From Candidatus Gastranaerophilales bacterium (GTDB taxonomy: Bacteria; Cyanobacteriota; Vampirovibrionia; Gastranaerophilales; Gastranaerophilaceae), in contig CALUYY010000001.1 in the NCBI GenBank assembly GCA_944325155.1, forward strand, positions 124,001-188,000: a stretch of 64,000 nt of DNA. Reading direction: 5' to 3'. Under the pieces are notes generated by a model. It was not told where the DNA came from. It worked only from the letters and a program-made list of their open reading frames with translations, and ran no database searches. Shown one piece after another: positions 1 through 64,000 of this stretch; the stretch's first letter is position 1; every line of letters starts with the position of its first letter. The position numbers were made by a program, and so were the translations under genes.

Positions 1-1
1 A

Positions 2-271
2 AACAAAACCCTTCTTGTAATCGGCAACAGAAACATCAACCACAGAACAAGCTCGACATTAGAACTTAAAGACATAAAAGAAGGACAGCAATTAAAAGAT
101 TTAACACTGCCTTACGGCGAAAAAAGCTACTTCCAGACCGCAGACGGAGAATTAAAAGTTGATTTGGCGCCTTCTAGAATCCATGTTTTTGAAATCAATG
201 CACCCAACATCGAAAGCGATTCGTTTGACGTGTCAAAATTCGTAAACGGCAAGTACACAAAAGTTAAATAG
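2..271 (+). CDS. C-terminal fragment of a probable GH13 (alpha-amylase family) glycosidase
   Basis: The open frame runs in from the left edge and ends at TAG 269-271, leaving about 89 residues; the start and catalytic barrel lie outside the window. The visible part has alternating beta-strand character, with segments LLVIGNRN, LKDLTLPYGEKSY, ADGELKVDLAPS and IHVFEINAPN. This is how the C-terminal all-beta domain of alpha-amylase family enzymes usually looks (a strand ending in a hydrolysed-glucan-domain sandwich). The next gene, 95 bases downstream on the same strand, is a GH13 enzyme with all catalytic residues, which supports a glucan-utilisation pair. Assignment rests on this short tail and context, so another beta-sandwich protein is possible. 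Confidence 0.5.
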   Translation, partial: NKTLLVIGNRNINHRTSSTLELKDIKEGQQLKDLTLPYGEKSYFQTADGELKVDLAPSRIHVFEINAPNIESDSFDVSKFVNGKYTKVK

Positions 272-279
272 CACAATTT

Positions 280-339
280 ATAAACCGCCCTAAAGTTTTA
301 TAAAAAAAATACGATATTAAAAACAAAGGGCAGGTTTAT
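280..339 (+). terminator. Long-loop inverted repeat between the two GH13 genes
   Basis: The arms ATAAACCGCCCT (280-291) and AGGGCAGGTTTAT (327-339) pair apart from one bulged A, with a loop of 35 bases, and TTT follows. It could terminate the upstream gene or form a leader structure for the next gene. The loop is long, so the terminator reading is weak. Confidence 0.3.
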
Positions 340-366
340 TTAAAGGAAACAAGGAGCAATAATATC

Positions 367-3300
367 GTGAACATATCACCAATAGACAATTCAGGCAGCA
401 TTAAAAACCCCAAAAATGTTGCATTTACGGGACAAAAAAAATTAAAAGACGATATGGGAAATGCGGTATTAAGGCTTACCGTTCCGCCGCAGATTAAACT
501 TGAAAAGGACGAATACCTCGGAGTTGAACTTGTAAGCATGTATGATTTCGGTCCCGACGGCACATACGGCGTAATGGCCGGAGAAGATTTTCCGGTCAAA
601 GTTGACACTGACAGCTCATTTAAGAACGGCAAAAAAAATTATATAGATATAAACCTTAAAGATTATGCTTTTGATAATGCGGGCGAATTCGGATACAGAT
701 TTATCGTAACCGATAAAGACGGAAACATAAAACGTGCCTACGATGACGGTATCGGAACAACAATAGAAACCGAAAACAAAAACAGATACACTATCGTATC
801 CACAAGACAAGGTACGCAGCACCCGAAAGGCGCCATGATGCACATCTTTACGGATTCTTACGGTGTTGCAAAAAATCCCGCCTCAAATAAAAAAGAAAAA
901 GGGACCCTGACTCCCATTGCAACCCAGGATGAAGTTGAAGATTTTAAAAGAACCCATTTTAACAGAGCGGGCGGCACAATAAAAAATATAACGAGAGAAC
1001 TCGGCGAAGACGGCGAACTGTCGCCCTACGGCTACATAATGACAACACCTCTGATTGGCGGAGGAAGCGTATCATCACATGGTTATCACCCCAAAAACCA
1101 TTTTAAAACAACGGAAGGCGTCGGCACAAAAAAAGATTTTATGGATCTTTTAACAAAATGTTTCGATGAAGGCAAAGGTTATGTCCTTGACGGTGCATTT
1201 ACAAGCCAGGGATATGAGGGGCTGCAATTAAATCATGCAATGAAGTGGTTTGATTCGCCTTTTAAAGACTGGTTTAAAGTTTCAAAAGACAACGACGGAA
1301 ATGCGTCTTTCAAACTTGCCGTACTGCCCGATAATGCAAATGAAAATGCGGCCGTAAGAATAGTTAACCCCAAAAACGTTGAAGGGGTTAAATATGATAA
1401 AACAAAACCCAGCTATATACAGTTTTACGATAAAAGGCTCGCAACCAAAGAACAGCTCAGCGATGCCGATAAATTAATCGACGCATACGACAATAAAAAC
1501 ACGGAAGACCCCTATGAAATAACAATTCATCAGGACGCAATTCTTCCTTATTACTTTGAAATCAACCCCGATGATGCGCCTTTTAAGGGCAAAGCTTACG
1601 CAACCTTTAAGGAGCTTGAAAAAAGCGGACAGCTCGGACAGGTTTTATCTCCCGACAACACTCCTTTTAAATTCGTAAGAAAAGGACAACAGGGCGGTTT
1701 TACGGGATGGGACGGAAATGTCGATCTTGTAAAAATGAATTTATCCTGCCATAACGGAACAAATTCGGAAATTGAAGGCTCCAATCAGGCAAGAAATTAT
1801 ATGTATAAAGTTGCAAGATATTGGACCGAAGAAACAAGAAATGCAATTATGCTGCATATTATGGACACAATAAGGTCAAAATCAAATCTTCCCAAGGAAG
1901 ACAGAAAAGAGCAGCTTAATGAATATTTCTCCGGAATTGAAGAAACATACGGCATAGAAAAAGGCACACTGGGTAAAATATACGCTAAAATTCAGGCCGA
2001 AAGCCGTGCAATTGAAAAAAATATCCCCTTAAAAGACATAGAAAAAAGCTATAACTATAAAATTGCCGATGATAAAAGAGACGGCAGAATTTTTATAAGA
2101 GATGAGATGTTTGCATTTCCTCTTGAATCGTTAAATATGTCGCCCGAGCTTCTTGCCGTGTTATCAACGCCTTATATAACCCCGAGACCGACAAAAGATA
2201 CGGATCCTGCGGCAAGTAACGAACAAATATATCAAGATGCAATAAAAAGCGGCGAATTGTTGGATACGATGGATGAAGTTTACGCTCAAATATACAGAAC
2301 CCTGACCGACATTATGAGCGAAATTGACATTGAAAATAAAAATAATAATGCAAGTATACAAAAAAGGCTTCTCAAAAGAGATAATGCAGACTCAATTAAT
2401 TTAACACCTTACGGCAAATATTTCATCTCAAGCGCCATGGGTGATATAATGACTTTTTTTGTAACGGAAAGTCTTTTTGAAGACACAAAATACAATAATC
2501 TGTCTAAGGACGGAAAAATTGTATATACGAAAGAAAATTTCTTAAACGGAACCTACGGAAATTCCGAAGAATTAACATTAAAAAAACTCGGCATATCAGG
2601 TGCAAACTCTTCAAAAGAAGAAGCAAAACAAATTGCACGCAAAATGCTTGACGGTATCAGAAACTTAAAACATGACAAACCTGAAGAATACCGCAGCTTT
2701 ATTAAATATTTAAAAGATGAATATTTGGACAGATCAATTGAAGAATACAAAATGGCAGAAGTTATAACCGACCAAACCGGAGCCGGGCTTAACTGGCGTT
2801 TTGATGCAGCAAAAGACGTTGCGGATTGGTTTGATGTTAAAGACAAAGAAACGCTGACATCGGAAACCGCATGGGAAGATGTTATAGGCTTTTGGACACC
2901 TTTTGTCGAACAGGTAAGAAATATAAACGATTCCTCATATATTATAGGCGAAGTAACTTCTTTGGGTGAATTTGACAATTATGACTGGGGAAAATATAAA
3001 TTAGCGCCCAAAGAAAAAATTGACGGCACATGGGACGGGCTTAAAGCAGAGCGTGCATATTATGAAGAAACCGGCGTTACAACGGGAAGCAACTATAATG
3101 TTTATTTTGGCCTGTACCCTAAATTATTCGGAAAAAATATTGAAAACGGCACAATGGATGACGGCACATTCAGATCGATATCAAAATTCTTAAATCAATC
3201 GGATAATTTTATAAACCCGCCTCAGGGTGCAAACGTTACGCAGGAATTTGTACAACAAAGCCATATCTTCCTTGACAACCATGATAAACCGAGAGCGGCG

Positions 3301-4767
3301 CACCTTATGTCGCTTGATTCGGAATTATTCTGGAGCAACTTTAAAAATAACAAACAAAGCGATATTAAATCTGCGGAAAAATATCTGCAAAGAGATTTTA
3401 CGCACACAATAACAAAACAAGACGGAACAACGGAAGTAAAAAAAGTAATTGATGATGACGTAAGTTCAAAAGCGGTTGCGGTTGCAAAAAGGTATTATGA
3501 AGCGCTTGACCATGAAGCAAAACAGCAGGGAATCAAAGATTCCGATATTGAAATAATTAAAAGCGCGGTATCACATCTTGCAAACGGTTATAAATATAAA
3601 TCGGACGAAAAAATTCCTGACTTCATAAAAGCGGAATCATTCGGAAGCACGCCTTTTGAAATTACCGTCCGCCACGTTATGGAACAGGCAAAATCAATGG
3701 GGCTTAAGATTAGCGGCGATACCGAAAAACATCTTACCGATTCTTTATTAAAATACATAACGGAACCCTACACAACAAAACAAATTGCAATCTGGGAAAT
3801 GATGACGGGCACCACAGGCACACCCACTCTGTTTGCGGGAGATGAACTTGCACAAACCGGAAGCGAAAGAAGCTCCAAAAACTGGGATTTAGGCTGCAGA
3901 AATCTCGTAAGGCATGATTGGCTTCAGGGCGATGACGGCAAAGGTTATGCAAAAAGCTTTAATAAAAGGCTTAATGCCGTAACAAATCTGCATAAACAAA
4001 AAGGAATGCAGCCTTTAATTGACGGCATCCCCGTTGTTATACCCGCAAAATCGGCTCAAGCCTTTTCAGATAGGGAGTTCTTTGAAATTTTAACGCCGGA
4101 AGTGCTCTTAAACGGAGTTAAAAAACTTGCAGGCAATGAAAATCAAGATGACGCACTTAAAAATTTAAGAACAATATGCAAGCCGTTTATACAAAATGCC
4201 GATAAAATGAGTAAAGATGAACTGTTGGCAGAACTTGAAAAAACGTATAAAGACAACAAATTAAAGGCAAAACTTTCTTCAAGCTACGAACAAATTAAAA
4301 AAAATAACGAAGGGTTATATGACTGGATTAAAAAAAACACGTTGACGGAACAATCGACGGAAATAGGCGGTGTATACAAATATAACGACAAAAACGAAGC
4401 CGTATTAAGTATTTATACAAACGCATATATTTCAGAAGACCCGAACGCTCCGCTTTTACAGCCTTATCAGGTTCCTGACGATAAAAAACCGACGGTATCG
4501 GATATAAGACTTTTAGATAAAGAAGGCAGACTTTTAGATAAAGAAGGAACAATTTATACTCTTGTTTCATATAAGAAAAACCACGGGAAATATATAGATA
4601 ATACCGAATACGTTCTTCAAAAAGACGGAAGTCTGAAAAACAAAGACGGCAAAAATGATATACTGGATTCAACCGTAACCTTCTTTAAAAAAGGCAAAAA
4701 ATCTTCCGACACTGTTACGTTCAAAGGAAGAAAAGTATACTCTTCCTACACAAGACCCGTAAATTAG
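367..4767 (+). CDS. Very large GH13 family alpha-glucan-acting enzyme
   Basis: 1466 residues, GTG start with AAGGAG upstream. The GH13 conserved regions are recognisable: region II around WRFDAAKD with nucleophile Asp813, region III IIGEVTS with acid/base Glu862, and region IV FLDNHDKPR with Asp973, so the catalytic triad is intact. A beta-sandwich region (about residues 30-150) precedes the barrel, as in CBM48-type glucanases, and GTPTLFAGDELAQTG (about 1150) resembles the late barrel of branching or debranching enzymes. It is two to three times the length of common amylases, with long helical insertions (about 480-800). There is no signal peptide, so it probably acts on intracellular glycogen or imported maltodextrin. 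The N-terminus has a Phe-x-Gly motif (VAFTG, Phe20-Gly22) and the C-terminus another (TFKGRK, Phe1452-Gly1454). Amylase, pullulanase and branching activities cannot be separated by eye. Confidence 0.8.
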   Translation: MNISPIDNSGSIKNPKNVAFTGQKKLKDDMGNAVLRLTVPPQIKLEKDEYLGVELVSMYDFGPDGTYGVMAGEDFPVKVDTDSSFKNGKKNYIDINLKDYAFDNAGEFGYRFIVTDKDGNIKRAYDDGIGTTIETENKNRYTIVSTRQGTQHPKGAMMHIFTDSYGVAKNPASNKKEKGTLTPIATQDEVEDFKRTHFNRAGGTIKNITRELGEDGELSPYGYIMTTPLIGGGSVSSHGYHPKNHFKTTEGVGTKKDFMDLLTKCFDEGKGYVLDGAFTSQGYEGLQLNHAMKWFDSPFKDWFKVSKDNDGNASFKLAVLPDNANENAAVRIVNPKNVEGVKYDKTKPSYIQFYDKRLATKEQLSDADKLIDAYDNKNTEDPYEITIHQDAILPYYFEINPDDAPFKGKAYATFKELEKSGQLGQVLSPDNTPFKFVRKGQQGGFTGWDGNVDLVKMNLSCHNGTNSEIEGSNQARNYMYKVARYWTEETRNAIMLHIMDTIRSKSNLPKEDRKEQLNEYFSGIEETYGIEKGTLGKIYAKIQAESRAIEKNIPLKDIEKSYNYKIADDKRDGRIFIRDEMFAFPLESLNMSPELLAVLSTPYITPRPTKDTDPAASNEQIYQDAIKSGELLDTMDEVYAQIYRTLTDIMSEIDIENKNNNASIQKRLLKRDNADSINLTPYGKYFISSAMGDIMTFFVTESLFEDTKYNNLSKDGKIVYTKENFLNGTYGNSEELTLKKLGISGANSSKEEAKQIARKMLDGIRNLKHDKPEEYRSFIKYLKDEYLDRSIEEYKMAEVITDQTGAGLNWRFDAAKDVADWFDVKDKETLTSETAWEDVIGFWTPFVEQVRNINDSSYIIGEVTSLGEFDNYDWGKYKLAPKEKIDGTWDGLKAERAYYEETGVTTGSNYNVYFGLYPKLFGKNIENGTMDDGTFRSISKFLNQSDNFINPPQGANVTQEFVQQSHIFLDNHDKPRAAHLMSLDSELFWSNFKNNKQSDIKSAEKYLQRDFTHTITKQDGTTEVKKVIDDDVSSKAVAVAKRYYEALDHEAKQQGIKDSDIEIIKSAVSHLANGYKYKSDEKIPDFIKAESFGSTPFEITVRHVMEQAKSMGLKISGDTEKHLTDSLLKYITEPYTTKQIAIWEMMTGTTGTPTLFAGDELAQTGSERSSKNWDLGCRNLVRHDWLQGDDGKGYAKSFNKRLNAVTNLHKQKGMQPLIDGIPVVIPAKSAQAFSDREFFEILTPEVLLNGVKKLAGNENQDDALKNLRTICKPFIQNADKMSKDELLAELEKTYKDNKLKAKLSSSYEQIKKNNEGLYDWIKKNTLTEQSTEIGGVYKYNDKNEAVLSIYTNAYISEDPNAPLLQPYQVPDDKKPTVSDIRLLDKEGRLLDKEGTIYTLVSYKKNHGKYIDNTEYVLQKDGSLKNKDGKNDILDSTVTFFKKGKKSSDTVTFKGRKVYSSYTRPVN

Positions 4768-4768
4768 A

Positions 4769-5425
4769 CTATTTAAACTTCGGAAAAACGATTAAGCCTT
4801 TATTATCAAGGCGCCATCTCATCCAGCCCGTTTTTGTTACATTGTCGTATCCTGTCAGTTTAACAAGAATCCAATCGCCTGATATAAGCCAAAGGGCAAT
4901 GTGTTTCGGATAATAAAAATCATCGAGTGCCGGTTTTATCTCGTTTGGCGCAGGGTATAATTTTTTATATTTATCGTCAACATTTCTAAATAAATAAAGA
5001 CCGTATTTTCTTCCGTATGTATCAATTAAATTTTCCCACGGAATAAAATCAATTGATTCGGATTTTTTAATCCATCCGAAAAGTTTTCTTGATTGGTCAT
5101 AACATATATAATACCATTCATCCGTATCATATTCGACACTGAACAGTGCCGTCTCTTTTTCGCATACATAGGCAACAAAAGAATCGTCGGCAAGACATTT
5201 TTTAACACCTTGTTTTTTGCAGTCAAAATAGTTTTTATCAATTTGAAAAATTGCAAGAGGTTTTGAATCGGTATTGTTGTCAGGATAAACGGTAATATTT
5301 CCCCTGACGCTAACGGCGCCGATTCCGAAATGCGAAATCGAATTTGTATAAGCAGGCATATAATCCGCAAAAGAAGGATTAAAAGAAAATAAAAAAACAA
5401 AGAATAAAAATAAAAATTTCTTCAT
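4769..5425 (-). CDS. Secreted protein with probable bacterial SH3-like region
   Basis: About 218 residues from the ATG at 5425; a start 12 codons upstream is open but would bury the signal peptide. The N-terminus MKKFLFLFFVFLFS is a typical signal sequence ending near SFA. The mature part begins with a strand-rich segment (HFGIGAVSVRGNITVY) and later has paired motifs WYYICYDQSRKLFGWIKKSES and a C-terminal WMRWRL strand, the pattern of SH3b-like domains, often cell-wall binding. Four Cys lie between about residues 65 and 110 of the mature part. It is convergent with the GH13 gene, with a single base between the stop codons and no terminator visible. No specific function is recognised. Confidence 0.7.
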   Translation of the reverse strand: MKKFLFLFFVFLFSFNPSFADYMPAYTNSISHFGIGAVSVRGNITVYPDNNTDSKPLAIFQIDKNYFDCKKQGVKKCLADDSFVAYVCEKETALFSVEYDTDEWYYICYDQSRKLFGWIKKSESIDFIPWENLIDTYGRKYGLYLFRNVDDKYKKLYPAPNEIKPALDDFYYPKHIALWLISGDWILVKLTGYDNVTKTGWMRWRLDNKGLIVFPKFK

Positions 5426-5547
5426 ACCAAATATTATAATTTGAAACTTTAAATGTAACAAATATAATATAAAATCCGTATATTATGCAATTATAAAAAA
5501 AGAAATATGTTTAATAATTTAAGGGAAAAAGTTACGGAAAAATAAAA

Positions 5548-8160
5548 ATGGATTTTATAAATTCTGTTATCGGATTTAAAGGCATTGAAAAAACAAAAAA
5601 TAAAGATATTAAGCCTAATGTACCCGTTAAAAGTAAACAAGATACATTTGAAAAAGAAACGGCGCAAGCATCCGGGACGGAATTAAAAACATATAAAGCA
5701 GCTCCGAAAACAAATATCAGGTTCGGCAAAAAGGAAGGATTTTGTTTGGGGGCGGGAATTGCTGCCGCTGCCGGAGTAATAGCGCTTTGTGTACAGGGGG
5801 CAAAAAACGGCAATTTTCAAAAAACAATAAGTTTATTAAAAGAAGAAATTTCAAGCAATAACCGCACAATAAGACATCTGCAGGATGAAATAAACGGTTT
5901 AAGCGAAGAAAGAAGCATACAGGATGAAACGGTAAATGAACTTGTAGTCAAGTTAAGCGGCTTAAGAACCAGACTTGAAGATATTGCGGCGGAAAATCAA
6001 AATTCGGGTATAAAAACGGATTTTACGGAACAATACAGAGAAATGATAAAAAAAGCCGGATTAAATTATGACCCGATATCAGACGCACCGAAGCAAACAA
6101 AAGAAAGCAAAAAAATATTTAATTTAATATTCAGAAAAATTGATGCACCCGACAGCTCAAAAAAACCCGATGAATACACAAAAGGTTTAATTTCAAGACT
6201 CAAATCGGGGGAAGATATAATTATTCCGCAGGCAAAAAAATCAAACACAAGAGAAGATATAATAAAAGCAAGCCTTGAAAGCACGGATTCAAGCTTATTT
6301 AAAATAGGACAATATGAGCCTGCGGCAATGAAATTAAATTACGGAAAAAGAACAAACTGGTCAAATGAAAAAATTTCAAGAGATATTATGCAGAATTTTT
6401 ACGATGCAAATAACCATACACTTGATGGTGTCGGTGTTGCAATCAAAAGTGTCAACGGCGGATATAAAGTAAGAATAACGGGTAACGGAGTATATAATTG
6501 CGCAGAAATGCTTGAATTAGGCTCCGGAAGCAAACTTGCCCAAAGTCCGTATAATGCGGGCGGCTTTGGAGAAGGCTCAAGAATTGTTGTCGCAAACCTT
6601 TTGGGACAGGGAAAAACAAGCGCCGTGCGCTACGGAAGCGCAGACTGGCAAATTGAATTTGCACCGAAAGGCGGCTCAATCGTAAGAAAAATTGAAAAAA
6701 CGGATAACCCCTCAGACGGCAATTTTATGGAATTTACGACAAATGACCAAGGGTTAGTCGAAACACTTTTAAAATCAATAAATTATTTTAAAAATTCAAA
6801 CAACCCCGATTTTAGTGATTTAACATACGAAAGTAAAGATTTTGCATTTAGAATTTTATCCCCGGGAGAAAAAGGCAATCTTTATTTAACGCAAAGATTT
6901 GAATGCAGGGCGGCAGACAGCTGGGATGAATCTTGCGAAGGATTAAATTTAATCTTTAACAGAAAACCCGACAGCGAAGAATTTAAAAACCTGACGGGAA
7001 AACTTTTCCGGACGGGACGAGACAGAGCATATCTTACAACGGACGATATATACGATTTAACAAGATATTTTTGTAAAGATATGTCCGATGAAGAACTTTT
7101 AACATCTGTAATTAAAACGCAAAATTTCTGGTCCGAGGCAAGAACGCCGTTTAAAGAAGATGAAATTAAAGCATTTATGAAATCGCTTATAAAAACGGCA
7201 CAGGAAAGAGGCTTAAGCATTGATTTCAAAGAAGCAAAATTATGCGAAGCAACAAGATATATAAGCGATGATGTCAAAAAATATTTGCAAAGCGAAGGAT
7301 ATACATTTGTTGACCCTTCTCTTGAGCTGTCAAAAATAGGACTTCAAACATCATCTCAGGTGTTAGACATTTTATCGGCGCACACACCTCTGAAACCAAC
7401 GCAAAGAGAAATTCAAAGACTGAATATTCTTGAAAAAGCAACGGAGGCAATACAGGAAGGATTGCAAAATTCATACGCCGTAAAATTCAAAAAATATTTT
7501 GAAGAAGCAAAACCTTTTATAACATTTGATAATGATATATCATGCAGAATATTAATCGGAAAATTAAAAAAATCAGGCTTATTTAACAATGACGCATTTT
7601 TGAAAAAATATGAAAATGCAGACATGGTAAGCAAAGAAGAAATAATGGAATTTACGCATGATTTTACGGACTTTTTATCGAGAAATTCCAAAGAATCAAG
7701 TTTAAATGACGAAGAAGGAATAAGGACGCTTGCGGAAATTTTAAAAACCTGCATAAGAAACAAAGAAGGCAGAGAAAAAGAATTCTTGAAATTGATGGAA
7801 AATTTAAGCGGTATACAAACAATTTCAAAAAGTGATATTAAAAAGCCGAGATTTGTCTTTGACAGAAAGAAAGAATTTTCAACAACAACTTTGGGTGAAG
7901 CCATAATTGATGAAAAAATTAACGGCGACAGACAATATATGGGACATTGGGTAGACAGAAGCTATCTTAACGAAGGAAGCTTTTACGAGCTTGTTGCAAC
8001 ATGGCTTCATGAAATAACACATAAATCGGGAGGCGACGGCACAAGTGCATTTACATACAAATTAACCGACTTAATAGAACAATTAACGGAAGCCGTGTCA
8101 TCAAACGAAACAACAAGATTGAAACTTTCCGCACTTGAAAAAGTATTTAACGAAACATAA
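5548..8160 (+). CDS. GHKL-like ATPase and HExxH zincin fusion, membrane-anchored (function unknown)
   Basis: 870 residues. Order of parts: an N-terminal Phe-x-Gly motif (GFKG, residues 9-12); a second FGKK at about 51; one hydrophobic helix around 58-78; a coiled coil at about 85-150; a region resembling a GHKL (Hsp90/MutL/histidine kinase) ATP-binding fold at about 260-420; a helical middle; and a zinc-metalloprotease motif H821-E-I-T-H825 near the C-terminus. In the GHKL-like part, DIMQNFYDAN fits the N box (Asn283, Asp286) and GGFGEG (338-343) fits the G2 box. The G1 box appears as ITGNGV, where the usual Asp is not evident, so ATP hydrolysis is uncertain. After the HExxH there is a Ser/Gly stretch and a helix, but the third zinc ligand is not obvious. 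I do not recognise a named family. Monocistronic; rpoB follows after 224 bases. Confidence 0.7.
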   Translation: MDFINSVIGFKGIEKTKNKDIKPNVPVKSKQDTFEKETAQASGTELKTYKAAPKTNIRFGKKEGFCLGAGIAAAAGVIALCVQGAKNGNFQKTISLLKEEISSNNRTIRHLQDEINGLSEERSIQDETVNELVVKLSGLRTRLEDIAAENQNSGIKTDFTEQYREMIKKAGLNYDPISDAPKQTKESKKIFNLIFRKIDAPDSSKKPDEYTKGLISRLKSGEDIIIPQAKKSNTREDIIKASLESTDSSLFKIGQYEPAAMKLNYGKRTNWSNEKISRDIMQNFYDANNHTLDGVGVAIKSVNGGYKVRITGNGVYNCAEMLELGSGSKLAQSPYNAGGFGEGSRIVVANLLGQGKTSAVRYGSADWQIEFAPKGGSIVRKIEKTDNPSDGNFMEFTTNDQGLVETLLKSINYFKNSNNPDFSDLTYESKDFAFRILSPGEKGNLYLTQRFECRAADSWDESCEGLNLIFNRKPDSEEFKNLTGKLFRTGRDRAYLTTDDIYDLTRYFCKDMSDEELLTSVIKTQNFWSEARTPFKEDEIKAFMKSLIKTAQERGLSIDFKEAKLCEATRYISDDVKKYLQSEGYTFVDPSLELSKIGLQTSSQVLDILSAHTPLKPTQREIQRLNILEKATEAIQEGLQNSYAVKFKKYFEEAKPFITFDNDISCRILIGKLKKSGLFNNDAFLKKYENADMVSKEEIMEFTHDFTDFLSRNSKESSLNDEEGIRTLAEILKTCIRNKEGREKEFLKLMENLSGIQTISKSDIKKPRFVFDRKKEFSTTTLGEAIIDEKINGDRQYMGHWVDRSYLNEGSFYELVATWLHEITHKSGGDGTSAFTYKLTDLIEQLTEAVSSNETTRLKLSALEKVFNET

Positions 8161-8221
8161 AGAATTTTTAAATTAACATATAAGAAGCGTTTTTATTGTT
8201 ACGAGATGTAAAGTTTCTAAC

Positions 8222-8249
8222 TTGACTATACGCATTGAGGGAGTATGCT
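8222..8249 (+). promoter_or_regulatory. Candidate sigma70-type promoter of the rpoB operon
   Basis: TTGACT (8222-8227), a 16-base spacer and TATGCT (8244-8249). Transcription from here gives a leader of about 130 bases before rpoB. The leader contains the palindrome ATTCAGCTGAAT just upstream of the AGAGGT ribosome binding site. No other gene is seen in the 8161-8384 gap. Confidence 0.55.
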
Positions 8250-8384
8250 TAAATAAGCTAAAATTGTCATGATTATGGATAAATTTCACTTATTTTATAG
8301 TCCGATGATTTTATTAAACCAAGCAAAGGCAACGATTATTCAGCTGAATTAACAATTGTAATTACATATATTAGAGGTATTTAG

Positions 8385-11300
8385 ATGTCAAAAACACAAT
8401 ATGCTAACCGAGTTACTCCTATGGGCATACCACCGACCCGTTTGAGTGAACTTCCCGACTTGATTGAAATACAGAAAAAATCATTCGAATGGTTTTTAAA
8501 AGAGGGTTTAAAAGAGGAATTACTTTCATTTTCTCCCGTTAAAGATTACACGGGCAGACTTGAATTACATTTCCTTCCCAACTATACATTTGATAACCCC
8601 AAATATACAATTGAAGAAGCAAGAATTCACGATTCAACCTATTCAAAACAGTTAAAAGTTATGATGAGGCTTGTTAACCGTGATTCCGGGGAAATTAAAG
8701 AACAGGAAGTATACATAGGCGATATTCCCACAATGACCGATAAAGGTACATTTATCGTAAACGGTGCGGAACGTGTTATCGTATCGCAGATTGTAAGAAG
8801 CCCCGGCATCTATTATAAAAAAGAAGTCTCCCCGACCGGAAAACGTTTATATAACGCAACTTTAATTCCTAACCGCGGCGCATGGCTTAAAATCGAAACG
8901 GATTCAAACGACCTTGTATACGTTAAAATCGATAAAAACAGAAAAATTTTAGCAACGACTTTATTAAAAGCTCTGGGTATCACCCCCGTTGAAATGGAAA
9001 CGTTATTTACACATTTTGAATTCTTAAAGAAAACTCTTGAAAAAGATACGACAAAATCAACGGATGAAGCTTTAATTGAAGTTTATAAAAAATTAAGACC
9101 GGGCGATCCGGCGTCTGCCGCAGGCGGAAGATCAATCTTGGAAGCAAGATTTTTTGATGAAAAGAAATATGACATAGGAAAAGTCGGCCGTTATAAATTA
9201 AATAAAAAACTCGGCCTTAACCTTCCCGAAACCCAAAGAACGATAACAATACAAGATATCGTTGCGGCGGTTGAATATTTAATTAACTTAACCTATGACG
9301 AAGGCGTTCTTGATGATATCGACCACTTGGGCAACAGAAGAATAAGATCGGTCGGCGAACTTTTACAAAACCAATTCAGAGTAGGTTTATCAAGAATTGA
9401 AAGAATTGTTAAAGAAAGAATGACCCTTCAGGATTCGGAAACTTTAACACCTTTGAACCTTTTAAACGTTAAACCGTTAAATGCGGCAATTAAAGAGTTT
9501 TTCGGTTCATCACAATTATCACAGTTTATGGATCAGACAAACCCGCTTGCCGAATTAACACACAAAAGAAGAATATCGGCCTTAGGCCCCGGCGGTCTGA
9601 TGAGAGAACGCGCAGGTTTTGCGGTTCGTGATATTCATCCCTCACAATACGGACGTATCTGCCCGGTTGAAACTCCCGAAGGTCCGAACGCCGGTCTTAT
9701 CGGCTCTCTTGCAACACACGCAAGAGTTAACGACTACGGCTTTATCGAATCTCCGTTCTTTGTTGTTAAAGACGGTGTTGTAACAGATGAAGTCCACTAT
9801 TTAACGGCAGATGAAGACGAAAATTATCGTGTGGCTCCCGCCGATGTTCAACTGGATGAAAACAGAAGAATTATTGAGCCCTTTATACCCGTAAGATATC
9901 GTTCCGAATTTACGATGGGCGATTCCAAAAAGGTTGACTACTTCGGTGTTTCACCTATTCAAATTATCTCGGTTGCAACGTCGTTAATTCCTTTTATCGA
10001 ACACGACGACGCTAACCGTGCATTAATGGGCTCCAACATGCAACGTCAGGCAGTGCCTTTGTTAATTACGCAAAGACCTGTTGTAGGAACGGGCTTAGAA
10101 AAAAGAGCCGCAAAAGATTCAGGCATGGTGTCCGTTTCCGATTGCGACGGCACGGTTGTAAGGGTAGTCGGTGAAGAAATCCACATTAAAGATAAAGAAG
10201 GAAAAATTCACCAGCACCAATTATTAAAATATGTAAGATCAAACCAAGACACCTGTATTAACCAAAAACCGATTGTAAGAGCGGGCGATGAGGTTAAAAA
10301 AGGCGATGTTATAGCAGACGGCGCTTCGACAAATATGGGCGAGCTTTCATTGGGTAAAAACGTTCTTGTTGCGTATATGCCCTGGGAAGGCTACAACTAC
10401 GAAGATGCTATTTTGTTATCCGAAAGATGTGTTCATGATGATGTATTCACATCAGTTCACATTGAAAAACTTGAAATCGACGCACGTCAGACAAAACTGG
10501 GACCCGAAGAAATAACGAGAGAAGTTCCCAATGTTTCTGAAGATGCTGTAAGACACCTTGATGAAAGAGGTATCGTAAGAATCGGTGCAAGAGTATACGC
10601 AGATGATATTCTTGTCGGTAAAATCACACCTAAAGGCGAATCTGAACATCCGCCCGAAGAAAAACTTTTAAGAGCAATCTTTGCCGAAAAAGCAAGAGAT
10701 GTTAAAGATAACTCTCTTAAAGTTCCTCACGGCGAAGGCGGAAGAGTAGTCGACGTTAAAGTATTTGACAGAGAAAAAGGCGATGAACTGCCGCCCGGCG
10801 CAAATACCGTTATAAGAGTATACATTGCTCAAAAACGTAAAATCTCGGTCGGCGACAAACTCTCGGGACGCCACGGTAACAAAGGTATCGTATCAAGAAT
10901 TCTTCCCAAAGAGGATATGCCTTTCTTGCCTGACGGCACCCCCGTCGATATAGTATTAAACCCTCTGGGTGTTCCTTCACGTATGAACGTTGGTCAAACT
11001 TATGAATGTCTGCTCGGTTTGGCTGCTTACTTAACGGGCAACCACTATGAAGCACCTCCGTTTGATGAAATGTACGGTGCAAACCAATCCGAAATCGCAA
11101 CAAAAGCCGAACTTCTTAAAGGCATTAAAGAATCAGGCTGCAATTGGGTAGGCGAAGACGGAAAAGTTACCCTGTATGACGGAAGAACGGGCGAACCGTT
11201 TGATGAACCGGTTGCCGTCGGTCTTTCATATATATTAAAACTCGTTCACCTTGTAGACGATAAAATCCACGCAAGATCAACAGGTCCCTACTCGCTTGTA

Positions 11301-11699
11301 ACACAACAGCCCTTGGGCGGTAAGGCGCAATTTGGCGGTCAAAGATTCGGCGAAATGGAAGTTTGGGCGCTTGAAGCATACGGTGCCGCTTATACGCTGC
11401 AAGAAATGCTTACGATTAAATCGGACGATGTTAACGGCCGTTCAAGAGCTTATGAAGCAATTGTTAAAGGCGATAACATTCCGCGTCCCGGTATTCCCGA
11501 ATCATTCAAAGTGTTGGTTCGTGAACTTCAAAGTATCGGACTTGATATCACCGTTGCAAAAAAAGGCGGTGAAGAAGTTGACCTTATGTCGGATACCGAC
11601 GATTTAAGAAGATCTGCTCCGAAACGCGTTTTATCGGATATGGACAGTGAACTTTTAAATATAAACTTCTTTGAAACACCTTCAAGCTTTAAAGATTAA
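8385..11699 (+). CDS. rpoB: RNA polymerase beta subunit
   Basis: 1104 residues, close to the cyanobacterial RpoB length and shorter than the proteobacterial form, so the large lineage insertions are absent. It forms the catalytic core of RNA polymerase with beta' and alpha. Conserved parts are clear: the N-terminal lobe segment [20 protein letters not shown], the rifampicin pocket around [20 protein letters not shown] followed by [10 protein letters not shown], the Lys-containing active-site segment [10 protein letters not shown], and the C-terminal clamp motif [17 protein letters not shown] near residue 978. The rifampicin-pocket residues look like the sensitive type. Good ribosome binding site (AGAGGT). 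First gene of rpoB-rpoC1-rpoC2; the rplL-type ribosomal genes that often precede rpoB are not here. Confidence 0.99.
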
Positions 11700-11770
11700 T
11701 TCTTTAAAGCTTCGGAAGCGTGCGGTTTATAAAAACAAGAATTACAAAAGACAAATAAAGGAGAAAGAAG

Positions 11771-13483
11771 TTGTCTACTAGCATAGATTATTTTGATTAT
11801 ATACGAATTTCAATAGCATCTTCGGAAAGAGTATTGAAATGGTCATACGGGGAAGTTACAAAACCCGAAACAATCAACTATCGTACATTAAAACCCGAAA
11901 GAGACGGGCTGTTTTGCGAAAGAATTTTCGGACCTTCAAAAGACTGGGAATGCTATTGCGGTAAATATAAAAGAGTCCGCCACAAAGGTATTATATGCGA
12001 ACGCTGCGGTGTTGAAGTAACGGATTCAAAAGTCCGCCGCCACAGAATGGGGCATATTAAACTTGCGGCTCCCGTTTCGCACATCTGGTTTTTAAAGGGC
12101 ATTCCTTCATATTTGGGCTTATTATTGGATATGACCTTAAAAGATTTGGAACAGGTTATTTATTTTAACAACTACGTTGTTGTTGACCCCGGCGAATCTG
12201 AATTTAAAAAACTTCAATTATTAACCGAAGAAGAATATGAAGATTATGTATTGGAACATGAAGACACGACATTAAAAGTCGGTATCGGCGCCGAAGTAAT
12301 CAAAGAGTTGTTATCCGAAATTACTTTAACAAAACTTGCCGAAGACATCAGAACGGAATTGGATTCGGCGGGCGGTTCGGTTCAAAAAAGAGCGAAACTC
12401 ATTAAACGTTTAAGACTTGTTGAATCGTTAATAGATTCAAACACTGAACCCACATGGTTTATTATGGATGTTCTTCCCGTAACCCCGCCCGATTTAAGAC
12501 CTATGGTTCAATTGGACGGCGGACGTTTTGCAACATCAGACTTAAACGACTTATACAGACGTGTTATCAACAGAAACAACCGTCTTGCAAGATTGTTGGA
12601 AATGGGCGCACCAGAAATTATCGTGAGAAACGAAAAAAGAATGCTTCAGGAAGCCGTTGACGCACTTATTGACAACGGCAGAAGAGGCAGAACGGTTGTA
12701 GGACCCAATTCAAGACCGTTAAAATCGTTATCAAACATTATTGAAGGCAAACAGGGTCGTTTCCGTCAAAACTTATTGGGTAAACGTGTTGACTACTCCG
12801 GTCGTTCCGTTATCGTTGTAGGTCCGCAATTAAGCTTAAATCAGTGCGGCTTGCCCAAAGAAATGGCTATTGAATTATTCAAACCCTTTGTTGTTAACAA
12901 ATTAATCGAAAGAGGTTTGGTTCAAAACATTAAATCAGCCAAAAAGAAAATCGAAAGGTCGGAACCCGTTGTATGGGACATACTGGAAGAAGTCGTAGAA
13001 GGACACCCCGTTATGTTAAACCGTGCTCCTACGCTTCACAGACTCGGTATTCAAGCCTTTGAACCCAAACTTGTTGAAGGCAGAGCAATTCAATTACATC
13101 CTCTTGTATGTACCGCATTTAACGCCGACTTCGACGGCGACCAAATGGCGGTTCACGTTCCCCTGTCAATTGAGGCTCAAACCGAAGCAAGAATGCTTAT
13201 GCTTGCAACGAATAATATTCTGGCTCCCGCAAACGGTAAGCCGATTATTACTCCGACACAAGACATGGTCTTGGGTATTTACTATTTAACAATTCTGAAA
13301 GACCCCGATGCACCCGTTAAAGGCTATTTCCATGACTTTATGGACGCAATTTCGGCTTTGGAATTGGGCAAAATCAAACTTCACGATAAAATTATCGTAA
13401 GGGATGATAAGGGCGAAAGAATAGAAACCACGGCAGGAAGAATTGTATTTAACGAAACTTTAAGAAAATCGGTTCTTCAATAA
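11771..13483 (+). CDS. rpoC1: RNA polymerase gamma subunit (N-terminal half of beta')
   Basis: 570 residues from a TTG start with a strong AAAGGAG upstream. It corresponds to the N-terminal half of bacterial beta' and holds the catalytic magnesium site NADFDGD at residues 451-457. The N-terminal zinc-binding Cys (61, 63, 76, 79) are present in CYCG...CERCG. The protein ends after a GRIVFNETL segment, the place where cyanobacterial RpoC1 ends. A separate rpoC2 with its own ATG follows after 32 bases. A split beta' is characteristic of the cyanobacterial lineage and chloroplasts, so this is an ancestral gene fission and not a frameshift. It is slightly shorter than photosynthetic cyanobacterial RpoC1 (about 620). 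Confidence 0.98.
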
Positions 13484-13515
13484 TTAAGTTAAATAAAAAG
13501 AGGGAAATATAAAAA

Positions 13516-16500
13516 ATGACAACATTAACTCCTGAAAAAAAGAAAAAAACGATTGAATATATAAATAATATCGTGGATAAAAAAGGCTTAAACAAGTTAT
13601 TATCCCAAATATATCTTGAATGGGGCGGCGCAAAAACCGCAGAACTTGCAAACAACCTTAAAAACCTCGGTTATAAATATGCGACAAAAGCGGGCACCAC
13701 AATTTCAATTCACGACCTGTCGGTTCCCGAAGTTAAAAATGACCTTTTAAAACAAGCTCAGGAAGAAATCGAACAATCAACATACCGTTATATGAAAGGC
13801 GAAATAACGGAAGTTGAAAGATATACAAAAGTTATCGACACATGGTCAGAAACAACGGCAAAATTAACGGATGAAGTTGTTAAAAACTTTGATAAATTAA
13901 ACCCCGTTTATATGATGGCATTCTCCGGCGCAAGAGGTAACTTATCACAGGTATCACAGCTGGTCGGTATGCGCGGTTTGATGGCTGACGCACAAGGCCA
14001 GATTATCGACTTGCCGATTAAATCAAACTTTAAAGAAGGCCTTTCCTGTACCGAATACGTTATCTCCAGTTACGGCGCACGTAAAGGGCTTGTAGACACG
14101 GCTTTAAAAACAGCTGACTCAGGATACTTAACAAGACGTCTTGTTGACGTTGCACAGGATGTTATCATAAGAGAAGCAGACTGCCACACGGAAAAATCAA
14201 TCAAATTAACCGCAATTCAAGACGGCGAAAACATCATTGTTCCTTTGGCAGACAGGCTTTTGGGAAGAACCGTTGCACAGGATATTTTTGACAATGAAGG
14301 CAATTTAATCGTTGCAAAAAATACAACCGTTAACAGAGATGATCTGGCCAAAATTAAAGCCTTAAATCTTCAGGAAGTCGATGTAAGATCAACATTAACC
14401 TGCGAACTTGAATACGGCATTTGCCAAAAATGCTACGGCTGGGCAATGACAACCCAAAAACTCGTTGATATAGGTGAAGCAATCGGTATTATTGCGGCCC
14501 AGTCAATCGGTGAACCCGGTACACAGCTTACAATGAGAACATTCCACACGGGCGGTGTATTTAAAGGCGCAGGCGCCATGAAACATGTTACCGCTCCTTT
14601 TGACGGCGTTATTGAAGATGAAGTAAGAACACGTGAAATGAGAACCCGCCACGGTGATATCGTACAAATCGCAATTAAAGAAGCGGACGTTACGATTAAA
14701 AACGAAAAAGGAATGTCGGTTAAACTCCATATTCCTATGGGCGCAAGAGTTTCTTATATTAAAGGGCAGATGCTCAAAAAAGGGGACGAAGTTGCCGAAT
14801 ACGAACCCGTATCAAAGGGCGATGGCAGCCGTTTAACCGAAAAAGCCACAAAAGATATAACATCCGATATTGCAGGCGAAGTCGTGTTTGAAGATTTTAT
14901 AGCGGATGAAAAGAAAGACAGACAAGGCAACATCTCAAGAACTTCAAACAAATCCGGTATTGTCTGGGTTTTGGGCGGTGATGTTTACACGCTTCCCGCA
15001 GGTTCAAAAATCCTTGTGTCAGACGGCCAAAAAGTTAAAAAAGGCGAAAAACTTGCCGAAACTTTAATTGTGTCCGAACACGGCGGCGAAGTAAGGGTTA
15101 ATAATTCGCTTGAAATTGAAGAAGTTAAATTTGAAGGCAAGAAAATCAAAAAAATTGTTGCGGGCAAAGAATTAACAATTGTTATCGCTTCAATTCAGCC
15201 TTCAAACGCAACATTTGAACAAACCAAAAAAGAACAAATCTGGCACGTTAATTCAACGGATGAAAAATATATCGTTAAATGCCCGATTGACACAACCGTT
15301 GAAAACGGCATGATAATTGCGGAACTTATTGATGATGAACACAAAGTAACAAGCTCCGGCGAAATCAGATACAACGGCATTGAAGTCGGCGAAAATCAAG
15401 TTGTTACAAAAGGCGGTGAAGTAATATTCATCCCCGAAGAAATTCACCAGATTTCAAAAGATTCATCATTAAAACTCGTTGAATCAGGTACCTATGTTGA
15501 AGCGGGAACCGAAGTTGTTAAAGACTTGTACACCCACATTGACGGTATCGTTGAAATTAAAGAATTTAACGATATAATCCATGAAGTTGTCGTACGTCCG
15601 GGCGAATTATACACTCTTGATTCAATCAACGACTTAAAAGTTGATGAAAACGAAGTTATAAGAGCAGGCACGGTTGTTGCGGGTAAAATTAAAGCCAAAG
15701 TTGATTCAATCGTTACAATCGTTGAAAATGATTCCGATATGCTTGAATTGGACGATTTGGACGAAGATATAGCGGAAGATATCGTTGATGAAGATAATCT
15801 TGATAAACAACAGGTTCAAATCTTAATCAGACCGGTTCAAAGCTTCACAATCGAACCCAAAGACGTTTCAATCGAATTTGAAACAACCGATGAAGCAATT
15901 GAAATTGTTCCTTTGACACAATTGCAATTCAAAGACGGTGCAAGAGTAAGAAGCTTGGACGGCGCCGTTCTTACAAGAACAAGCCTTGTGTTATCAATGA
16001 ACGGCTATTTAAGCCACTTAAAAGGTCTTGTTGAACTTGATAAAGACGGCGGATTAAAAATCGTCGTATTGGAAACACTAATCGTAAGACGTGAACAAGA
16101 CGACGCTTCAAGAAGCTTATCTTCAATGCAGACTGAATTGCTGGTTGAAAACGGTCAAATAATAGAACCCAGAACCCCCGTTACAAAAACGCAGGTGCTG
16201 TCAATCGACGATTCAATCGCAAGTATCAAACAAACAGATAAAGACCTAAGAAGGCTTCTTCTTGTATCGGCTAAAAACGAACAGGTTATCCAAATTAAAG
16301 GCAAGCCCACCGTTAAAGCCGGCGATTTTGTCAAACTTGACGCCGTTGTATCAACCGAAGGCGACACGACAAAATGCTCCGGAAGAGTTATTGAAGTTGA
16401 TAAAAATTCAGTAACGGTAAGAATGGGAAGACCTCACTTAATAAGCCCCGGCACACTGTTACAGGTTGAAAATAACGCACTTATATTAAGAGGCGATCTT

Positions 16501-17367
16501 CTTGCAACACTCGTATTTGAAAGACAAAAAACGGGCGACATCGTTCAAGGTTTGCCGAGGGTTGAAGAACTTCTTGAAGCAAGAAAACCGAAAGATTCGG
16601 CAATTGTTGCCGAAGAAGACGGCGTAGCCGAAATTGAAATCGAAGACGACGTTGCAAGATTATACATAGTAAACGAAAACGGCAGAACGGAAATTAAATA
16701 TCCGATTGAATCAAGCATAATCGTTTCCGACAAACAAAAAATAACAAAAGGACAAGCTTTAACTTCAGGTCCCTTAAACCCGCATGACGTTATCAGATTA
16801 AGAGGCGCCAATGCCGCTCAGCAATATCTTGTTGATGAAGTTCAAAGGGTATACCGCTCACAAGGCGTTGAAATTGCCGATAAACACGTTGAAGTTATCG
16901 TACGTCAGATGATTAAAAAAGTTAAAGTCGTTGACTCCGGCACGACAAAGCTTCTCCCCGGAGAACTTGTCGAACTTAAGACGGTTGAAGCGGAAAACGC
17001 TAAAATCAACGAAGAAGAAGGCGGAATTAAAGCAACATATGAAGCTTTACTGTTGGGTATTACAAAAGCTTCATTAAATACGGAAAGCTTTATCTCGGCC
17101 GCTTCCTTCCAGGAAACAACAAGAATTTTGACGGAAGCCGCAGTCGAAGGCAAAAAGGATATGTTAAGAGGCTTAAAAGAAAACGTTATTATAGGCCGCT
17201 TAATTCCCGCAGGCACAGGCTATCATCACCTGATTAACGCAAGCGAAGAAAAAGAAAAAGAAGCCCTTCGCCGTGCACAGCAAAAAAATCAGGCAAGAAA
17301 ACCTTCCGCAATTCTTGAAGAAATTGAAGGAATGTTCGGAACACCCGATTTTACAATTGATGAATAA
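13516..17367 (+). CDS. rpoC2: RNA polymerase beta' subunit, C-terminal half
   Basis: 1283 residues. The N-terminal part has the bridge helix and trigger-loop region (MRGLMADAQGQIIDLPI, then ARKGLVDTALKTADSGYLTRR), and the second zinc site is seen as CELEYGICQKC near residue 295-305. A long strand-rich middle, roughly residues 370-1000, corresponds to the sandwich-barrel hybrid motif insertion (SI3) found in the cyanobacterial trigger loop. It is rich in repeated hydrophobic/acidic strands with short turns. The C-terminus returns to conserved clamp sequence (GDIVQGLPRVEELLEARKP and FQETTRILTEAAVEGKKD). Translated from ATG with GAGGG upstream. Last gene of the operon; a small CCGAA/TTCGG hairpin lies just downstream at 17382-17394. 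Confidence 0.98.
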   Translation: MTTLTPEKKKKTIEYINNIVDKKGLNKLLSQIYLEWGGAKTAELANNLKNLGYKYATKAGTTISIHDLSVPEVKNDLLKQAQEEIEQSTYRYMKGEITEVERYTKVIDTWSETTAKLTDEVVKNFDKLNPVYMMAFSGARGNLSQVSQLVGMRGLMADAQGQIIDLPIKSNFKEGLSCTEYVISSYGARKGLVDTALKTADSGYLTRRLVDVAQDVIIREADCHTEKSIKLTAIQDGENIIVPLADRLLGRTVAQDIFDNEGNLIVAKNTTVNRDDLAKIKALNLQEVDVRSTLTCELEYGICQKCYGWAMTTQKLVDIGEAIGIIAAQSIGEPGTQLTMRTFHTGGVFKGAGAMKHVTAPFDGVIEDEVRTREMRTRHGDIVQIAIKEADVTIKNEKGMSVKLHIPMGARVSYIKGQMLKKGDEVAEYEPVSKGDGSRLTEKATKDITSDIAGEVVFEDFIADEKKDRQGNISRTSNKSGIVWVLGGDVYTLPAGSKILVSDGQKVKKGEKLAETLIVSEHGGEVRVNNSLEIEEVKFEGKKIKKIVAGKELTIVIASIQPSNATFEQTKKEQIWHVNSTDEKYIVKCPIDTTVENGMIIAELIDDEHKVTSSGEIRYNGIEVGENQVVTKGGEVIFIPEEIHQISKDSSLKLVESGTYVEAGTEVVKDLYTHIDGIVEIKEFNDIIHEVVVRPGELYTLDSINDLKVDENEVIRAGTVVAGKIKAKVDSIVTIVENDSDMLELDDLDEDIAEDIVDEDNLDKQQVQILIRPVQSFTIEPKDVSIEFETTDEAIEIVPLTQLQFKDGARVRSLDGAVLTRTSLVLSMNGYLSHLKGLVELDKDGGLKIVVLETLIVRREQDDASRSLSSMQTELLVENGQIIEPRTPVTKTQVLSIDDSIASIKQTDKDLRRLLLVSAKNEQVIQIKGKPTVKAGDFVKLDAVVSTEGDTTKCSGRVIEVDKNSVTVRMGRPHLISPGTLLQVENNALILRGDLLATLVFERQKTGDIVQGLPRVEELLEARKPKDSAIVAEEDGVAEIEIEDDVARLYIVNENGRTEIKYPIESSIIVSDKQKITKGQALTSGPLNPHDVIRLRGANAAQQYLVDEVQRVYRSQGVEIADKHVEVIVRQMIKKVKVVDSGTTKLLPGELVELKTVEAENAKINEEEGGIKATYEALLLGITKASLNTESFISAASFQETTRILTEAAVEGKKDMLRGLKENVIIGRLIPAGTGYHHLINASEEKEKEALRRAQQKNQARKPSAILEEIEGMFGTPDFTIDE

Positions 17368-17457
17368 ATTAAATCAACCGTCCGAATAATTCGGGTAATT
17401 AAAAGAACAACAATTTAAAATAAACTGAAAAGCATAAAACCAAATAAGGATTTTAAG

Positions 17458-17946
17458 ATGATTAAAAAAATTATTTCGGGTTTATGCTTTTTTATTATCG
17501 CAATAAGCCCCTCTCTTGCGGACAGCGCACCTATAACCGACAAAGAAATTAAAGAAATAGAACAATTTTTTAACAGCTATATAAATTCAGCCAACACATA
17601 CAAAAATAATTTTATCGACCATTATTCAAAAGATGCCGTTATAGAGCGTGTTGTAATAAAACCCGACGGCACGAAGCAAACGGTTTCAATTCCGATGAAA
17701 AGATATATAAAAGAATTAAAACTCGGAAGAAAAACCGCAAAATTGATAAGATATAAAAATTTCTACACAAATAAAAAATATGAAAAAATTGGCGCTAATG
17801 AATATAAAATAACATCAATGAGAATTCCCTTTAAAGACAAAAAAGGATTAAACGCCGAATTTAAAGTTATAAAAACTCCAAACGGCTATAAAATAAGCGA
17901 AGAAAAAATGGAAACCAACGTTCAAAGGTTTTTAAGCGAAAAATAA
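17458..17946 (+). CDS. Secreted small protein, possible NTF2-like fold
   Basis: 162 residues with a signal peptide (MIKKIISGLCFFIIAISPSL, cleavage near ADS). The mature part starts with a helix (EIEQFFNSYINSANTY), then strands containing VIERVVIKPDGT and a helix (MKRYIKELKLG), ending with an alternating beta sheet. This helix-then-curved-sheet order is like NTF2/SnoaL-type domains, but I see no active-site residues. AAGGA lies ahead of the ATG. It follows rpoC2 by 90 bases and may have its own promoter. Its stop directly abuts the stop of convergent leuA. Confidence 0.65.
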   Translation: MIKKIISGLCFFIIAISPSLADSAPITDKEIKEIEQFFNSYINSANTYKNNFIDHYSKDAVIERVVIKPDGTKQTVSIPMKRYIKELKLGRKTAKLIRYKNFYTNKKYEKIGANEYKITSMRIPFKDKKGLNAEFKVIKTPNGYKISEEKMETNVQRFLSEK

Positions 17947-19479
17947 CTAAAGATTTTCTTCTTTTGAAATTATATTGAGTGCGTTAAATATGGCCCGAAC
18001 ATTTGCAACTGCCGTCGATTCGTGGCGCGCACGTCCGATTATTTCTCTTCCTTTAGAATCCTCAAGGTGAATAACGCTCATTGCGGTAGCGCCCGAGCCT
18101 TTAATTTCTTCATCAAGTGCACTTTGTTCATAATGCAATAATTTAACATTAATATTAAGCTGCTTAAGAGCATCCACACAAGCATCCAAAGGCCCGTTTC
18201 CCGTACCTTTTAATTTATAATCTTTATCTTTAAATCTGAATTCATATTCAAATGTGCCTTTATCTATATGGCAGAAATGAATGAATTTAAAATCGCCTTT
18301 AACATTAAACGTTTCGTTAAAATAAATATCGATAATTTGCGCCGTAGGCAATTCGCCGACTTTTTCGGCCGCTTCTTTTATTATGGGCTGCAAGCGTATG
18401 GCTTCTTGAATTGTAATCGGATAACCCGCTTTTGATATGATTTCAAATATTGCGGTTTTACCGGATTGACTTGTAAATCCGATTTTTTCATCATCTTTTC
18501 TTCCGATTAAAGAAGGGTGAATTGGTCTGTATGCGCCTTTTTCCATATCTTTGGTTTTAAGTGCGCCGTCCTGATGAATGCCCGATCTGTGTGCAAGTGC
18601 ATCGGGACCGATTAAAGGTGCTTTTTCAGAGATAGGGACTTTTGACATCTGCGATACAATCAAAGCGGTTTCATAAATCTTTGATAAATCAATCGGAACA
18701 TCAACACCCGAATTATGAAGCGCAACAGCAACTTCATAAAAATTGGTATTTCCCGCACGCTCTCCAAGCCCGTTTAAGGCGCATTCCAATTGAACCGCTC
18801 CCGAAAAATAACTCTCAACCGTTGTTGCGGTTGCCATACCCAAATCATTATGATTATGAACGGAAATTGTTATATGATTATCCAAAGAATTTCTAACCCT
18901 TTCAATCATATCAACAAAAGTTTTGGGGCGGGTTCTTTCAACCGTATTCGGGAGGTTAATTGTCGTGGCGCCCGATTTTACGATTTCTTTTAAGGTATCA
19001 ATTACAAAATCCAAATTTTCCCCGCAATCGCCGAAGTGTTCAACCGAAAATTGAATCTGCCCTTCTTTATTAACCTTTTTAATTTCATCATAAGCAAATT
19101 TAACCGCCTCGATTGCCGTTTTTCTGACATCTTGCGGTTCTTTATTTAACACATATTTCATATGAAAGGGAGAAAGCGTTAAAAAAAGATGAACTCTTGG
19201 AATTTTTGCATCTTTTATAGCTTCAACCGCCCTTATAATATCGTTTTTAACACATCTTGCAAGCCCGGATACAACAAGATTAGAAGGCGCCATTAACGAT
19301 AATTCCCTGCAAGCCTCAAAATCCATATCGCTTGAAGCGGGAAAGCCGACTTCAACCGCCTGAACATTCAAGTCTAATAATTTTTCAAAAATTATCTTTT
19401 TGTCTGATAATTGCCATGGCTTTTTCAGGGCTTGATTTCCATCTCTCAATGTAATATCATAAAAAAACGGTCGATTCAT
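17947..19479 (-). CDS. leuA: 2-isopropylmalate synthase
   Basis: 510 residues. It condenses acetyl-CoA with 2-oxoisovalerate in the first committed step of leucine synthesis. The N-terminal TIM-barrel signature DITLRDGNQAL (about residues 8-18) supplies the metal Asp and the catalytic Arg, and HNHNDLGMAT carries the metal-binding His pair. HRSGIHQDGALK is typical of the LeuA barrel end. The C-terminal regulatory domain is recognised by GTGNGPLDACVDAL and AMSVIHLEDSKGREIIGRA, the feature that separates IPMS from homocitrate and HMG-CoA lyase relatives. Citramalate synthase is the main alternative. No leucine-rich leader peptide or T-box is visible upstream. No other leu gene is in the window. 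Convergent with the small secreted protein gene. Confidence 0.9.
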   Translation of the reverse strand: MNRPFFYDITLRDGNQALKKPWQLSDKKIIFEKLLDLNVQAVEVGFPASSDMDFEACRELSLMAPSNLVVSGLARCVKNDIIRAVEAIKDAKIPRVHLFLTLSPFHMKYVLNKEPQDVRKTAIEAVKFAYDEIKKVNKEGQIQFSVEHFGDCGENLDFVIDTLKEIVKSGATTINLPNTVERTRPKTFVDMIERVRNSLDNHITISVHNHNDLGMATATTVESYFSGAVQLECALNGLGERAGNTNFYEVAVALHNSGVDVPIDLSKIYETALIVSQMSKVPISEKAPLIGPDALAHRSGIHQDGALKTKDMEKGAYRPIHPSLIGRKDDEKIGFTSQSGKTAIFEIISKAGYPITIQEAIRLQPIIKEAAEKVGELPTAQIIDIYFNETFNVKGDFKFIHFCHIDKGTFEYEFRFKDKDYKLKGTGNGPLDACVDALKQLNINVKLLHYEQSALDEEIKGSGATAMSVIHLEDSKGREIIGRARHESTAVANVRAIFNALNIISKEENL

Positions 19480-19530
19480 CGGTTAGTTCCTTAAAAATTT
19501 CTTAAATCAATAATAACATAAAAAATGGTG

Positions 19531-19559
19531 TTGACATTTAATTACTATGATTGTAATAT
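19531..19559 (+). promoter_or_regulatory. Strong sigma70-type promoter for the paralogous membrane pair
   Basis: TTGACA (19531-19536), a 17-base spacer and TAATAT (19554-19559), one of the best matches to consensus in the window. It predicts a leader of about 90 bases before the TTG start at 19656. The leader has a possible weak hairpin with arms AAAATTG and CAATTTT. Confidence 0.75.
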
Positions 19560-19655
19560 TAAAAATTGTTAATACTATCACAGGCAAAAACGCAATTTTT
19601 CAGTGTGTTTTTACTTAAATACTTGGGAAGATTACAATAAAAGAAGGTTTATCGT

Positions 19656-20285
19656 TTGAAAGTATCAAGTGTAAGTCCGAATACACAGCCTAATTTTGGC
19701 GGATTAAACATGCAAAAAATGCTGACCCGTGCAGCCAATATAAACAGCTGGCAGCAGCGTGCGGCGCTCGGCGCTGCGGCAATGACCATGCAGCCTCTAA
19801 TTGACCTGACCAATAAAGATGTTGATAAAGAAACAAGAAAAATTTCAGCCAACAGAAGCTTTGCCAAAGGTCTGGTCGGAACTGCAACCGGTATCGTTGT
19901 CAGAGGCGGCTGCATGAAGGGTTTGGAAAAACTGTTTGAAAACGAAACAATAACGGACAGTCTTGCACGATTAACCGCAAAAGGCACGAGCGAAGAAGCA
20001 ATCGAAAAATCAAAAGATTTTATCAAAAACCATGGCGGTGCGCAAAAATATGCATCGGTCATAGGAACAATTGTTGCAATTGGTGTTATGCTGTTTACAA
20101 ACTTCCTGATTGATGCGCCCGTTACAAACTGGCTTACAAATAAAATGAATAAAAAATATGAAGGAGAAAAAACAGACAAAACCCCTTCGATTCCGCAAAC
20201 ACAGCCAAAGGTTCAATTGCCCGAGCCTAAAATTATGCAAAACCCCGTAAATACACCTCAAAATAATTTAAAAGGAGGCGTGTAA
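19656..20285 (+). CDS. Membrane protein of unknown function, N-terminal Phe-x-Gly motif (paralogue A)
   Basis: 209 residues from a TTG start with AGAAGG upstream. The N-terminus is a Ser/Asn-rich tail with NFGG (residues 13-16), followed by a hydrophobic helix at about 38-55, another around 68-82 and a clear transmembrane segment (YASVIGTIVAIGVMLFTNFL) near 130-150. The C-terminus is Pro/Gln-rich and cytoplasmic or disordered. The motif TNKDVDKETRKIS after the first helix has a counterpart, TNKDIGKEEKKF, in the next gene, so the two are paralogues. The next gene starts one base after this stop and its GGAGG site lies inside this coding end, so they are co-translated. No known family is recognised. 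Confidence 0.7.
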   Translation: MKVSSVSPNTQPNFGGLNMQKMLTRAANINSWQQRAALGAAAMTMQPLIDLTNKDVDKETRKISANRSFAKGLVGTATGIVVRGGCMKGLEKLFENETITDSLARLTAKGTSEEAIEKSKDFIKNHGGAQKYASVIGTIVAIGVMLFTNFLIDAPVTNWLTNKMNKKYEGEKTDKTPSIPQTQPKVQLPEPKIMQNPVNTPQNNLKGGV

Positions 20286-20286
20286 T

Positions 20287-20835
20287 ATGGGTATAAAAGA
20301 ACAGGCAATCGAAAAAACGGGAAAATTTTTAAGAAGCTGTGTCGACAATAACGGTATGTTTTTGTTTGCAACTGCTGCCGCAGGCTGGGCGCTGGCTTCT
20401 TTGGCGCAAACCGTCGGTTTAATTACAAATAAAGATATAGGAAAAGAAGAAAAAAAATTCCTTGTTCCGCAGGAAATAATGGATGGCACATTTAACATCG
20501 CAACTTATGCCGCCGTTACAATACCCATCATGGGTGCTGCAAGCAAAATTGCGCAAAAAAAATTCCCAAACAGCAAGCAAGCGGTTGAAGGCGCTAAAAC
20601 CCTTGCCGCAATTGCGGGCGGAGTTATCTCAAGCAACATAATAACCCCTATATTAAGGAATAAATCGAGCGTTGTTATTAAAAAAATAATGGAAGAAAAA
20701 AACTTAACTCCCCCGCCGCCCGAAATTTATGACGGTAAAACCACACCTTATTTCAGAGCAAAACAACCTCTTACAATGAAAAATTATATCAACTTTACAA
20801 AGATATCTCCCTATTCCGGCAATTTAAAGATTTAA
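20287..20835 (+). CDS. Membrane protein of unknown function (paralogue B)
   Basis: 182 residues, ATG with a near-perfect AGGAGG ahead. There are three or four hydrophobic segments: about 22-42 (FATAAAGWALASLAQTVGL), 64-82 and 100-120 (LAAIAGGVISSNIITPIL). TNKDIGKEEKKF at about 44-56 aligns with the same place in the upstream paralogue, and the helix order also matches, but the N-terminal Phe-x-Gly tail is missing. A Pro cluster (LTPPPPEIYDG) leads to a polar C-terminus. It overlaps the convergent 88-residue gene by four bases. The pair may form a hetero-oligomer in the inner membrane; this is inference. Confidence 0.7.
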   Translation: MGIKEQAIEKTGKFLRSCVDNNGMFLFATAAAGWALASLAQTVGLITNKDIGKEEKKFLVPQEIMDGTFNIATYAAVTIPIMGAASKIAQKKFPNSKQAVEGAKTLAAIAGGVISSNIITPILRNKSSVVIKKIMEEKNLTPPPPEIYDGKTTPYFRAKQPLTMKNYINFTKISPYSGNLKI

Positions 20836-21098
20836 TCTTTGTTTATAAACCTTACCATCTCTAAAATCATATCTTCCAGCTTATCTTCCGGAATATTATA
20901 CTTAACGGAAATTGCATCAAGCGGGAGTTTATTTATATATCTTTCATAGAAAACGGAAATAAAATCATAATCTGTTTTAATCAATGACAAGTTATGCAAT
21001 TTTAAAAGAAGCTCTCTTAAATATTTCTCTTCACTTGTTTTATCAAATTGAAATTCAATAGGATCATCAATTCCAAAAAATTTGTCATTATCTTTCAT
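20832..21098 (-). CDS. Small hypothetical protein with sigma-region-4-like helix-turn-helix
   Basis: 88 residues, acidic N-terminus (MKDNDKFFGIDD), then helices. The segment LPLDAISVKYNIPEDKLEDM (about residues 57-77) looks like the helix-turn-helix of RNA polymerase sigma region 4, in which a short helix, a turn and a recognition helix follow one another. It is too short to be a sigma factor, and could be a small DNA-binding or protein-protein regulator. Its 3' end overlaps the end of the convergent membrane gene. Coding bias fits real genes here, but there is no strong ribosome site visible. Confidence 0.55.
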   Translation of the reverse strand: MKDNDKFFGIDDPIEFQFDKTSEEKYLRELLLKLHNLSLIKTDYDFISVFYERYINKLPLDAISVKYNIPEDKLEDMILEMVRFINKD

Positions 21099-21176
21099 AA
21101 TAAAAATTCTTAAATTCTGTATATTATTATGTTATAGTTTAATAAATTAATTTAAATTGTATAAAAGGACTAAGCT

Positions 21177-21731
21177 ATGTGGAATTTGTTGGTTGAAATA
21201 ATTTGTGCGTTTTTACCCAAGAAAAACAGATTTAATTATAATGCAAGACAATTTTTAAGACATATAACTTCATACATCCATATAAAAAGAAGAACAAAAT
21301 ATTCGGGCAAAAATATAAGATTAGGCGGGAAAGTTTATATAAATAAAAATACCGTAATAAATGATAATACAACAATGGGAAACCTCCGTGTTATTGGGGG
21401 GGGGGATTTTTCAATCGGCAAATATACAAGCATCGGCGAAGACTTGCTTGCAATAACGGGTAATCATAACTATGAAGGAGAAAAAATCCCGTTTGATGAA
21501 AAATGGATAGATAAAGGAGTTGAAATCGGAGAATATTGCTGGCTGGGCGCAAGAGTAACCCTGCTTCCCGGAACAAAAATAGGCGAAGGTGCGATAATTC
21601 AAGCGGGAGCCGTTGTCCACGGGATAATTCCCCCTTATTCAATTGCGGGCGGAAACCCTGCAAAAGTTTTTAAATACAGAGATAAAGAACATTTCTTAAA
21701 ATTAAAAGAAGAAAAGAAATTTTATTCATAA
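21177..21731 (+). CDS. Hexapeptide-repeat acyltransferase with an in-frame G10 tract
   Basis: 184 residues. It is a left-handed beta-helix (hexapeptide) acyltransferase: repeating [LIV]-G-x4 steps run from about residue 50 to 150 (IRLGGKVYI, FSIGKYTSIGED, VEIGEYCWLGARVTLLPG, TKIGEGAIIQAGAVV). The C-terminal IPPYSIAGGNPAKVFKYR is the usual end of maltose/galactoside O-acetyltransferase-like and LPS or capsule O-acyltransferases, which use acetyl-CoA. The candidate catalytic His is in the GNHNY segment near residue 100. A run of ten G (21396-21405) encodes part of VIGGGDF, and gain or loss of one base would truncate the protein. Its 3' end overlaps the convergent oxidoreductase by six bases. 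The acceptor is unknown; a cell-surface polysaccharide is likely. Confidence 0.8.
   Translation: MWNLLVEIICAFLPKKNRFNYNARQFLRHITSYIHIKRRTKYSGKNIRLGGKVYINKNTVINDNTTMGNLRVIGGGDFSIGKYTSIGEDLLAITGNHNYEGEKIPFDEKWIDKGVEIGEYCWLGARVTLLPGTKIGEGAIIQAGAVVHGIIPPYSIAGGNPAKVFKYRDKEHFLKLKEEKKFYS
21396..21405 (+). repeat. G10 homopolymer within the acyltransferase gene
   Basis: Ten consecutive G in an AT-rich genome, inside codons for Ile-Gly-Gly-Gly-Asp. Such tracts slip in replication and are known as phase-variation sites in surface-modification genes of other bacteria. As read here the frame is intact. Confidence 0.9.
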
Positions 21732-23084
21732 ATTAATCATATCTTTTAATTTATAAGCAGCTGTTAAAAGAGGGTCAATAGTCGAAGAAAAAGGCGGAGC
21801 ATAGGGAAGGTCCAAATGCAAAAATTCGTTTATCGTTAAATTTGCCCTGAGGGCGGATGCAACAACCCCTATTCTTTTATCGGCGCTGCCGCTCCCCAAA
21901 ACCTGCGCACCCAAAATTTCGCCCGTTCTTTTGTCTGCGGTAAGCTTAACCGATAACGTACCTATATGGGGCATATATCCCGCTTTATCATATTCCTCGA
22001 CAAAAGAAGATACAGGGTCAATATTAATATATTTTTTTAATTCAAGCGCCTTTTTTTCGCTTAAACCCGTTAGAGCAACGGAATAATCAAAAAATTTGGT
22101 AACGCTTGAACCCAATATGCCGTCAAAAATTTCGTTTTGATTAACATCCGATGCATTTATTGCGGCAACTCTTCCCTGCTTATTTGCAATTGTGCCAAGC
22201 GCCATATAAACCGATTGTTTTGTCGGAATAAAAAAATCTTCAGAGCAATCACCCGCAGCAAAAATGTTTTTATAGTTGGTTCTCATTTTATTATCGGTTT
22301 TAATTGCACCCGTCAAACCAAGCTCAATCCCTGTATCTTTTATAATATCAACATTCGGTCTGACCCCTATTGCAATAACGCAAAAATCGGCTTCTATTTG
22401 TCTTCCGTTTTTTGTTATAACCCCTTCAAATTTTTCATCGCCTAAAAATTCAATTGCTTCATCTTTAAATATAAATTCAATTTTATCTTCTGCGCGCTTT
22501 AAAATATTTTTATATAAGATATCTGACATATCATAATCTAAAACGGGCATAATTGAAGCTTCTTTTTCCAAAACATATATTTTTAAATTGTTATTTAAAA
22601 ATGCTTCCATAAGTTCAATTGCAATATAGCCGGCACCTATTAATAAAACGGATTTTGAAATAACCGAAGCATTTCTTATATTAATTCCGTCATTTATCAC
22701 TTTTAAATTAAATATATTTTTTAATTTATTATTTTTTATATCGGGTATAATCGGATTTGAGCCGATACATAAAATCAATTCATCATAAAAAACTTCCTTA
22801 CTATCATTAAATATAAGTTTATTTTCATCGGGCAGAATTTTTTTCAAAGTATGATTAAGAAAAACGTCAATCCCTTGTTTTTTAAATTCTTCAGGCGTTC
22901 TTACAATAAGTTCATTCACATTGGGCACAATTCCGCCGATAAAATAAGGAAGCCCGCATGCGGAATATGAAACCATATTTTCCTTTGTATACAGTTCAAC
23001 GATATTATCGGGATTAAGTCTTTTTGATTTTGCGGCAGCTTTAGGGCCTGCGGCGCACCCGCCTACAATTACGATTTTTTTCAT
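21726..23084 (-). CDS. CoA-disulfide reductase / NADH oxidase family flavoprotein
   Basis: 452 residues of the FAD- and NAD(P)H-dependent pyridine nucleotide-disulfide oxidoreductase fold. The N-terminal FAD site is IVGGCAAGPKAA, and the single redox Cys43 lies in SYSACGLPYF, the position used by CoA-disulfide reductases and NADH oxidases in place of a CxxxxC pair. The second nucleotide-binding site is LLIGAGYIAIELME (about 146-160), and IFAAGDCSE is the FAD-contacting C-terminal motif. There is no rhodanese domain at the C-terminus, so the Cdr-rhodanese fusion is excluded. The role would be reducing CoA disulfide or persulfide/polysulfide, or removing oxygen with NADH; sequence alone does not separate these. 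No sulfur-metabolism genes are adjacent. A cytosolic oxidative-stress role suits an anaerobe. Confidence 0.88.
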   Translation of the reverse strand: MKKIVIVGGCAAGPKAAAKSKRLNPDNIVELYTKENMVSYSACGLPYFIGGIVPNVNELIVRTPEEFKKQGIDVFLNHTLKKILPDENKLIFNDSKEVFYDELILCIGSNPIIPDIKNNKLKNIFNLKVINDGINIRNASVISKSVLLIGAGYIAIELMEAFLNNNLKIYVLEKEASIMPVLDYDMSDILYKNILKRAEDKIEFIFKDEAIEFLGDEKFEGVITKNGRQIEADFCVIAIGVRPNVDIIKDTGIELGLTGAIKTDNKMRTNYKNIFAAGDCSEDFFIPTKQSVYMALGTIANKQGRVAAINASDVNQNEIFDGILGSSVTKFFDYSVALTGLSEKKALELKKYINIDPVSSFVEEYDKAGYMPHIGTLSVKLTADKRTGEILGAQVLGSGSADKRIGVVASALRANLTINEFLHLDLPYAPPFSSTIDPLLTAAYKLKDMINL

Positions 23085-23116
23085 GATAGATTAATCATAA
23101 AATAAGGAGACAAATT

Positions 23117-23653
23117 TTGTATGTTACAGGCGGGCAATATAAAGGAAGAAAAGTATTAATACCCAAATCCGCTAAGCCCACGTTATCAAAAGTAAGAGAA
23201 AGCACATTTAATATATTGGGTTCTTATTTTATAAAAAATGAAGGACTTATTTTTCTTGACCTTTATTCCGGCTCAGGCATTATGAGCCTAGAAGCAATAT
23301 CAAGAGGATATAAGACAATATCGGTTGATAAAGATAAATATGCAATTAAATTAATAAAAGAAAATTTTAAAAATGTTGAAGGAGAATATAAAATTATTTT
23401 GGATAACGCACAAAGTTTTATCAAAAAAACAACAATAAACCCCGATATAATCTATATTGACCCGCCATGGGAAGATGATTACGAAAAAACAATAAATTTA
23501 TGTCTTGAAAAATTTAAAAATACAATAATCATAATCGAATACGATAAAAAAAGAGCGCAAACGTTCAATGAATTTTATCACAAAACAATTACGCCCTTTA
23601 AAGAAAAGGTTTATGGTCGTTGTAAATTGGACTTTTTAAAAGTCCCTTTTTAA
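23117..23653 (+). CDS. rsmD: 16S rRNA (guanine966-N2)-methyltransferase
   Basis: 178 residues from a TTG start with AAGGAGA seven bases upstream; no in-frame ATG fits better. RsmD methylates G966 of 16S rRNA in the small subunit. The N-terminal GGQYKGRKVLIPK and PTLSKVRESTFNIL form the family signature. The SAM-binding loop is LDLYSGSGIMSLEA and the catalytic motif IV is IYIDPPWEDDYE (DPPW, in place of NPPY). Length agrees with the family. It is divergent from the flavoprotein gene, with a 32-base gap, and no coaD is adjacent as is sometimes seen. Confidence 0.92.
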   Translation: MYVTGGQYKGRKVLIPKSAKPTLSKVRESTFNILGSYFIKNEGLIFLDLYSGSGIMSLEAISRGYKTISVDKDKYAIKLIKENFKNVEGEYKIILDNAQSFIKKTTINPDIIYIDPPWEDDYEKTINLCLEKFKNTIIIIEYDKKRAQTFNEFYHKTITPFKEKVYGRCKLDFLKVPF

Positions 23654-23665
23654 TGGAGAATTAAT

Positions 23666-24208
23666 TTAAGAATTCTGAGTACTTTGCGTTTCATATTGGT
23701 TAGTTACGCTGGAAGTATCATGGAATATTGACATTCCTTTAAGGTCATATTTCGGATATTTCTCCTTGACCTGTTCGGCTTCTTTTTCTACGCCGTATCC
23801 TCTTATTTCTGCGTTGGTTACTCTGCCGTCGCCGTTAGCGTCGATTTCGTTAAAATTATCAAGAACGGTTTGATACAAAGAACTTGTCGAACCGTATTGG
23901 GTGCACAATTGTGCAAGCTGGTTATAAGTTAAACCCATTGTGCACATCTGCGCCGTATATTTTGTTAAATCGTTTTCGGACAATACGCCGTCGCCGTCCA
24001 TATCCATTTTGGAAAAGTTGCTTGCCATATAAGCGGAAAAGTTGTAGTTCATATACATTGAATTTTTGGCATCTTCAGAGGGATTAATAATATTTTCCAA
24101 TGATAACCCCGAACCGTCTACACCCTGCATAAGGTAATAATAGTGGGACCTTAGACCCGTAATTGCCATAGTAAAAAGCGAATTGCCGCTGTTATATCGT
24201 AAACTCAT
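23666..24208 (-). CDS. EF-hand calcium-binding protein
   Basis: 180 residues without a signal peptide. Two canonical EF-hand loops: DMDGDGVLSEND (residues 69-80, ending in Asp rather than Glu) and DANGDGRVTNAE (123-134), separated by helices. A third Asp-Gly segment at DGSGLSLEN (31-39) may be a relic. The pair spacing of about 54 residues is longer than in a calmodulin-type lobe. The N-terminus (LRYNSGNSLFTMAITGL) is mildly hydrophobic, and the C-terminus is Ser/Thr/Gln-rich. It lies downstream of the M16 peptidase on the same strand with a 79-base gap. A calcium sensor or a surface protein is possible. Confidence 0.82.
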   Translation of the reverse strand: MSLRYNSGNSLFTMAITGLRSHYYYLMQGVDGSGLSLENIINPSEDAKNSMYMNYNFSAYMASNFSKMDMDGDGVLSENDLTKYTAQMCTMGLTYNQLAQLCTQYGSTSSLYQTVLDNFNEIDANGDGRVTNAEIRGYGVEKEAEQVKEKYPKYDLKGMSIFHDTSSVTNQYETQSTQNS

Positions 24209-24287
24209 AACTTTTTCCCTTAACGTTCAACCATATTTAGTTTAATGATTAAGTAAAAAAAGTAAAACATATAAACGGATGAAAAAA

Positions 24288-26900
24288 TTATTTTCCGACT
24301 ATTACTTCAATATAAGGCTTTTCAAAATATTTATTTGCAAAAGATAATATATCGCTTTGATTTACGTTTTTAATTTCTTCTTTGAGTTTGTTTAAAAATT
24401 CCAAATCAAACCCGTATGAAGAATATCTGGATAAAAATTCGGCTCTTTGCATATTTGTTTCAAGCGCAATTACCATATTGCCCAAAAGTTTTTCTTTTGC
24501 TTCATCCAGTTCTTTTTTAGGTACAAATTCGGTTTTAAGCCTCAAAAATTCGGCAAGCATTCCTTCTTTTGCCTGTTGTTCGTTTTTATTGTTGGTTCCT
24601 ATATAAGCGAAAAACGCTCCGTCATTTGCATATTGGTTAATTTGCGTTCCGACCTGATATGCAAGACCTTTGTTTTCTCTTAATGATTGAAACATTCTTG
24701 AACTCATGCCTGAACCCAACAGGGAATCAATTACTCTTAGAGTTGCAATTTCTTTAATGTCGTATATTGGAACTGTTTTATACCCTATAATAATCCAGCT
24801 TGTTTCTTTACCGTCGTTTTGAATTCTTTTTGTACAGGGTTCGCTTGGGATATATGATTCTTTTTTAAATTCTTTAATTTCAACTTTTTTTGCACCTTTA
24901 TCTTCAAAAAGTTTATTGAATTCTTTTATCAAATTTCCTTCGTTGACATCGCCCATAACCGTTATAACAAGATTTTTAGAGTCAAAAACGTTATTATAAA
25001 ATTTGGTGATATCATCTCTTGTTACTTCATCGATTAATTTAACGGTTGTTTGATTGTTGTTTGAATAAGGATAACCTTTATATGCAATGCCCGTAAATTC
25101 ATCAAGCGCAAGGTTCAGGGGTCTGTCTTTTAGGGCATTGACATAATCTTTATAATTTTTTCTTGCTTTATCTATTTCGGTTTTGGAAAAAACGGGATAA
25201 TTAATAACTTCATCCAAAATCATAAACCCTAAATCGAGTTTATCTTTTGTTAACTGCATTGAAACTTTAAAATTATCAGACCCGGCCCCGAGCCCGAGAT
25301 AAATTCCGTTCTCGTCAAGAAGCCTGTTTAATTCGTCATAGCTGAACGATTTTGTTCCTTTTTTGGCTGAAACGGAAGCCAAATAAGCACTTCCCGTTTT
25401 TTCTTCAAGAAAAGCTCCGCCTTTTGCATTTATATCAATTGCAATAATTTGGTTTTGGTCATTTTTCTTTACTATTAAAACGGCGCCGTTATCAAGAAGA
25501 TATTTTTTTTCACCTTCCGTTTGTTCCAAAACTTTGGCGCTTTCGGGGAAAATTTTTACCGCACGTTGAATATGGGAAATTTCAACGTATTCATCCGGCA
25601 TAACGGTTGAAGTTGCGGATTTTTGTTTATCTATATATTTATTTAAAACATGCTCAACATCTTTTATCGTTACCGAATTTATTCTTTTTAAGTAATTGTC
25701 ATACATTTTGGGAGTATTGAAATATAAAGTAAAAAACCCTAACTCGTTTGCAATGTTTGCGGCAGATTCTCTTGAATAGAGAGTAGATGTTTTAATCATA
25801 TTTTTTGCTTTTTGAAGCTCGTCTTTTGTTATTGCTCCTTTTTTTAAATTATCGATAACATCATATATTTCTTTTTCGACAAGAGAAATTTTTTCAGGCT
25901 CAAATGTTGCGGAAATTATAAAAAGCCCGTCGTCAAGATATTGGGAATATGAAGTTGAAATTGAATTTACAAGCTGTTTTTTCTCTTTTAATTCGTTATT
26001 TAATATACTGCTTGATGACTGCCCCAAAATAACGGATAAAATATCAAGCGCATAAGCGTCTTTTGTGTCGATAAATTTAGGCGCTCTGAAAGCTATCGCC
26101 ATATACCCCTGTGCAACGTTTTTGGTTTCGTTTTTCCTTAAAGGCGCCGTTATTTCGTTAATAACGGGGTATTTTGGTTTATCCTGTTGTTTTATATCAG
26201 ATTTAAAAGCTTCCGTTATTTTTTCAAGAGCTTCTTTGGAATCAACATCGCCCGATACGATTGTTATCATGTTTGACGGGATATACCAGCGATTATAAAA
26301 ATCCAGAATTTCTTCTCTTGAAATTTTTGATATAACGTCTTTTGAACCGATAACAGGGCGCCTGTACGGGTGGTTATTATTGTTTGATGAATAAATCAAA
26401 TTAAAAAGGTTATTGTATAAAATGTTTGAAGGGTTATCCAAACCTCTTTGAATTTCTTCAAGGACTACGTTTCTTTCTTTTTCAAGTTCTTTTCTCGGCA
26501 CCAGAGGATTTAAAAGCATATCCGAATGAAGTTTTAATGCAAGGTCAAAATCTTTGGAAGGAATTGTTATATAAAACTGGGTGTAGTCTTTGCTTGTTGC
26601 GGCATTGGTAAGAGCGCCTTTTGATTCAAGAAGTTTATCAAAATCGCCCGAAGGAACATTTTTTGACCCTTTAAAAAATAAATGTTCAAGAAAATGCGCC
26701 GCACCCGAATTAGAATCGTTTTCGTTGATTGAACCGGTTTTAACCCAGGTGTTAATTGTTACAATCGGGTTATCTTTCATCTCATATATAATAACATTTT
26801 GCCCCGAATCAAGCTTTTTATATATATAATCGGCGGCATTTGAGGGCAGCTGGATTAAAATTGCCAAAATCAATATTAAAAATAAGTTTTTTAATTTCAT
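24288..26900 (-). CDS. Exported M16 family zinc metallopeptidase, two-repeat form
   Basis: 870 residues with a signal peptide (MKLKNLFLILILAILIQLPS, cleavage near SNA-A). The zinc motif of M16 peptidases, HxxEH, is H69-F-L-E-H73, with the distal Glu in the VVLEEIQRG segment about 76 residues later, so the first domain is active in appearance. The second half repeats the M16 fold without the motif (FTGIAYKGYPYS, then SSRMFQSLRENKGLAYQVG) and would build the substrate clamp, as in PqqL/insulinase-like proteins. It probably degrades or trims peptides in the periplasm. Its ATG overlaps the stop of the upstream radical SAM gene (TAATG), which means coupled translation. Coding order is radical SAM, then peptidase. 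Confidence 0.9.
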   Translation of the reverse strand: MKLKNLFLILILAILIQLPSNAADYIYKKLDSGQNVIIYEMKDNPIVTINTWVKTGSINENDSNSGAAHFLEHLFFKGSKNVPSGDFDKLLESKGALTNAATSKDYTQFYITIPSKDFDLALKLHSDMLLNPLVPRKELEKERNVVLEEIQRGLDNPSNILYNNLFNLIYSSNNNNHPYRRPVIGSKDVISKISREEILDFYNRWYIPSNMITIVSGDVDSKEALEKITEAFKSDIKQQDKPKYPVINEITAPLRKNETKNVAQGYMAIAFRAPKFIDTKDAYALDILSVILGQSSSSILNNELKEKKQLVNSISTSYSQYLDDGLFIISATFEPEKISLVEKEIYDVIDNLKKGAITKDELQKAKNMIKTSTLYSRESAANIANELGFFTLYFNTPKMYDNYLKRINSVTIKDVEHVLNKYIDKQKSATSTVMPDEYVEISHIQRAVKIFPESAKVLEQTEGEKKYLLDNGAVLIVKKNDQNQIIAIDINAKGGAFLEEKTGSAYLASVSAKKGTKSFSYDELNRLLDENGIYLGLGAGSDNFKVSMQLTKDKLDLGFMILDEVINYPVFSKTEIDKARKNYKDYVNALKDRPLNLALDEFTGIAYKGYPYSNNNQTTVKLIDEVTRDDITKFYNNVFDSKNLVITVMGDVNEGNLIKEFNKLFEDKGAKKVEIKEFKKESYIPSEPCTKRIQNDGKETSWIIIGYKTVPIYDIKEIATLRVIDSLLGSGMSSRMFQSLRENKGLAYQVGTQINQYANDGAFFAYIGTNNKNEQQAKEGMLAEFLRLKTEFVPKKELDEAKEKLLGNMVIALETNMQRAEFLSRYSSYGFDLEFLNKLKEEIKNVNQSDILSFANKYFEKPYIEVIVGK

Positions 26901-28021
26901 TATTTTTTATCCTTAACTTTCAAGTCGCAGCACATCTGGCATGAAGAAAAACTTTTTGAATATTTTAAGTTTTTTCTGAAACATTTATATTTGGGAAGAT
27001 TAAAAAGCTCTTTTATGCTCATCTCTTTTATATTTCCGATTTTAAAAGAAAGGCAGGGGTAAACATCACCCGAAGGGTTAATCATCATATTTGAATAAGG
27101 ATATTTGCACGGATAATAAATTTCAGACGGGTGCCTTTTTAAGTCTTCCTTATTTTCGGGTGCAAAAAAATCTTTAATTCTTTTTGCTTCTTTTATATAT
27201 CCGCCGCCTTCAAATTTGGGAGAAAACCTTATTCTTGTTTTTGATTTCCTGCTTAAAGAACAAATTCTTTTATATACGTCGAGAAAATGTTCAATATCAA
27301 AATACGGGTCAATATCATATCTCGGCTCATAAAATACCGGCTCGAACGAATCTTTTAATATCGCATTTTGCTTAAGATTGTTATTTCTCAAAAATGACAC
27401 CGACAAAAACTCAAATCCCTCTCTTGTGCAATATTCATATAATTTATAAATATCCTCAAGATTATTTTTTAACACTATTGTTTTAATATCAACCATTGTA
27501 GGGTGATTTTTTCTTTTTTTATTCACAATTTCAAGATTTGAAATAATTTTATCGAAAATACCGTCTTTATTTCTGTTTATATCATGCGTATTTCCCCATC
27601 CGTCCAATGAAACGCTTAACAAAATAATTCTTGATTTTATTATTGAATCAATTGTTTTTTCATTAAGCATTGTGCCGTTTGAAACAACGTTAACTTTGCC
27701 GAATACTCTCTTTGAAGCAAATTCCATAATTTGAATAAAATCATCCCTTATGAAAGGTTCTCCGCCGACAAGAGTAATAAAAGCATATCGTGGGATTTGA
27801 GATATAAATCTTATCCATTCGTCATAAGACAGTTCGTCTTTTTTTCTTTCATGCCCTATATAACAATAAGGACAGTTTAAATTACAGCGGTACGTTACTT
27901 CAAGAAAATATCTTAAAGGAATAATGGCAGAGCCTGTTTTATTTAAAAAAGATTTATATGAAATGTCCGCATAAACATTTCTGAATAAGTCAAATAAATA
28001 AGAGTGGTTTATAAAATTCAT
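26900..28021 (-). CDS. Radical SAM enzyme with SPASM-like C-terminal Cys
   Basis: 373 residues. The [4Fe-4S] site is CxxxCxxC at Cys46, Cys50 and Cys53 (CNLNCPYC), and a glycine-rich SAM segment follows at ITLVGGEPF. The C-terminus carries extra Cys in the pattern YYPCKY, DVYPCLSF and SSCQMCCDL, as in SPASM domains that hold auxiliary clusters. The segment MMINPSGDVYPC is typical of peptide-modifying SPASM proteins (PqqE, AlbA, anSME relatives). It overlaps the M16 peptidase start by one base, a combination that recalls peptide maturation. No precursor peptide is visible between 23 and 28.2 kb. It is divergent from dnaA (114-base gap). Its target is unknown; sulfatase-activating or heme-d1-type roles cannot be excluded. 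Confidence 0.88.
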   Translation of the reverse strand: MNFINHSYLFDLFRNVYADISYKSFLNKTGSAIIPLRYFLEVTYRCNLNCPYCYIGHERKKDELSYDEWIRFISQIPRYAFITLVGGEPFIRDDFIQIMEFASKRVFGKVNVVSNGTMLNEKTIDSIIKSRIILLSVSLDGWGNTHDINRNKDGIFDKIISNLEIVNKKRKNHPTMVDIKTIVLKNNLEDIYKLYEYCTREGFEFLSVSFLRNNNLKQNAILKDSFEPVFYEPRYDIDPYFDIEHFLDVYKRICSLSRKSKTRIRFSPKFEGGGYIKEAKRIKDFFAPENKEDLKRHPSEIYYPCKYPYSNMMINPSGDVYPCLSFKIGNIKEMSIKELFNLPKYKCFRKNLKYSKSFSSCQMCCDLKVKDKK

Positions 28022-28135
28022 CTAATTCTCAAAATAAAAGGCTCTATTAACAAAATTTAATTTAATATTACTACAATCATTGTTTATAGTAAAATTGTTA
28101 AAAGTAGGGAATGGCACATTTTAATTTGGTGTATT

Positions 28136-29536
28136 ATGGAAACAAATGAGCTGAAATTTGATTCAAAAAAAGTATGGGATGAAGCACTTGAAATATTAAA
28201 GAAAAAAATTGCCTCATCAACTTTTCAGCCCTGGATTACACCTTTAGAGCCCGTAAAAGAAGGCGAAGAACAATATAAAAAAGATAAATTCGTCTTAAAA
28301 TCAAATCAGGCATTCGGCGTTGCACACCTTAACCAGAAATTTCTCCCCCAAATTCAGGAAGCAATAGACGAAATAATACCGTCGGGGCTTCCCGTTGAAA
28401 TTGTTTTTGTGCCGACGGATGTTAAAAAAGCTCCAAAAAAAAAGAAGCACTCGGATGAAAAAATAAGCCTGATGCAGGAGCAGATTGAAAATTTAAAACA
28501 AATGCAGTCATTTTGCGCACTTAATTTAAAATATACGTTTGAAAATTTTGTTAAGGGGGAAAATTCAAAAGTTGCATACGATGCTGCAAAATTGGTATCA
28601 AAAGCGCCCGGACAAAAATTTAACCCTTTATTTATAACAGGATCCGTCGGTTTGGGGAAAACGCATTTAATGCAGGCAATAGGTCATGAAATTTTAAAAA
28701 ATTTCCCGAAACTGAAAATAAAATATGCAAAAACGGAAGAATTTACAAACCAGCTGGTAGATTCATGCAGAAAAGGAAACGATTCATATTCCGAAATGAA
28801 AAAATTCAGAGATCAATACAGAAATATAGACGTTTTATTATTGGATGACATCCAGTTTGCCGAAGGCAAAAAAAGAACGGAAGAAGAAATTTTTAACACT
28901 TTTGATGCACTTTTCCATGCGGGAAAACAAATTATTTTTGCATCCGACAGACCCGTTGAAAGTTTTGAAAAAACCCCTGACAGACTAAAAAGCAGATACG
29001 AATGGGGATTATCCGTTGAAATTAAACAACCTGATTTAAATACAAGAATTGAAATTATAAAACACCATGCAATAAGATCAAATTATCCGATAGAAGATGA
29101 TGTTGCAAAATTTTTAGCGGAAAATTATTCAAAAAACATAAGAGAGCTTGAAGGCGCATATAACAAAGTAAGCGCATATGCTTCAATTCAAGGCATGGAT
29201 TTAACACTCAAAAACGCAAAAGAAATTCTCGGATACAGGGAAAATAAGAAAAAAATCACAACCGACGTAATAATAAAAGCCTGTGCAAAATATTACGATA
29301 CAACGCCCGAACTCATAAAAAGCACTCAAAGAACGGGGGACATTAAGCTTGCAAGACAGGTTGCGATTTATTTATCAAGGGAACTTCTTGATTTAAGTTT
29401 TCCGTCAATTGCCGAAGCATTTAACAAAAACCACACCACAATTTTATATTCATATGAAAAATTAAAAAAAGATATACAGCTGGATAAGAAACTATCCGAC
29501 GATATAACGGAAATTAAAAACATCATAAAAGACTAA
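28136..29536 (+). CDS. dnaA: Chromosomal replication initiator protein
   Basis: 466 residues. DnaA binds DnaA boxes at oriC and opens the origin. Domain I is at the N-terminus (WDEALEILKKKIASSTFQPWI), followed by a variable linker with Lys-rich APKKKKH. Domain III has Walker A GSVGLGKTH (about 171-180), Walker B VLLLDDIQFA and the sensor segment ASDRPVESF. Domain IV carries the DNA-binding signature FNKNHTTILYSYEKL. Length is normal. The gene is single: neither dnaN nor recF follows, and no clear TTATCCACA-type box cluster is visible in the flanking gaps, so the origin may be elsewhere. A TATAGT at 28085-28090 may be its -10 element. Confidence 0.97.
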   Translation: METNELKFDSKKVWDEALEILKKKIASSTFQPWITPLEPVKEGEEQYKKDKFVLKSNQAFGVAHLNQKFLPQIQEAIDEIIPSGLPVEIVFVPTDVKKAPKKKKHSDEKISLMQEQIENLKQMQSFCALNLKYTFENFVKGENSKVAYDAAKLVSKAPGQKFNPLFITGSVGLGKTHLMQAIGHEILKNFPKLKIKYAKTEEFTNQLVDSCRKGNDSYSEMKKFRDQYRNIDVLLLDDIQFAEGKKRTEEEIFNTFDALFHAGKQIIFASDRPVESFEKTPDRLKSRYEWGLSVEIKQPDLNTRIEIIKHHAIRSNYPIEDDVAKFLAENYSKNIRELEGAYNKVSAYASIQGMDLTLKNAKEILGYRENKKKITTDVIIKACAKYYDTTPELIKSTQRTGDIKLARQVAIYLSRELLDLSFPSIAEAFNKNHTTILYSYEKLKKDIQLDKKLSDDITEIKNIIKD

Positions 29537-29572
29537 ATTGAATTTTTTGTCCGAAAACGGTAAAATCAAACT

Positions 29573-30043
29573 ATGGCACTTGAAAATCAAGATACAATCT
29601 ACGGCGACAGCCTGAAAAATAAAACCAGAAAAAAGCAAAAAAAATCAAGAAGAAAAGTTAAGTTTTACTATACTTTTATGACTTTTGTGCTTGTTTTTTG
29701 TGTTATTCAAATGGGCTGGAGCGCCTTTTTTAATATATGTAAGCTTGTAAGCTATTCGGATAAGCTTGCAAAATCAAAAGAATTAAAAGAACAGGCGCTT
29801 GTTAAAAATAAACAGCTGAAAAATGAAATCGAAAACTTTAATTCAATGCAAAAAGTTGAATCAATAGCAAGAAATAATCTTAAAATGGCAGGCGAAAATG
29901 AAGTTCTTGTTATAATCAATACTCCGGAAGAAAAGACGCCGCCAAAAACCAAAAAAGAAGAGTTTATTGAATTTTTTAAAAAAAACGTGGCAGATAAATT
30001 AATCCACAATAACGACCCTCACGGCGATTTTATTTTGCAATAA
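29573..30043 (+). CDS. Septum formation initiator (FtsB/DivIC-like) protein
   Basis: 156 residues. A basic N-terminus (KTRKKQKKSRRKVKF) precedes a single transmembrane helix at about 33-52, then a coiled coil (KSKELKEQALVKNKQLKNEIE, about 65-90). The conserved end ESIARNNLKMAGENEVLVI matches the DivIC/FtsB segment in which ARNNLGM-like residues precede a Glu-rich strand. It would act at the division site with FtsL and FtsQ to recruit septal wall synthesis. Type II topology is predicted. It follows dnaA by 36 bases on the same strand and probably shares its transcript, ending at the hairpin at 30043-30080. Confidence 0.75.
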   Translation: MALENQDTIYGDSLKNKTRKKQKKSRRKVKFYYTFMTFVLVFCVIQMGWSAFFNICKLVSYSDKLAKSKELKEQALVKNKQLKNEIENFNSMQKVESIARNNLKMAGENEVLVIINTPEEKTPPKTKKEEFIEFFKKNVADKLIHNNDPHGDFILQ

Positions 30044-30080
30044 ATAAACAGACTCTTAAAAATTTAAGAATCTGTTTATT
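30043..30080. terminator. Bidirectional rho-independent terminator
   Basis: The arms AATAAACAGA-C-TCTTAAA and TTTAAGA-A-TCTGTTTATT pair with one mismatch around a two-base loop, and TTTT follows. It serves the dnaA-divIC transcript on the plus strand. On the minus strand it lies 58 bases past the small gene ending at 30139. Confidence 0.75.
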
Positions 30081-30138
30081 TTAGTATGATTAATTTTCTC
30101 TTTTTTGCATGCATAGGGGTATGCGTTTTGGGGTTGTT

Positions 30139-30294
30139 TTATTTAACGGTAACAAGGTTCGGTTTAATACCGAGTTCGGAGTTAACCGCTTTTACGGCAC
30201 TATATGCCAGCTGGCGGCGTTTTTTTGCGCCGTTTATAATCATAAGAACATTTTCTGAATTGTTTGAAATCGGAAGCAGCCTTTTTTTAAGCAT
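30139..30294 (-). CDS. Small protein, candidate RNA polymerase omega subunit
   Basis: 51 residues, with AGGA six bases ahead of the ATG and an in-frame stop just upstream that fixes the start. Codon usage matches neighbouring genes. The segment SENVLMIINGAKKRRQLAY (about residues 13-31) resembles the omega signature, in which an Asn and a hydrophobic helix are followed by A-[KR]-[KR]-A-R-Q-L. Omega binds the C-terminal end of beta' and helps to assemble RNA polymerase. The protein is shorter than typical RpoZ (60-90) and lacks the second conserved helix, so the call is tentative. It is the last gene of the TPR-glutaredoxin cluster. Confidence 0.5.
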   Translation of the reverse strand: MLKKRLLPISNNSENVLMIINGAKKRRQLAYSAVKAVNSELGIKPNLVTVK

Positions 30295-30380
30295 AATTCA
30301 TCCTTGTTTATCTCTTATATTTTCTATTACGGATGAATTTGAAAAAAACTTAAATATTTAAACAATTTTCGTTACAAAAT

Positions 30381-30632
30381 TTAAAATAATTTTTCGCCCG
30401 CTTCCAATTTAGCCATCATATCGGTATAACCGCCAATTCGCTTATTGTTTATAATAATTTGAGGAACGGTAACTTCGCCTTGAATATTAAATTTTTTTTG
30501 AAGCTTTGAAAATTCTTCGTATTCATTGCCGTCAAGCTGATATTCGGTATATTTCATTCCCCTTTCGTCAAAAAATCTTTTGGCTGCGGCGCAATAAGGG
30601 CAGTATGATAAAGTATAAATTTCAATAGACAT
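30381..30632 (-). CDS. grxC: Glutaredoxin
   Basis: 83 residues, a complete monothiol/dithiol glutaredoxin of the Grx3 size. The active site is CPYC (residues 11-14, in SYCPYCAAAK), the cis-Pro segment is TVPQIII and the glutathione-binding Gly pair is IGGYTDM. It reduces protein disulfides with glutathione or an alternative low-molecular thiol in the cytosol. It sits directly after the TPR gene with eight bases between them and upstream of the small omega-like gene on the same strand. An anaerobe would use it for ribonucleotide reductase or Fe-S support; that role is inference. Confidence 0.93.
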   Translation of the reverse strand: MSIEIYTLSYCPYCAAAKRFFDERGMKYTEYQLDGNEYEEFSKLQKKFNIQGEVTVPQIIINNKRIGGYTDMMAKLEAGEKLF

Positions 30633-30640
30633 AAAAATCC

Positions 30641-31123
30641 TTATTTATTAATTCTATCCAATATATTATTTATGCTCTTAATTTCATCTTCGGCAACATC
30701 CAGTTTGATATAATCCTCAAAATATTCTTTTGCGCTTTCCATGTCGCCTCTTGACATAAAAAGCATACCGAGCTTTTTATAGGAATATGGAAATTTTTCA
30801 TTCATTGTAACGGCTTTTAAATGTGCGGAAATAGCCTTATCGGGTTCATCGTTTGCCTCATAGGCACAGCCGAGATTATAGAAAATAACGGGGCTTTGAT
30901 GATGGGATAACACTTCCTCATAGTTTGCAATTGCACTGTAATAATCGCCCGTTTCAAATTGCAGTCTTGCAAGTTCATAATTTATTTCATAATTATCCGG
31001 GGCTTCCTCTTCCATGCGCCCCAGCATCTCAAACGCATCATCATAACGGCATTCGGTTATTAAATGCCTTACAAAATCAATGCCGTCGATTTTTTCTGTC
31101 TGTTGCCCGTCAATATTATCCAT
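30641..31123 (-). CDS. TPR-repeat protein
   Basis: 160 residues consisting almost wholly of tetratricopeptide helices. At least three repeats are visible: ...YEINYELARLQFETGDYYSA, PVIFYNLGCAYEANDEPDKA and PYSYKKLGMLFMSRGDMESA (about residues 45-130), each with the Gly/Ala and Tyr pattern of TPR. It has no signal peptide or membrane segment, so it is a cytosolic protein-interaction scaffold. It is the first gene in a minus-strand cluster with glutaredoxin and the omega-like protein, and divergent from yebC with 41 bases between. Partners are unknown. Confidence 0.85.
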   Translation of the reverse strand: MDNIDGQQTEKIDGIDFVRHLITECRYDDAFEMLGRMEEEAPDNYEINYELARLQFETGDYYSAIANYEEVLSHHQSPVIFYNLGCAYEANDEPDKAISAHLKAVTMNEKFPYSYKKLGMLFMSRGDMESAKEYFEDYIKLDVAEDEIKSINNILDRINK

Positions 31124-31164
31124 GATTTAATTATATTATCTAAAAGAAAAAAGGAAATAAAAAC

Positions 31165-31950
31165 ATGTCAGGACATTCCAAATGGGCAAATATTAAACAT
31201 AAAAAAGCAAAAACCGACGCAATCAGGGGCGCAAATTTTGCAAAATTTTCAAGAGAAATTATAATAGCAGCCAAAATGGGCGGGGGCGACCCCGCAGGCA
31301 ATTTCCGCTTAAGAACCGCAATTGATAAAGCAAAAGCGGGCGGGCTTCCAAACGACAATATTAAACGTGCAATTGAAAAAGGTGCGGGCGGACAAGGCGG
31401 AGATAATTTTGAAGAATTAACGTACGAAGGCTACGGCGCAGGCGGAGTTGCCGTATTTATCGAAGCTGCAACCGATAACAGAAACAGAACCGCAGGCGAT
31501 ATAAGAAGCTATTTTACTAAATTCGGCGGCAACTTGGGTGCAGACGGCTGTGTAGGCTGGATATTCGAGCCTGTCGGAGTTATCACTTTTGATAAAGTAA
31601 TTGAGCCTGAAAATAAAAAAGAAAAGCCGAAAGTTATCGAGCTTGATGAAATCCTTGAAGCCAGCCTTGAATTTGAACCGAAAGATGTCTATGAAGAAGA
31701 CGATGAAATTAAAGTCGTAACAACAACGGATAATCTTCAGATGACAACGGAAGGTTTGGAAAAGCTCGGCTATAAGGCAAAAACCGCCGAAAATACAAGA
31801 ATTCCGTCCAATTCAACGGAAATAACCGATCCCGAGATTGCAAAAAAAGTTCTTCTTTTAATGGAAAAGCTTGAAGAACATGACGACGTTCAAAACGTAT
31901 ATTCAAACTTTGATATTGATGATGAATTAATGGAAAAAATTAATATATAA
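31165..31950 (+). CDS. yebC: YebC/PmpR family regulatory protein
   Basis: 261 residues, the expected length. The N-terminal signature MSGHSKWANIKHKKAKTDA and MGGGDPAGNFRLRTAIDKAK are those of the YebC/TACO1 family. Members have been described as transcription regulators and, more recently, as factors that help ribosomes translate proline-rich stretches. The three-domain layout is normal. AAAGGA precedes the ATG. Its TAA stop is followed immediately by the ATG of the helicase gene (31951), with no spacer, so the two are translated together. In other bacteria yebC is often next to ruvC, which is not seen here; the partner here is a recombination helicase. Confidence 0.95.
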   Translation: MSGHSKWANIKHKKAKTDAIRGANFAKFSREIIIAAKMGGGDPAGNFRLRTAIDKAKAGGLPNDNIKRAIEKGAGGQGGDNFEELTYEGYGAGGVAVFIEAATDNRNRTAGDIRSYFTKFGGNLGADGCVGWIFEPVGVITFDKVIEPENKKEKPKVIELDEILEASLEFEPKDVYEEDDEIKVVTTTDNLQMTTEGLEKLGYKAKTAENTRIPSNSTEITDPEIAKKVLLLMEKLEEHDDVQNVYSNFDIDDELMEKINI

Positions 31951-34900
31951 ATGCAAAATCTTATAAAAGAAACATTCAGCCCGAATAAAAAGCAGCAGGA
32001 AGCAATTGACATAACAGAAGGTCCGGTTATGCTTCTTGCGGGCCCGGGGACGGGGAAAACCTATACTCTTACAAAAAGAGTCGAAAAAATGCTGTCTGTC
32101 GGGATAAACCCCGAAAACATTTTATGCCTCACATTTTCCGATGCGGCTTCAAGTGAAATGAAAACAAGGCTTGTTGAAAAAATAGGAATGAGCGCATCGG
32201 GCGTAAACGTTTCAACGTATCACAGCTTTTGCATGGATATAATAAGGCAAAACCCTCTTGAATTTGAACTTATAGATAACTTTCAAATGGCGGATGACAT
32301 CACAAAACAGGCTATTTTAAAAGAATGTATAGACGAATATTCAAAAGAAAATAAAATTGAATTTTTAAAAGACAAATGGGGAAATAAATATTTTTATATC
32401 CAAAATATAATTCAGGGCATTGAAACTCTAAAAAGAGAAAGAACGACAAAAGAAGAATATTTCAAAAACATTGAAAATATGCCCGAATGGCAGTTAAAGC
32501 TGGATGAATTAATTTTAGAAAAAAAAGAAAAAGAGCAAAAAGGAAAAACAACAAAAACACTTGATAAAGACATTGAAACACTGGCAAAAAAAATCGGAAA
32601 AGCAAAAGAATTTTATTCAATTTTTGAAATTTATAAAAGAAAATTAAACGAAAACAATCTGATAGATTATTCGGATATGATAAATTTTGTTCTGGACAAA
32701 ATGGAAACCGATGAAAGGTTTTTAATTGAAGTGTCCAAAAATTATAAATACGTCCTTGTAGATGAATATCAAGACACAAGTAAAGTGCAAAACGGGCTTA
32801 TATTTAATATTTTAAAAGGTGCGGGACACGACAACATTTTTGTTGTGGGTGATGATGACCAGATAATTTATTCTTTTCAGGGCGCAAGATGTACGAATTT
32901 ATCAGACTTTTTAAGCGTGTATAAAAATACAAAAATAATTTCTCTTGAAGAAAACAGAAGATCGACCCAAACCATTCTTGATTTTGCACAAAATTTAATT
33001 GAAGCCGATAAATTAAGACTTGCAAATAACCCTGATTTTAATATTGAAAAAAAATTAATCGCAAAAAATGAAAAAATAATTGCAAAAGAAAGAAAAATTA
33101 AATTTAACGTATACACGGAAACTCTTCAAGAACAAAACGATATCATAGAAAAAATCGAATCTTTAATTAAAAACGGCGCCAAATTGTCTGAAATTGCAAT
33201 TATTACAAGAAAGAACGATTCGCTTGAAAATTTTGCAAGGCTTTTAAAACAAAAAAATATTCCCTATCAGCTGTCAAAACAAAAAAATGCGTTTGATGTT
33301 CCTTCGTTTATAATTTGCTATTTTTACTTAAAAATTTTATCAAATGTTTATCTTGAACAGGATAAACTTTTTGCGCTTTTATCAAACGGACCTTTTAAAA
33401 TCAAAGATGAAACAATTGCAAATCTTTTGATTTTAACAAGAAAATCAAACGACAACTGGTATAAAATCATAACCGATAACATTAATACAACATTTAAAGA
33501 CGATAACAAAATAAAAGATTTTATAAATACTTATAATGAGCTGAAAAGCAAAAAATCATACACCCCCTTAATTCCTTTTATATATGAAACAATTACAAAA
33601 ACGGGAATTTTAAAATATTTTTCCGGCACGGAAGAAAAATTTGAAAATATATCGGCAATTCAAAGATTAATCGATGAGGCAAAATCATTTTCTTTGATAC
33701 ATAAAGCGTCAATGCTTGATGATTTTATAAATCATCTGGATACATACTATGCCCAAAATATAAAAATCGAGCTTCAAAAAAACAATTACCAAAACGATTC
33801 AATTCAGCTTTTAACATACCACGGTTCAAAAGGAAGAGAATTTGAATACGTTTTTATGCCCGAATTAACTTCAAAAATGTTTGAAAAAGGAATGAATCAA
33901 AGAGGCGAATTGGATTTACCGATTAAAAAATCGTTATTCAGCGAAGATAAAGAAGAAAATAAAGACGCAGAAATTTTAAGGCTGCTGTTTGTCGGAATCA
34001 CAAGGGCAAAATTTGCGCTTTATTTAAGCTATTCAAATACAATTGAAGGCAAATCCCAGACCGCAACAAAATATATCGCAAATATGTTCCCGAAATCAAA
34101 TAATCTTATAGAAAATAAAATTTTTGAAATTGATGAAAACATAAAAATTAATGAACTTATAAAAAATATTGAAGTCAAATTTGATAATGACGATTATAAA
34201 AACGAACTTATAAAAAGAACAAATGAAATTATAATAAGCCAGACTTCATTGAATAAATACCTAAACTGCCCCTTGTCTTATTTTTATTCTGATATTTTAA
34301 AAGTGCCCGTTTTTGTTGAAGATAAAGACATTTTATCCTACGGTTCTTCAATTCACCGTTCAATTGACCTTATGACAAAAGAAGCGGTTAAAAAAGGTTC
34401 CTGGGACAATAAAGAAAGAATGATTGAAATCTTTAAAAATACGATGGATACTTTTGAATTTAGCTCATTTGATAAAAAAGAAGAATTAATTAAAAGGGGG
34501 ATAAATTCAATAAATAAAAACTATGATAAATTTATTGAATCAAACCCGAATTATATTATATCAACCGAATATAAAATGGAGACAAATTATAAAGGTGCAA
34601 TATTAAAAGGTTTTATAGACAGAATTTCAACCGATAATGAAGGCAAAATCCACATTTTTGATTTTAAAACGGGTTCATATAAAAAAGTTAAACCGGATGA
34701 AGAATATTATAACCAGTTAAGATTTTATAAATTCTTATATGAAACGCTGAACCCCGATAAAAAGGTTGAAGAAACCTCTCTAATTTTCTTTGAAGAAGGA
34801 TGCAATTCATCAACACCCGAAAAAGATTTAACAAATAATGAAGAAATTAAAGAAAAAATTGATTTTGCAATTAAAAATATAAAAGATTTGAATTTTAACC

Positions 34901-34965
34901 CCAACCCCGATGAAAACAACTGCAAATTCTGCGCTTACAAATTAATCTGCAAATTAAATTCTTAA
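31951..34965 (+). CDS. UvrD-type superfamily 1 helicase with C-terminal Fe-S PD-(D/E)XK nuclease domain
   Basis: 1004 residues. The N-terminal half is an SF1A helicase: Walker A GPGTGKT (31-37), motif II VDEYQDTS, motif III GDDDQIIYSFQGA, and later STQTILDFA and LLFVGITRAKF (motif VI). From about residue 750 a nuclease domain follows: SLNKYLNCPLSYFY, the strand STEYKMETNYKGAILKGFIDR, then IHIFDFKTG and a terminal CxxCxxxxxC (NCKFCAYKLIC). With the Cys in NCPLSYF this forms the four-Cys Fe-S site seen in AddB-type nucleases. Helicase and nuclease sit in one chain, as in RecB/AddA. It would process DNA ends in repair or recombination. Its 3' end overlaps comEC by 12 bases on the opposite strand. 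Confidence 0.9.
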   Translation: MQNLIKETFSPNKKQQEAIDITEGPVMLLAGPGTGKTYTLTKRVEKMLSVGINPENILCLTFSDAASSEMKTRLVEKIGMSASGVNVSTYHSFCMDIIRQNPLEFELIDNFQMADDITKQAILKECIDEYSKENKIEFLKDKWGNKYFYIQNIIQGIETLKRERTTKEEYFKNIENMPEWQLKLDELILEKKEKEQKGKTTKTLDKDIETLAKKIGKAKEFYSIFEIYKRKLNENNLIDYSDMINFVLDKMETDERFLIEVSKNYKYVLVDEYQDTSKVQNGLIFNILKGAGHDNIFVVGDDDQIIYSFQGARCTNLSDFLSVYKNTKIISLEENRRSTQTILDFAQNLIEADKLRLANNPDFNIEKKLIAKNEKIIAKERKIKFNVYTETLQEQNDIIEKIESLIKNGAKLSEIAIITRKNDSLENFARLLKQKNIPYQLSKQKNAFDVPSFIICYFYLKILSNVYLEQDKLFALLSNGPFKIKDETIANLLILTRKSNDNWYKIITDNINTTFKDDNKIKDFINTYNELKSKKSYTPLIPFIYETITKTGILKYFSGTEEKFENISAIQRLIDEAKSFSLIHKASMLDDFINHLDTYYAQNIKIELQKNNYQNDSIQLLTYHGSKGREFEYVFMPELTSKMFEKGMNQRGELDLPIKKSLFSEDKEENKDAEILRLLFVGITRAKFALYLSYSNTIEGKSQTATKYIANMFPKSNNLIENKIFEIDENIKINELIKNIEVKFDNDDYKNELIKRTNEIIISQTSLNKYLNCPLSYFYSDILKVPVFVEDKDILSYGSSIHRSIDLMTKEAVKKGSWDNKERMIEIFKNTMDTFEFSSFDKKEELIKRGINSINKNYDKFIESNPNYIISTEYKMETNYKGAILKGFIDRISTDNEGKIHIFDFKTGSYKKVKPDEEYYNQLRFYKFLYETLNPDKKVEETSLIFFEEGCNSSTPEKDLTNNEEIKEKIDFAIKNIKDLNFNPNPDENNCKFCAYKLICKLNS

Positions 34966-37479
34966 AAATTTTCTTTTATTTCCGTCATAGCGAAAAATTT
35001 TAACTCTGTCATTTGTTATAACAAATTTAATTGCGCCAAGATTATCTGTCGATAAAACTTTTGAATAATCATCCAGAATATCAACCGTTTTTAAAGACGG
35101 GTGTCCGTAAGGGTTTTTGCCAGTTGACAAAAGAGATATTTCAGGGTTTAAATATTTTATCAAAAATTCATCAACGGTATCATCGGCGCCGTGGTGTGCG
35201 GCTTTTAGAAGATATATATTTTTAGGAAGATAATTTATTATTGAATTAAGAGCATATTTTGAAACATCAGCCGAAAATAAAAATTTATACTCTCCAAAAT
35301 CAACAAGACTCACGGTTGATGAATCGTTTCTTGATTTAGAATTTATATTCGGTACGAAATTCGTAATTTTAACGCCGTTGTATTCGATTGTTTGAAAATT
35401 CAAAGGAAGAGAATATTTAATATTATTCTTTTCAATATATTCTTTAATCGTGCAATTGCTTAACGAAGAGCATTCAAGCTTCGGTATTATTAAATTCTCA
35501 ACTTTAATTTCATTTAAAATATCAATCAAACCGCCGGAATGATCGGAATCATAATGGGTAACAATCAGGGTATCCAATTTTTTAATATTGTTATCGTATA
35601 AATATTCTAAAGTTACGGTTTTTGCAGTTGAATATCCGTTATAAACAAATCTTCCCGTATCAATCATAATAAATTTATTATCTTTTGTTTTAATTAAAAT
35701 GTTATCCGCATTCCCGACGCTGAAAAATATAACCTCGCTGTTATTGTTTTTAAAATCAACAAGAAAGAAAAAAGATAAAATAAAGAAAAAAAGAGTCAAA
35801 ATATTTAAAATTTTCTTTTTAAAAAGATATTTAAGCGAAATAAATAAGAAAATAACAAAAATATAAAACAAAATAATAAAGAAAATATCGGGGCTTTTAA
35901 CTTTTATTATTGAATAAGAAAGCTGTGAAAAATAATTTGAAATATTAAGTAAAATCTGAATTAAAAAATTCAAAACCAAATCGACAAAAGGTAAAATAAA
36001 ATTATTAATATACGGAATAAACGCAATAAATGAACCGATAAATCCCAAAAAACTTATTATCCCGATAAAAGGAACAACCATAACATTTGCAAAAAGACTG
36101 TATGTTGAAAAAGTATTAAAATAATACGCTTGCAGCGGTCCTGCCCAAAGTTGGGCAATTAAAGGAACAAAAAATATACAGGCTAAAGAAGTCGGAATAA
36201 AAAACAAAAGAATTGTTTTTATTATTTTAGGATAATCCTTTATCTTTTTTAAATATTTTTTATCATACGGTTTTAAAATATAGTTAACGCAAGGAACACA
36301 AATTATAAGCCCCAGGGTAACAAGAAAAGACAATTGAAACCCGACGTCAACGGCATATACCGGTTTAAAAATTAAAATCAATAACCCCGCCGCAAAAATT
36401 AAAGAAATGTTATCGGCGCTTCTGTATATTAATTTGCCGAACAAAATCAAACAAAGCATAACTGAAGCTCTTACAATTGAGGGCGGAAAACCCGTCATAA
36501 GGGCATATATAAAAACAATCAAAACTCCTGACGCTATTTTTAATCTGTATGGAATATTTAAAAAATAAATTACAAAAAACCATAAAGATAAAATTAAGGC
36601 AACATTTAGACCCGAAGCCGATAACAGATGAAGAAGCCCCGAATTTATAAAGCTGTCTTTTATGTTATCGGGCGGATTGACCGCATCATCCCCGAAAACT
36701 ATTCCGCCCAGTATTTCCAAATTGGGCGATTTTATATACCCGGAATGTTTATTAATTGAGCTTTGCCTTAAATCATTCAAAACTCTTACAATATAATTTT
36801 TAATTAAATAGATTTTATCTTTTAATTTTGATTCCTTAATGTCAGCAATTGAAGGTGTTTTAATAATTATCGGAATATAATTATTTACATAAAATGTTTT
36901 TAAAATTCCTTTTCTTTTTAAAAATTCTCTGTAATTAAACTGACCCGGATTTTTTGATGTATTCGGAAGAGTTAAAATTCCTCTTAACTTAACCTTATCG
37001 CCGACGGATAAATTTATATCATCGGATTTTATGACATTTGCAAGAACCGTTGTATTTATAACTTCATAATTAATATCTTCATACTTAGCGTTTATTACTT
37101 TAAACGGAAATTTATAAGAATTTTTCTTTGATGAAAATTGCGGAATATTATCAACATATCCCGTTAATTCAACATCTTTAAGATAATCAATGTTAGAAAA
37201 AGAATCAAATTGAACCGAATTTATTTTTGCAATTAAAAACCCCGATATAAAAAATAAAAATAAAATTGAAGGAAAAAGGGGGCTGTATAAATTCCCGAAT
37301 TTTTTAAAAAATAAAATTAAAACCAAAAAAATTGAAATTAAAAGAACAAAAAGAAAAACGATTTTAAAATCTAAAACATAAAAAGAAAACAACCCGGTTA
37401 AGTAAAAGAGAAATAAGGAAATACAGGTTATCTGCCCGTACATATTTTTATCTTTTATAAATTCAAAGATATTATTCAT
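34954..37479 (-). CDS. comEC: DNA internalisation-related competence protein ComEC/Rec2
   Basis: 841 residues, full length for ComEC. The N-terminus is a DUF4131-type region with two to three membrane helices and a strand-rich outer segment with VELTGYVDNIPQ. The middle is the Competence domain (LLSASGLNVALILS, about 280-520) with about eight more helices. The C-terminus is a metallo-beta-lactamase-like domain with VTHYDSDHSGG (HxDxDH metal site) and AAHHGADDTVDEFL. It forms the inner-membrane channel for single-stranded DNA in natural transformation. Convergent and overlapping with the helicase-nuclease gene. Other com genes are not in the window, but pilin-like genes lie 20 kb away. Confidence 0.93.
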   Translation of the reverse strand: MNNIFEFIKDKNMYGQITCISLFLFYLTGLFSFYVLDFKIVFLFVLLISIFLVLILFFKKFGNLYSPLFPSILFLFFISGFLIAKINSVQFDSFSNIDYLKDVELTGYVDNIPQFSSKKNSYKFPFKVINAKYEDINYEVINTTVLANVIKSDDINLSVGDKVKLRGILTLPNTSKNPGQFNYREFLKRKGILKTFYVNNYIPIIIKTPSIADIKESKLKDKIYLIKNYIVRVLNDLRQSSINKHSGYIKSPNLEILGGIVFGDDAVNPPDNIKDSFINSGLLHLLSASGLNVALILSLWFFVIYFLNIPYRLKIASGVLIVFIYALMTGFPPSIVRASVMLCLILFGKLIYRSADNISLIFAAGLLILIFKPVYAVDVGFQLSFLVTLGLIICVPCVNYILKPYDKKYLKKIKDYPKIIKTILLFFIPTSLACIFFVPLIAQLWAGPLQAYYFNTFSTYSLFANVMVVPFIGIISFLGFIGSFIAFIPYINNFILPFVDLVLNFLIQILLNISNYFSQLSYSIIKVKSPDIFFIILFYIFVIFLFISLKYLFKKKILNILTLFFFILSFFFLVDFKNNNSEVIFFSVGNADNILIKTKDNKFIMIDTGRFVYNGYSTAKTVTLEYLYDNNIKKLDTLIVTHYDSDHSGGLIDILNEIKVENLIIPKLECSSLSNCTIKEYIEKNNIKYSLPLNFQTIEYNGVKITNFVPNINSKSRNDSSTVSLVDFGEYKFLFSADVSKYALNSIINYLPKNIYLLKAAHHGADDTVDEFLIKYLNPEISLLSTGKNPYGHPSLKTVDILDDYSKVLSTDNLGAIKFVITNDRVKIFRYDGNKRKFLRI

Positions 37480-37552
37480 AGATAAATTTTAGTATAAGAG
37501 AAGTTGGACAATTGTTAAGTTTTGTAAAATGAAAATTTCATAATTTGTAAAT

Positions 37553-37578
37553 TATATAAAGTACATAAACTTTATATA
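37553..37578. promoter_or_regulatory. 26-bp palindrome upstream of the tandem surface-like genes
   Basis: The arms TATATAAAGT (37553-37562) and ACTTTATATA (37569-37578) are perfect inverted copies around ACATAA, 30 bases before the start at 37608. The right arm and flank (ATAAACTTTATATATTT) recur upstream of the second gene at 39048-39064. It could be an operator or an AT-rich promoter element. Confidence 0.5.
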
Positions 37579-37607
37579 TTTGAGAGAAAAATTATGAGGA
37601 TTTAGAG

Positions 37608-38993
37608 ATGACTCAAATTAATTCCATTTCAACCGAAAATAACGCCTATATTTACAATAAAGATTTACAGACGCAGGCAAACGAAATAAAAGATATTCAA
37701 CTGTTTGAATCGGACGATAATCGCTGCACGGACGGAAGCGACGACGGTAAACTCGGTGCGGGCGAAGTTCTTGAAAATACGGCAAAAGGCGCATTTGAAG
37801 GACTCGTAAACGGAATTAAAGGAATGTTTTTTGATAAAGAAGGCAATTTCAGCCTCGGTAATACATTAAAAACCGCAGTATTGGGCGCTGCATGTTTTAT
37901 CCCGGGGGTAGGACCCGTTATAGCAGGCACATTATGTGCCGCAGGCGCAGTATCGGGTGCCGCAAATACCGTACAGGGAATAGCAAAAGCAGCAACGGCG
38001 GAAACCGACGCCGAAGCAAAAGCAGCCTTCAGACAAGTGGGCGGCGGAGCACTTCAAACGGGCTTATCCGTCGTCGGTGCAAAAGCAAGCGCCAAAGCAA
38101 TTGCAAATAATGCAGGCGTTGCAAAATTAACATCAGGTTCAGGCAACAAACTTGTTAATGCCGTAAAAAATACCGGAAAAAGCATAACTAACTATTATAA
38201 AGGCGAAAGCTGGACAGGCGCAATTCAAAAAGGAGCATCGGGCACACTTGATAACATTTTAAATGTACCGAAAGCGGCAGGCGAAAAATTAACAAGCGTA
38301 AAAGATAAATTAACCAAAAAATCGGGAACAATAAGCGATAAAAAATTGCAAAAACTCGTTAAAAAAGGAAAAGTAACGGAGCAAATCGCAGATGACGGCT
38401 CAACATATTATACTCAACAAACGGGAAGAACAACGCAAAGAACCTATGTTCAAAAACAAGGAACCGAAGGAAAACAATACTCATACACAACACAAAATAA
38501 CAAAGTTGAAACATCATACGCATCGGCTCCAAAAACCGAAACAAAAGAATTGGGCTTTAATGACCTTGCGGATGATATCAAAGCAGGCGTTGACGGCATG
38601 GCAAAAGGCGAAATAAGAGAAATCGGAACAACAAAAGTTAAAGCTCTGGGCGACAATAAATTTAAAGTAACAACCCAAACGGGAAGCGAAAAAATCGTAA
38701 AACAAACAACGACAATGAATAAAAACGCAAGAGAAGCATACAATGCCCACAGAAAAGAACTTCAGGAACAAGGCGTTTCAATAAAAGAATTTAAAGAAGG
38801 CGGAGAATTTACACTTGAAGACGGAACAACAATTAAATATGACCCCTCTTCAAAAACCGCATCAACTACAACAATAAAAGATTCAAACGCAATTGCAAAA
38901 AGATTCGGCGAACTGAACGGCTTTAAAGCAGCTTCGGGTAAAGCAGCGGGATTTGGAATACTAACTGGCAATATTCAACCCGATGAAGAATAA
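37608..38993 (+). CDS. Hypothetical surface-like protein with EF-hand loop and glycine-rich hydrophobic region (paralogue 1)
   Basis: 461 residues, no N-terminal signal peptide. The N-terminal half has an EF-hand-type loop DGSDDGKLGAGE (42-53), a second Asp/Asn-Gly loop in FDKEGNFSLGN, and a Gly/Ala-rich hydrophobic region (ACFIPGVGPVIAG and onward, about 90-120). This resembles membrane-inserting or fusion segments. The C-terminal half is Thr/Lys/Gln-rich, with recurrent short strands (STYYTQQTG, EFTLEDGTTIKYD) and no Cys. The next gene is a paralogue with the same order of parts. I recognise no known family. It could be an exported adhesin or an effector using a route that needs no classical signal. 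No toxin catalytic motif or immunity gene is visible. Confidence 0.72.
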   Translation: MTQINSISTENNAYIYNKDLQTQANEIKDIQLFESDDNRCTDGSDDGKLGAGEVLENTAKGAFEGLVNGIKGMFFDKEGNFSLGNTLKTAVLGAACFIPGVGPVIAGTLCAAGAVSGAANTVQGIAKAATAETDAEAKAAFRQVGGGALQTGLSVVGAKASAKAIANNAGVAKLTSGSGNKLVNAVKNTGKSITNYYKGESWTGAIQKGASGTLDNILNVPKAAGEKLTSVKDKLTKKSGTISDKKLQKLVKKGKVTEQIADDGSTYYTQQTGRTTQRTYVQKQGTEGKQYSYTTQNNKVETSYASAPKTETKELGFNDLADDIKAGVDGMAKGEIREIGTTKVKALGDNKFKVTTQTGSEKIVKQTTTMNKNAREAYNAHRKELQEQGVSIKEFKEGGEFTLEDGTTIKYDPSSKTASTTTIKDSNAIAKRFGELNGFKAASGKAAGFGILTGNIQPDEE

Positions 38994-39026
38994 TTTGTTA
39001 ACAATTGTAAAAGTAAAGTTAACAAA
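38994..39026. repeat. Inverted repeat TTTGTTAAC/GTTAACAAA
   Basis: Perfect nine-base arms at 38994-39002 and 39018-39026, with a 15-base loop, right after the stop of the first paralogue and before the second promoter region. A-rich rather than T-rich sequence follows on the plus strand, so it is not a typical terminator. It may be an operator or an RNA-stabilising hairpin. Confidence 0.5.
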
Positions 39027-39047
39027 AAAAGCAATAATAAAAAAGAT

Positions 39048-39064
39048 ATAAACTTTATATATTT
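39048..39064 (+). repeat. 17-base direct repeat of the upstream region of paralogue 1
   Basis: ATAAACTTTATATATTT at 39048-39064 is identical to 37565-37581, at a similar distance from each start codon (27 and 32 bases). This indicates that the tandem duplication included regulatory DNA. Confidence 0.75.
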
Positions 39065-39095
39065 AACAAGAGAGAAAAATAACGAGGAGAAACAA

Positions 39096-40562
39096 ATGAG
39101 CTACGTAAATACTATTCAAACACAAAGTAATACGTACACCTACGACCAACTGCAAGCAATGATGGCAAACGGAACAATTGATTCAAGCACGGTGCAAAAT
39201 GTATCGGTCTTTAATCAATCCGCAGATCCTTCAGCTTGTACGGACGGAAAAGATGACGGAAAATTAGGATTTTTTGAATCAATAGGAAGCGCAATTTCAG
39301 GCGCAGTTAAAGGCTTGGTTAACGGTGTCAAAGGAATGTTCTTTGACGAAAACGGAAACTTCAGCCTCGGAAATACATTAAAAACAATAGGAACCGCAGC
39401 AGCATGCTTTATCCCGGGCGTCGGTCCCGTTATTGCGGCAGGCTTATGTACGGCAGGCGTTGTTAAGGGTGTAAGCGGTGTTGCACAGGGTATATCGGCA
39501 GCAGCAAGCGCAACAACCGATGCCGAAGCAAAAGCGGCATTTGAATCAATCGGTTCGGGTGCATTAACCACAGGTCTGTCTGCCGTGGGTCTTAAGGCTT
39601 CTGTCGGTGCGGTTGCACAAAATGCAGGTGTTGCAAATGCAGCAAGCAACTCATTAAGACAAAACGTATCAGGCATAGCTAAAAACGTATCAAATTCATT
39701 CAAGAGCGGAACAGGCGTTACGGGCAAACTCGGAAGCGCAGCCAATACATTAACGGGCAACTATTACGGTACGGCATGGAACAGTGCAACGGGTACAACA
39801 CTTCAAAAAGCGGGCACCGTATTAAAACAAACGGCACATGATACGGGCGCAAATATGGTTAAAGCGGCAACAACGGTGAAAAACAAAGGTCAGGAAAAAC
39901 TCGATAAATTAACGGGTAAACGAGGCGAAAACTTAACGGGCGACGCAGCAGCCAAAAAATTAAGCTCGGGCAAAAACAAAGTAACCGCAGACCAAATTGA
40001 TAAAGCAATCAAAAATAACGGCGGTGAATTACAAGTCGGAGATAAAACATACAAAGTAAGCAAAACAACGACAGACGGAACAACAACTTATTCATACGAA
40101 TTAAAAGGCAATAAATCTACTCAATATATGGCAAATGAAAACGGAGCCGACAGAGTGGTAACAAAAGAAACCAAAAGTATTGATAAAGTTAACAGAGGCA
40201 CAGGCAAAAAAGACGGCGTAAGATACAAAGTTCTTGATGACGGAAAAACGGTAGAAGTTACAACAAGCAGAAACGCAACAAAAGTTGATACATTCGTACA
40301 CAATGCACAAGTAAATCCTTATAACGGAATGCCTCAAAGCGGAAACGTATTCAGAACGGGTGTTACAATAGCTTCACAAAACGCAGCGGACACAACCGAA
40401 GATATCACTCAAAGCATAGCTTATCAATCAACCCCTATGGCTACGGTAAACACTCAAACAGGCAGAGAATATTATCTTGAAGACTATAATATAATGACGG
40501 AAGACGAAGTAAATCAGGCATATTCTGACATTATGGCTCAAACACAACAAATTCAATTATAA
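39096..40562 (+). CDS. Hypothetical surface-like protein with EF-hand loop and glycine-rich hydrophobic region (paralogue 2)
   Basis: 488 residues with a good GGAG site. It repeats the plan of the previous gene: the loop DGKDDGKLGFFE (50-61), FDENGNFSLGNTLKT, then ACFIPGVGPVIAA and a Gly/Ala/Ser-rich helical region. The first 200 residues are closely similar between the two. The C-terminal halves share only short motifs (NYYxGxxW, DKTYKV versus DGSTYY), so they have diverged faster. No Cys occur in the C-terminal half. The C-terminus is acidic and Gln-rich (EDEVNQAYSDIMAQTQQIQ). Function unknown. A terminator follows at 40599-40628. Confidence 0.72.
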   Translation: MSYVNTIQTQSNTYTYDQLQAMMANGTIDSSTVQNVSVFNQSADPSACTDGKDDGKLGFFESIGSAISGAVKGLVNGVKGMFFDENGNFSLGNTLKTIGTAAACFIPGVGPVIAAGLCTAGVVKGVSGVAQGISAAASATTDAEAKAAFESIGSGALTTGLSAVGLKASVGAVAQNAGVANAASNSLRQNVSGIAKNVSNSFKSGTGVTGKLGSAANTLTGNYYGTAWNSATGTTLQKAGTVLKQTAHDTGANMVKAATTVKNKGQEKLDKLTGKRGENLTGDAAAKKLSSGKNKVTADQIDKAIKNNGGELQVGDKTYKVSKTTTDGTTTYSYELKGNKSTQYMANENGADRVVTKETKSIDKVNRGTGKKDGVRYKVLDDGKTVEVTTSRNATKVDTFVHNAQVNPYNGMPQSGNVFRTGVTIASQNAADTTEDITQSIAYQSTPMATVNTQTGREYYLEDYNIMTEDEVNQAYSDIMAQTQQIQL

Positions 40563-40598
40563 TACATTTCACTAAAGCACATAAAGAAAGAACAAATA

Positions 40599-40628
40599 AA
40601 AAGCGGGCTTAATCTTAAACCCGCTTTT
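40599..40628. terminator. Bidirectional terminator
   Basis: The arms AAAAGCGGG (40599-40607) and CCCGCTTTT (40620-40628) form a stem with an inner TTAA pairing. It ends paralogue 2 on the plus strand and overlaps the stop codon of the minus-strand Tyr-rich protein. Confidence 0.8.
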
Positions 40629-41220
40629 AATCTATAATCGTAACACTTGCACCGCCCCCGGATGAGCTTGAATGCTCCAAGCCCATGCCGTCTTGATAAG
40701 ACCCCATGGAAGCATTGCTTCCGTTTGAGAATAAATCGATTGATTTTTTATTGTTATTCGGATTATAAACCCCCTGAATATAAGGATTATTTTTCGGAAT
40801 ATCATTTTTAAAATAATATTCATTATCATCATCCTTATTAAAAAATCTTTTTACTTTTGTAATTAAGCTTTCATTATAAACATAAGGACTATACCCTGAA
40901 TAATAAGATGTCGTATAACCGTACGGACGATAAGAATTATAATATCCGCCCGTATAACCCCTGTATGGCATATTATAATAATTATATACAGGGGGGCTGA
41001 ACCCCGTCATAAACCCTTGTCGAAACATCCTGTAAGGTCTTGAAAATCTTCTGTATCCGCCCCTGTTTACGCCGTAGCCGAAACTTGCGGCATTATACGT
41101 ACAATTTTGTTGAATATCTTTTATATTTAATGATAAATTTTTTTCTTCCGCAATTAAATTTTCTGCAAACACGGGAGAAATAATCAAAAATAAACTTAAA
41201 CATAATACTCTTTTTTTCAT
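40627..41220 (-). CDS. Secreted Tyr/Gly-rich protein
   Basis: 197 residues with a signal peptide (MKKRVLCLSLFLIISPVFA). The mature protein has a low-complexity Tyr/Gly/Arg/Pro region (about residues 48-120) with repeats such as YNYYNMPYRGYTGGYYN and PYGYTTSYYSGYSPY. The C-terminus is Ser/Gly-rich with a short hydrophobic end (ASVTIID). Such Tyr/Gly-rich segments occur in extracellular matrix or envelope-associated structural proteins. No enzymatic motif is seen. A second secreted protein gene lies upstream on the same strand with a 63-base gap, so the two may be co-transcribed. Confidence 0.7.
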   Translation of the reverse strand: MKKRVLCLSLFLIISPVFAENLIAEEKNLSLNIKDIQQNCTYNAASFGYGVNRGGYRRFSRPYRMFRQGFMTGFSPPVYNYYNMPYRGYTGGYYNSYRPYGYTTSYYSGYSPYVYNESLITKVKRFFNKDDDNEYYFKNDIPKNNPYIQGVYNPNNNKKSIDLFSNGSNASMGSYQDGMGLEHSSSSGGGASVTIID

Positions 41221-41283
41221 AATAAAAAAGAATAAACTTTAGATTTATTTTTTTAATCGGAAATAAAGGCAATATAAAAAAGA

Positions 41284-42090
41284 CTAATTATTTAACTGTC
41301 TTATTGCAAAAACCGTTTTATCCAAATCTTGCAACAATTTATTGTCTTCTTCAATTAAATTAACAGGGTCATATTTGGTTCCCGTAACGGGGGAAAATTT
41401 TGAATAATAATTTGCATCAAATTTCAAATTTCCCAAAACTTTTGCTTTATAGGTTAAATCCAATAAAAGCCAGTATGAAGGGCTCATCCCTTCGGGTTTA
41501 TTTGCATAAAGTTTTTCTATTCTTTTTGTATGTAAGTCTAAAACATTAACGTTAGCGTTAAATTTTTGAACCGGCTGATGAGATACTATAACTTGTCTGA
41601 AAGTTTCCAGAAATTTCATTACCCTGAGCATGTCACCGACATAAGGAGAAGGCTTTTCTTTATTTAAGATAACATCCAAAAATAAAGGATCTTCAAGCTC
41701 CGACTGCTTAAATTCTTCGGGGAAAAATTCTTCCGCACTTTGTCTTTGATCATTACCGGAGGCAGTTTTCGGTCTTTTATATTGAAATTCGGAATTTAAA
41801 TTCGGAAGTGTGCCCGTATACCCTCTTGTATCCGAATCAAACTGCGCTTTTATTTTGTCTTCTCTTTTAAAAAGTTTTTTAAAAAAACTTACAATCGGAT
41901 TTTCTTTTTTGGGTGTTTCATAGGTTGTTGAAGAATTTTTTGCAAGCTCGCTTGAATATCCCTTTTTAATTAAGTTCTCCGCTTTATATGATACATTGGG
42001 CGGAGTATCAAGAACAAAAGAATTATCGGCAGCTTGCGCCGCATTAACTAATATAACAAGAAATGCCAATACAATTAAAAAATTACGCAT
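41284..42090 (-). CDS. Secreted hypothetical protein
   Basis: 268 residues with a signal peptide (MRNFLIVLAFLVILVNAAQA). The mature part has a Lys/Thr-rich linker, then PIVSFFKKLFKRED, and a helical C-terminal half (FLDVILNKEKPSPYVGDML, VMKFLETFRQVIV, LDLHTKRIEKLYANKP). It has few Cys and no recognisable enzyme motif. Between Pth (40 bases upstream in transcription order) and the Tyr-rich protein, it may belong to an envelope gene cluster. I do not recognise a family. Confidence 0.7.
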   Translation of the reverse strand: MRNFLIVLAFLVILVNAAQAADNSFVLDTPPNVSYKAENLIKKGYSSELAKNSSTTYETPKKENPIVSFFKKLFKREDKIKAQFDSDTRGYTGTLPNLNSEFQYKRPKTASGNDQRQSAEEFFPEEFKQSELEDPLFLDVILNKEKPSPYVGDMLRVMKFLETFRQVIVSHQPVQKFNANVNVLDLHTKRIEKLYANKPEGMSPSYWLLLDLTYKAKVLGNLKFDANYYSKFSPVTGTKYDPVNLIEEDNKLLQDLDKTVFAIRQLNN

Positions 42091-42130
42091 ACTATTGATT
42101 ATACTTACATATTAAAAAAAGTAAAAATTG

Positions 42131-42685
42131 TTAAATATGATTTTTGTTATATAAATTCTGTAAAGTTGCAAAATCGGTTATAAGCCAGTCAAGAGCGGCA
42201 TTTTTGGCAACATTTAAAACTTTTTGAAGTTCTTTTTCTTCAGACATTGAAAAATTTTGCAAAACGAAATTTTCTGAAGGAATTCCTTTCGGCTGGGGAC
42301 CTATTCCTATTTTTAATCTTGAAAATTTGTTTGAACCCGTTTCTTTAATAACCGATTTTATCCCGTTGTGTCCGCCGTCAGACCCTTCGTTTCTAAACCT
42401 TAAAGTGCCCAGAGGAAGTGAAATATCATCATATATAACTAAAATATCCCTGATATCAAGTTTATAAAAATTCATTAATTCAATAACCGCAAGCCCCGAT
42501 AAATTCATATAGGTTTTCGGAAGAAGATATAATGTGTCATTGTCTTTAACAAAAAAAGACTTAAATTTATCGCATAATTTAAGATTTTTTTCTTCCAAAA
42601 TTTTATCGATAACCATAAAGCCGGTATTATGTCTTGTTTTTATATATTTGGCTTCAGCGTTTCCCAAACCTATTAATGCTTTCAT
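42131..42685 (-). CDS. pth: Peptidyl-tRNA hydrolase
   Basis: 184 residues, standard bacterial Pth length. It releases tRNA from peptidyl-tRNA that drops off ribosomes. The N-terminal LIGLGNAEAKYIKTRHNTGF carries the catalytic His19 and the neighbouring Asn20. Asp in VIYDDISLPLG (near residue 93) is the second catalytic residue, and RFRNEGSDGGHNGIKSV is the tRNA-binding signature. It is followed by secreted protein genes on the same strand. A housekeeping gene, often preceded by ctc/rplY, which is not seen here. Confidence 0.96.
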   Translation of the reverse strand: MKALIGLGNAEAKYIKTRHNTGFMVIDKILEEKNLKLCDKFKSFFVKDNDTLYLLPKTYMNLSGLAVIELMNFYKLDIRDILVIYDDISLPLGTLRFRNEGSDGGHNGIKSVIKETGSNKFSRLKIGIGPQPKGIPSENFVLQNFSMSEEKELQKVLNVAKNAALDWLITDFATLQNLYNKNHI

Positions 42686-42751
42686 TTTATAAAATCCTGA
42701 ACATATTTTAATTTTAATTATAATACAAATTATTCTGTTAGAGGGTTTACG

Positions 42752-42774
42752 AGATGATTAAAAAATAATCATCT
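42752..42774. promoter_or_regulatory. Palindrome upstream of XRE regulator gene
   Basis: AGATGATTA (42752-42760), a five-base A spacer and TAATCATCT (42766-42774) form a perfect inverted repeat 41 bases before the start codon at 42816. There is no T tract, so it looks more like an autoregulatory operator than a terminator. Confidence 0.5.
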
Positions 42775-42815
42775 AAAGGTTAAGTTCTAAAATAAAATAA
42801 TTTTGGAGCAAAAAA

Positions 42816-43382
42816 ATGAATAATATCGACATAAAAGACACAAATAAAAAAAGTTCGAAGAAAGTAAGCGAGTTTTTGGAAAAAAACAATCTTCATAAAA
42901 AAGACTTTGCGCAAATGATAGGAGTAACTCTTTCTTACGTTTACAATTTAATAGACGACAACATCCCCTTTTCAACAAGGTCAACCACAATCGAGCGCAT
43001 TGCAACGGTTATGGATATAATGCCGGAAGATTTTGAAGAATACGTAATAGAACAAGACCCGATACCTTATAACAAGAACCTTGAAAAAATAAAAGAGTAT
43101 ATTAAAAACAACAATATGACAATAACCGATTTTTTAAAGCAGTTTGAAAGAAAAAAGCGCTTAAAAATCGTAGACACATTAAGAGGTAAAGAACCCGTTT
43201 CGATAGATTATTTTGAATTAAAACAAATAAAAGATATATTAAATATCCCCGATGAAGATTTCTTTGAATTATGGAAAAATATATTTACCGATTATCTTCA
43301 AAAAGGCGGGTTTGACGTTGAAAAAAATAAAAATATGCTGGATAAAATGATAGACTGCGCAAAAGAATATATTAAAGGGTAA
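42816..43382 (+). CDS. XRE-family helix-turn-helix protein with C-terminal extension
   Basis: 188 residues. The region around residues 16-75 has a Cro/C1-type helix-turn-helix: VSEFLEKNNLHKKDFAQMIG, then VTLSYVYNLIDDN, and a helix ERIATVMDIMPEDFEEYV. The C-terminal half is helical and acidic (IKEYIKNNNMTITDFLKQFE), where a second, weaker HTH-like pattern appears (about 90-140). The N-terminus is Lys/Asn-rich. The gene is preceded by a GGAG site and a perfect palindrome, so it may repress itself. It stands alone between pth and the LysM gene, both of which face other ways or have their own promoters. Confidence 0.75.
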   Translation: MNNIDIKDTNKKSSKKVSEFLEKNNLHKKDFAQMIGVTLSYVYNLIDDNIPFSTRSTTIERIATVMDIMPEDFEEYVIEQDPIPYNKNLEKIKEYIKNNNMTITDFLKQFERKKRLKIVDTLRGKEPVSIDYFELKQIKDILNIPDEDFFELWKNIFTDYLQKGGFDVEKNKNMLDKMIDCAKEYIKG

Positions 43383-43425
43383 AAAAGACATATGTAATAT
43401 TTCTTAATGACAAAAGTTACAATTC

Positions 43426-43454
43426 TTGCCTTAATCCCTCATTTGAATTAGTAT
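43426..43454 (+). promoter_or_regulatory. Candidate sigma70-type promoter for the LysM protein gene
   Basis: TTGCCT (43426-43431), a 17-base spacer and TAGTAT (43449-43454), ending 31 bases before the ATG at 43486. Confidence 0.6.
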
Positions 43455-43485
43455 TAACATAAGGAAAGGGACTACAGGTAAAATA

Positions 43486-44049
43486 ATGAAAAGCTCCACA
43501 CTTCACAGATCAAATCTTTCAAAAGAAAAAATGTCCATGATAGAAAACGTAAGACCGCAAACCTACGGAAGCGGAATTTCAAACGTTAATCATTACATGA
43601 ATTTTCAAAAAAAGCCGGAGCTTGATGTATTATGGAGAGATTTTGAAAAAAACGTACAAACAAAATCAAAAAACAAAGGTCCCGTTGTATATACAGGCAT
43701 CGGTTTTGTTTTAGGGCTTTTGTTTGCCCTCGGCATTGCGGCAATTGTAGCGCTAGCTTCATATAACACTACAACTGCGGATGACATTGACAATCGGATT
43801 TATAAAATGGAAGATCCGCAGACACAGGTTGCAATCGTTCCTTCAAACACTAATGAAACCGCTGCACATGCCGAAATGGCGCTGGAAGAAAAATATACCG
43901 TTAAAGCGGGCGACACATTGGATGACATTGCATACAGATTTTACGGCAAGTATGATTTAAATAAGATTGAAGAGATAATGAAGCTTAACAACATAAAAGA
44001 CGCAACAACAATTCAAATCGGACAGGTTTTAATAATTCCGTTAAATTAA
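43486..44049 (+). CDS. Single-pass membrane protein with C-terminal LysM domain
   Basis: 187 residues. The first 65 residues are polar and presumably cytoplasmic, one transmembrane helix is at about 69-92 (GIGFVLGLLFALGIAAIVAL), and a LysM domain occupies about 135-187 (YTVKAGDTLDDIAYRFYGK ... NIKDATTIQIGQVLIIPL). LysM binds peptidoglycan or chitin-like glycans, so the protein probably ties the inner membrane to the cell wall. The topology is type II (N-in). It precedes the AGCS symporter gene with a 52-base gap. It may be a division or envelope scaffold. Confidence 0.87.
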   Translation: MKSSTLHRSNLSKEKMSMIENVRPQTYGSGISNVNHYMNFQKKPELDVLWRDFEKNVQTKSKNKGPVVYTGIGFVLGLLFALGIAAIVALASYNTTTADDIDNRIYKMEDPQTQVAIVPSNTNETAAHAEMALEEKYTVKAGDTLDDIAYRFYGKYDLNKIEEIMKLNNIKDATTIQIGQVLIIPLN

Positions 44050-44101
44050 GCGCCTTTTAGCGATTTATCCAAAACGAATAGCAAAGAGAGGAAAAGACTT
44101 T

Positions 44102-45652
44102 ATGCTGACTCGTCTAATGGCAGTGATGACGATTTTTTGCGCGGCAATGCAAAGCGCTTTTGCAATGAGCATTGACGAACAAATTGATAAATATTTTGCA
44201 CCGTTTTCTGACGCATTTTCAAACGTTGTATTTTTATCAATTAACATATGCAATCAAAAAGTCCCCGTTTTAATTTTGTTGTTAATCATAGCAAGTATTT
44301 TCTGCACATTTTATTTAAGAGGAATAAGTATCTGGGGTTTTAAACATTCCCTGAAACAAATATTCGGAAGAAAACCGGAATTTAATGAATCATACAATGA
44401 TAAAGACGGCGAAGTGTCATCTTTGGGCGCTCTTGCAACGGCACTGTCAGGAACGGTCGGTTTAGGCAGCATAGCGGGTGTTGCAATTGCAATATCGGTC
44501 GGAGGCCCGGGGGCAATGTTTTGGATGTGCGTGGGTGCGGTTTTTGCAATGGCGCTAAAATTCTGCGAAGTAACACTTGCTCTTAAATACAGAAGATTTA
44601 ACGCAGACGGCTCCGTTTCGGGCGGGCCTATGTTTTATATAGCACACGGGCTTACAAGAAAAGGCTTAAGGTGGCTCGGTCAGCCGATGGCAATGTTTTT
44701 TGCAATTATGTGCGTCCCGGGTGCCCTTGGCGGCGGCTGCATGCTTCAAATTAATCAGGCAACAAGACAGGTTATAAGCATAACCGGCGGCGAAAACAGT
44801 TTTTTTGAGTACCATGCCTGGATATTCGGGCTTATTGTCGCAATTCTTGTCGGGCTTACAATCGTAGGCGGGATTAAAAGCATAGCAAACGTAACTTCAA
44901 AAGTTGTGCCTGCAATGTGCGGACTTTATATTTTATCTGCTTTAATTATAATCCTTGTTAATTTCCAAAATATACCGGATTGTTTTATGACGATAATAAA
45001 AGAGGCTTTTGTTCCCGAATCCGTTGCGGGCGGCGTAATAGGAACAATCGTTATGAGTATGAGAAGATCAATCCAGTCAAATGAAGCAGGCTCAGGCTCA
45101 GCACCTATTGCATATGCAGCAGTCAAAACAAAAGAACCGGTTTCACAGGGTTTTGTATCTTTGATTGAACCCTTTTTCGTAACGGCAGTTATATGTTCAA
45201 TGACCGCTCTTGTTATCGTTATAACCGAACAATACAAAGAATATACAACGGGTATGACGGGTGTTGAATTAACATCATCCGCTTTTGCATCCGTATTTTC
45301 ATTCTTCCCGTATGTTCTTGCAATCGTAATTGTTTTATTTGCAATTTCAACCATAATTTCCTGGGCATATTACGGGCAAAAAGCTTGGAGTTATATGTTC
45401 GGGGAAGGGTTTAAAAGAACCAAATCCTATCAAATAATGTTTTGCTGCTTTATCGTAATCGGCTCATCAATGAACTTAAGCAGCGTTGTAAACTTTACCG
45501 ATGCAACAATGCTTGCAATGGCGCTTCCCAATTTAATTACAATATTTATTTTAATTAAAGAAATTAAAGCCGATTTAATACAATATTGCAAAAAACATAA
45601 TCTTATAACCTTTATGACAAAACCCTGGTTTAAAGAAAATGTATCAGCATAA
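44102..45652 (+). CDS. AGCS family sodium:amino acid symporter
   Basis: 516 residues, about eleven hydrophobic segments. The family signature appears as GTVGLGSIAGVAIAIS followed by GGPGAMFWM (about residues 118-142), and the long conserved NEAGSGSAPIAYAAVK with EPVSQGFVSLIEPFFVT (about 323-355). These belong to alanine or glycine/sodium symporters (AGCS/AlsT). It has a hydrophobic N-terminal segment that may act as a signal or first helix. It overlaps the next gene by 14 bases, so translation is likely coupled to the PLP enzyme. An amino acid substrate (Ala or Gly) would suit the next gene, which uses Ala or Gly. Confidence 0.92.
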   Translation: MLTRLMAVMTIFCAAMQSAFAMSIDEQIDKYFAPFSDAFSNVVFLSINICNQKVPVLILLLIIASIFCTFYLRGISIWGFKHSLKQIFGRKPEFNESYNDKDGEVSSLGALATALSGTVGLGSIAGVAIAISVGGPGAMFWMCVGAVFAMALKFCEVTLALKYRRFNADGSVSGGPMFYIAHGLTRKGLRWLGQPMAMFFAIMCVPGALGGGCMLQINQATRQVISITGGENSFFEYHAWIFGLIVAILVGLTIVGGIKSIANVTSKVVPAMCGLYILSALIIILVNFQNIPDCFMTIIKEAFVPESVAGGVIGTIVMSMRRSIQSNEAGSGSAPIAYAAVKTKEPVSQGFVSLIEPFFVTAVICSMTALVIVITEQYKEYTTGMTGVELTSSAFASVFSFFPYVLAIVIVLFAISTIISWAYYGQKAWSYMFGEGFKRTKSYQIMFCCFIVIGSSMNLSSVVNFTDATMLAMALPNLITIFILIKEIKADLIQYCKKHNLITFMTKPWFKENVSA

Positions 45653-46796
45653 GTTTGATTATTATAAAGAAAAGCTTGATAAATTAAAACAAACATCAAA
45701 TTTAAGAACCGTAAAAAACATAGTTCAAGACGGAAAATATGTCATTTTTGAAAATAAAAAACTTTTAAACTTATCATCAAACGATTATCTTTCAATAAGC
45801 ATAGATAATAACATTAAAGATAATTTTTTATCCTCATACAAAGGAAAAATCCAAAACCCCTCGGCAAGGCTTCTTAGCGGTTCAAATAAAATTTATAACG
45901 AGCTTGAAGAAAAATTAAAAACAATTTTAAATAAAGAAAGTTCACTTCTTTTTAACTCCGGCTACCACGCAAATGTCGGGATTTATTCTTCGCTTTTAAA
46001 TAAAGATGACGTTGTCTTTATTGATAAATTAAACCATGCAAGCATAATTGACGGAATAAAATTATCCGGTGCGAAATTAATTCCTTTTAATCATCTTGAT
46101 TATCAAAACTTAGAAGAAAAGCTTGTAAAATACAGAAAAAATTATAAAAATTCAATAATTTCAACGGAAACTCTTTTTAGCATGGACGGCGATTTTTCGG
46201 ATATTAAAAAGCTTGTTGAACTAAAAAATAAACATGATTCTTTTTTAATCGCAGATGAAGCCCACACGTTCGGAGTTTACGGAAAAGGAAGGGGATACGT
46301 TTTTGAATCGAATTTGATTAATGAAGTCGATTTAATTATGGGAACCTTTGGAAAAGCAATCGGCTCATACGGGGCATTTGCCGCCGGAAATAAAATTTTA
46401 ATCGATTATCTTATAAATTACGCCCGCTCTTTTATATTCTCAACCGCTCTTCCCGAAATTTCGGTTCAATTTACGAATTATGTTATCGATAATTACATAT
46501 TAGATAAAGACAAATTGCAAAATAAATTATTTGATATAACAAATTATACCCATCAAAAATTTAAGAATTTAAACATTTTGGGGACAAGCTATATAATCCC
46601 CGTTTTAACCGGAGACAGTAAGCTTGCGTTGGAATTATCAAATAAATTAATTAAAGAAGGTTTTTATATTCTTCCCATAAGATATCCGACCGTAAAAAAA
46701 GGTCTGGAGAGAATAAGAGTTTCTCTTAACCCGTCAATTACAAAAGATGAAATCGATAAATTATATTCAATAATAAATGAGGCTTCTTTTAAATAA
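45639..46796 (+). CDS. bioF: 8-amino-7-oxononanoate synthase family (alpha-oxoamine synthase) PLP enzyme
   Basis: 385 residues. It condenses an acyl-CoA with an amino acid, releasing CO2. The PLP Lys239 lies in GTFGKAIGSYGAF, and DEAHTFGVYGKGRG carries the conserved Asp and His that contact PLP. NDYLSIS and SARLLSGSNKIYNELE are the N-terminal family markers. It fits BioF (pimeloyl-ACP or -CoA plus alanine) or glycine C-acetyltransferase (Kbl, acetyl-CoA plus glycine). No bioA, bioB or bioD lies in the window and the upstream gene is an amino acid symporter, so the exact substrate is open. The stop overlaps a bidirectional terminator. Confidence 0.8.
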   Translation: MYQHKFDYYKEKLDKLKQTSNLRTVKNIVQDGKYVIFENKKLLNLSSNDYLSISIDNNIKDNFLSSYKGKIQNPSARLLSGSNKIYNELEEKLKTILNKESSLLFNSGYHANVGIYSSLLNKDDVVFIDKLNHASIIDGIKLSGAKLIPFNHLDYQNLEEKLVKYRKNYKNSIISTETLFSMDGDFSDIKKLVELKNKHDSFLIADEAHTFGVYGKGRGYVFESNLINEVDLIMGTFGKAIGSYGAFAAGNKILIDYLINYARSFIFSTALPEISVQFTNYVIDNYILDKDKLQNKLFDITNYTHQKFKNLNILGTSYIIPVLTGDSKLALELSNKLIKEGFYILPIRYPTVKKGLERIRVSLNPSITKDEIDKLYSIINEASFK

Positions 46797-46809
46797 AAAA
46801 GAAGCCTCA
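46778..46809. terminator. Bidirectional terminator between bioF-like gene and leuS
   Basis: The arms TGAGGCTTCTTTT (46778-46790) and AAAAGAAGCCTCA (46797-46809) pair perfectly. The stop of the PLP enzyme lies in the loop and the stop of leuS is a few bases beyond the right arm. T tracts occur on both strands. Confidence 0.85.
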
Positions 46810-46814
46810 AATTT

Positions 46815-49277
46815 TTATTTTGCAACAATGTTTACTATTTTATCGGGAACGACTATCGTTTTTATAACCTTCATATCCCCCATAAATTGTTTAACTTTAT
46901 CGCTTTCAAGAGCAAGCTTCGATAATTCATCGTTTGTCTGTCCTGATGTTGTTTCGATTTTATCTCTTATTTTTCCGTTAATTTGAACTATAAGAGTAAT
47001 ATTATTTTGTTTTGTCTTTTCTTCATCAAATTTTGGCCAGTCAAGATTATGAATGGAGCCTGAACCTCCTATTGTTTGATAAATTTCTTCGGACATAAAA
47101 ACAACAACGGGAGAAATTAATTTTAAAAGCACGATTAAAGCAAAGCTTAATACGTCATAATTAATGTCTTTTTCGTCTCTTATATATTCGTATATGGAAT
47201 TTGTAAGTTCTCTGTATTTTGATACGACCGTATTAAATTGAAATTCGTTTTCAATATCCGATGTTATTTTTTTAATTGCAATATGAACTTCTCTTATTAA
47301 ATCGGCTGATTTTTTATCGGGATTATCCGGAATAACATAATTTAATTTTATTTTATCCTGATATTTTGAATAAAGTCTGTATACTCTGCATAAAAATTTA
47401 TAACATCCTTCAACGCCCGCATCGGACCAGTCAAAATCTCTTGCCGGGGGAGAATCCGAAATTATAAATAATCTTGCCGTATCAGCCCCGTATGTTTTAA
47501 AGATTTCATCGGGATCAACCGTATTTCCTTTTGATTTTGACATTTTTGAACCGTCTTTTAAAACCATACCCTGCGTTAAAAGATTTTTGAAAGGTTCGTC
47601 AAAATCCAATAACCCTATATCTTTTAATGCTTTTGTAAAGAACCTTGAATACAAAAGGTGCAATATCGCATGTTCAATTCCGCCGACATATTGATCAACG
47701 GGGAGCCATTTATTTACAAGTTTTTTATTAAACGCTTCTTTATCGTTTCTTGCATCTGAATATCTCATATAATACCAGCTTGAACAAATAAAAGTATCCA
47801 TGGTATCCGTTTCTCTTTTGGCATCGCCGCCGCAAATCGGGCATTTTGTATCAATGAACGTTTTGCTTGTTAAAATGGGAGATTTTCCCTGCACCGAAAA
47901 GTCAACATCAACAGGCAATTTAACGGGCAATTGATTATCGGGCACCGGCACACATCCGCATTTTTCACAATATACAACTGGAATCGGCGCACCCCAGTAT
48001 CTTTGCCTTGAAATAAGCCAGTCCCTTAACCTGAATTGAACTTTTGAATAGCCGAATCCCTTATCTTCGGCATACTTTGTAATTAATTTTTTGGCTTCTT
48101 CATTATTTATTCCGTTAAATTCACCCGAATTTACAAGAACCCCGGGGTCAATATAGGCACAATCGGGAGAATAATTTTCACCGTCAATAACCTGGATAAT
48201 CGGGAGATTATATTTTTTTGCAAAATCATAATCTCTTTCATCATGCGCCGGCACTGCCATAACCGCACCCGTTCCGTAATCGACAATGGCATAATCCGCA
48301 GCCCAGATGGGGCATATTCTTCCCGTAAACGGATTTATAATATGCGTTCCCAAAGGCACGCCCGTTTTAATTCTTTCATTTGACAATCTGTCTATTTCAG
48401 ACATTTTTTTGGCGTTTTCTCTGTATTTTAAAACAGGCTCTTCATTTTCTTTTGTTGTTAATTTTTCAATATCTTTATACTCCGGCGCCACAACAAGATA
48501 AGTTATACCGTATGCGGTATCCGGTCTTGTCGTAAATACGGGAATTTCAAGCCCTTCAATTTCTTTTACTTTAAATTTTAAAATTGTACCGTAGGATTTA
48601 CCTATCCAGTTTTTTTGCATGGTTTTAACGTTATCGCCCCAGCCCGTTAATTTATCCAAATCATCAAGCAAAACTTCTGCATAATCCGTTATCTTTAAAA
48701 ACCACTGCCACAAATTTTTCTTTGTAACTTCATTGTTGCATCTCCAGCATTTGCCCTCAATTACCTGTTCATTGGCAAGAACGGTCGAACAATGCTCGCA
48801 CCAGTTAACGGGTGCCTGCTTTTTATATGCAAGTCCTTTTTTATAAAGCTGTATAAACAGCCACTGCGTCCATTTATAATAATCTTCCTTGCAGGTTGCA
48901 ACTTCCCTGTCCCAGTCAACAGAAAGCCCCAGTTTTTTAAGCTGGTATTTCATATAATCCATATTGGAATATGTCCATTCCCTCGGGTTTGCGCCGTGCT
49001 GGATTGCGGCATTTTCGGCGGGCATTCCGAAAGAATCCCAGCCCATAGGGTGTAAAACGTTATATCCTTTTGCCCTTTTAAATCTTGCAATAACATCGGT
49101 TATGGTATAGTTTCTTACATGTCCCATATGAAGTTTCCCCGAAGGATAAGGAAACATTGAAAGTGCATAATATTTTTCTTTTGGTGAGTCATCCAAAGTT
49201 TTATAAGTTTTATTTTCATCCCAAAACTTAACCCACTTATCTTCGATTTTAACAGGATAATATTCACTCTCTAACAT
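46815..49277 (-). CDS. leuS: Leucyl-tRNA synthetase
   Basis: 820 residues, class I synthetase charging tRNA-Leu. The HIGH-type signature is HMGH within FPYPSGKLHMGHVRNY (about 42-57). The zinc ribbon is CEHCS...CWRC. The editing (CP1) domain, with TTRPDTAYGITYLVVAPE, lies at about 220-410. KMSKS is in DGSKMSKSKGNTVDPDE (about 575-590), and an anticodon-binding domain and C-terminal extension follow. There is no truncation. GGTAG ahead of the ATG is a weak site. Monocistronic in appearance. Confidence 0.98.
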   Translation of the reverse strand: MLESEYYPVKIEDKWVKFWDENKTYKTLDDSPKEKYYALSMFPYPSGKLHMGHVRNYTITDVIARFKRAKGYNVLHPMGWDSFGMPAENAAIQHGANPREWTYSNMDYMKYQLKKLGLSVDWDREVATCKEDYYKWTQWLFIQLYKKGLAYKKQAPVNWCEHCSTVLANEQVIEGKCWRCNNEVTKKNLWQWFLKITDYAEVLLDDLDKLTGWGDNVKTMQKNWIGKSYGTILKFKVKEIEGLEIPVFTTRPDTAYGITYLVVAPEYKDIEKLTTKENEEPVLKYRENAKKMSEIDRLSNERIKTGVPLGTHIINPFTGRICPIWAADYAIVDYGTGAVMAVPAHDERDYDFAKKYNLPIIQVIDGENYSPDCAYIDPGVLVNSGEFNGINNEEAKKLITKYAEDKGFGYSKVQFRLRDWLISRQRYWGAPIPVVYCEKCGCVPVPDNQLPVKLPVDVDFSVQGKSPILTSKTFIDTKCPICGGDAKRETDTMDTFICSSWYYMRYSDARNDKEAFNKKLVNKWLPVDQYVGGIEHAILHLLYSRFFTKALKDIGLLDFDEPFKNLLTQGMVLKDGSKMSKSKGNTVDPDEIFKTYGADTARLFIISDSPPARDFDWSDAGVEGCYKFLCRVYRLYSKYQDKIKLNYVIPDNPDKKSADLIREVHIAIKKITSDIENEFQFNTVVSKYRELTNSIYEYIRDEKDINYDVLSFALIVLLKLISPVVVFMSEEIYQTIGGSGSIHNLDWPKFDEEKTKQNNITLIVQINGKIRDKIETTSGQTNDELSKLALESDKVKQFMGDMKVIKTIVVPDKIVNIVAK

Positions 49278-49343
49278 ATAAGAAATCTACCTCATAACTA
49301 ATAATTTTAACCAGACTATTATACTTCAAACATAATAATTTTT

Positions 49344-50747
49344 TTAAGGATTTTTAATTTTTTCTTTATACGTCCTGTATGAAAGCAAAAGGCATATAAC
49401 GGCAAAAAACGCTCCCAGAATTAAAACATCCCTGTATGCAAAAATAAAAGAATTAATCCCGCCGAAATGAAGAGTTAAATACATTAATTTTCTGACATCA
49501 AATATACATAAAGAAATCATAATCCCAAGCAGCATTCCCAGATTTCTAAACAATGCCAAAATCCCCGATGCCATACCCGTTTCATTAACCGGAGCCGAAT
49601 TCATAACGGTAATATTTGCGCTTGGCTGATATATTCCGCTTCCCGTTCCCATAAGCATTTGGGATAAAATAATTTTAAATATGTCATCACCGTAACCGGC
49701 CGTTGAAAACAAAAGAAGCCCTAAAACAATAAACCCCGCACCCGTTGTCATCAAAAGCCCGCTTGCATATTTATTTGACAATTTACCGTTAAAAAGTGCG
49801 GCAAACATGAAACAAAAAGAAAAAGGAAGCATCAAAAGGGCGGTTTTTAAAGGAGTTGCCTTCATTATAACCTGCGCATAATAAGGAAACATAACCGCAT
49901 TTGAAAATAATGCAAAATATGAAATTGTCATTGCAAAATTACCGAATAAAAAAATTTTTGTTTTAAATAATTCAAAATCAACAACGGGAAAATTTATTCT
50001 TTTTTCTCTTAAATAAAATAAAAATCCGAAAAGAACAAAAATTAGAAATAAAATTAAAACCTTAATTGAAAAAAATCCCAGACCGTGTCCTTTTGAAATA
50101 ATCAAAAGAAGGCAAAAAGTTGATATGAATAATAAAACCATACCCAAATAATCAAATCGGAATTTTTCTTTATGTATAACGGAAGGAATTATTTTGTTTG
50201 ATAAATAAGCGCCGATAAGAGCAATTATAACACCCGGAATAAAAACACCTCTCCAGCCGAAATAATGCATTAAAAACCCGCCCAAAGAAGGACCCGTCAT
50301 GCCTGCCAATGCCATCATGGCGGAAGAAAAACCTATTGCTTTTGCACGTTTTTTACCCCTGAAAACGGAAGATATTATTGCTATATTATTTGATAATAAA
50401 ATTGAAGCCCCCAGAGATTGAACCAATCTGCAAAATATAAGCATATAAAGATTGGAAGATAAAATATTTAAAATCGAGCCGAGCGCAAAAATCAAAAAAC
50501 CCGATGTATATAAAATTCTTCTGTTTATAACATCATTTAATTTGCCGAAAAGCATTAAAAAAGAAGTCAATATTAAAATATAGCCTGTTACGACCCACTG
50601 AACCGAATTCATATCGGCATTAAAATCTTTTGAAATTTCATAAAGGGCAACATTTATGGTATTGGAATCAAGCATGGCTAAAAAACCGCCTGCGGCGCTT
50701 ACTAAAAATATCAGCCATTTAATATAATCGGTATTTTTTTCCTGCAT
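49344..50747 (-). CDS. MFS transporter, DHA2 (14-helix) drug:H+ antiporter family
   Basis: 467 residues from the ATG at 50747; a GTG two codons upstream is open but has no better ribosome site. About 13-14 transmembrane helices. The family motif A-like GKLNDVINRRILYTSG follows helix 2, and LDSNTINVALYEIS and the motif C-like GPSLGGFLMHYFGWRGVF are typical of the EmrB/QacA group. It would export drugs or metabolites with protons. A 15-base palindrome lies upstream at 50766-50780, suggesting control by a dimeric repressor. There is no periplasmic adaptor or repressor gene beside it. Confidence 0.85.
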   Translation of the reverse strand: MQEKNTDYIKWLIFLVSAAGGFLAMLDSNTINVALYEISKDFNADMNSVQWVVTGYILILTSFLMLFGKLNDVINRRILYTSGFLIFALGSILNILSSNLYMLIFCRLVQSLGASILLSNNIAIISSVFRGKKRAKAIGFSSAMMALAGMTGPSLGGFLMHYFGWRGVFIPGVIIALIGAYLSNKIIPSVIHKEKFRFDYLGMVLLFISTFCLLLIISKGHGLGFFSIKVLILFLIFVLFGFLFYLREKRINFPVVDFELFKTKIFLFGNFAMTISYFALFSNAVMFPYYAQVIMKATPLKTALLMLPFSFCFMFAALFNGKLSNKYASGLLMTTGAGFIVLGLLLFSTAGYGDDIFKIILSQMLMGTGSGIYQPSANITVMNSAPVNETGMASGILALFRNLGMLLGIMISLCIFDVRKLMYLTLHFGGINSFIFAYRDVLILGAFFAVICLLLSYRTYKEKIKNP

Positions 50748-50765
50748 ACGCACTTCAAATAATAG

Positions 50766-50780
50766 TTACTACAATAGTAA
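50766..50780. promoter_or_regulatory. Palindrome upstream of the DHA2 transporter gene
   Basis: TTACTA-CAA-TAGTAA, six-base arms with a three-base centre, 19 bases before the transporter start on the minus strand. Size and place suit a MarR- or TetR-type operator. Confidence 0.45.
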
Positions 50781-50808
50781 TACTTTAAATAATTATTTTT
50801 GTCAAAAA

Positions 50809-52413
50809 TTATTTTTTCCTTTGAATTGCGGCTTTAATCAACCCTTTAAATAAAGGGTGGGAAGATTCGGGTCTGCTTTTAAATTCGGGGTGGAACTGGC
50901 AGGCAACAAACCAATCGTTTTTAGGGTATTCAACAATTTCCGCAAGCAGACCGTCGGGGGATGAACCTGAAATTATAAGCCCTTTTTCTTCGATTAATTT
51001 TTTATACTCATTATTAACTTCGTATCTGTGGCGGTGTCTTTCGGAAATTATTTTTGTGCCGTAGGCTTTATATGCTTTTGAGCCTTCTTTTAGGTGGCAC
51101 TGATATGCACCCAGCCTCATTGTTCCGCCGTAGCCCGCAACGTTTTTTTGTTCAGTCATAAGGTCAATTACGGGATATTTTGTATTTTCATCAAACTCCG
51201 TTGAATTTGCACCTTCAAGCTCCGCAACATTTCTTGCATATTCGATTACGGCGCACTGAAGCCCCAAACAAAGCCCTAAAAAAGGAAGATTATTTTCTCT
51301 TGCATATCTTATAACATTTAATTTTCCTTCAATTCCTCTGACGCCGAATCCCCCCGGAACAACAAGAGCATCAACGTCGGATAAAAATTCTTTTGCTTTA
51401 TTCATATCGCTGCACTCTTCCGTTGCAAGCCATTTGATATTGACTTTTGAATCAAATTCAAGCCCCGCATGTTTTAAGGATTCAACGACCGATATATAAG
51501 CATCGCTTAATTCGGTGTATTTTCCGGCAAGCGCAACGGTAAGAGTATTTTTTGGGTGTTTAATTTTATCTACCAGTTTTTCCCATGAAGCCAAATTAGG
51601 TTTTTTATCTTTCATATTTAAAAGTTTTAAAATAACGCCCGCCATATTCTGCGCTTCCAATGCCAGAGGAACTTCATAAATAGATTTCATATCCTTGCAT
51701 TCAAAAACGCAGTCTTTTTGAACGGAACAAAAAAGAGCAATTTTTTCTTTTTCCGCTTTATGTATTGGAATTGCGGTTCTGCAAACCAACACTTCCGGCT
51801 GAATGCCGTAGCTTCTTAAAACATAGACGCTATGCTGTGAAGGTTTTGTTTTTAATTCGCCCGATGTTTGAAGATAAGGTAATAATGTTACATGGATTGA
51901 AATTGAATTTCCGATTCCTTCTTCAAGTCTGAATTGTCTTATTGCTTCAATAAAAGGTAAGCTTTCAATGTCGCCTATCGTGCCCCCGATTTCCGCTATT
52001 AAAAAATCGGGCTTAAAATGTTTTGTTGCCATCTGAAGCCTTGCTTTAATTTCATTTGTAATATGCGGAATAACCTGCACCGTGGCGCCTAAGTATTCGC
52101 CTTTTCTTTCTTTTTGAATAACGGTTTGATAAACGCTTCCCGATGTAACGTTATTTATCTGATGAAGCGAAGTATTTGTAAATCTTTCATAATGCCCCAA
52201 ATCAAGGTCGGTTTCCGCTCCGTCATCGGTAACGAAAACTTCGCCGTGCTGAAAAGGACTCATTGTCCCCGGGTCAACATTTATATAAGGGTCAAATTTT
52301 TGAATTGCAACGGAAAAACCTCTTGCTCTTAAAAGTTTTCCCAAACTTGCGGCAACGATTCCTTTTCCCAATGAACTCACAACACCGCCCGTTATAAAAA
52401 TATATTTTGTCAT
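50809..52413 (-). CDS. pyrG: CTP synthase
   Basis: 534 residues. It forms CTP from UTP, ATP and glutamine in pyrimidine synthesis. The N-terminal synthase domain begins with YIFITGGVVSSLGKGI, a P-loop-like segment, and carries HYERFTN and GGTIGDIESLPF. The C-terminal class I glutaminase has the nucleophile Cys in FLGLCLGLQCAV (about 380) and the His/Glu pair in ACQFHPEFKSRP near the end. Length is normal. AAGGG lies ten bases ahead of the ATG. gatC is upstream on the same strand but is separated by its own terminator. Confidence 0.98.
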   Translation of the reverse strand: MTKYIFITGGVVSSLGKGIVAASLGKLLRARGFSVAIQKFDPYINVDPGTMSPFQHGEVFVTDDGAETDLDLGHYERFTNTSLHQINNVTSGSVYQTVIQKERKGEYLGATVQVIPHITNEIKARLQMATKHFKPDFLIAEIGGTIGDIESLPFIEAIRQFRLEEGIGNSISIHVTLLPYLQTSGELKTKPSQHSVYVLRSYGIQPEVLVCRTAIPIHKAEKEKIALFCSVQKDCVFECKDMKSIYEVPLALEAQNMAGVILKLLNMKDKKPNLASWEKLVDKIKHPKNTLTVALAGKYTELSDAYISVVESLKHAGLEFDSKVNIKWLATEECSDMNKAKEFLSDVDALVVPGGFGVRGIEGKLNVIRYARENNLPFLGLCLGLQCAVIEYARNVAELEGANSTEFDENTKYPVIDLMTEQKNVAGYGGTMRLGAYQCHLKEGSKAYKAYGTKIISERHRHRYEVNNEYKKLIEEKGLIISGSSPDGLLAEIVEYPKNDWFVACQFHPEFKSRPESSHPLFKGLIKAAIQRKK

Positions 52414-52449
52414 ATAATTTAACCCTTCAATTCGTTTACGTTTATAAAT

Positions 52450-52483
52450 AAAGTCCCTAAAATTAATTTATTTTAGGGACTTT
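52450..52483 (-). terminator. Terminator of gatC
   Basis: Perfect 14-base stem AAAGTCCCTAAAAT / ATTTTAGGGACTTT around a six-base loop. It overlaps the gatC stop codon and separates gatC from pyrG. The downstream tail on the minus strand is TTTATTTATAA. Confidence 0.75.
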
Positions 52484-52744
52484 AAAGAAATCTTGTTCAA
52501 CCTCGGGAGCATTTGTCATTAATTCCTCCCGGGTAAGTTCATATTTGACGACATCATCCCTTAAAACATTCGAAAAATCTATCGGATGATTCATAGGTTC
52601 AACCCCTTTGGTGTCAACCTCATTTAATTGGTCCATATATTTTAAAATATCGCCCAATTGTTTTGAAAACTTAACTTTTTCTTCTTCCGTTAATTCCAGC
52701 CTTGCAAGTTTTGCAACATGTTCAACGTCTTTAATTTCAATCAT
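52463..52744 (-). CDS. gatC: Aspartyl/glutamyl-tRNA amidotransferase subunit C
   Basis: 93 residues. GatC stabilises GatA and GatB, the enzyme that amidates Glu-tRNA-Gln or Asp-tRNA-Asn. The family pattern is visible: VEHVAKLARLELTEEE (about 6-21), KFSKQLGDILKYMDQLNEVDT, then VEPMNHPI and LRDDVV. GAGGT precedes the ATG. gatA and gatB are not adjacent. An amidotransferase is expected in organisms without GlnRS. Confidence 0.95.
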   Translation of the reverse strand: MIEIKDVEHVAKLARLELTEEEKVKFSKQLGDILKYMDQLNEVDTKGVEPMNHPIDFSNVLRDDVVKYELTREELMTNAPEVEQDFFKVPKIN

Positions 52745-52813
52745 TTTTATTACCTCAATTAAAAAACATCATACTAAAAAAACGATTTTGTTGTAAAGCA
52801 AATTAATAAGTAT

Positions 52814-52842
52814 TTGTAAAAATTCTAAACTTTAAGTATAAT
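52814..52842 (+). promoter_or_regulatory. Sigma70-type promoter of the response regulator pair
   Basis: TTGTAA (52814-52819), a 17-base spacer and TATAAT (52837-52842). The predicted start of transcription (about 52849) is only a few bases before the ATG at 52852, so the message would be leaderless or nearly so. No ribosome binding site is seen. Confidence 0.7.
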
Positions 52843-52851
52843 TTTAAAATT

Positions 52852-53499
52852 ATGAGAGGGTGTAATATTCTTATAACAGAAGACCATGCGCTGACCCGTT
52901 TTGCGCTTTTAACTTCCCTGAAAGACGAAGATTTCACGGGAGAAATTTTTGAAGCGGAAAATGCACAAAATGCGTATAAAATCTTAAAAGAACATAAAAT
53001 TGATGTTGTTTTGATGGATTTGGGGCTTCCGGTAACAGACGGAGTAACCGCTTCAAAAGAAATAAGAAAAAATTACCCCGATATCAAAATAATTGTTATC
53101 ACATCCCATAACGAAGAAAAAGAAGTTGAAGGGTGTCTGGATGCGGGAATTAACGCATATTGCTCAAAAGACATTGACCCTAAAAAACTGATTGAACTTA
53201 TAAAAGACGTAATGGAAGGTTCTCTTTGGTTTGATTCTTCCGTTGCAAAAATTGTCATTAAAAAAACAACCGGCATAAAACAACACGAAGATGAAACAAA
53301 TAACAAATATAATTTAACTTCAAAAGAACTTTCCGTTTTATCTTTACTTGCAGACGGCAACTCAAACAACGAAATCGCCAAAAAATTAAATATCTCGATT
53401 AATACAACCAAAGTTCATATGTGTTCGATTCTTCAAAAGCTTTCAGTCGATGACAGAACGCAAGCCGCAATTAAAGCTATCAGGGAAAATTTAATATAA
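52852..53499 (+). CDS. NarL/FixJ-type response regulator (first of a pair)
   Basis: 215 residues. The receiver domain occupies residues 4-120: acidic pair in ITEDHALTR, phosphoacceptor Asp56 in VVLMDLGLP, Thr in VITSHN and Lys in CSKDI, so the phosphorylation site is complete. A LuxR-type helix-turn-helix follows at about 150-212 (LTSKELSVLSLLADGNSNNEIAKKL). No histidine kinase is next to it. The ATG has no ribosome site and lies close to the predicted transcription start. Its stop overlaps the ATG of the next regulator by one base (TAATG). Confidence 0.92.
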   Translation: MRGCNILITEDHALTRFALLTSLKDEDFTGEIFEAENAQNAYKILKEHKIDVVLMDLGLPVTDGVTASKEIRKNYPDIKIIVITSHNEEKEVEGCLDAGINAYCSKDIDPKKLIELIKDVMEGSLWFDSSVAKIVIKKTTGIKQHEDETNNKYNLTSKELSVLSLLADGNSNNEIAKKLNISINTTKVHMCSILQKLSVDDRTQAAIKAIRENLI

Positions 53500-54104
53500 T
53501 GGATGAAATTAAAAAAATTTTAATGATAGACGATAACCCGAACCCGACAGCCGATATGCTTTCAATGTACGGTTATGAAGTTGAAACAATGCCTGACGGC
53601 AAAGCGGGTCTGAATGAGCTTAAAGAGGGATATTATAAATACGATCTTGTTTTATTGGACGTTATGATGCCGGTTATGGACGGGTGGAGCACGCTTAAAA
53701 CAATAAGAAGCGATAAAATTTTAAAAAACATTCCGGTTATTATGCTGACTGCCGTTGATGATGATATAAAACAAATATCGGGGTTAAAACAGGGGGCTGA
53801 CGATTATATAATAAAGCCGTTTGTTTTTCCGAATCTTCTTGCAAGAATTGAAGCGCTTTTAAGGCGCTCCAACTGGAAAAAAGCGGAAGTTAAAAAAATA
53901 GAATCGATAAACTCCCTGACACAGAGAGAAAAAGAAATTTTAAAACTCGTTTCAATCGGAGAATCAAATTCCCAAATAGCGGAAAAACTTTTTATAAGAG
54001 AAATAACCGTCAAAACACACCTTAACAATATTTACAGAAAAATAGGCGTTGAAAACAGAGTTCAGGCAACGATACTTGCAATGAACGCCGGTATCGGCGA
54101 ATAA
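53499..54104 (+). CDS. LuxR-type response regulator (second of a pair)
   Basis: 201 residues. Receiver domain with acidic pair in MIDDNPNPT, Asp54 in VLLDVMMPVMDG, Thr in IMLTAVDDD and Lys in DYIIKPF, all intact. A C-terminal LuxR HTH follows (LTQREKEILKLVSIGESNSQIAEKLFI, about 140-165). The receiver resembles the OmpR/RpaB subclass, while the effector domain is NarL-like, a mixed type common in the cyanobacterial lineage. It is translationally coupled to the first regulator, and the two may form a heterodimer or a relay. Partner kinase unknown. Confidence 0.92.
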   Translation: MDEIKKILMIDDNPNPTADMLSMYGYEVETMPDGKAGLNELKEGYYKYDLVLLDVMMPVMDGWSTLKTIRSDKILKNIPVIMLTAVDDDIKQISGLKQGADDYIIKPFVFPNLLARIEALLRRSNWKKAEVKKIESINSLTQREKEILKLVSIGESNSQIAEKLFIREITVKTHLNNIYRKIGVENRVQATILAMNAGIGE

Positions 54105-54115
54105 TTAAAAAAAGC

Positions 54116-54144
54116 TTGATATATATCGCTAAATTTAATAAAAT
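54116..54144 (+). promoter_or_regulatory. Promoter of the pentapeptide protein operon
   Basis: TTGATA (54116-54121), a 17-base spacer and TAAAAT (54139-54144), ending 32 bases before the ATG at 54177. Confidence 0.65.
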
Positions 54145-54176
54145 ACAAGAACAACCGATTATTGGGAGATTAACAG

Positions 54177-54716
54177 ATGGCAAACTTGTCAAAAGACAAA
54201 TGGGTAGATTTAATTTTAAACGACAAAGGAAATTTTGAGCTTCAAAAAAGCGAAGAAACAGACGTTATAGACTTAAGCGAAGTTGAATTAACGTCTTATG
54301 AAATATCAAATGTTAATCTTAACAATATAGATTTTACGGGTTCAACATTCTCTGAAACCCAATTTACAAACGTTAATTTCGCTGACAGCGATTTCACAAG
54401 CTGTGATTTTACAAGATGCCGTTTTGTAGAATGCGATTTTACAAATACAACTCTCTACGGCGCAGATTTCAGCTACGGCGAAGTTCATTATTGCAACTTT
54501 CAGGACGCCGATATGGCGGGGTGTATTTTAAATGAAGCTAATCTTGAAGATTCGGATTTTGCCTTAAGCGAAAATTTATCGGCATGCAGATTTGACGAAG
54601 GCACAATTTGGCCCGACACCGATAAGCTCCCCGAAGATTTTGATTCAAGTTACAGTTACGACTTATCCTCGCTTCAGGATGAAGAAGAACATCAAGAATC
54701 GGATTACATGTACTAA
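54177..54716 (+). CDS. Pentapeptide repeat protein
   Basis: 179 residues. From about residue 40 to 130 the sequence runs in A(D/N)LxX-type steps, a right-handed quadrilateral beta helix: NVNLNNIDFTGSTFSETQF, FADSDFTSCDF, RCRFVECDFTNTTLYGADF and ANLEDSDF. At least thirteen steps are visible. The C-terminus is acidic and disordered (DEEEHQESDYMY). Such proteins include DNA-mimic gyrase inhibitors (Qnr/MfpA) and membrane-associated scaffolds; the acidic C-terminus does not prove DNA mimicry. The following envelope genes share the strand with a 26-base gap, so they are probably one operon. Confidence 0.85.
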   Translation: MANLSKDKWVDLILNDKGNFELQKSEETDVIDLSEVELTSYEISNVNLNNIDFTGSTFSETQFTNVNFADSDFTSCDFTRCRFVECDFTNTTLYGADFSYGEVHYCNFQDADMAGCILNEANLEDSDFALSENLSACRFDEGTIWPDTDKLPEDFDSSYSYDLSSLQDEEEHQESDYMY

Positions 54717-54742
54717 ATTAATTTTGATGTTAACATGTAAAT

Positions 54743-55615
54743 ATGAGGAAAGAATTAGGAAGTTTATTTATACTTTTTACTTTGCTGTGTCAAATTTTAC
54801 CTGCACTGTCGTTTGAAATCGATACGAGCGTTTTGCCCGATAAAATAACGGTGAAACCGGAAGTTAAAGAGGTTAAAGGCAGCCTTTTTGTAACCGAACA
54901 GGAGCAGGCGCAGATTATAATCAATAAACAGCAGGAAAAAGACGTAGAAGATTTGGAAATTATCTGGACCGCAACGGTAAGCAACAATCCTATTATAAAA
55001 TTTACGTTAGAAAAGCTTGCAATACCCGAAGAACAAAGAAGAATTCATTCTTCTTTGATGGCAAAAAGCTTAAGCGCAATAATATCGGGCGCTTCGATTT
55101 TACCTTCGTTTTTGGGGATGAATTATGCCGTTCAATCCGCATCCTATGCAACCGCAAGGCTTGCAAACAATCTTATAAATAAAAAAAACAATAACATTTT
55201 AATGAATTCGCCCCTGACGGATACCGAAGCAATTGAGCTTGCGGGGTTAATTGAAGATTTGCAGGATGAAATTGTTATTGCATATTACTGTTATAAAAAT
55301 TCTCTTATCCGTCTTAAAAATTTAAGAGAACAAATGCTTCTTAAAAACAAAAATTATTCAGACGCACTCAAAAAAGGAGACAACCTTGAAATAACGGTTA
55401 ATTCGGCAGCCTGGCAGGAAAAATTAATGGAAGAATATGAACTGAAACAGGAAGCAAAAAGATATTACTTAATGCTTCAAAGGCTGGCCGGCAAAGAAGC
55501 AATTGATGAATTAAATCTTGTTGTTTATGAATTAAAAACGCAAGGCATTGAACAATCGGACCTTAATTTCGAAAAAAGAAAATTTCAAATTCCCGATGAG
55601 GTGAAAAAGAAATGA
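54743..55615 (+). CDS. Envelope protein with TolC-like helices and hydrophobic centre (paralogue 1)
   Basis: 290 residues with a signal peptide (ELGSLFILFTLLCQILPALS). Helical segments surround a Ser/Ala-rich hydrophobic centre (SLSAIISGASILPSFLGMNY, about 108-128). The C-terminal third (AIELAGLIEDLQDEIVIAYYCYKN, then EYELKQEAKRYYLMLQRLAG) has the long amphipathic helices with small-residue spacing seen in TolC-type outer membrane proteins. The protein is about half the size of TolC and shows no beta-barrel strands. The next gene is a paralogue. Its ATG overlaps this stop (ATGA), so both are made together. Function unknown; an envelope channel or tether is an inference. Confidence 0.7.
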   Translation: MRKELGSLFILFTLLCQILPALSFEIDTSVLPDKITVKPEVKEVKGSLFVTEQEQAQIIINKQQEKDVEDLEIIWTATVSNNPIIKFTLEKLAIPEEQRRIHSSLMAKSLSAIISGASILPSFLGMNYAVQSASYATARLANNLINKKNNNILMNSPLTDTEAIELAGLIEDLQDEIVIAYYCYKNSLIRLKNLREQMLLKNKNYSDALKKGDNLEITVNSAAWQEKLMEEYELKQEAKRYYLMLQRLAGKEAIDELNLVVYELKTQGIEQSDLNFEKRKFQIPDEVKKK

Positions 55616-56472
55616 AAAAAATAATTTTATTGTTCACATTCCTTTTATTTGCAAATAAAGCAGCCGCAATAACTTATGAAACGCTTAATATTAATATGCC
55701 CTATGCTTCAAGGCTCGGCACGGGAAACACGCCCGAGGTCCGATATGAAGAAGTAAAAGCCGAAAATAAAAAAAATGAAGTGGTTGTTAAAACAATTGAT
55801 GATAAAGATGATTCAATCAATTTTATGGATTTAAACATAAAATATTTATCGGATGAAATCATAGATGAAATGAATGCGGATTCGGGGAAAGTTTTATCGG
55901 ATTTAAGCATTTTATATAACAGCGCCATTCAAAGAAGCGAAACAATAAGATATGCAATTTATAAATTATCAAATCCCGAAGAAAACAAGCCCGATGAAGG
56001 AATAATCAAAAAAATAATAAAACCGGTTGCAAGCTTTTCTTCAATTGCGGGAACGGCAATGAGCGATAACCCCTATATGGCGGCAGGTGCGCTTATAGGC
56101 GGAAGTCTTGTGGGCGCAATTACAAGCGATGATAAAAAAGTAAATTATAAATTTACCAAAGTAAACGATGCCGATATGGTAATATTAGTAAGAAAAATTG
56201 ATGAACTGCAAAAGAAGCTTCTTTTCTTGTATATGGATTATGTTTCAAATAAAGAGCTTTATAAAATGGCGGAAGATAACGTTGAAAAAAGAAAAATTAT
56301 GTATGAAACGGTTCAAAAAGAAGGTTCAAGAGAAGAAATAATCATAGCGGATACATTTTACAGAAACGCACAGGAATATTTAACAAAAGCAAAGGCAAAA
56401 TATGACCTTTCAAGAACAATTTTAGAGAATTTAACGGGCCCTGAAGCCCTTGCCGAAATCGAAAAAAAATAA
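55612..56472 (+). CDS. Envelope protein with TolC-like helices and hydrophobic centre (paralogue 2)
   Basis: 286 residues with a signal peptide (IILLFTFLLFANKAAA). The same order of parts as the upstream gene: a helical region (VLSDLSILYNSAIQRSETI), a Gly/Ala-rich centre (SSIAGTAMSDNPYMAAGALIGG, about 140-165), and C-terminal amphipathic helices (LVRKIDELQKKLLFLYMDYV, then YLTKAKAKYDLSRTILENLTG). The end, ENLTGPEALAEI, aligns with QRLAGKEAIDEL in paralogue 1. ATGA overlap with the upstream stop indicates coupled translation and a fixed stoichiometry. No known family. Confidence 0.7.
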   Translation: MKKIILLFTFLLFANKAAAITYETLNINMPYASRLGTGNTPEVRYEEVKAENKKNEVVVKTIDDKDDSINFMDLNIKYLSDEIIDEMNADSGKVLSDLSILYNSAIQRSETIRYAIYKLSNPEENKPDEGIIKKIIKPVASFSSIAGTAMSDNPYMAAGALIGGSLVGAITSDDKKVNYKFTKVNDADMVILVRKIDELQKKLLFLYMDYVSNKELYKMAEDNVEKRKIMYETVQKEGSREEIIIADTFYRNAQEYLTKAKAKYDLSRTILENLTGPEALAEIEKK

Positions 56473-56489
56473 TCTTATTTTTGTATAAT

Positions 56490-56714
56490 TCATCGTTTAA
56501 ATGTGTAAAGAGAAGAAAATTCAATATTCAGCGCATTTAATAACGATACGATAACGGTAAGAGAAGTATTAATTTCTCCCCGTTCAATGGCACCTATTAC
56601 CTGACCGTATGAAAGACCCGCTATTTCTGCAAGCTGTTCCCGGGATAATCCCGCACGATTTCTTTCCGCTCTCAAATTACGACCGAATTCCTTTAGAATT
56701 TCTTTTTTATCCAT
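56490..56714 (-). CDS. XRE-family helix-turn-helix regulator
   Basis: 74 residues, a Cro/C1-type domain over its whole length. The HTH is LSREQLAEIAGLSYGQVIGAIE (about 23-44), followed by a helix (SLTVIVSLLNALNI). It has no effector domain. It is divergent from the pilin-like operon, with its start 18 bases from that promoter's -35, and a palindrome lies just past the -10. It is therefore a likely regulator of the pilin-like genes and of itself. Confidence 0.85.
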   Translation of the reverse strand: MDKKEILKEFGRNLRAERNRAGLSREQLAEIAGLSYGQVIGAIERGEINTSLTVIVSLLNALNIEFSSLYTFKR

Positions 56715-56731
56715 AGAAAAATTTTATATGG

Positions 56732-56760
56732 TTGACAATACACAAGCTACAATTTATACT
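56732..56760 (+). promoter_or_regulatory. Promoter of the pilin-like gene pair
   Basis: TTGACA (56732-56737), a 17-base spacer and TATACT (56755-56760), near-consensus sigma70. It lies 60 bases before the ATG at 56820. Confidence 0.8.
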
Positions 56761-56767
56761 ATGCATG

Positions 56768-56787
56768 ATACAATCTATTTATTGTAT
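56768..56787. promoter_or_regulatory. Palindrome downstream of the pilin promoter
   Basis: ATACAAT (56768-56774), a six-base spacer and ATTGTAT (56781-56787). It overlaps the start of transcription of the pilin-like operon, as a repressor site would. The divergent XRE gene is the natural candidate to bind it. Confidence 0.5.
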
Positions 56788-56819
56788 TAGACAATTTATT
56801 TATATTGAAGTCGGAATTT

Positions 56820-57536
56820 ATGGCAATAAATAAAAAAGGGTTTACTCTGGCGGAAGTTTTAATAACACTGGCTATAATAGGCGTTGTTGCGGCACTTGCA
56901 ATCCCGTCGGTTATTTCAAACGGACAGCAGCAGGAATATAAAACAGGCTTAAGGAAAGCAATATCGGTATTAAATTCCGCAATTGCGATTAATATTGCGC
57001 TTGAAGGAGAAACACCGTATGATAATGCCAATTTATTCGGCTATTTAACAAAACATATGTCGGTTATGAAAACAACAAGAACAACCCCTTGGTATTCAAC
57101 CTCTGCGGTCGGAGCCGTGGGCACAGCAAATACAAATTCGGCATTTTATACAACAGACGGTATGCGATTTGAATTTGAACTCGGGGGTGCATCATATGAA
57201 TTTTTACCGCTCCATGAAACAAACGAAGTAACGGCATGTACCCCTACCATATCGGGAGAAAATTGCGGAGGGTGCGGTTCACTTGGTTTAAAGCATAACC
57301 CTGACAAAACAACTAAACCCCCTTGTGCTATTTTGGTTGATGTTAACGGAGACAGAAAACCGACCCCCGGAAACATAAACTGCACAAATGCAAGCTGTAT
57401 AATGGAAAATCAATATAAGGTTCCTGTTCCCGAAACAAAAAAAGTCGGCGACTTATTTACGATATTAATAACCGAAAGCAGAGCAATTCCGTACGGAATT
57501 ACCGCGCAAAAAGTTTTATACGGTGCCCAGAAATAA
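56820..57536 (+). CDS. Type IV pilin-like protein, prepilin leader (first of two)
   Basis: 238 residues from the ATG at 56820; a TTG five codons upstream would only lengthen the leader. The N-terminus MAINKKG/FTLAEVLITLAI is a class III signal: basic leader, cleavage after Gly before Phe, Glu at +5, then a hydrophobic helix (about 8-30). The mature domain has two Cys clusters (about 140-155, CTPTISGENCGGCG; then CTNASC). In a Pro-rich part, VDVNGDRKP resembles a calcium-binding loop. The family is common in this lineage (H-type pseudopilins of T2SS/T4P). Export and processing would need PilD. Strongly similar to the next gene. Confidence 0.88.
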   Translation: MAINKKGFTLAEVLITLAIIGVVAALAIPSVISNGQQQEYKTGLRKAISVLNSAIAINIALEGETPYDNANLFGYLTKHMSVMKTTRTTPWYSTSAVGAVGTANTNSAFYTTDGMRFEFELGGASYEFLPLHETNEVTACTPTISGENCGGCGSLGLKHNPDKTTKPPCAILVDVNGDRKPTPGNINCTNASCIMENQYKVPVPETKKVGDLFTILITESRAIPYGITAQKVLYGAQK

Positions 57537-57603
57537 GTATTTTGCCTTTTAAATTAATGTATGCTAAACTTAGCAAAAGCGGAATTTGAAAGGTAGTTTA
57601 TTT

Positions 57604-58347
57604 ATGAGAAAAATAAGAATTAAAGGGTTTACTTTAGCCGAAGTTTTAATAACACTGGCCATAATCGGTGTTGTTGCGGCGCTTGCAATCCCGTCGGTTA
57701 TTTCAAACAGCCAGCAGATGGAATATAAAACGGGCTTAAGAAAAGCTGTTTCCGTTTTGAATTCCGCAATCGCAATGGGAAAAGCAATTGACGGCGAAAG
57801 CCCATATGATAATGCGAACCTTTTCGGGTATATGTACAGGCATATGTCCGTTTTAAGAACAACTTCAAGAGCCGAGCTTGATTATTATATAATATACCCC
57901 GGCGACGGTTCTCCTTGGAGAAATACGGCATTTTATACAACGGACGGTATGAAATTTGAATTCAGAAGAGGAAGAACACAGGCAGATTTTCCCTTGTATG
58001 AAAATCCGTCCGTTAGTGTCTGCACACTTGCAGAAAGCGGTGATTTTAACCAATACGGCGGTGAATCTCCCGGAGGGTCCTGCGGAGGGTGCGGTTCATA
58101 CGGCTTGAATAATAACCCGGACGGAACAACAAAACCGCCGTGCCTTATAATGGTGGATGTTAACGGCGACAGAGGTCCGAACCCGGCTAACGCTCACTGT
58201 CTTGAAGCGGAATGTTCTTCGCCTTATAAATTTTCAACCCCCGACGGCTCAAGGCTGACGGATATGTTTACGATTATGATAACCGATAAAGAAGCAATAC
58301 CCTACGGCACGGCTGCCCAAAAAGCAATGTACGGCGGGAGAAAATAA
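57604..58347 (+). CDS. Type IV pilin-like protein, prepilin leader (second of two)
   Basis: 247 residues; the ATG at 57604 has AAAGG ten bases upstream. MRKIRIKG/FTLAEVLITL gives the same cleavage pattern as its neighbour, and the first 60 mature residues are nearly identical (EVLITLAIIGVVAALAIPSV then SNSQQMEYKTGLRKA). The C-terminus also carries CGGCGSYGL, VDVNGDRGPNP and DMFTIMITD, but the middle differs (DYYIIYPGDGSPWRN). Four to six Cys could form disulfides. The tandem pair suggests duplication, and both may sit in a minor-pilin tip complex. Transcribed with or after the first gene; a terminator follows. Confidence 0.88.
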   Translation: MRKIRIKGFTLAEVLITLAIIGVVAALAIPSVISNSQQMEYKTGLRKAVSVLNSAIAMGKAIDGESPYDNANLFGYMYRHMSVLRTTSRAELDYYIIYPGDGSPWRNTAFYTTDGMKFEFRRGRTQADFPLYENPSVSVCTLAESGDFNQYGGESPGGSCGGCGSYGLNNNPDGTTKPPCLIMVDVNGDRGPNPANAHCLEAECSSPYKFSTPDGSRLTDMFTIMITDKEAIPYGTAAQKAMYGGRK

Positions 58348-58360
58348 AAGTTTATAATAA

Positions 58361-58395
58361 AATACCGCCCCGATTTTTTAAGGGCGGTATTTTTT
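58361..58395 (+). terminator. Rho-independent terminator of the pilin operon
   Basis: AATACCGCCC (58361-58370) and GGGCGGTATT (58382-58391) form a ten-base stem with a loop of 11 bases, followed by TTTT. It ends the pilin-like genes. It stands 11 bases before the stop of ychF on the opposite strand. Confidence 0.85.
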
Positions 58396-58405
58396 AAATT
58401 AAAAT

Positions 58406-59503
58406 TTATGAACTGAATCTGAAAAGCATTATATCGCCGTCTTGAACGACATAATCTTTGCCTTCAAGCCTTGCAAGCCCTTTTTCTCTTGCCTGAACCC
58501 AGCCGCCAGAATTGACAAAATCGTCATAAGATACAACTTCGGCTTTAATAAAGCCTTTTTCAAAGTCTGTATGAATAACGCCTGCAGCCTGCGGAGCTTT
58601 TGTGCCTTTTTTAATCGTCCAGGCTCTTACTTCTTTTTCGCCCGCCGTAATATATGTTTGCAGGTCTAATAAATCGTATGCGGATTTTATCATCTTATCA
58701 ATGCCTGATGTTTGAACACCGAGTTCTTTTAAGTAGCTTTCGGCTTCATCTTTTCCCAAGCTGACAAGTTCGGCTTCAATACCTGCGCAAATCATAACGG
58801 TTTGAGCTCCTTGTTTGTCCGCATATTCTTTAACCCGGTTAACATAATCATTGCCCGATTTTAAATCGCTTTCTTTAACGTTTGCACAATAAATGACGGG
58901 TTTTGTCATCAACAAAAAGAAATGTTTTAAAACTTTTTGTTCTTCTTCGTCAAAATTTTCTTTAACGTTTATAAAACTTCCCTTTTCAAGATAAGGCATT
59001 AATTTTTCAATAACCTGATTTTCTAAAATTGCTTCCTTATCCCCTGATTTTGCGGATTTTGTGATTTTTTTCAGACGGTTTTCAAGCGTTTGAATATCGG
59101 CAAGCGCAAGTTCCGTGTTAATTGTTTCGATGTCATCAATAGGATCAATTTTTCCGGACACATGGATGGTATTAGGGTCATCAAAACATCTTACAACCTG
59201 AATAATGGCATCGCACTCTCTTATGTTTGCAAGAAATTGATTACCGAGCCCTTCACCTTTACTTGCACCTTTAACAAGACCTGCGATATCAACAAATTGA
59301 ATGGCAGCAGGTATCACATTATCCGTTTTAACGAGAGGCTTTAAAACATAAAGCCTCTCATCCGGAACGTTTACGACTCCGACATTCGGCTCAATTGTGC
59401 AAAAAGGATAATTTGCGCTTTGAGCGTTATCGGACAAAGTGAGCGCATTAAAAAGGGTTGATTTTCCGACGTTTGGTAGCCCGACTATTCCGCATTTTAG
59501 CAT
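58406..59503 (-). CDS. ychF: Redox-regulated ATPase YchF (Obg-like)
   Basis: 365 residues, usual YchF length. The P-loop is G8-L-P-N-V-G-K-S15. The G3 segment is [16 protein letters not shown], and in place of the guanine-specific NKxD motif the family carries NVKESD, consistent with ATP preference. The C-terminal TGS domain is recognised by [28 protein letters not shown]. It binds ribosomes and takes part in oxidative stress responses in other bacteria. Its ATG overlaps the stop of pfp by seven bases, so both genes are on one message. Confidence 0.97.
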
Positions 59504-61176
59504 GTCAGGGCTGCTTTCTTTTGTTCAAGCTGAAGCGTCATTGTGGTAACGTCGCACACATCCGAGGGTCCGAAATATTGAATTGCGCCGGGGAAAACGT
59601 AGCAATCGTTCAATGCCCATTTCTCCCTTTTTTCTTCAAATGCTTTAAATACGGGTCCGTCCAATTCGACAAGCGCTTTTTGAATAACGGGTTTCATTTT
59701 GCCGTGGCGTTTTTCCATATTCATCATCATGGTTAAAGGAACACCGCCCGCCATCCATTTGTTTGCGGGTTCGGTTAAATTTTTAATGCAGGATAAATAT
59801 CCCGTGAAACCGCCCAAAATTAAAGCAAATGCGTTATAGCCCAACGAATAGCAATAATCGGCGTCAAAATTGGAAGGTGCGGCACATCTTCCTTCGTAAC
59901 CGAAGAAATGAGCCTGTTCGGAGAATTTGCCCTGATATTTGCCTTCTGCTTTTAATTTTTTAAGGTTAGCTTTAACCATTTCAATTAAAAGTTTTTCCGT
60001 TTCGATTTTTGAAACCTGAACATTACCATGGGGGTCTCTGTCCATTAATAATTGAGCTTTGATTAAATCGGGAAGCGAATTGAAAACGGACGAGTTATTT
60101 GAATCAAGCTTTTCGGTAATGGTTTTATATTTTTCATTATTTGAAGCATTAACAAATGAATTGTCTTTTTCTAAAACCGCCAATAAGTCGTTCAAATTTG
60201 AAATCATTGTTTTCATCTCGGGAATAAATTCGATTAATCCTTCGGGGATGAGCGCAACGCCGAAATTCTTGCCTTCGTTTGAACGTTTGACAACAACATC
60301 TGTTATATAGTCAACAATTTGTTTTAATGACATTTTTTTGGCTTCAACTTCTTCGGAAATTAAAGTTATATTAGGCTGCGTTTGAAGAGCAACTTCCAAG
60401 CCCACATGGGTTGCCGATCTTCCCATTAATTTAATAAAGTGCCAGTATTTTTTAGCGGAATTGGCATCTCTTTCAATGTTGCCGACAAGCTCCGAATAAG
60501 TTTTTGTTGCGGTATCAAAACCGAATGAAATTTCAATTTGAGAATTTTTAAGGTCGCCGTCAATTGTTTTGGGGCAGCCGATTACCTGAATGCCCGTATT
60601 TTTGGCTTTTAGCCATTGCGCAAGCATGCAGGCGTTTGTGTTTGAGTCATCCCCGCCGATTATAACAATTGCGTTAATATCAAGTTTTTTGCAGGTATTT
60701 AATGTTTGTTCAAACTGTTCTTCGGTTTCAAGCTTTGTTCTGCCGGAGCCTATGATGTCAAAACCGCCGGTGTTTCTGAATTTGTTTATATAATCATCGT
60801 CAAATTCAATATATTTTCCTTCGATAATACCGCTCGGACCGCCTAAGAAACCGTAAAGTTTATTATTTTTATCGGCTTCTTTAAGAGCGTCATACAAACC
60901 CGCAATAACGTTATGACCGCCGGGGGCCTGACCGCCCGATAAAATAACGCCGACATTTTTATGAACCATATTCAATTTTGAGCCGTTATCGGAAAAAGAA
61001 ACAATGGGAGCGCCGTATACGTCTTTAAAAAGTTCTTGTATTTCTTCTTTATCTTTAACAGCCGTTGTATTTTCGCCCAAATTAACGCAAACATTTGATA
61101 TGCCTTTTGACAAAATGCCTGCCAATTTAGGTTTATAGCTTAATCTTTCTTTGTGAAGGGGTGAAAAATCTCTCAT
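59497..61176 (-). CDS. pfp: Pyrophosphate-dependent phosphofructokinase, long form
   Basis: 559 residues, the size of the PFP beta-type found in plants, spirochaetes and anaerobes. It phosphorylates fructose 6-phosphate with PPi, reversibly. [10 protein letters not shown] (about 81-90) forms the phosphate-binding start. The key residues favouring PPi are Asp177 and Ser178 in GGDDSNTN (174-181), where ATP enzymes have Gly. PKTIDGD (202-208) carries the catalytic Asp and the Lys typical of PPi enzymes. MGRSATHV and PFGYEGR-like (FFGYEGRC) complete the site. The first gene of a pfp-ychF unit; a promoter is visible upstream at 61213-61241. Confidence 0.93.
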
Positions 61177-61212
61177 AATGTCTCCTTAAAATTAATCCTT
61201 AATATCAAAAAC

Positions 61213-61241
61213 ATTCTATTACAAAAAGATTAAAACGTAAA
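61213..61241 (-). promoter_or_regulatory. Candidate promoter of pfp
   Basis: Read on the minus strand: TTTACG (61241-61236), a 17-base spacer and TAGAAT (61218-61213), 37 bases before the pfp ATG. Confidence 0.55.
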
Positions 61242-61278
61242 TAAAACGGGGGATTTTTTAAAAATTTAAAAAAATTAC

Positions 61279-61307
61279 TTGAAATTAAAGTTTCACCATT
61301 GTAAGAT
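61279..61307 (+). promoter_or_regulatory. Candidate promoter of the tRNA-Gly gene
   Basis: TTGAAA (61279-61284), a 17-base spacer and TAAGAT (61302-61307), 20 bases before the tRNA. Confidence 0.55.
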
Positions 61308-61326
61308 TAAAAACAACAGAACATTT

Positions 61327-61398
61327 GCGGGAGTAATTCAGTGGTAGAATGCTTCCTTGCCAAGGAAGATGTCGCGAGTTCGATCCTCGTCTCCCGCT
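61327..61398 (+). tRNA. tRNA-Gly (anticodon GCC)
   Basis: A 72-base cloverleaf. The acceptor arms GCGGGAG (61327-61333) and CTCCCGC (61391-61397) pair perfectly, with discriminator T. The anticodon stem CTTCC/GGAAG encloses loop TTGCCAA with anticodon GCC (61359-61361), reading GGC and GGT. The T loop is GTTCGATCC. The 3' CCA is not encoded (TAA follows) and must be added. Confidence 0.97.
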
Positions 61399-61399
61399 A

Positions 61400-61436
61400 A
61401 TAAAAATCATCGGGTTTTATATCCGATGATTTTTAT
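61400..61436. terminator. Bidirectional terminator after tRNA-Gly
   Basis: Perfect 14-base arms ATAAAAATCATCGG (61400-61413) and CCGATGATTTTTAT (61423-61436). It ends the tRNA transcript on the plus strand and the racemase gene on the minus strand, whose stop is the next base. Confidence 0.88.
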
Positions 61437-62123
61437 TTAGCAGAGAATTTTATCAACAATTTCAAGACAATGGATTTTAGTTGTATTAATAATCGGAATA
61501 GAAGCGGTTTTAATTATATTTGGAAGCTCCGTACAGCCGAGAACAACCGCCTGTGCGCCCGATAACTCGCATTTTAAAATTATATCAAGGAGTTTTTGAC
61601 GGGAATTATCTGAAATAATCCCTTTACATAATTCATCATATATAATTTTATTAATAATTTCCCGCTCATAAGCCTCAGGAATAATAACGTTAATGCCAAA
61701 ATCTTCTTTCAATTTATCTTTATAAAATGATTTTGTCATTGTATATCCGGTTCCAAACAAAGCAACGGTATGCATTTTGTTTTTTACTATATAATTTCCC
61801 GCAGCCTGCGCAATATGAATTAAGGGAACATTTATTTTCTTTTGAACATCGGGTGCCGTTATATGCATAGTATTTGTTGCAATAGCAATATAATCGGCTC
61901 CTGAATTTTCAAGTTTTTGAGCGGATTTTACCAAAATTTCGGTTAAAACTTCCCAATTTTCGGCTGACTGCAATTTTTCAATTTCATCAAAATCATAGCT
62001 TTCAATAAGCATTTTTGCACTGTGCAAATTTCCGAGTCTTTTGTTTACTTCACCGTTAATTATTTTATAATATTCAACGGTTGACTCAAAGCTCATTCCG
62101 CCGATTAATCCGATAGTTTTCAT
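61437..62123 (-). CDS. Aspartate/glutamate racemase family protein (YgeA-like)
   Basis: 228 residues from the ATG at 62123, which has AGGGGGTG ahead; an upstream extension in the same frame has no ribosome site and no homologous look. GLIGGMSFESTVEYY is the family start. The first catalytic position is in IATNTMH, where the usual Cys is replaced by Thr; the second is intact Cys in VVLGCTELP. E. coli YgeA, an Asp/Glu racemase, also uses Thr and Cys, so the enzyme may be active. It would supply D-amino acids for peptidoglycan or scavenging. No murI-type context is seen. It is a single gene between a tRNA and pckA. Confidence 0.88.
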   Translation of the reverse strand: MKTIGLIGGMSFESTVEYYKIINGEVNKRLGNLHSAKMLIESYDFDEIEKLQSAENWEVLTEILVKSAQKLENSGADYIAIATNTMHITAPDVQKKINVPLIHIAQAAGNYIVKNKMHTVALFGTGYTMTKSFYKDKLKEDFGINVIIPEAYEREIINKIIYDELCKGIISDNSRQKLLDIILKCELSGAQAVVLGCTELPNIIKTASIPIINTTKIHCLEIVDKILC

Positions 62124-62233
62124 AAACACCCCCTTATAAAGGCGAGTATAGCATAAAAACTCTGAAATTATCCTAAAACGACACCGAAAACAATTGTAAT
62201 AATATAGAACAAAAGCCCGGTTAAACATACATA

Positions 62234-62266
62234 AAAAATAAGCGCCTCTTTAAAAAAGAAGCGCTT
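62234..62266 (-). terminator. Terminator of pckA
   Basis: On the minus strand AAGCGCTTCTTT pairs with AAAGAGGCGCTT (one G-U pair), three-base loop, followed by ATTTTTTAT. It follows the pckA stop by 24 bases. Confidence 0.75.
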
Positions 62267-62290
62267 AAATTTATACGTCCCTTATTTGTT

Positions 62291-63889
62291 TTATACAACG
62301 GCAACCGGTTTAGGTCCCGCATTAACAATGTCGGAAGGCATATTGGGATATTTTGAAGCAAAGTTATCGGCAAACATTTGAGCAAGTTTATTTGCCTGTT
62401 CATCGTATGCTTTCTTATCTGCCCATAATCCTCTTGCGTCCAATTGTTCATCCGGAACATTGGGGCATGATGTCGGATAATCAACATTGAATATATCGTG
62501 GTGTTTAAATTCAACATTATCAAATGCACCCGTAAGAGCAGCGGTTACCATTGCTCTTGTATATGCAAGCTTCATACGTTTAGCGCCCGAAGCTGCGGAG
62601 CCGCCCGCCCAGCCGGTGTTAACGAGATAAACTTTTGTGCCGTATTTTTCAAGTTTATCACCGAGCATTTTAGCATAAACGGAAGCATCCATCGGCATGA
62701 AAGGTTCGCCGAATAATGTCGAGAATGTGGGCTGCGGTTCGGTTACGCCTCTTTCTGTGCCTGCGAGTTTAGATGTAAAGCCGGTTACAAAGTGGTACAT
62801 TGCAGCGTTTTTATCCAATCTTGAAATCGGAGGCAATACGCCGAAAGCGTCAGCCGTTAAGAAAATAACAACCTTGGGAATGCCGCCTTTTGAAGGAATT
62901 TCGGCATTATCGATATAATCAATCGGATATCCCACACGTGTGTTTTCGGTTAATGAACCGTCGTTAAAATCAAATTCTCTTGTGTTTTCATCCATAATAA
63001 CATTTTCAACGAGAGAACCGAATTTAATTGCGTTATAAATTTCAGGTTCATGTTCTTTTGATAAGTTAATACATTTTGCATAGCATCCGCCTTCAAAGTT
63101 GAAAATGCCGTCAGGCGACCAGCCGTGTTCATCATCGCCGATTAATTTTCTGTTAGGATCGGCAGACAACGTTGTTTTACCCGTTCCCGAAAGACCGAAG
63201 AATACGGCCGTTTCATGTGTAACGGGGTCCATATTTGCACTGCAGTGCATGGGAAGTACGTTTTTCTTTGTCATAACGTAGTTCATTGTCGAGAATACGG
63301 ATTTTTTGATTTCGCCCGCATATTGTGAACCGCAAATAATAATTTCATGCGCTTCATAGTCAATTGCAATGCATGCTTCCGAATTTACGCCGTCAACTTC
63401 GGGGTCGCATTTGAAGCCCGGAACGCAAAGAATTGTATAATCGGGTTCGCCGTATGAAGCAAGTTCTTGTTCATCGGGTCTGATTAATAATTGGTGGATA
63501 AATAAGTTTTGGCTTGCAAGTTCGTTAATTATACGGAATTTTTGCGTATAAGTTTTGTCTGCGCCTGCAAATCCGTCAAAAATGAAAACTTCTCTGTTTT
63601 GAAGGTAAGCAGCCATTTTGCCTTTGATTGCGTTAAATCTTTCACGGCTGATAGGGCGGTTAACTTTGCCCCATGCAATTTCGTTGTGGATAGTATCCGT
63701 ATCAACGATAAATTTGTCTTTAGGTGAACGTCCGGTATATTTTCCGGTAGTTACAACCAAAGCTCCGGTTGAGCTTAATTTGCCTTCTTCTCTTCTGAGT
63801 GCGGCTTCCGTTAATTGAGCAACGCTCAAATTACGATATACCGCTTTGGGTCCTATAATACCCAATTTTTCAATACCGTATGTTTGCAT
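62291..63889 (-). CDS. pckA: Phosphoenolpyruvate carboxykinase (ATP)
   Basis: 532 residues. It interconverts oxaloacetate and PEP with ATP/ADP, and in fermenting gut bacteria it often runs toward oxaloacetate. The P-loop is GLSGTGKT (about 240-247). The ATP-type signature LSADPNRKLIGDDEHGW carries the metal-binding Asp pair. The N-terminal TGRSPKDKF binds the substrate carboxylate, with Arg and Lys. C-terminal NTGWAGGSAASGAKRM is the family motif. Length fits the ATP-dependent class. GGAGG lies nine bases ahead of the ATG, and a promoter is at 63917-63945. Confidence 0.98.
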   Translation of the reverse strand: MQTYGIEKLGIIGPKAVYRNLSVAQLTEAALRREEGKLSSTGALVVTTGKYTGRSPKDKFIVDTDTIHNEIAWGKVNRPISRERFNAIKGKMAAYLQNREVFIFDGFAGADKTYTQKFRIINELASQNLFIHQLLIRPDEQELASYGEPDYTILCVPGFKCDPEVDGVNSEACIAIDYEAHEIIICGSQYAGEIKKSVFSTMNYVMTKKNVLPMHCSANMDPVTHETAVFFGLSGTGKTTLSADPNRKLIGDDEHGWSPDGIFNFEGGCYAKCINLSKEHEPEIYNAIKFGSLVENVIMDENTREFDFNDGSLTENTRVGYPIDYIDNAEIPSKGGIPKVVIFLTADAFGVLPPISRLDKNAAMYHFVTGFTSKLAGTERGVTEPQPTFSTLFGEPFMPMDASVYAKMLGDKLEKYGTKVYLVNTGWAGGSAASGAKRMKLAYTRAMVTAALTGAFDNVEFKHHDIFNVDYPTSCPNVPDEQLDARGLWADKKAYDEQANKLAQMFADNFASKYPNMPSDIVNAGPKPVAVV

Positions 63890-63916
63890 AGATATTTCCT
63901 CCTTATTGCTTAAAGT

Positions 63917-63945
63917 ATTTTAATACAGACAAATTAAATTGTAAA
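63917..63945 (-). promoter_or_regulatory. Candidate promoter of pckA
   Basis: Read on the minus strand: TTTACA (63945-63940), a 17-base spacer and TAAAAT (63922-63917), 27 bases before the ATG at 63889. Confidence 0.6.
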
Positions 63946-64000
63946 ACCCCTCATATAGTCGAAAAATCAAAAATGTACAAATGGCAAAATTTATGCAATT

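Follow-up and report, generated by a model that had tools for sequence, protein, structure and literature searches.

A run of ten guanines inside a gene for a hexapeptide O-acyltransferase, carried by an uncultured gut member of the Gastranaerophilales, is probably a replication-slippage frame switch, or simple-sequence contingency locus. Its genome has five long G tracts, this one included, that would together switch the acylation and glycosylation of cell-surface sugars. The tract lies in a 64-kb stretch of DNA (the window, meaning the whole stretch analysed) from contig C1 of a draft assembly that totals 1.88 Mb in 23 contigs. A tract of ten Gs, or equally of seven or thirteen, would allow the full enzyme to be made, while one of nine or eleven would end the protein at 92–95 residues, before the catalytic histidine. 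Three features of the sequences support such a switch: the placement of the other long tracts in surface-glycan genes, the presence of a tract at matching codons in two other genera, and the mixture of reading frames among the tract-bearing prepilin genes of the family. The same three features favor the original prediction that the gene is a phase-variation candidate, and on this evidence we rate the acyltransferase locus a good one, with somewhat better than even confidence. The strongest doubt, which weighs on the switch and on the prediction alike, is that all four tracts found at this site are in frame. We infer that the tract slips in cells and that the outcome may be a role such as altered phage or host recognition.

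The elements of the gene on which the argument turns are as follows.

21165–21169, forward strand: AAGGA, a likely ribosome-binding site as read from the sequence, 7 bases before the ATG.
21177–21731, forward strand: gene for a hexapeptide (left-handed beta-helix) acyltransferase of 184 residues, in frame (ON) as assembled.
21361–21363, forward strand: internal ATG from which, with a tract of eleven Gs, the C-terminal part (123 residues) would be read.
21396–21405, forward strand: G10 homopolymeric tract, forming codons 74–76 and the first base of codon 77 (Gly-Gly-Gly-Asp).
21462–21473, forward strand: codons of the NHNY motif, 3′ of the tract, including the invariant His97 (candidate catalytic base) of a ten-homologue alignment.

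That the run sits within a hexapeptide acyltransferase gene, as had been proposed, is borne out by a Pfam match to Hexapep (PF00132, E 8.4e-14, 51 bits against a cut-off of 27). The nearest NCBIfam models are those of the LPS O-acetyltransferase WbbJ, Vat and WcaF, all of them far below cut-off, and the nearest solved structures by sequence are those of VatA (E 5e-15, residues 45–169), with chain 3jqy_B of a polysialic acid O-acetyltransferase matching at 2.7e-9. A structure predicted from ten sequences has high confidence (pLDDT 90) and resembles a beta-helix, its short strands following at regular intervals, and it places codons 74–76 in the turn between strands 70–73 and 78–80. In the alignment of ten homologues neither G74 nor the histidine of NHNY, H97, varies, and G76 is almost as constant. 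The conservation of the two glycines and the position of H97 together indicate that the tract codes for a glycine-requiring turn upstream of the probable catalytic histidine, and since a Gly-x-Gly turn is conserved at this site, a run of glycines would be tolerated there in the ON state.

The genes around the acyltransferase encode a LeuA-like synthase, a pyridine nucleotide-disulphide oxidoreductase, an RsmD-like methylase and two proteins without a Pfam match. These neighbors read as housekeeping genes, with no glycan cluster among them by Pfam, and the context therefore gives no pointer to the substrate of the enzyme. The enzyme may act on a surface polysaccharide, presumably using an acetyl donor. 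The gene family named in the original prediction is confirmed; because the gene sits among housekeeping genes, the word “surface” has to be taken as an inference.

The ten-base G run stands in an AT-rich context, as first described. No other G or C run in the 64-kb window reaches seven bases, the runner-up being six bases long. A first-order model computed with the tract left out predicts 0.02 G/C runs of at least ten bases in a window of this size and 0.6 in the whole 1.88-Mb genome; by this model the tract, which lies inside a gene, is well above chance length. For runs of at least twelve bases the expectation falls to 0.03 per genome, against four observed. When the tract length is varied in silico, a change of one unit toggles the full-length product, the 184 residues obtained with G10 becoming 92 with G9 and 95 with G11, and changes of two units likewise give 94 (G8) and 93 (G12). 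The G9 and G11 products end upstream of the invariant His97, which agrees with the earlier claim that one slipped base would truncate the enzyme before its active site. The internal ATG has no clear ribosome-binding site and is probably not used.

The most substantial alternative is that the tract is a passive by-product of a conserved Gly-x-Gly turn that happens to be coded by GGG, so that some background slippage may occur at a low level, selection keeps the frame, and there is no switch. The invariance of G74 and near-invariance of G76 fit such an origin, as do the several homologues in which a mixture of codons specifies Gly-Gly-Gly at the turn, and the conserved turn does raise the odds that a G run arises by chance at this position, which counts against the switch. 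What a passive origin explains poorly is the choice of three consecutive GGG codons and a following G, although GGG is the rarest glycine codon (44 of the 350 glycine codons counted in eleven genes of the window), and the fact that the other long tracts of the genome also lie in or beside surface-glycan genes. We regard this alternative as possible but rather unlikely; the in-frame state of all four tracts at the site, considered below, is a further observation in its favor.

A census of the whole genome with the pattern H-G9 returned five G tracts of at least nine bases, namely the G10 of the acyltransferase gene and four G12 tracts.

C6:5930: G12 at codon 365 of 369 in an Acyl_transf_3 gene (PF01757, 1e-28).
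C13:22754 (L266 6907–10049): G12 splitting an AlgX-like gene (PF16822, 3.7e-10) that adjoins an MBOAT gene (2.7e-35).
C16:15356: G12 after a glycan operon, some 20 bp beyond its final gene.
C17:15139: in-frame G12 within a Glyco_transf_56-like gene, at codon 315.

The four tracts that lie within genes are all in acyltransferase or glycosyltransferase-type genes (4/4), and the fifth is found just past a glycan operon. The chance of such a placement for the four is about 6e-6 if surface-glycan genes make up 5% of coding DNA, a figure that serves as a rough guide only because genes were assigned to classes in retrospect. As assembled, with G12, the AlgX-like gene is out of frame, whereas G11 would open it, so that this second acylation locus would be OFF; the pairing of AlgX-like and MBOAT proteins is known from O-acetylation loci. 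The Acyl_transf_3 gene closes a series of genes on one strand that looks like a polysaccharide operon, and its tract stands so near the 3′ end that a shift of frame would affect the C-terminus only. The tracts on C6 and C16 have similar flanks (aaaaacttaaaaatcctc-G12-taaaata) at the 3′ ends of two glycan clusters (L092, L094), and the two could represent a terminator-like or recombining element, or a dispersed repeat.

The first four homologues of the acyltransferase to be aligned lacked the tract. Across a wider search of 383 family genomes, with 29 family homologues examined, a G9 was found at the same codons in three, two of them from genus g57 (G106 and G317) and one from genus g8 (G147). 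The original prediction had held that a tract not conserved in orthologues would speak against it, and this is partly the case: 26 of the 29 family homologues are without the tract, while these three carry it as G9. A frame-blind pattern search gave six matches, comprising the same three, the genome of the window, and two more (G285 and G321) that look unrelated. Further tracts occur in frame one coil downstream in two other homologues.

L235 (Streptococcus suis 10581), 6150–6158: G9 in the next coil, in frame.
L231 (a Lachnospiraceae), 6151–6158: G8 in the next coil, in frame.

When these two are counted as bearing the tract, the gene tree requires four changes of tract label, at least three of them forced by supported branches, which implies that the tract arose more than once in the acyltransferase family, or was repeatedly lost. 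Repeated origin can mean selection for a switch, or it can mean that a Gly-x-Gly turn is simply a likely place for G runs. At the acyltransferase site itself the four tracts are all in frame, with no OFF allele in a sample that is small and draws two of its members from one genus, against one third in frame expected under free switching. The lengths concerned, G9 and G10, are at the short end of those seen.

Long tracts are unevenly spread among the relatives, whose genomes hold from no long G or C tract (G006 and G013) to 55 (G003), 91 (G030) and 115 (G017), and in many of them the tracts follow a start codon and precede the prepilin motif FTxAE. The corresponding pattern of tract, gap and motif occurs with G tracts in 26 of 117 family genomes and with C tracts in 8 of 117, and had no match in the controls. 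In G030 a tract lies within 400 bases upstream of 48 of the 55 prepilin motifs, where 1.1 are expected, and in G003 of 23 of 37, where 0.4 are expected. The gene sets are located as follows.

L126–L155 and L269–L344: prepilin genes with tracts in relatives G030, G017, G080, G107, G072, G104 and G003.

Ninety tract-bearing prepilin genes were read in 11 genomes, 26 of them in frame and 64 out of frame. In 89 of the 90 the frame of the motif is free of stops from the tract onward to the motif, and the complete downstream frames are mostly longer than 200 residues, so that the out-of-frame copies look intact apart from the tract. Of three ON products, two score above the cut-off for PF07963. With start codons picked by a simple ribosome-site rule, the in-frame share is 29%, statistically indistinguishable from one third (p 0.43) and consistent with what slippage would give. 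Tract lengths differ between paralogues within one genome, and in several genomes a single out-of-frame length predominates (G10 in 16 of 20 in G030, G12 in 9 of 11 in G080). The residues preceding the motif of type IV prepilins are removed by the prepilin peptidase, and the residues encoded by the tract belong to this leader part. The genome of the window has five prepilin motifs, none with a tract by the tract-gap-motif patterns; two motifs without any tract are seen in the window itself, at about 56841 and 57628. The bases preceding the tracts are specific to each genome, which had suggested one dispersed repeat element among the relatives; this idea was dropped, as the common flanks are prepilin leaders. 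In G104 the scaffolds have NN gaps inside tracts and in G003 contigs often start at them, which could reflect mixtures of tract lengths in the reads or just difficulty of assembly.

Taken at the level of the family, we consider it fairly likely that poly-G and poly-C tracts act as genome-wide surface frame switches, turning prepilins on and off in many species, with the tract-coded residues cleaved away with the leader, and acting in the genome of the window on sugar acylation and glycosylation genes instead. Two further explanations would remove the switch in the acyltransferase gene and are both very improbable for that tract. One is an error of sequencing or assembly, the true run being shorter or otherwise not G10: the assembly is a draft in 23 contigs, several sequencing chemistries struggle with long G runs, and the gaps and contig starts in G104 and G003 fit such trouble, but the tract lies inside a long contig with the reading frame intact on both sides, and similar tracts stand at the same codons in other assemblies. 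The other, programmed transcriptional or ribosomal slippage yielding a mix of full and truncated protein from a fixed DNA length, could account for one predominant out-of-frame prepilin length in several relatives, but would only lower output from an acyltransferase that is in frame as assembled, and fits poorly with prepilin tract lengths that vary among paralogues and an in-frame share close to one third.

Should the G10 tract slip, single cells of one gut lineage would differ in surface-sugar acylation. More broadly, the tract census, with up to about 115 tracts of at least nine bases in one family genome, suggests a large repertoire of contingency genes, much of it in prepilins, in an uncultured, non-photosynthetic sister group of the cyanobacteria. 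Of these findings, the set of prepilin genes is newer than the acyltransferase locus; no literature joining phase variation with the Gastranaerophilales or Melainabacteria was found, which is weak evidence of novelty in a search that covered a minority of subscription papers. As a separate observation, RNA polymerase beta′ appears at 11771–17367 of the window as two adjacent open reading frames of 570 and 1283 residues, an arrangement resembling the split rpoC1/rpoC2 of cyanobacteria.

Among known systems, the Vat streptogramin A acetyltransferases (PDB 6x3c) provide the closest solved structures by sequence (5e-15). The gene product scores 64.9 against the NCBIfam Vat cut-off of 300 bits, and its assignment as a Vat was accordingly rejected. 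The phase-variable O-acetyltransferase of the K1 capsule of Escherichia coli, NeuO, is also a hexapeptide-fold enzyme in which slippage of a repeat within the coding sequence switches the full-length frame, and changed phage and immune recognition through surface-sugar acylation has been reported for it (PMC13001214). In contrast to NeuO, which has heptanucleotide repeats at its 5′ end and is carried by phage CUS-3, the gene described here has a mononucleotide G10 in mid-gene, in a conserved turn of the beta-helix, at a chromosomal locus. Phase-variable acyltransferase-3 genes, including oafA of Haemophilus influenzae, give on/off O-acetylation of surface sugars (PMC9558356), and the present genome likewise has a G12 in an Acyl_transf_3 gene; their fold differs, however, from that of the hexapeptide acyltransferase, and the tract in the genome's own Acyl_transf_3 gene is at the extreme 3′ end. 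A further comparison is with lgtA and lgtC of Neisseria, poly-G contingency genes with high-frequency mutation in the tract (PMC3526765). Like them, the acyltransferase gene has its poly-G tract within what would be a surface-sugar gene, but lgtA and lgtC encode glycosyltransferases of a well-studied species, whereas the gene here encodes an acyltransferase of an uncultured gut lineage, known from assembled sequence.
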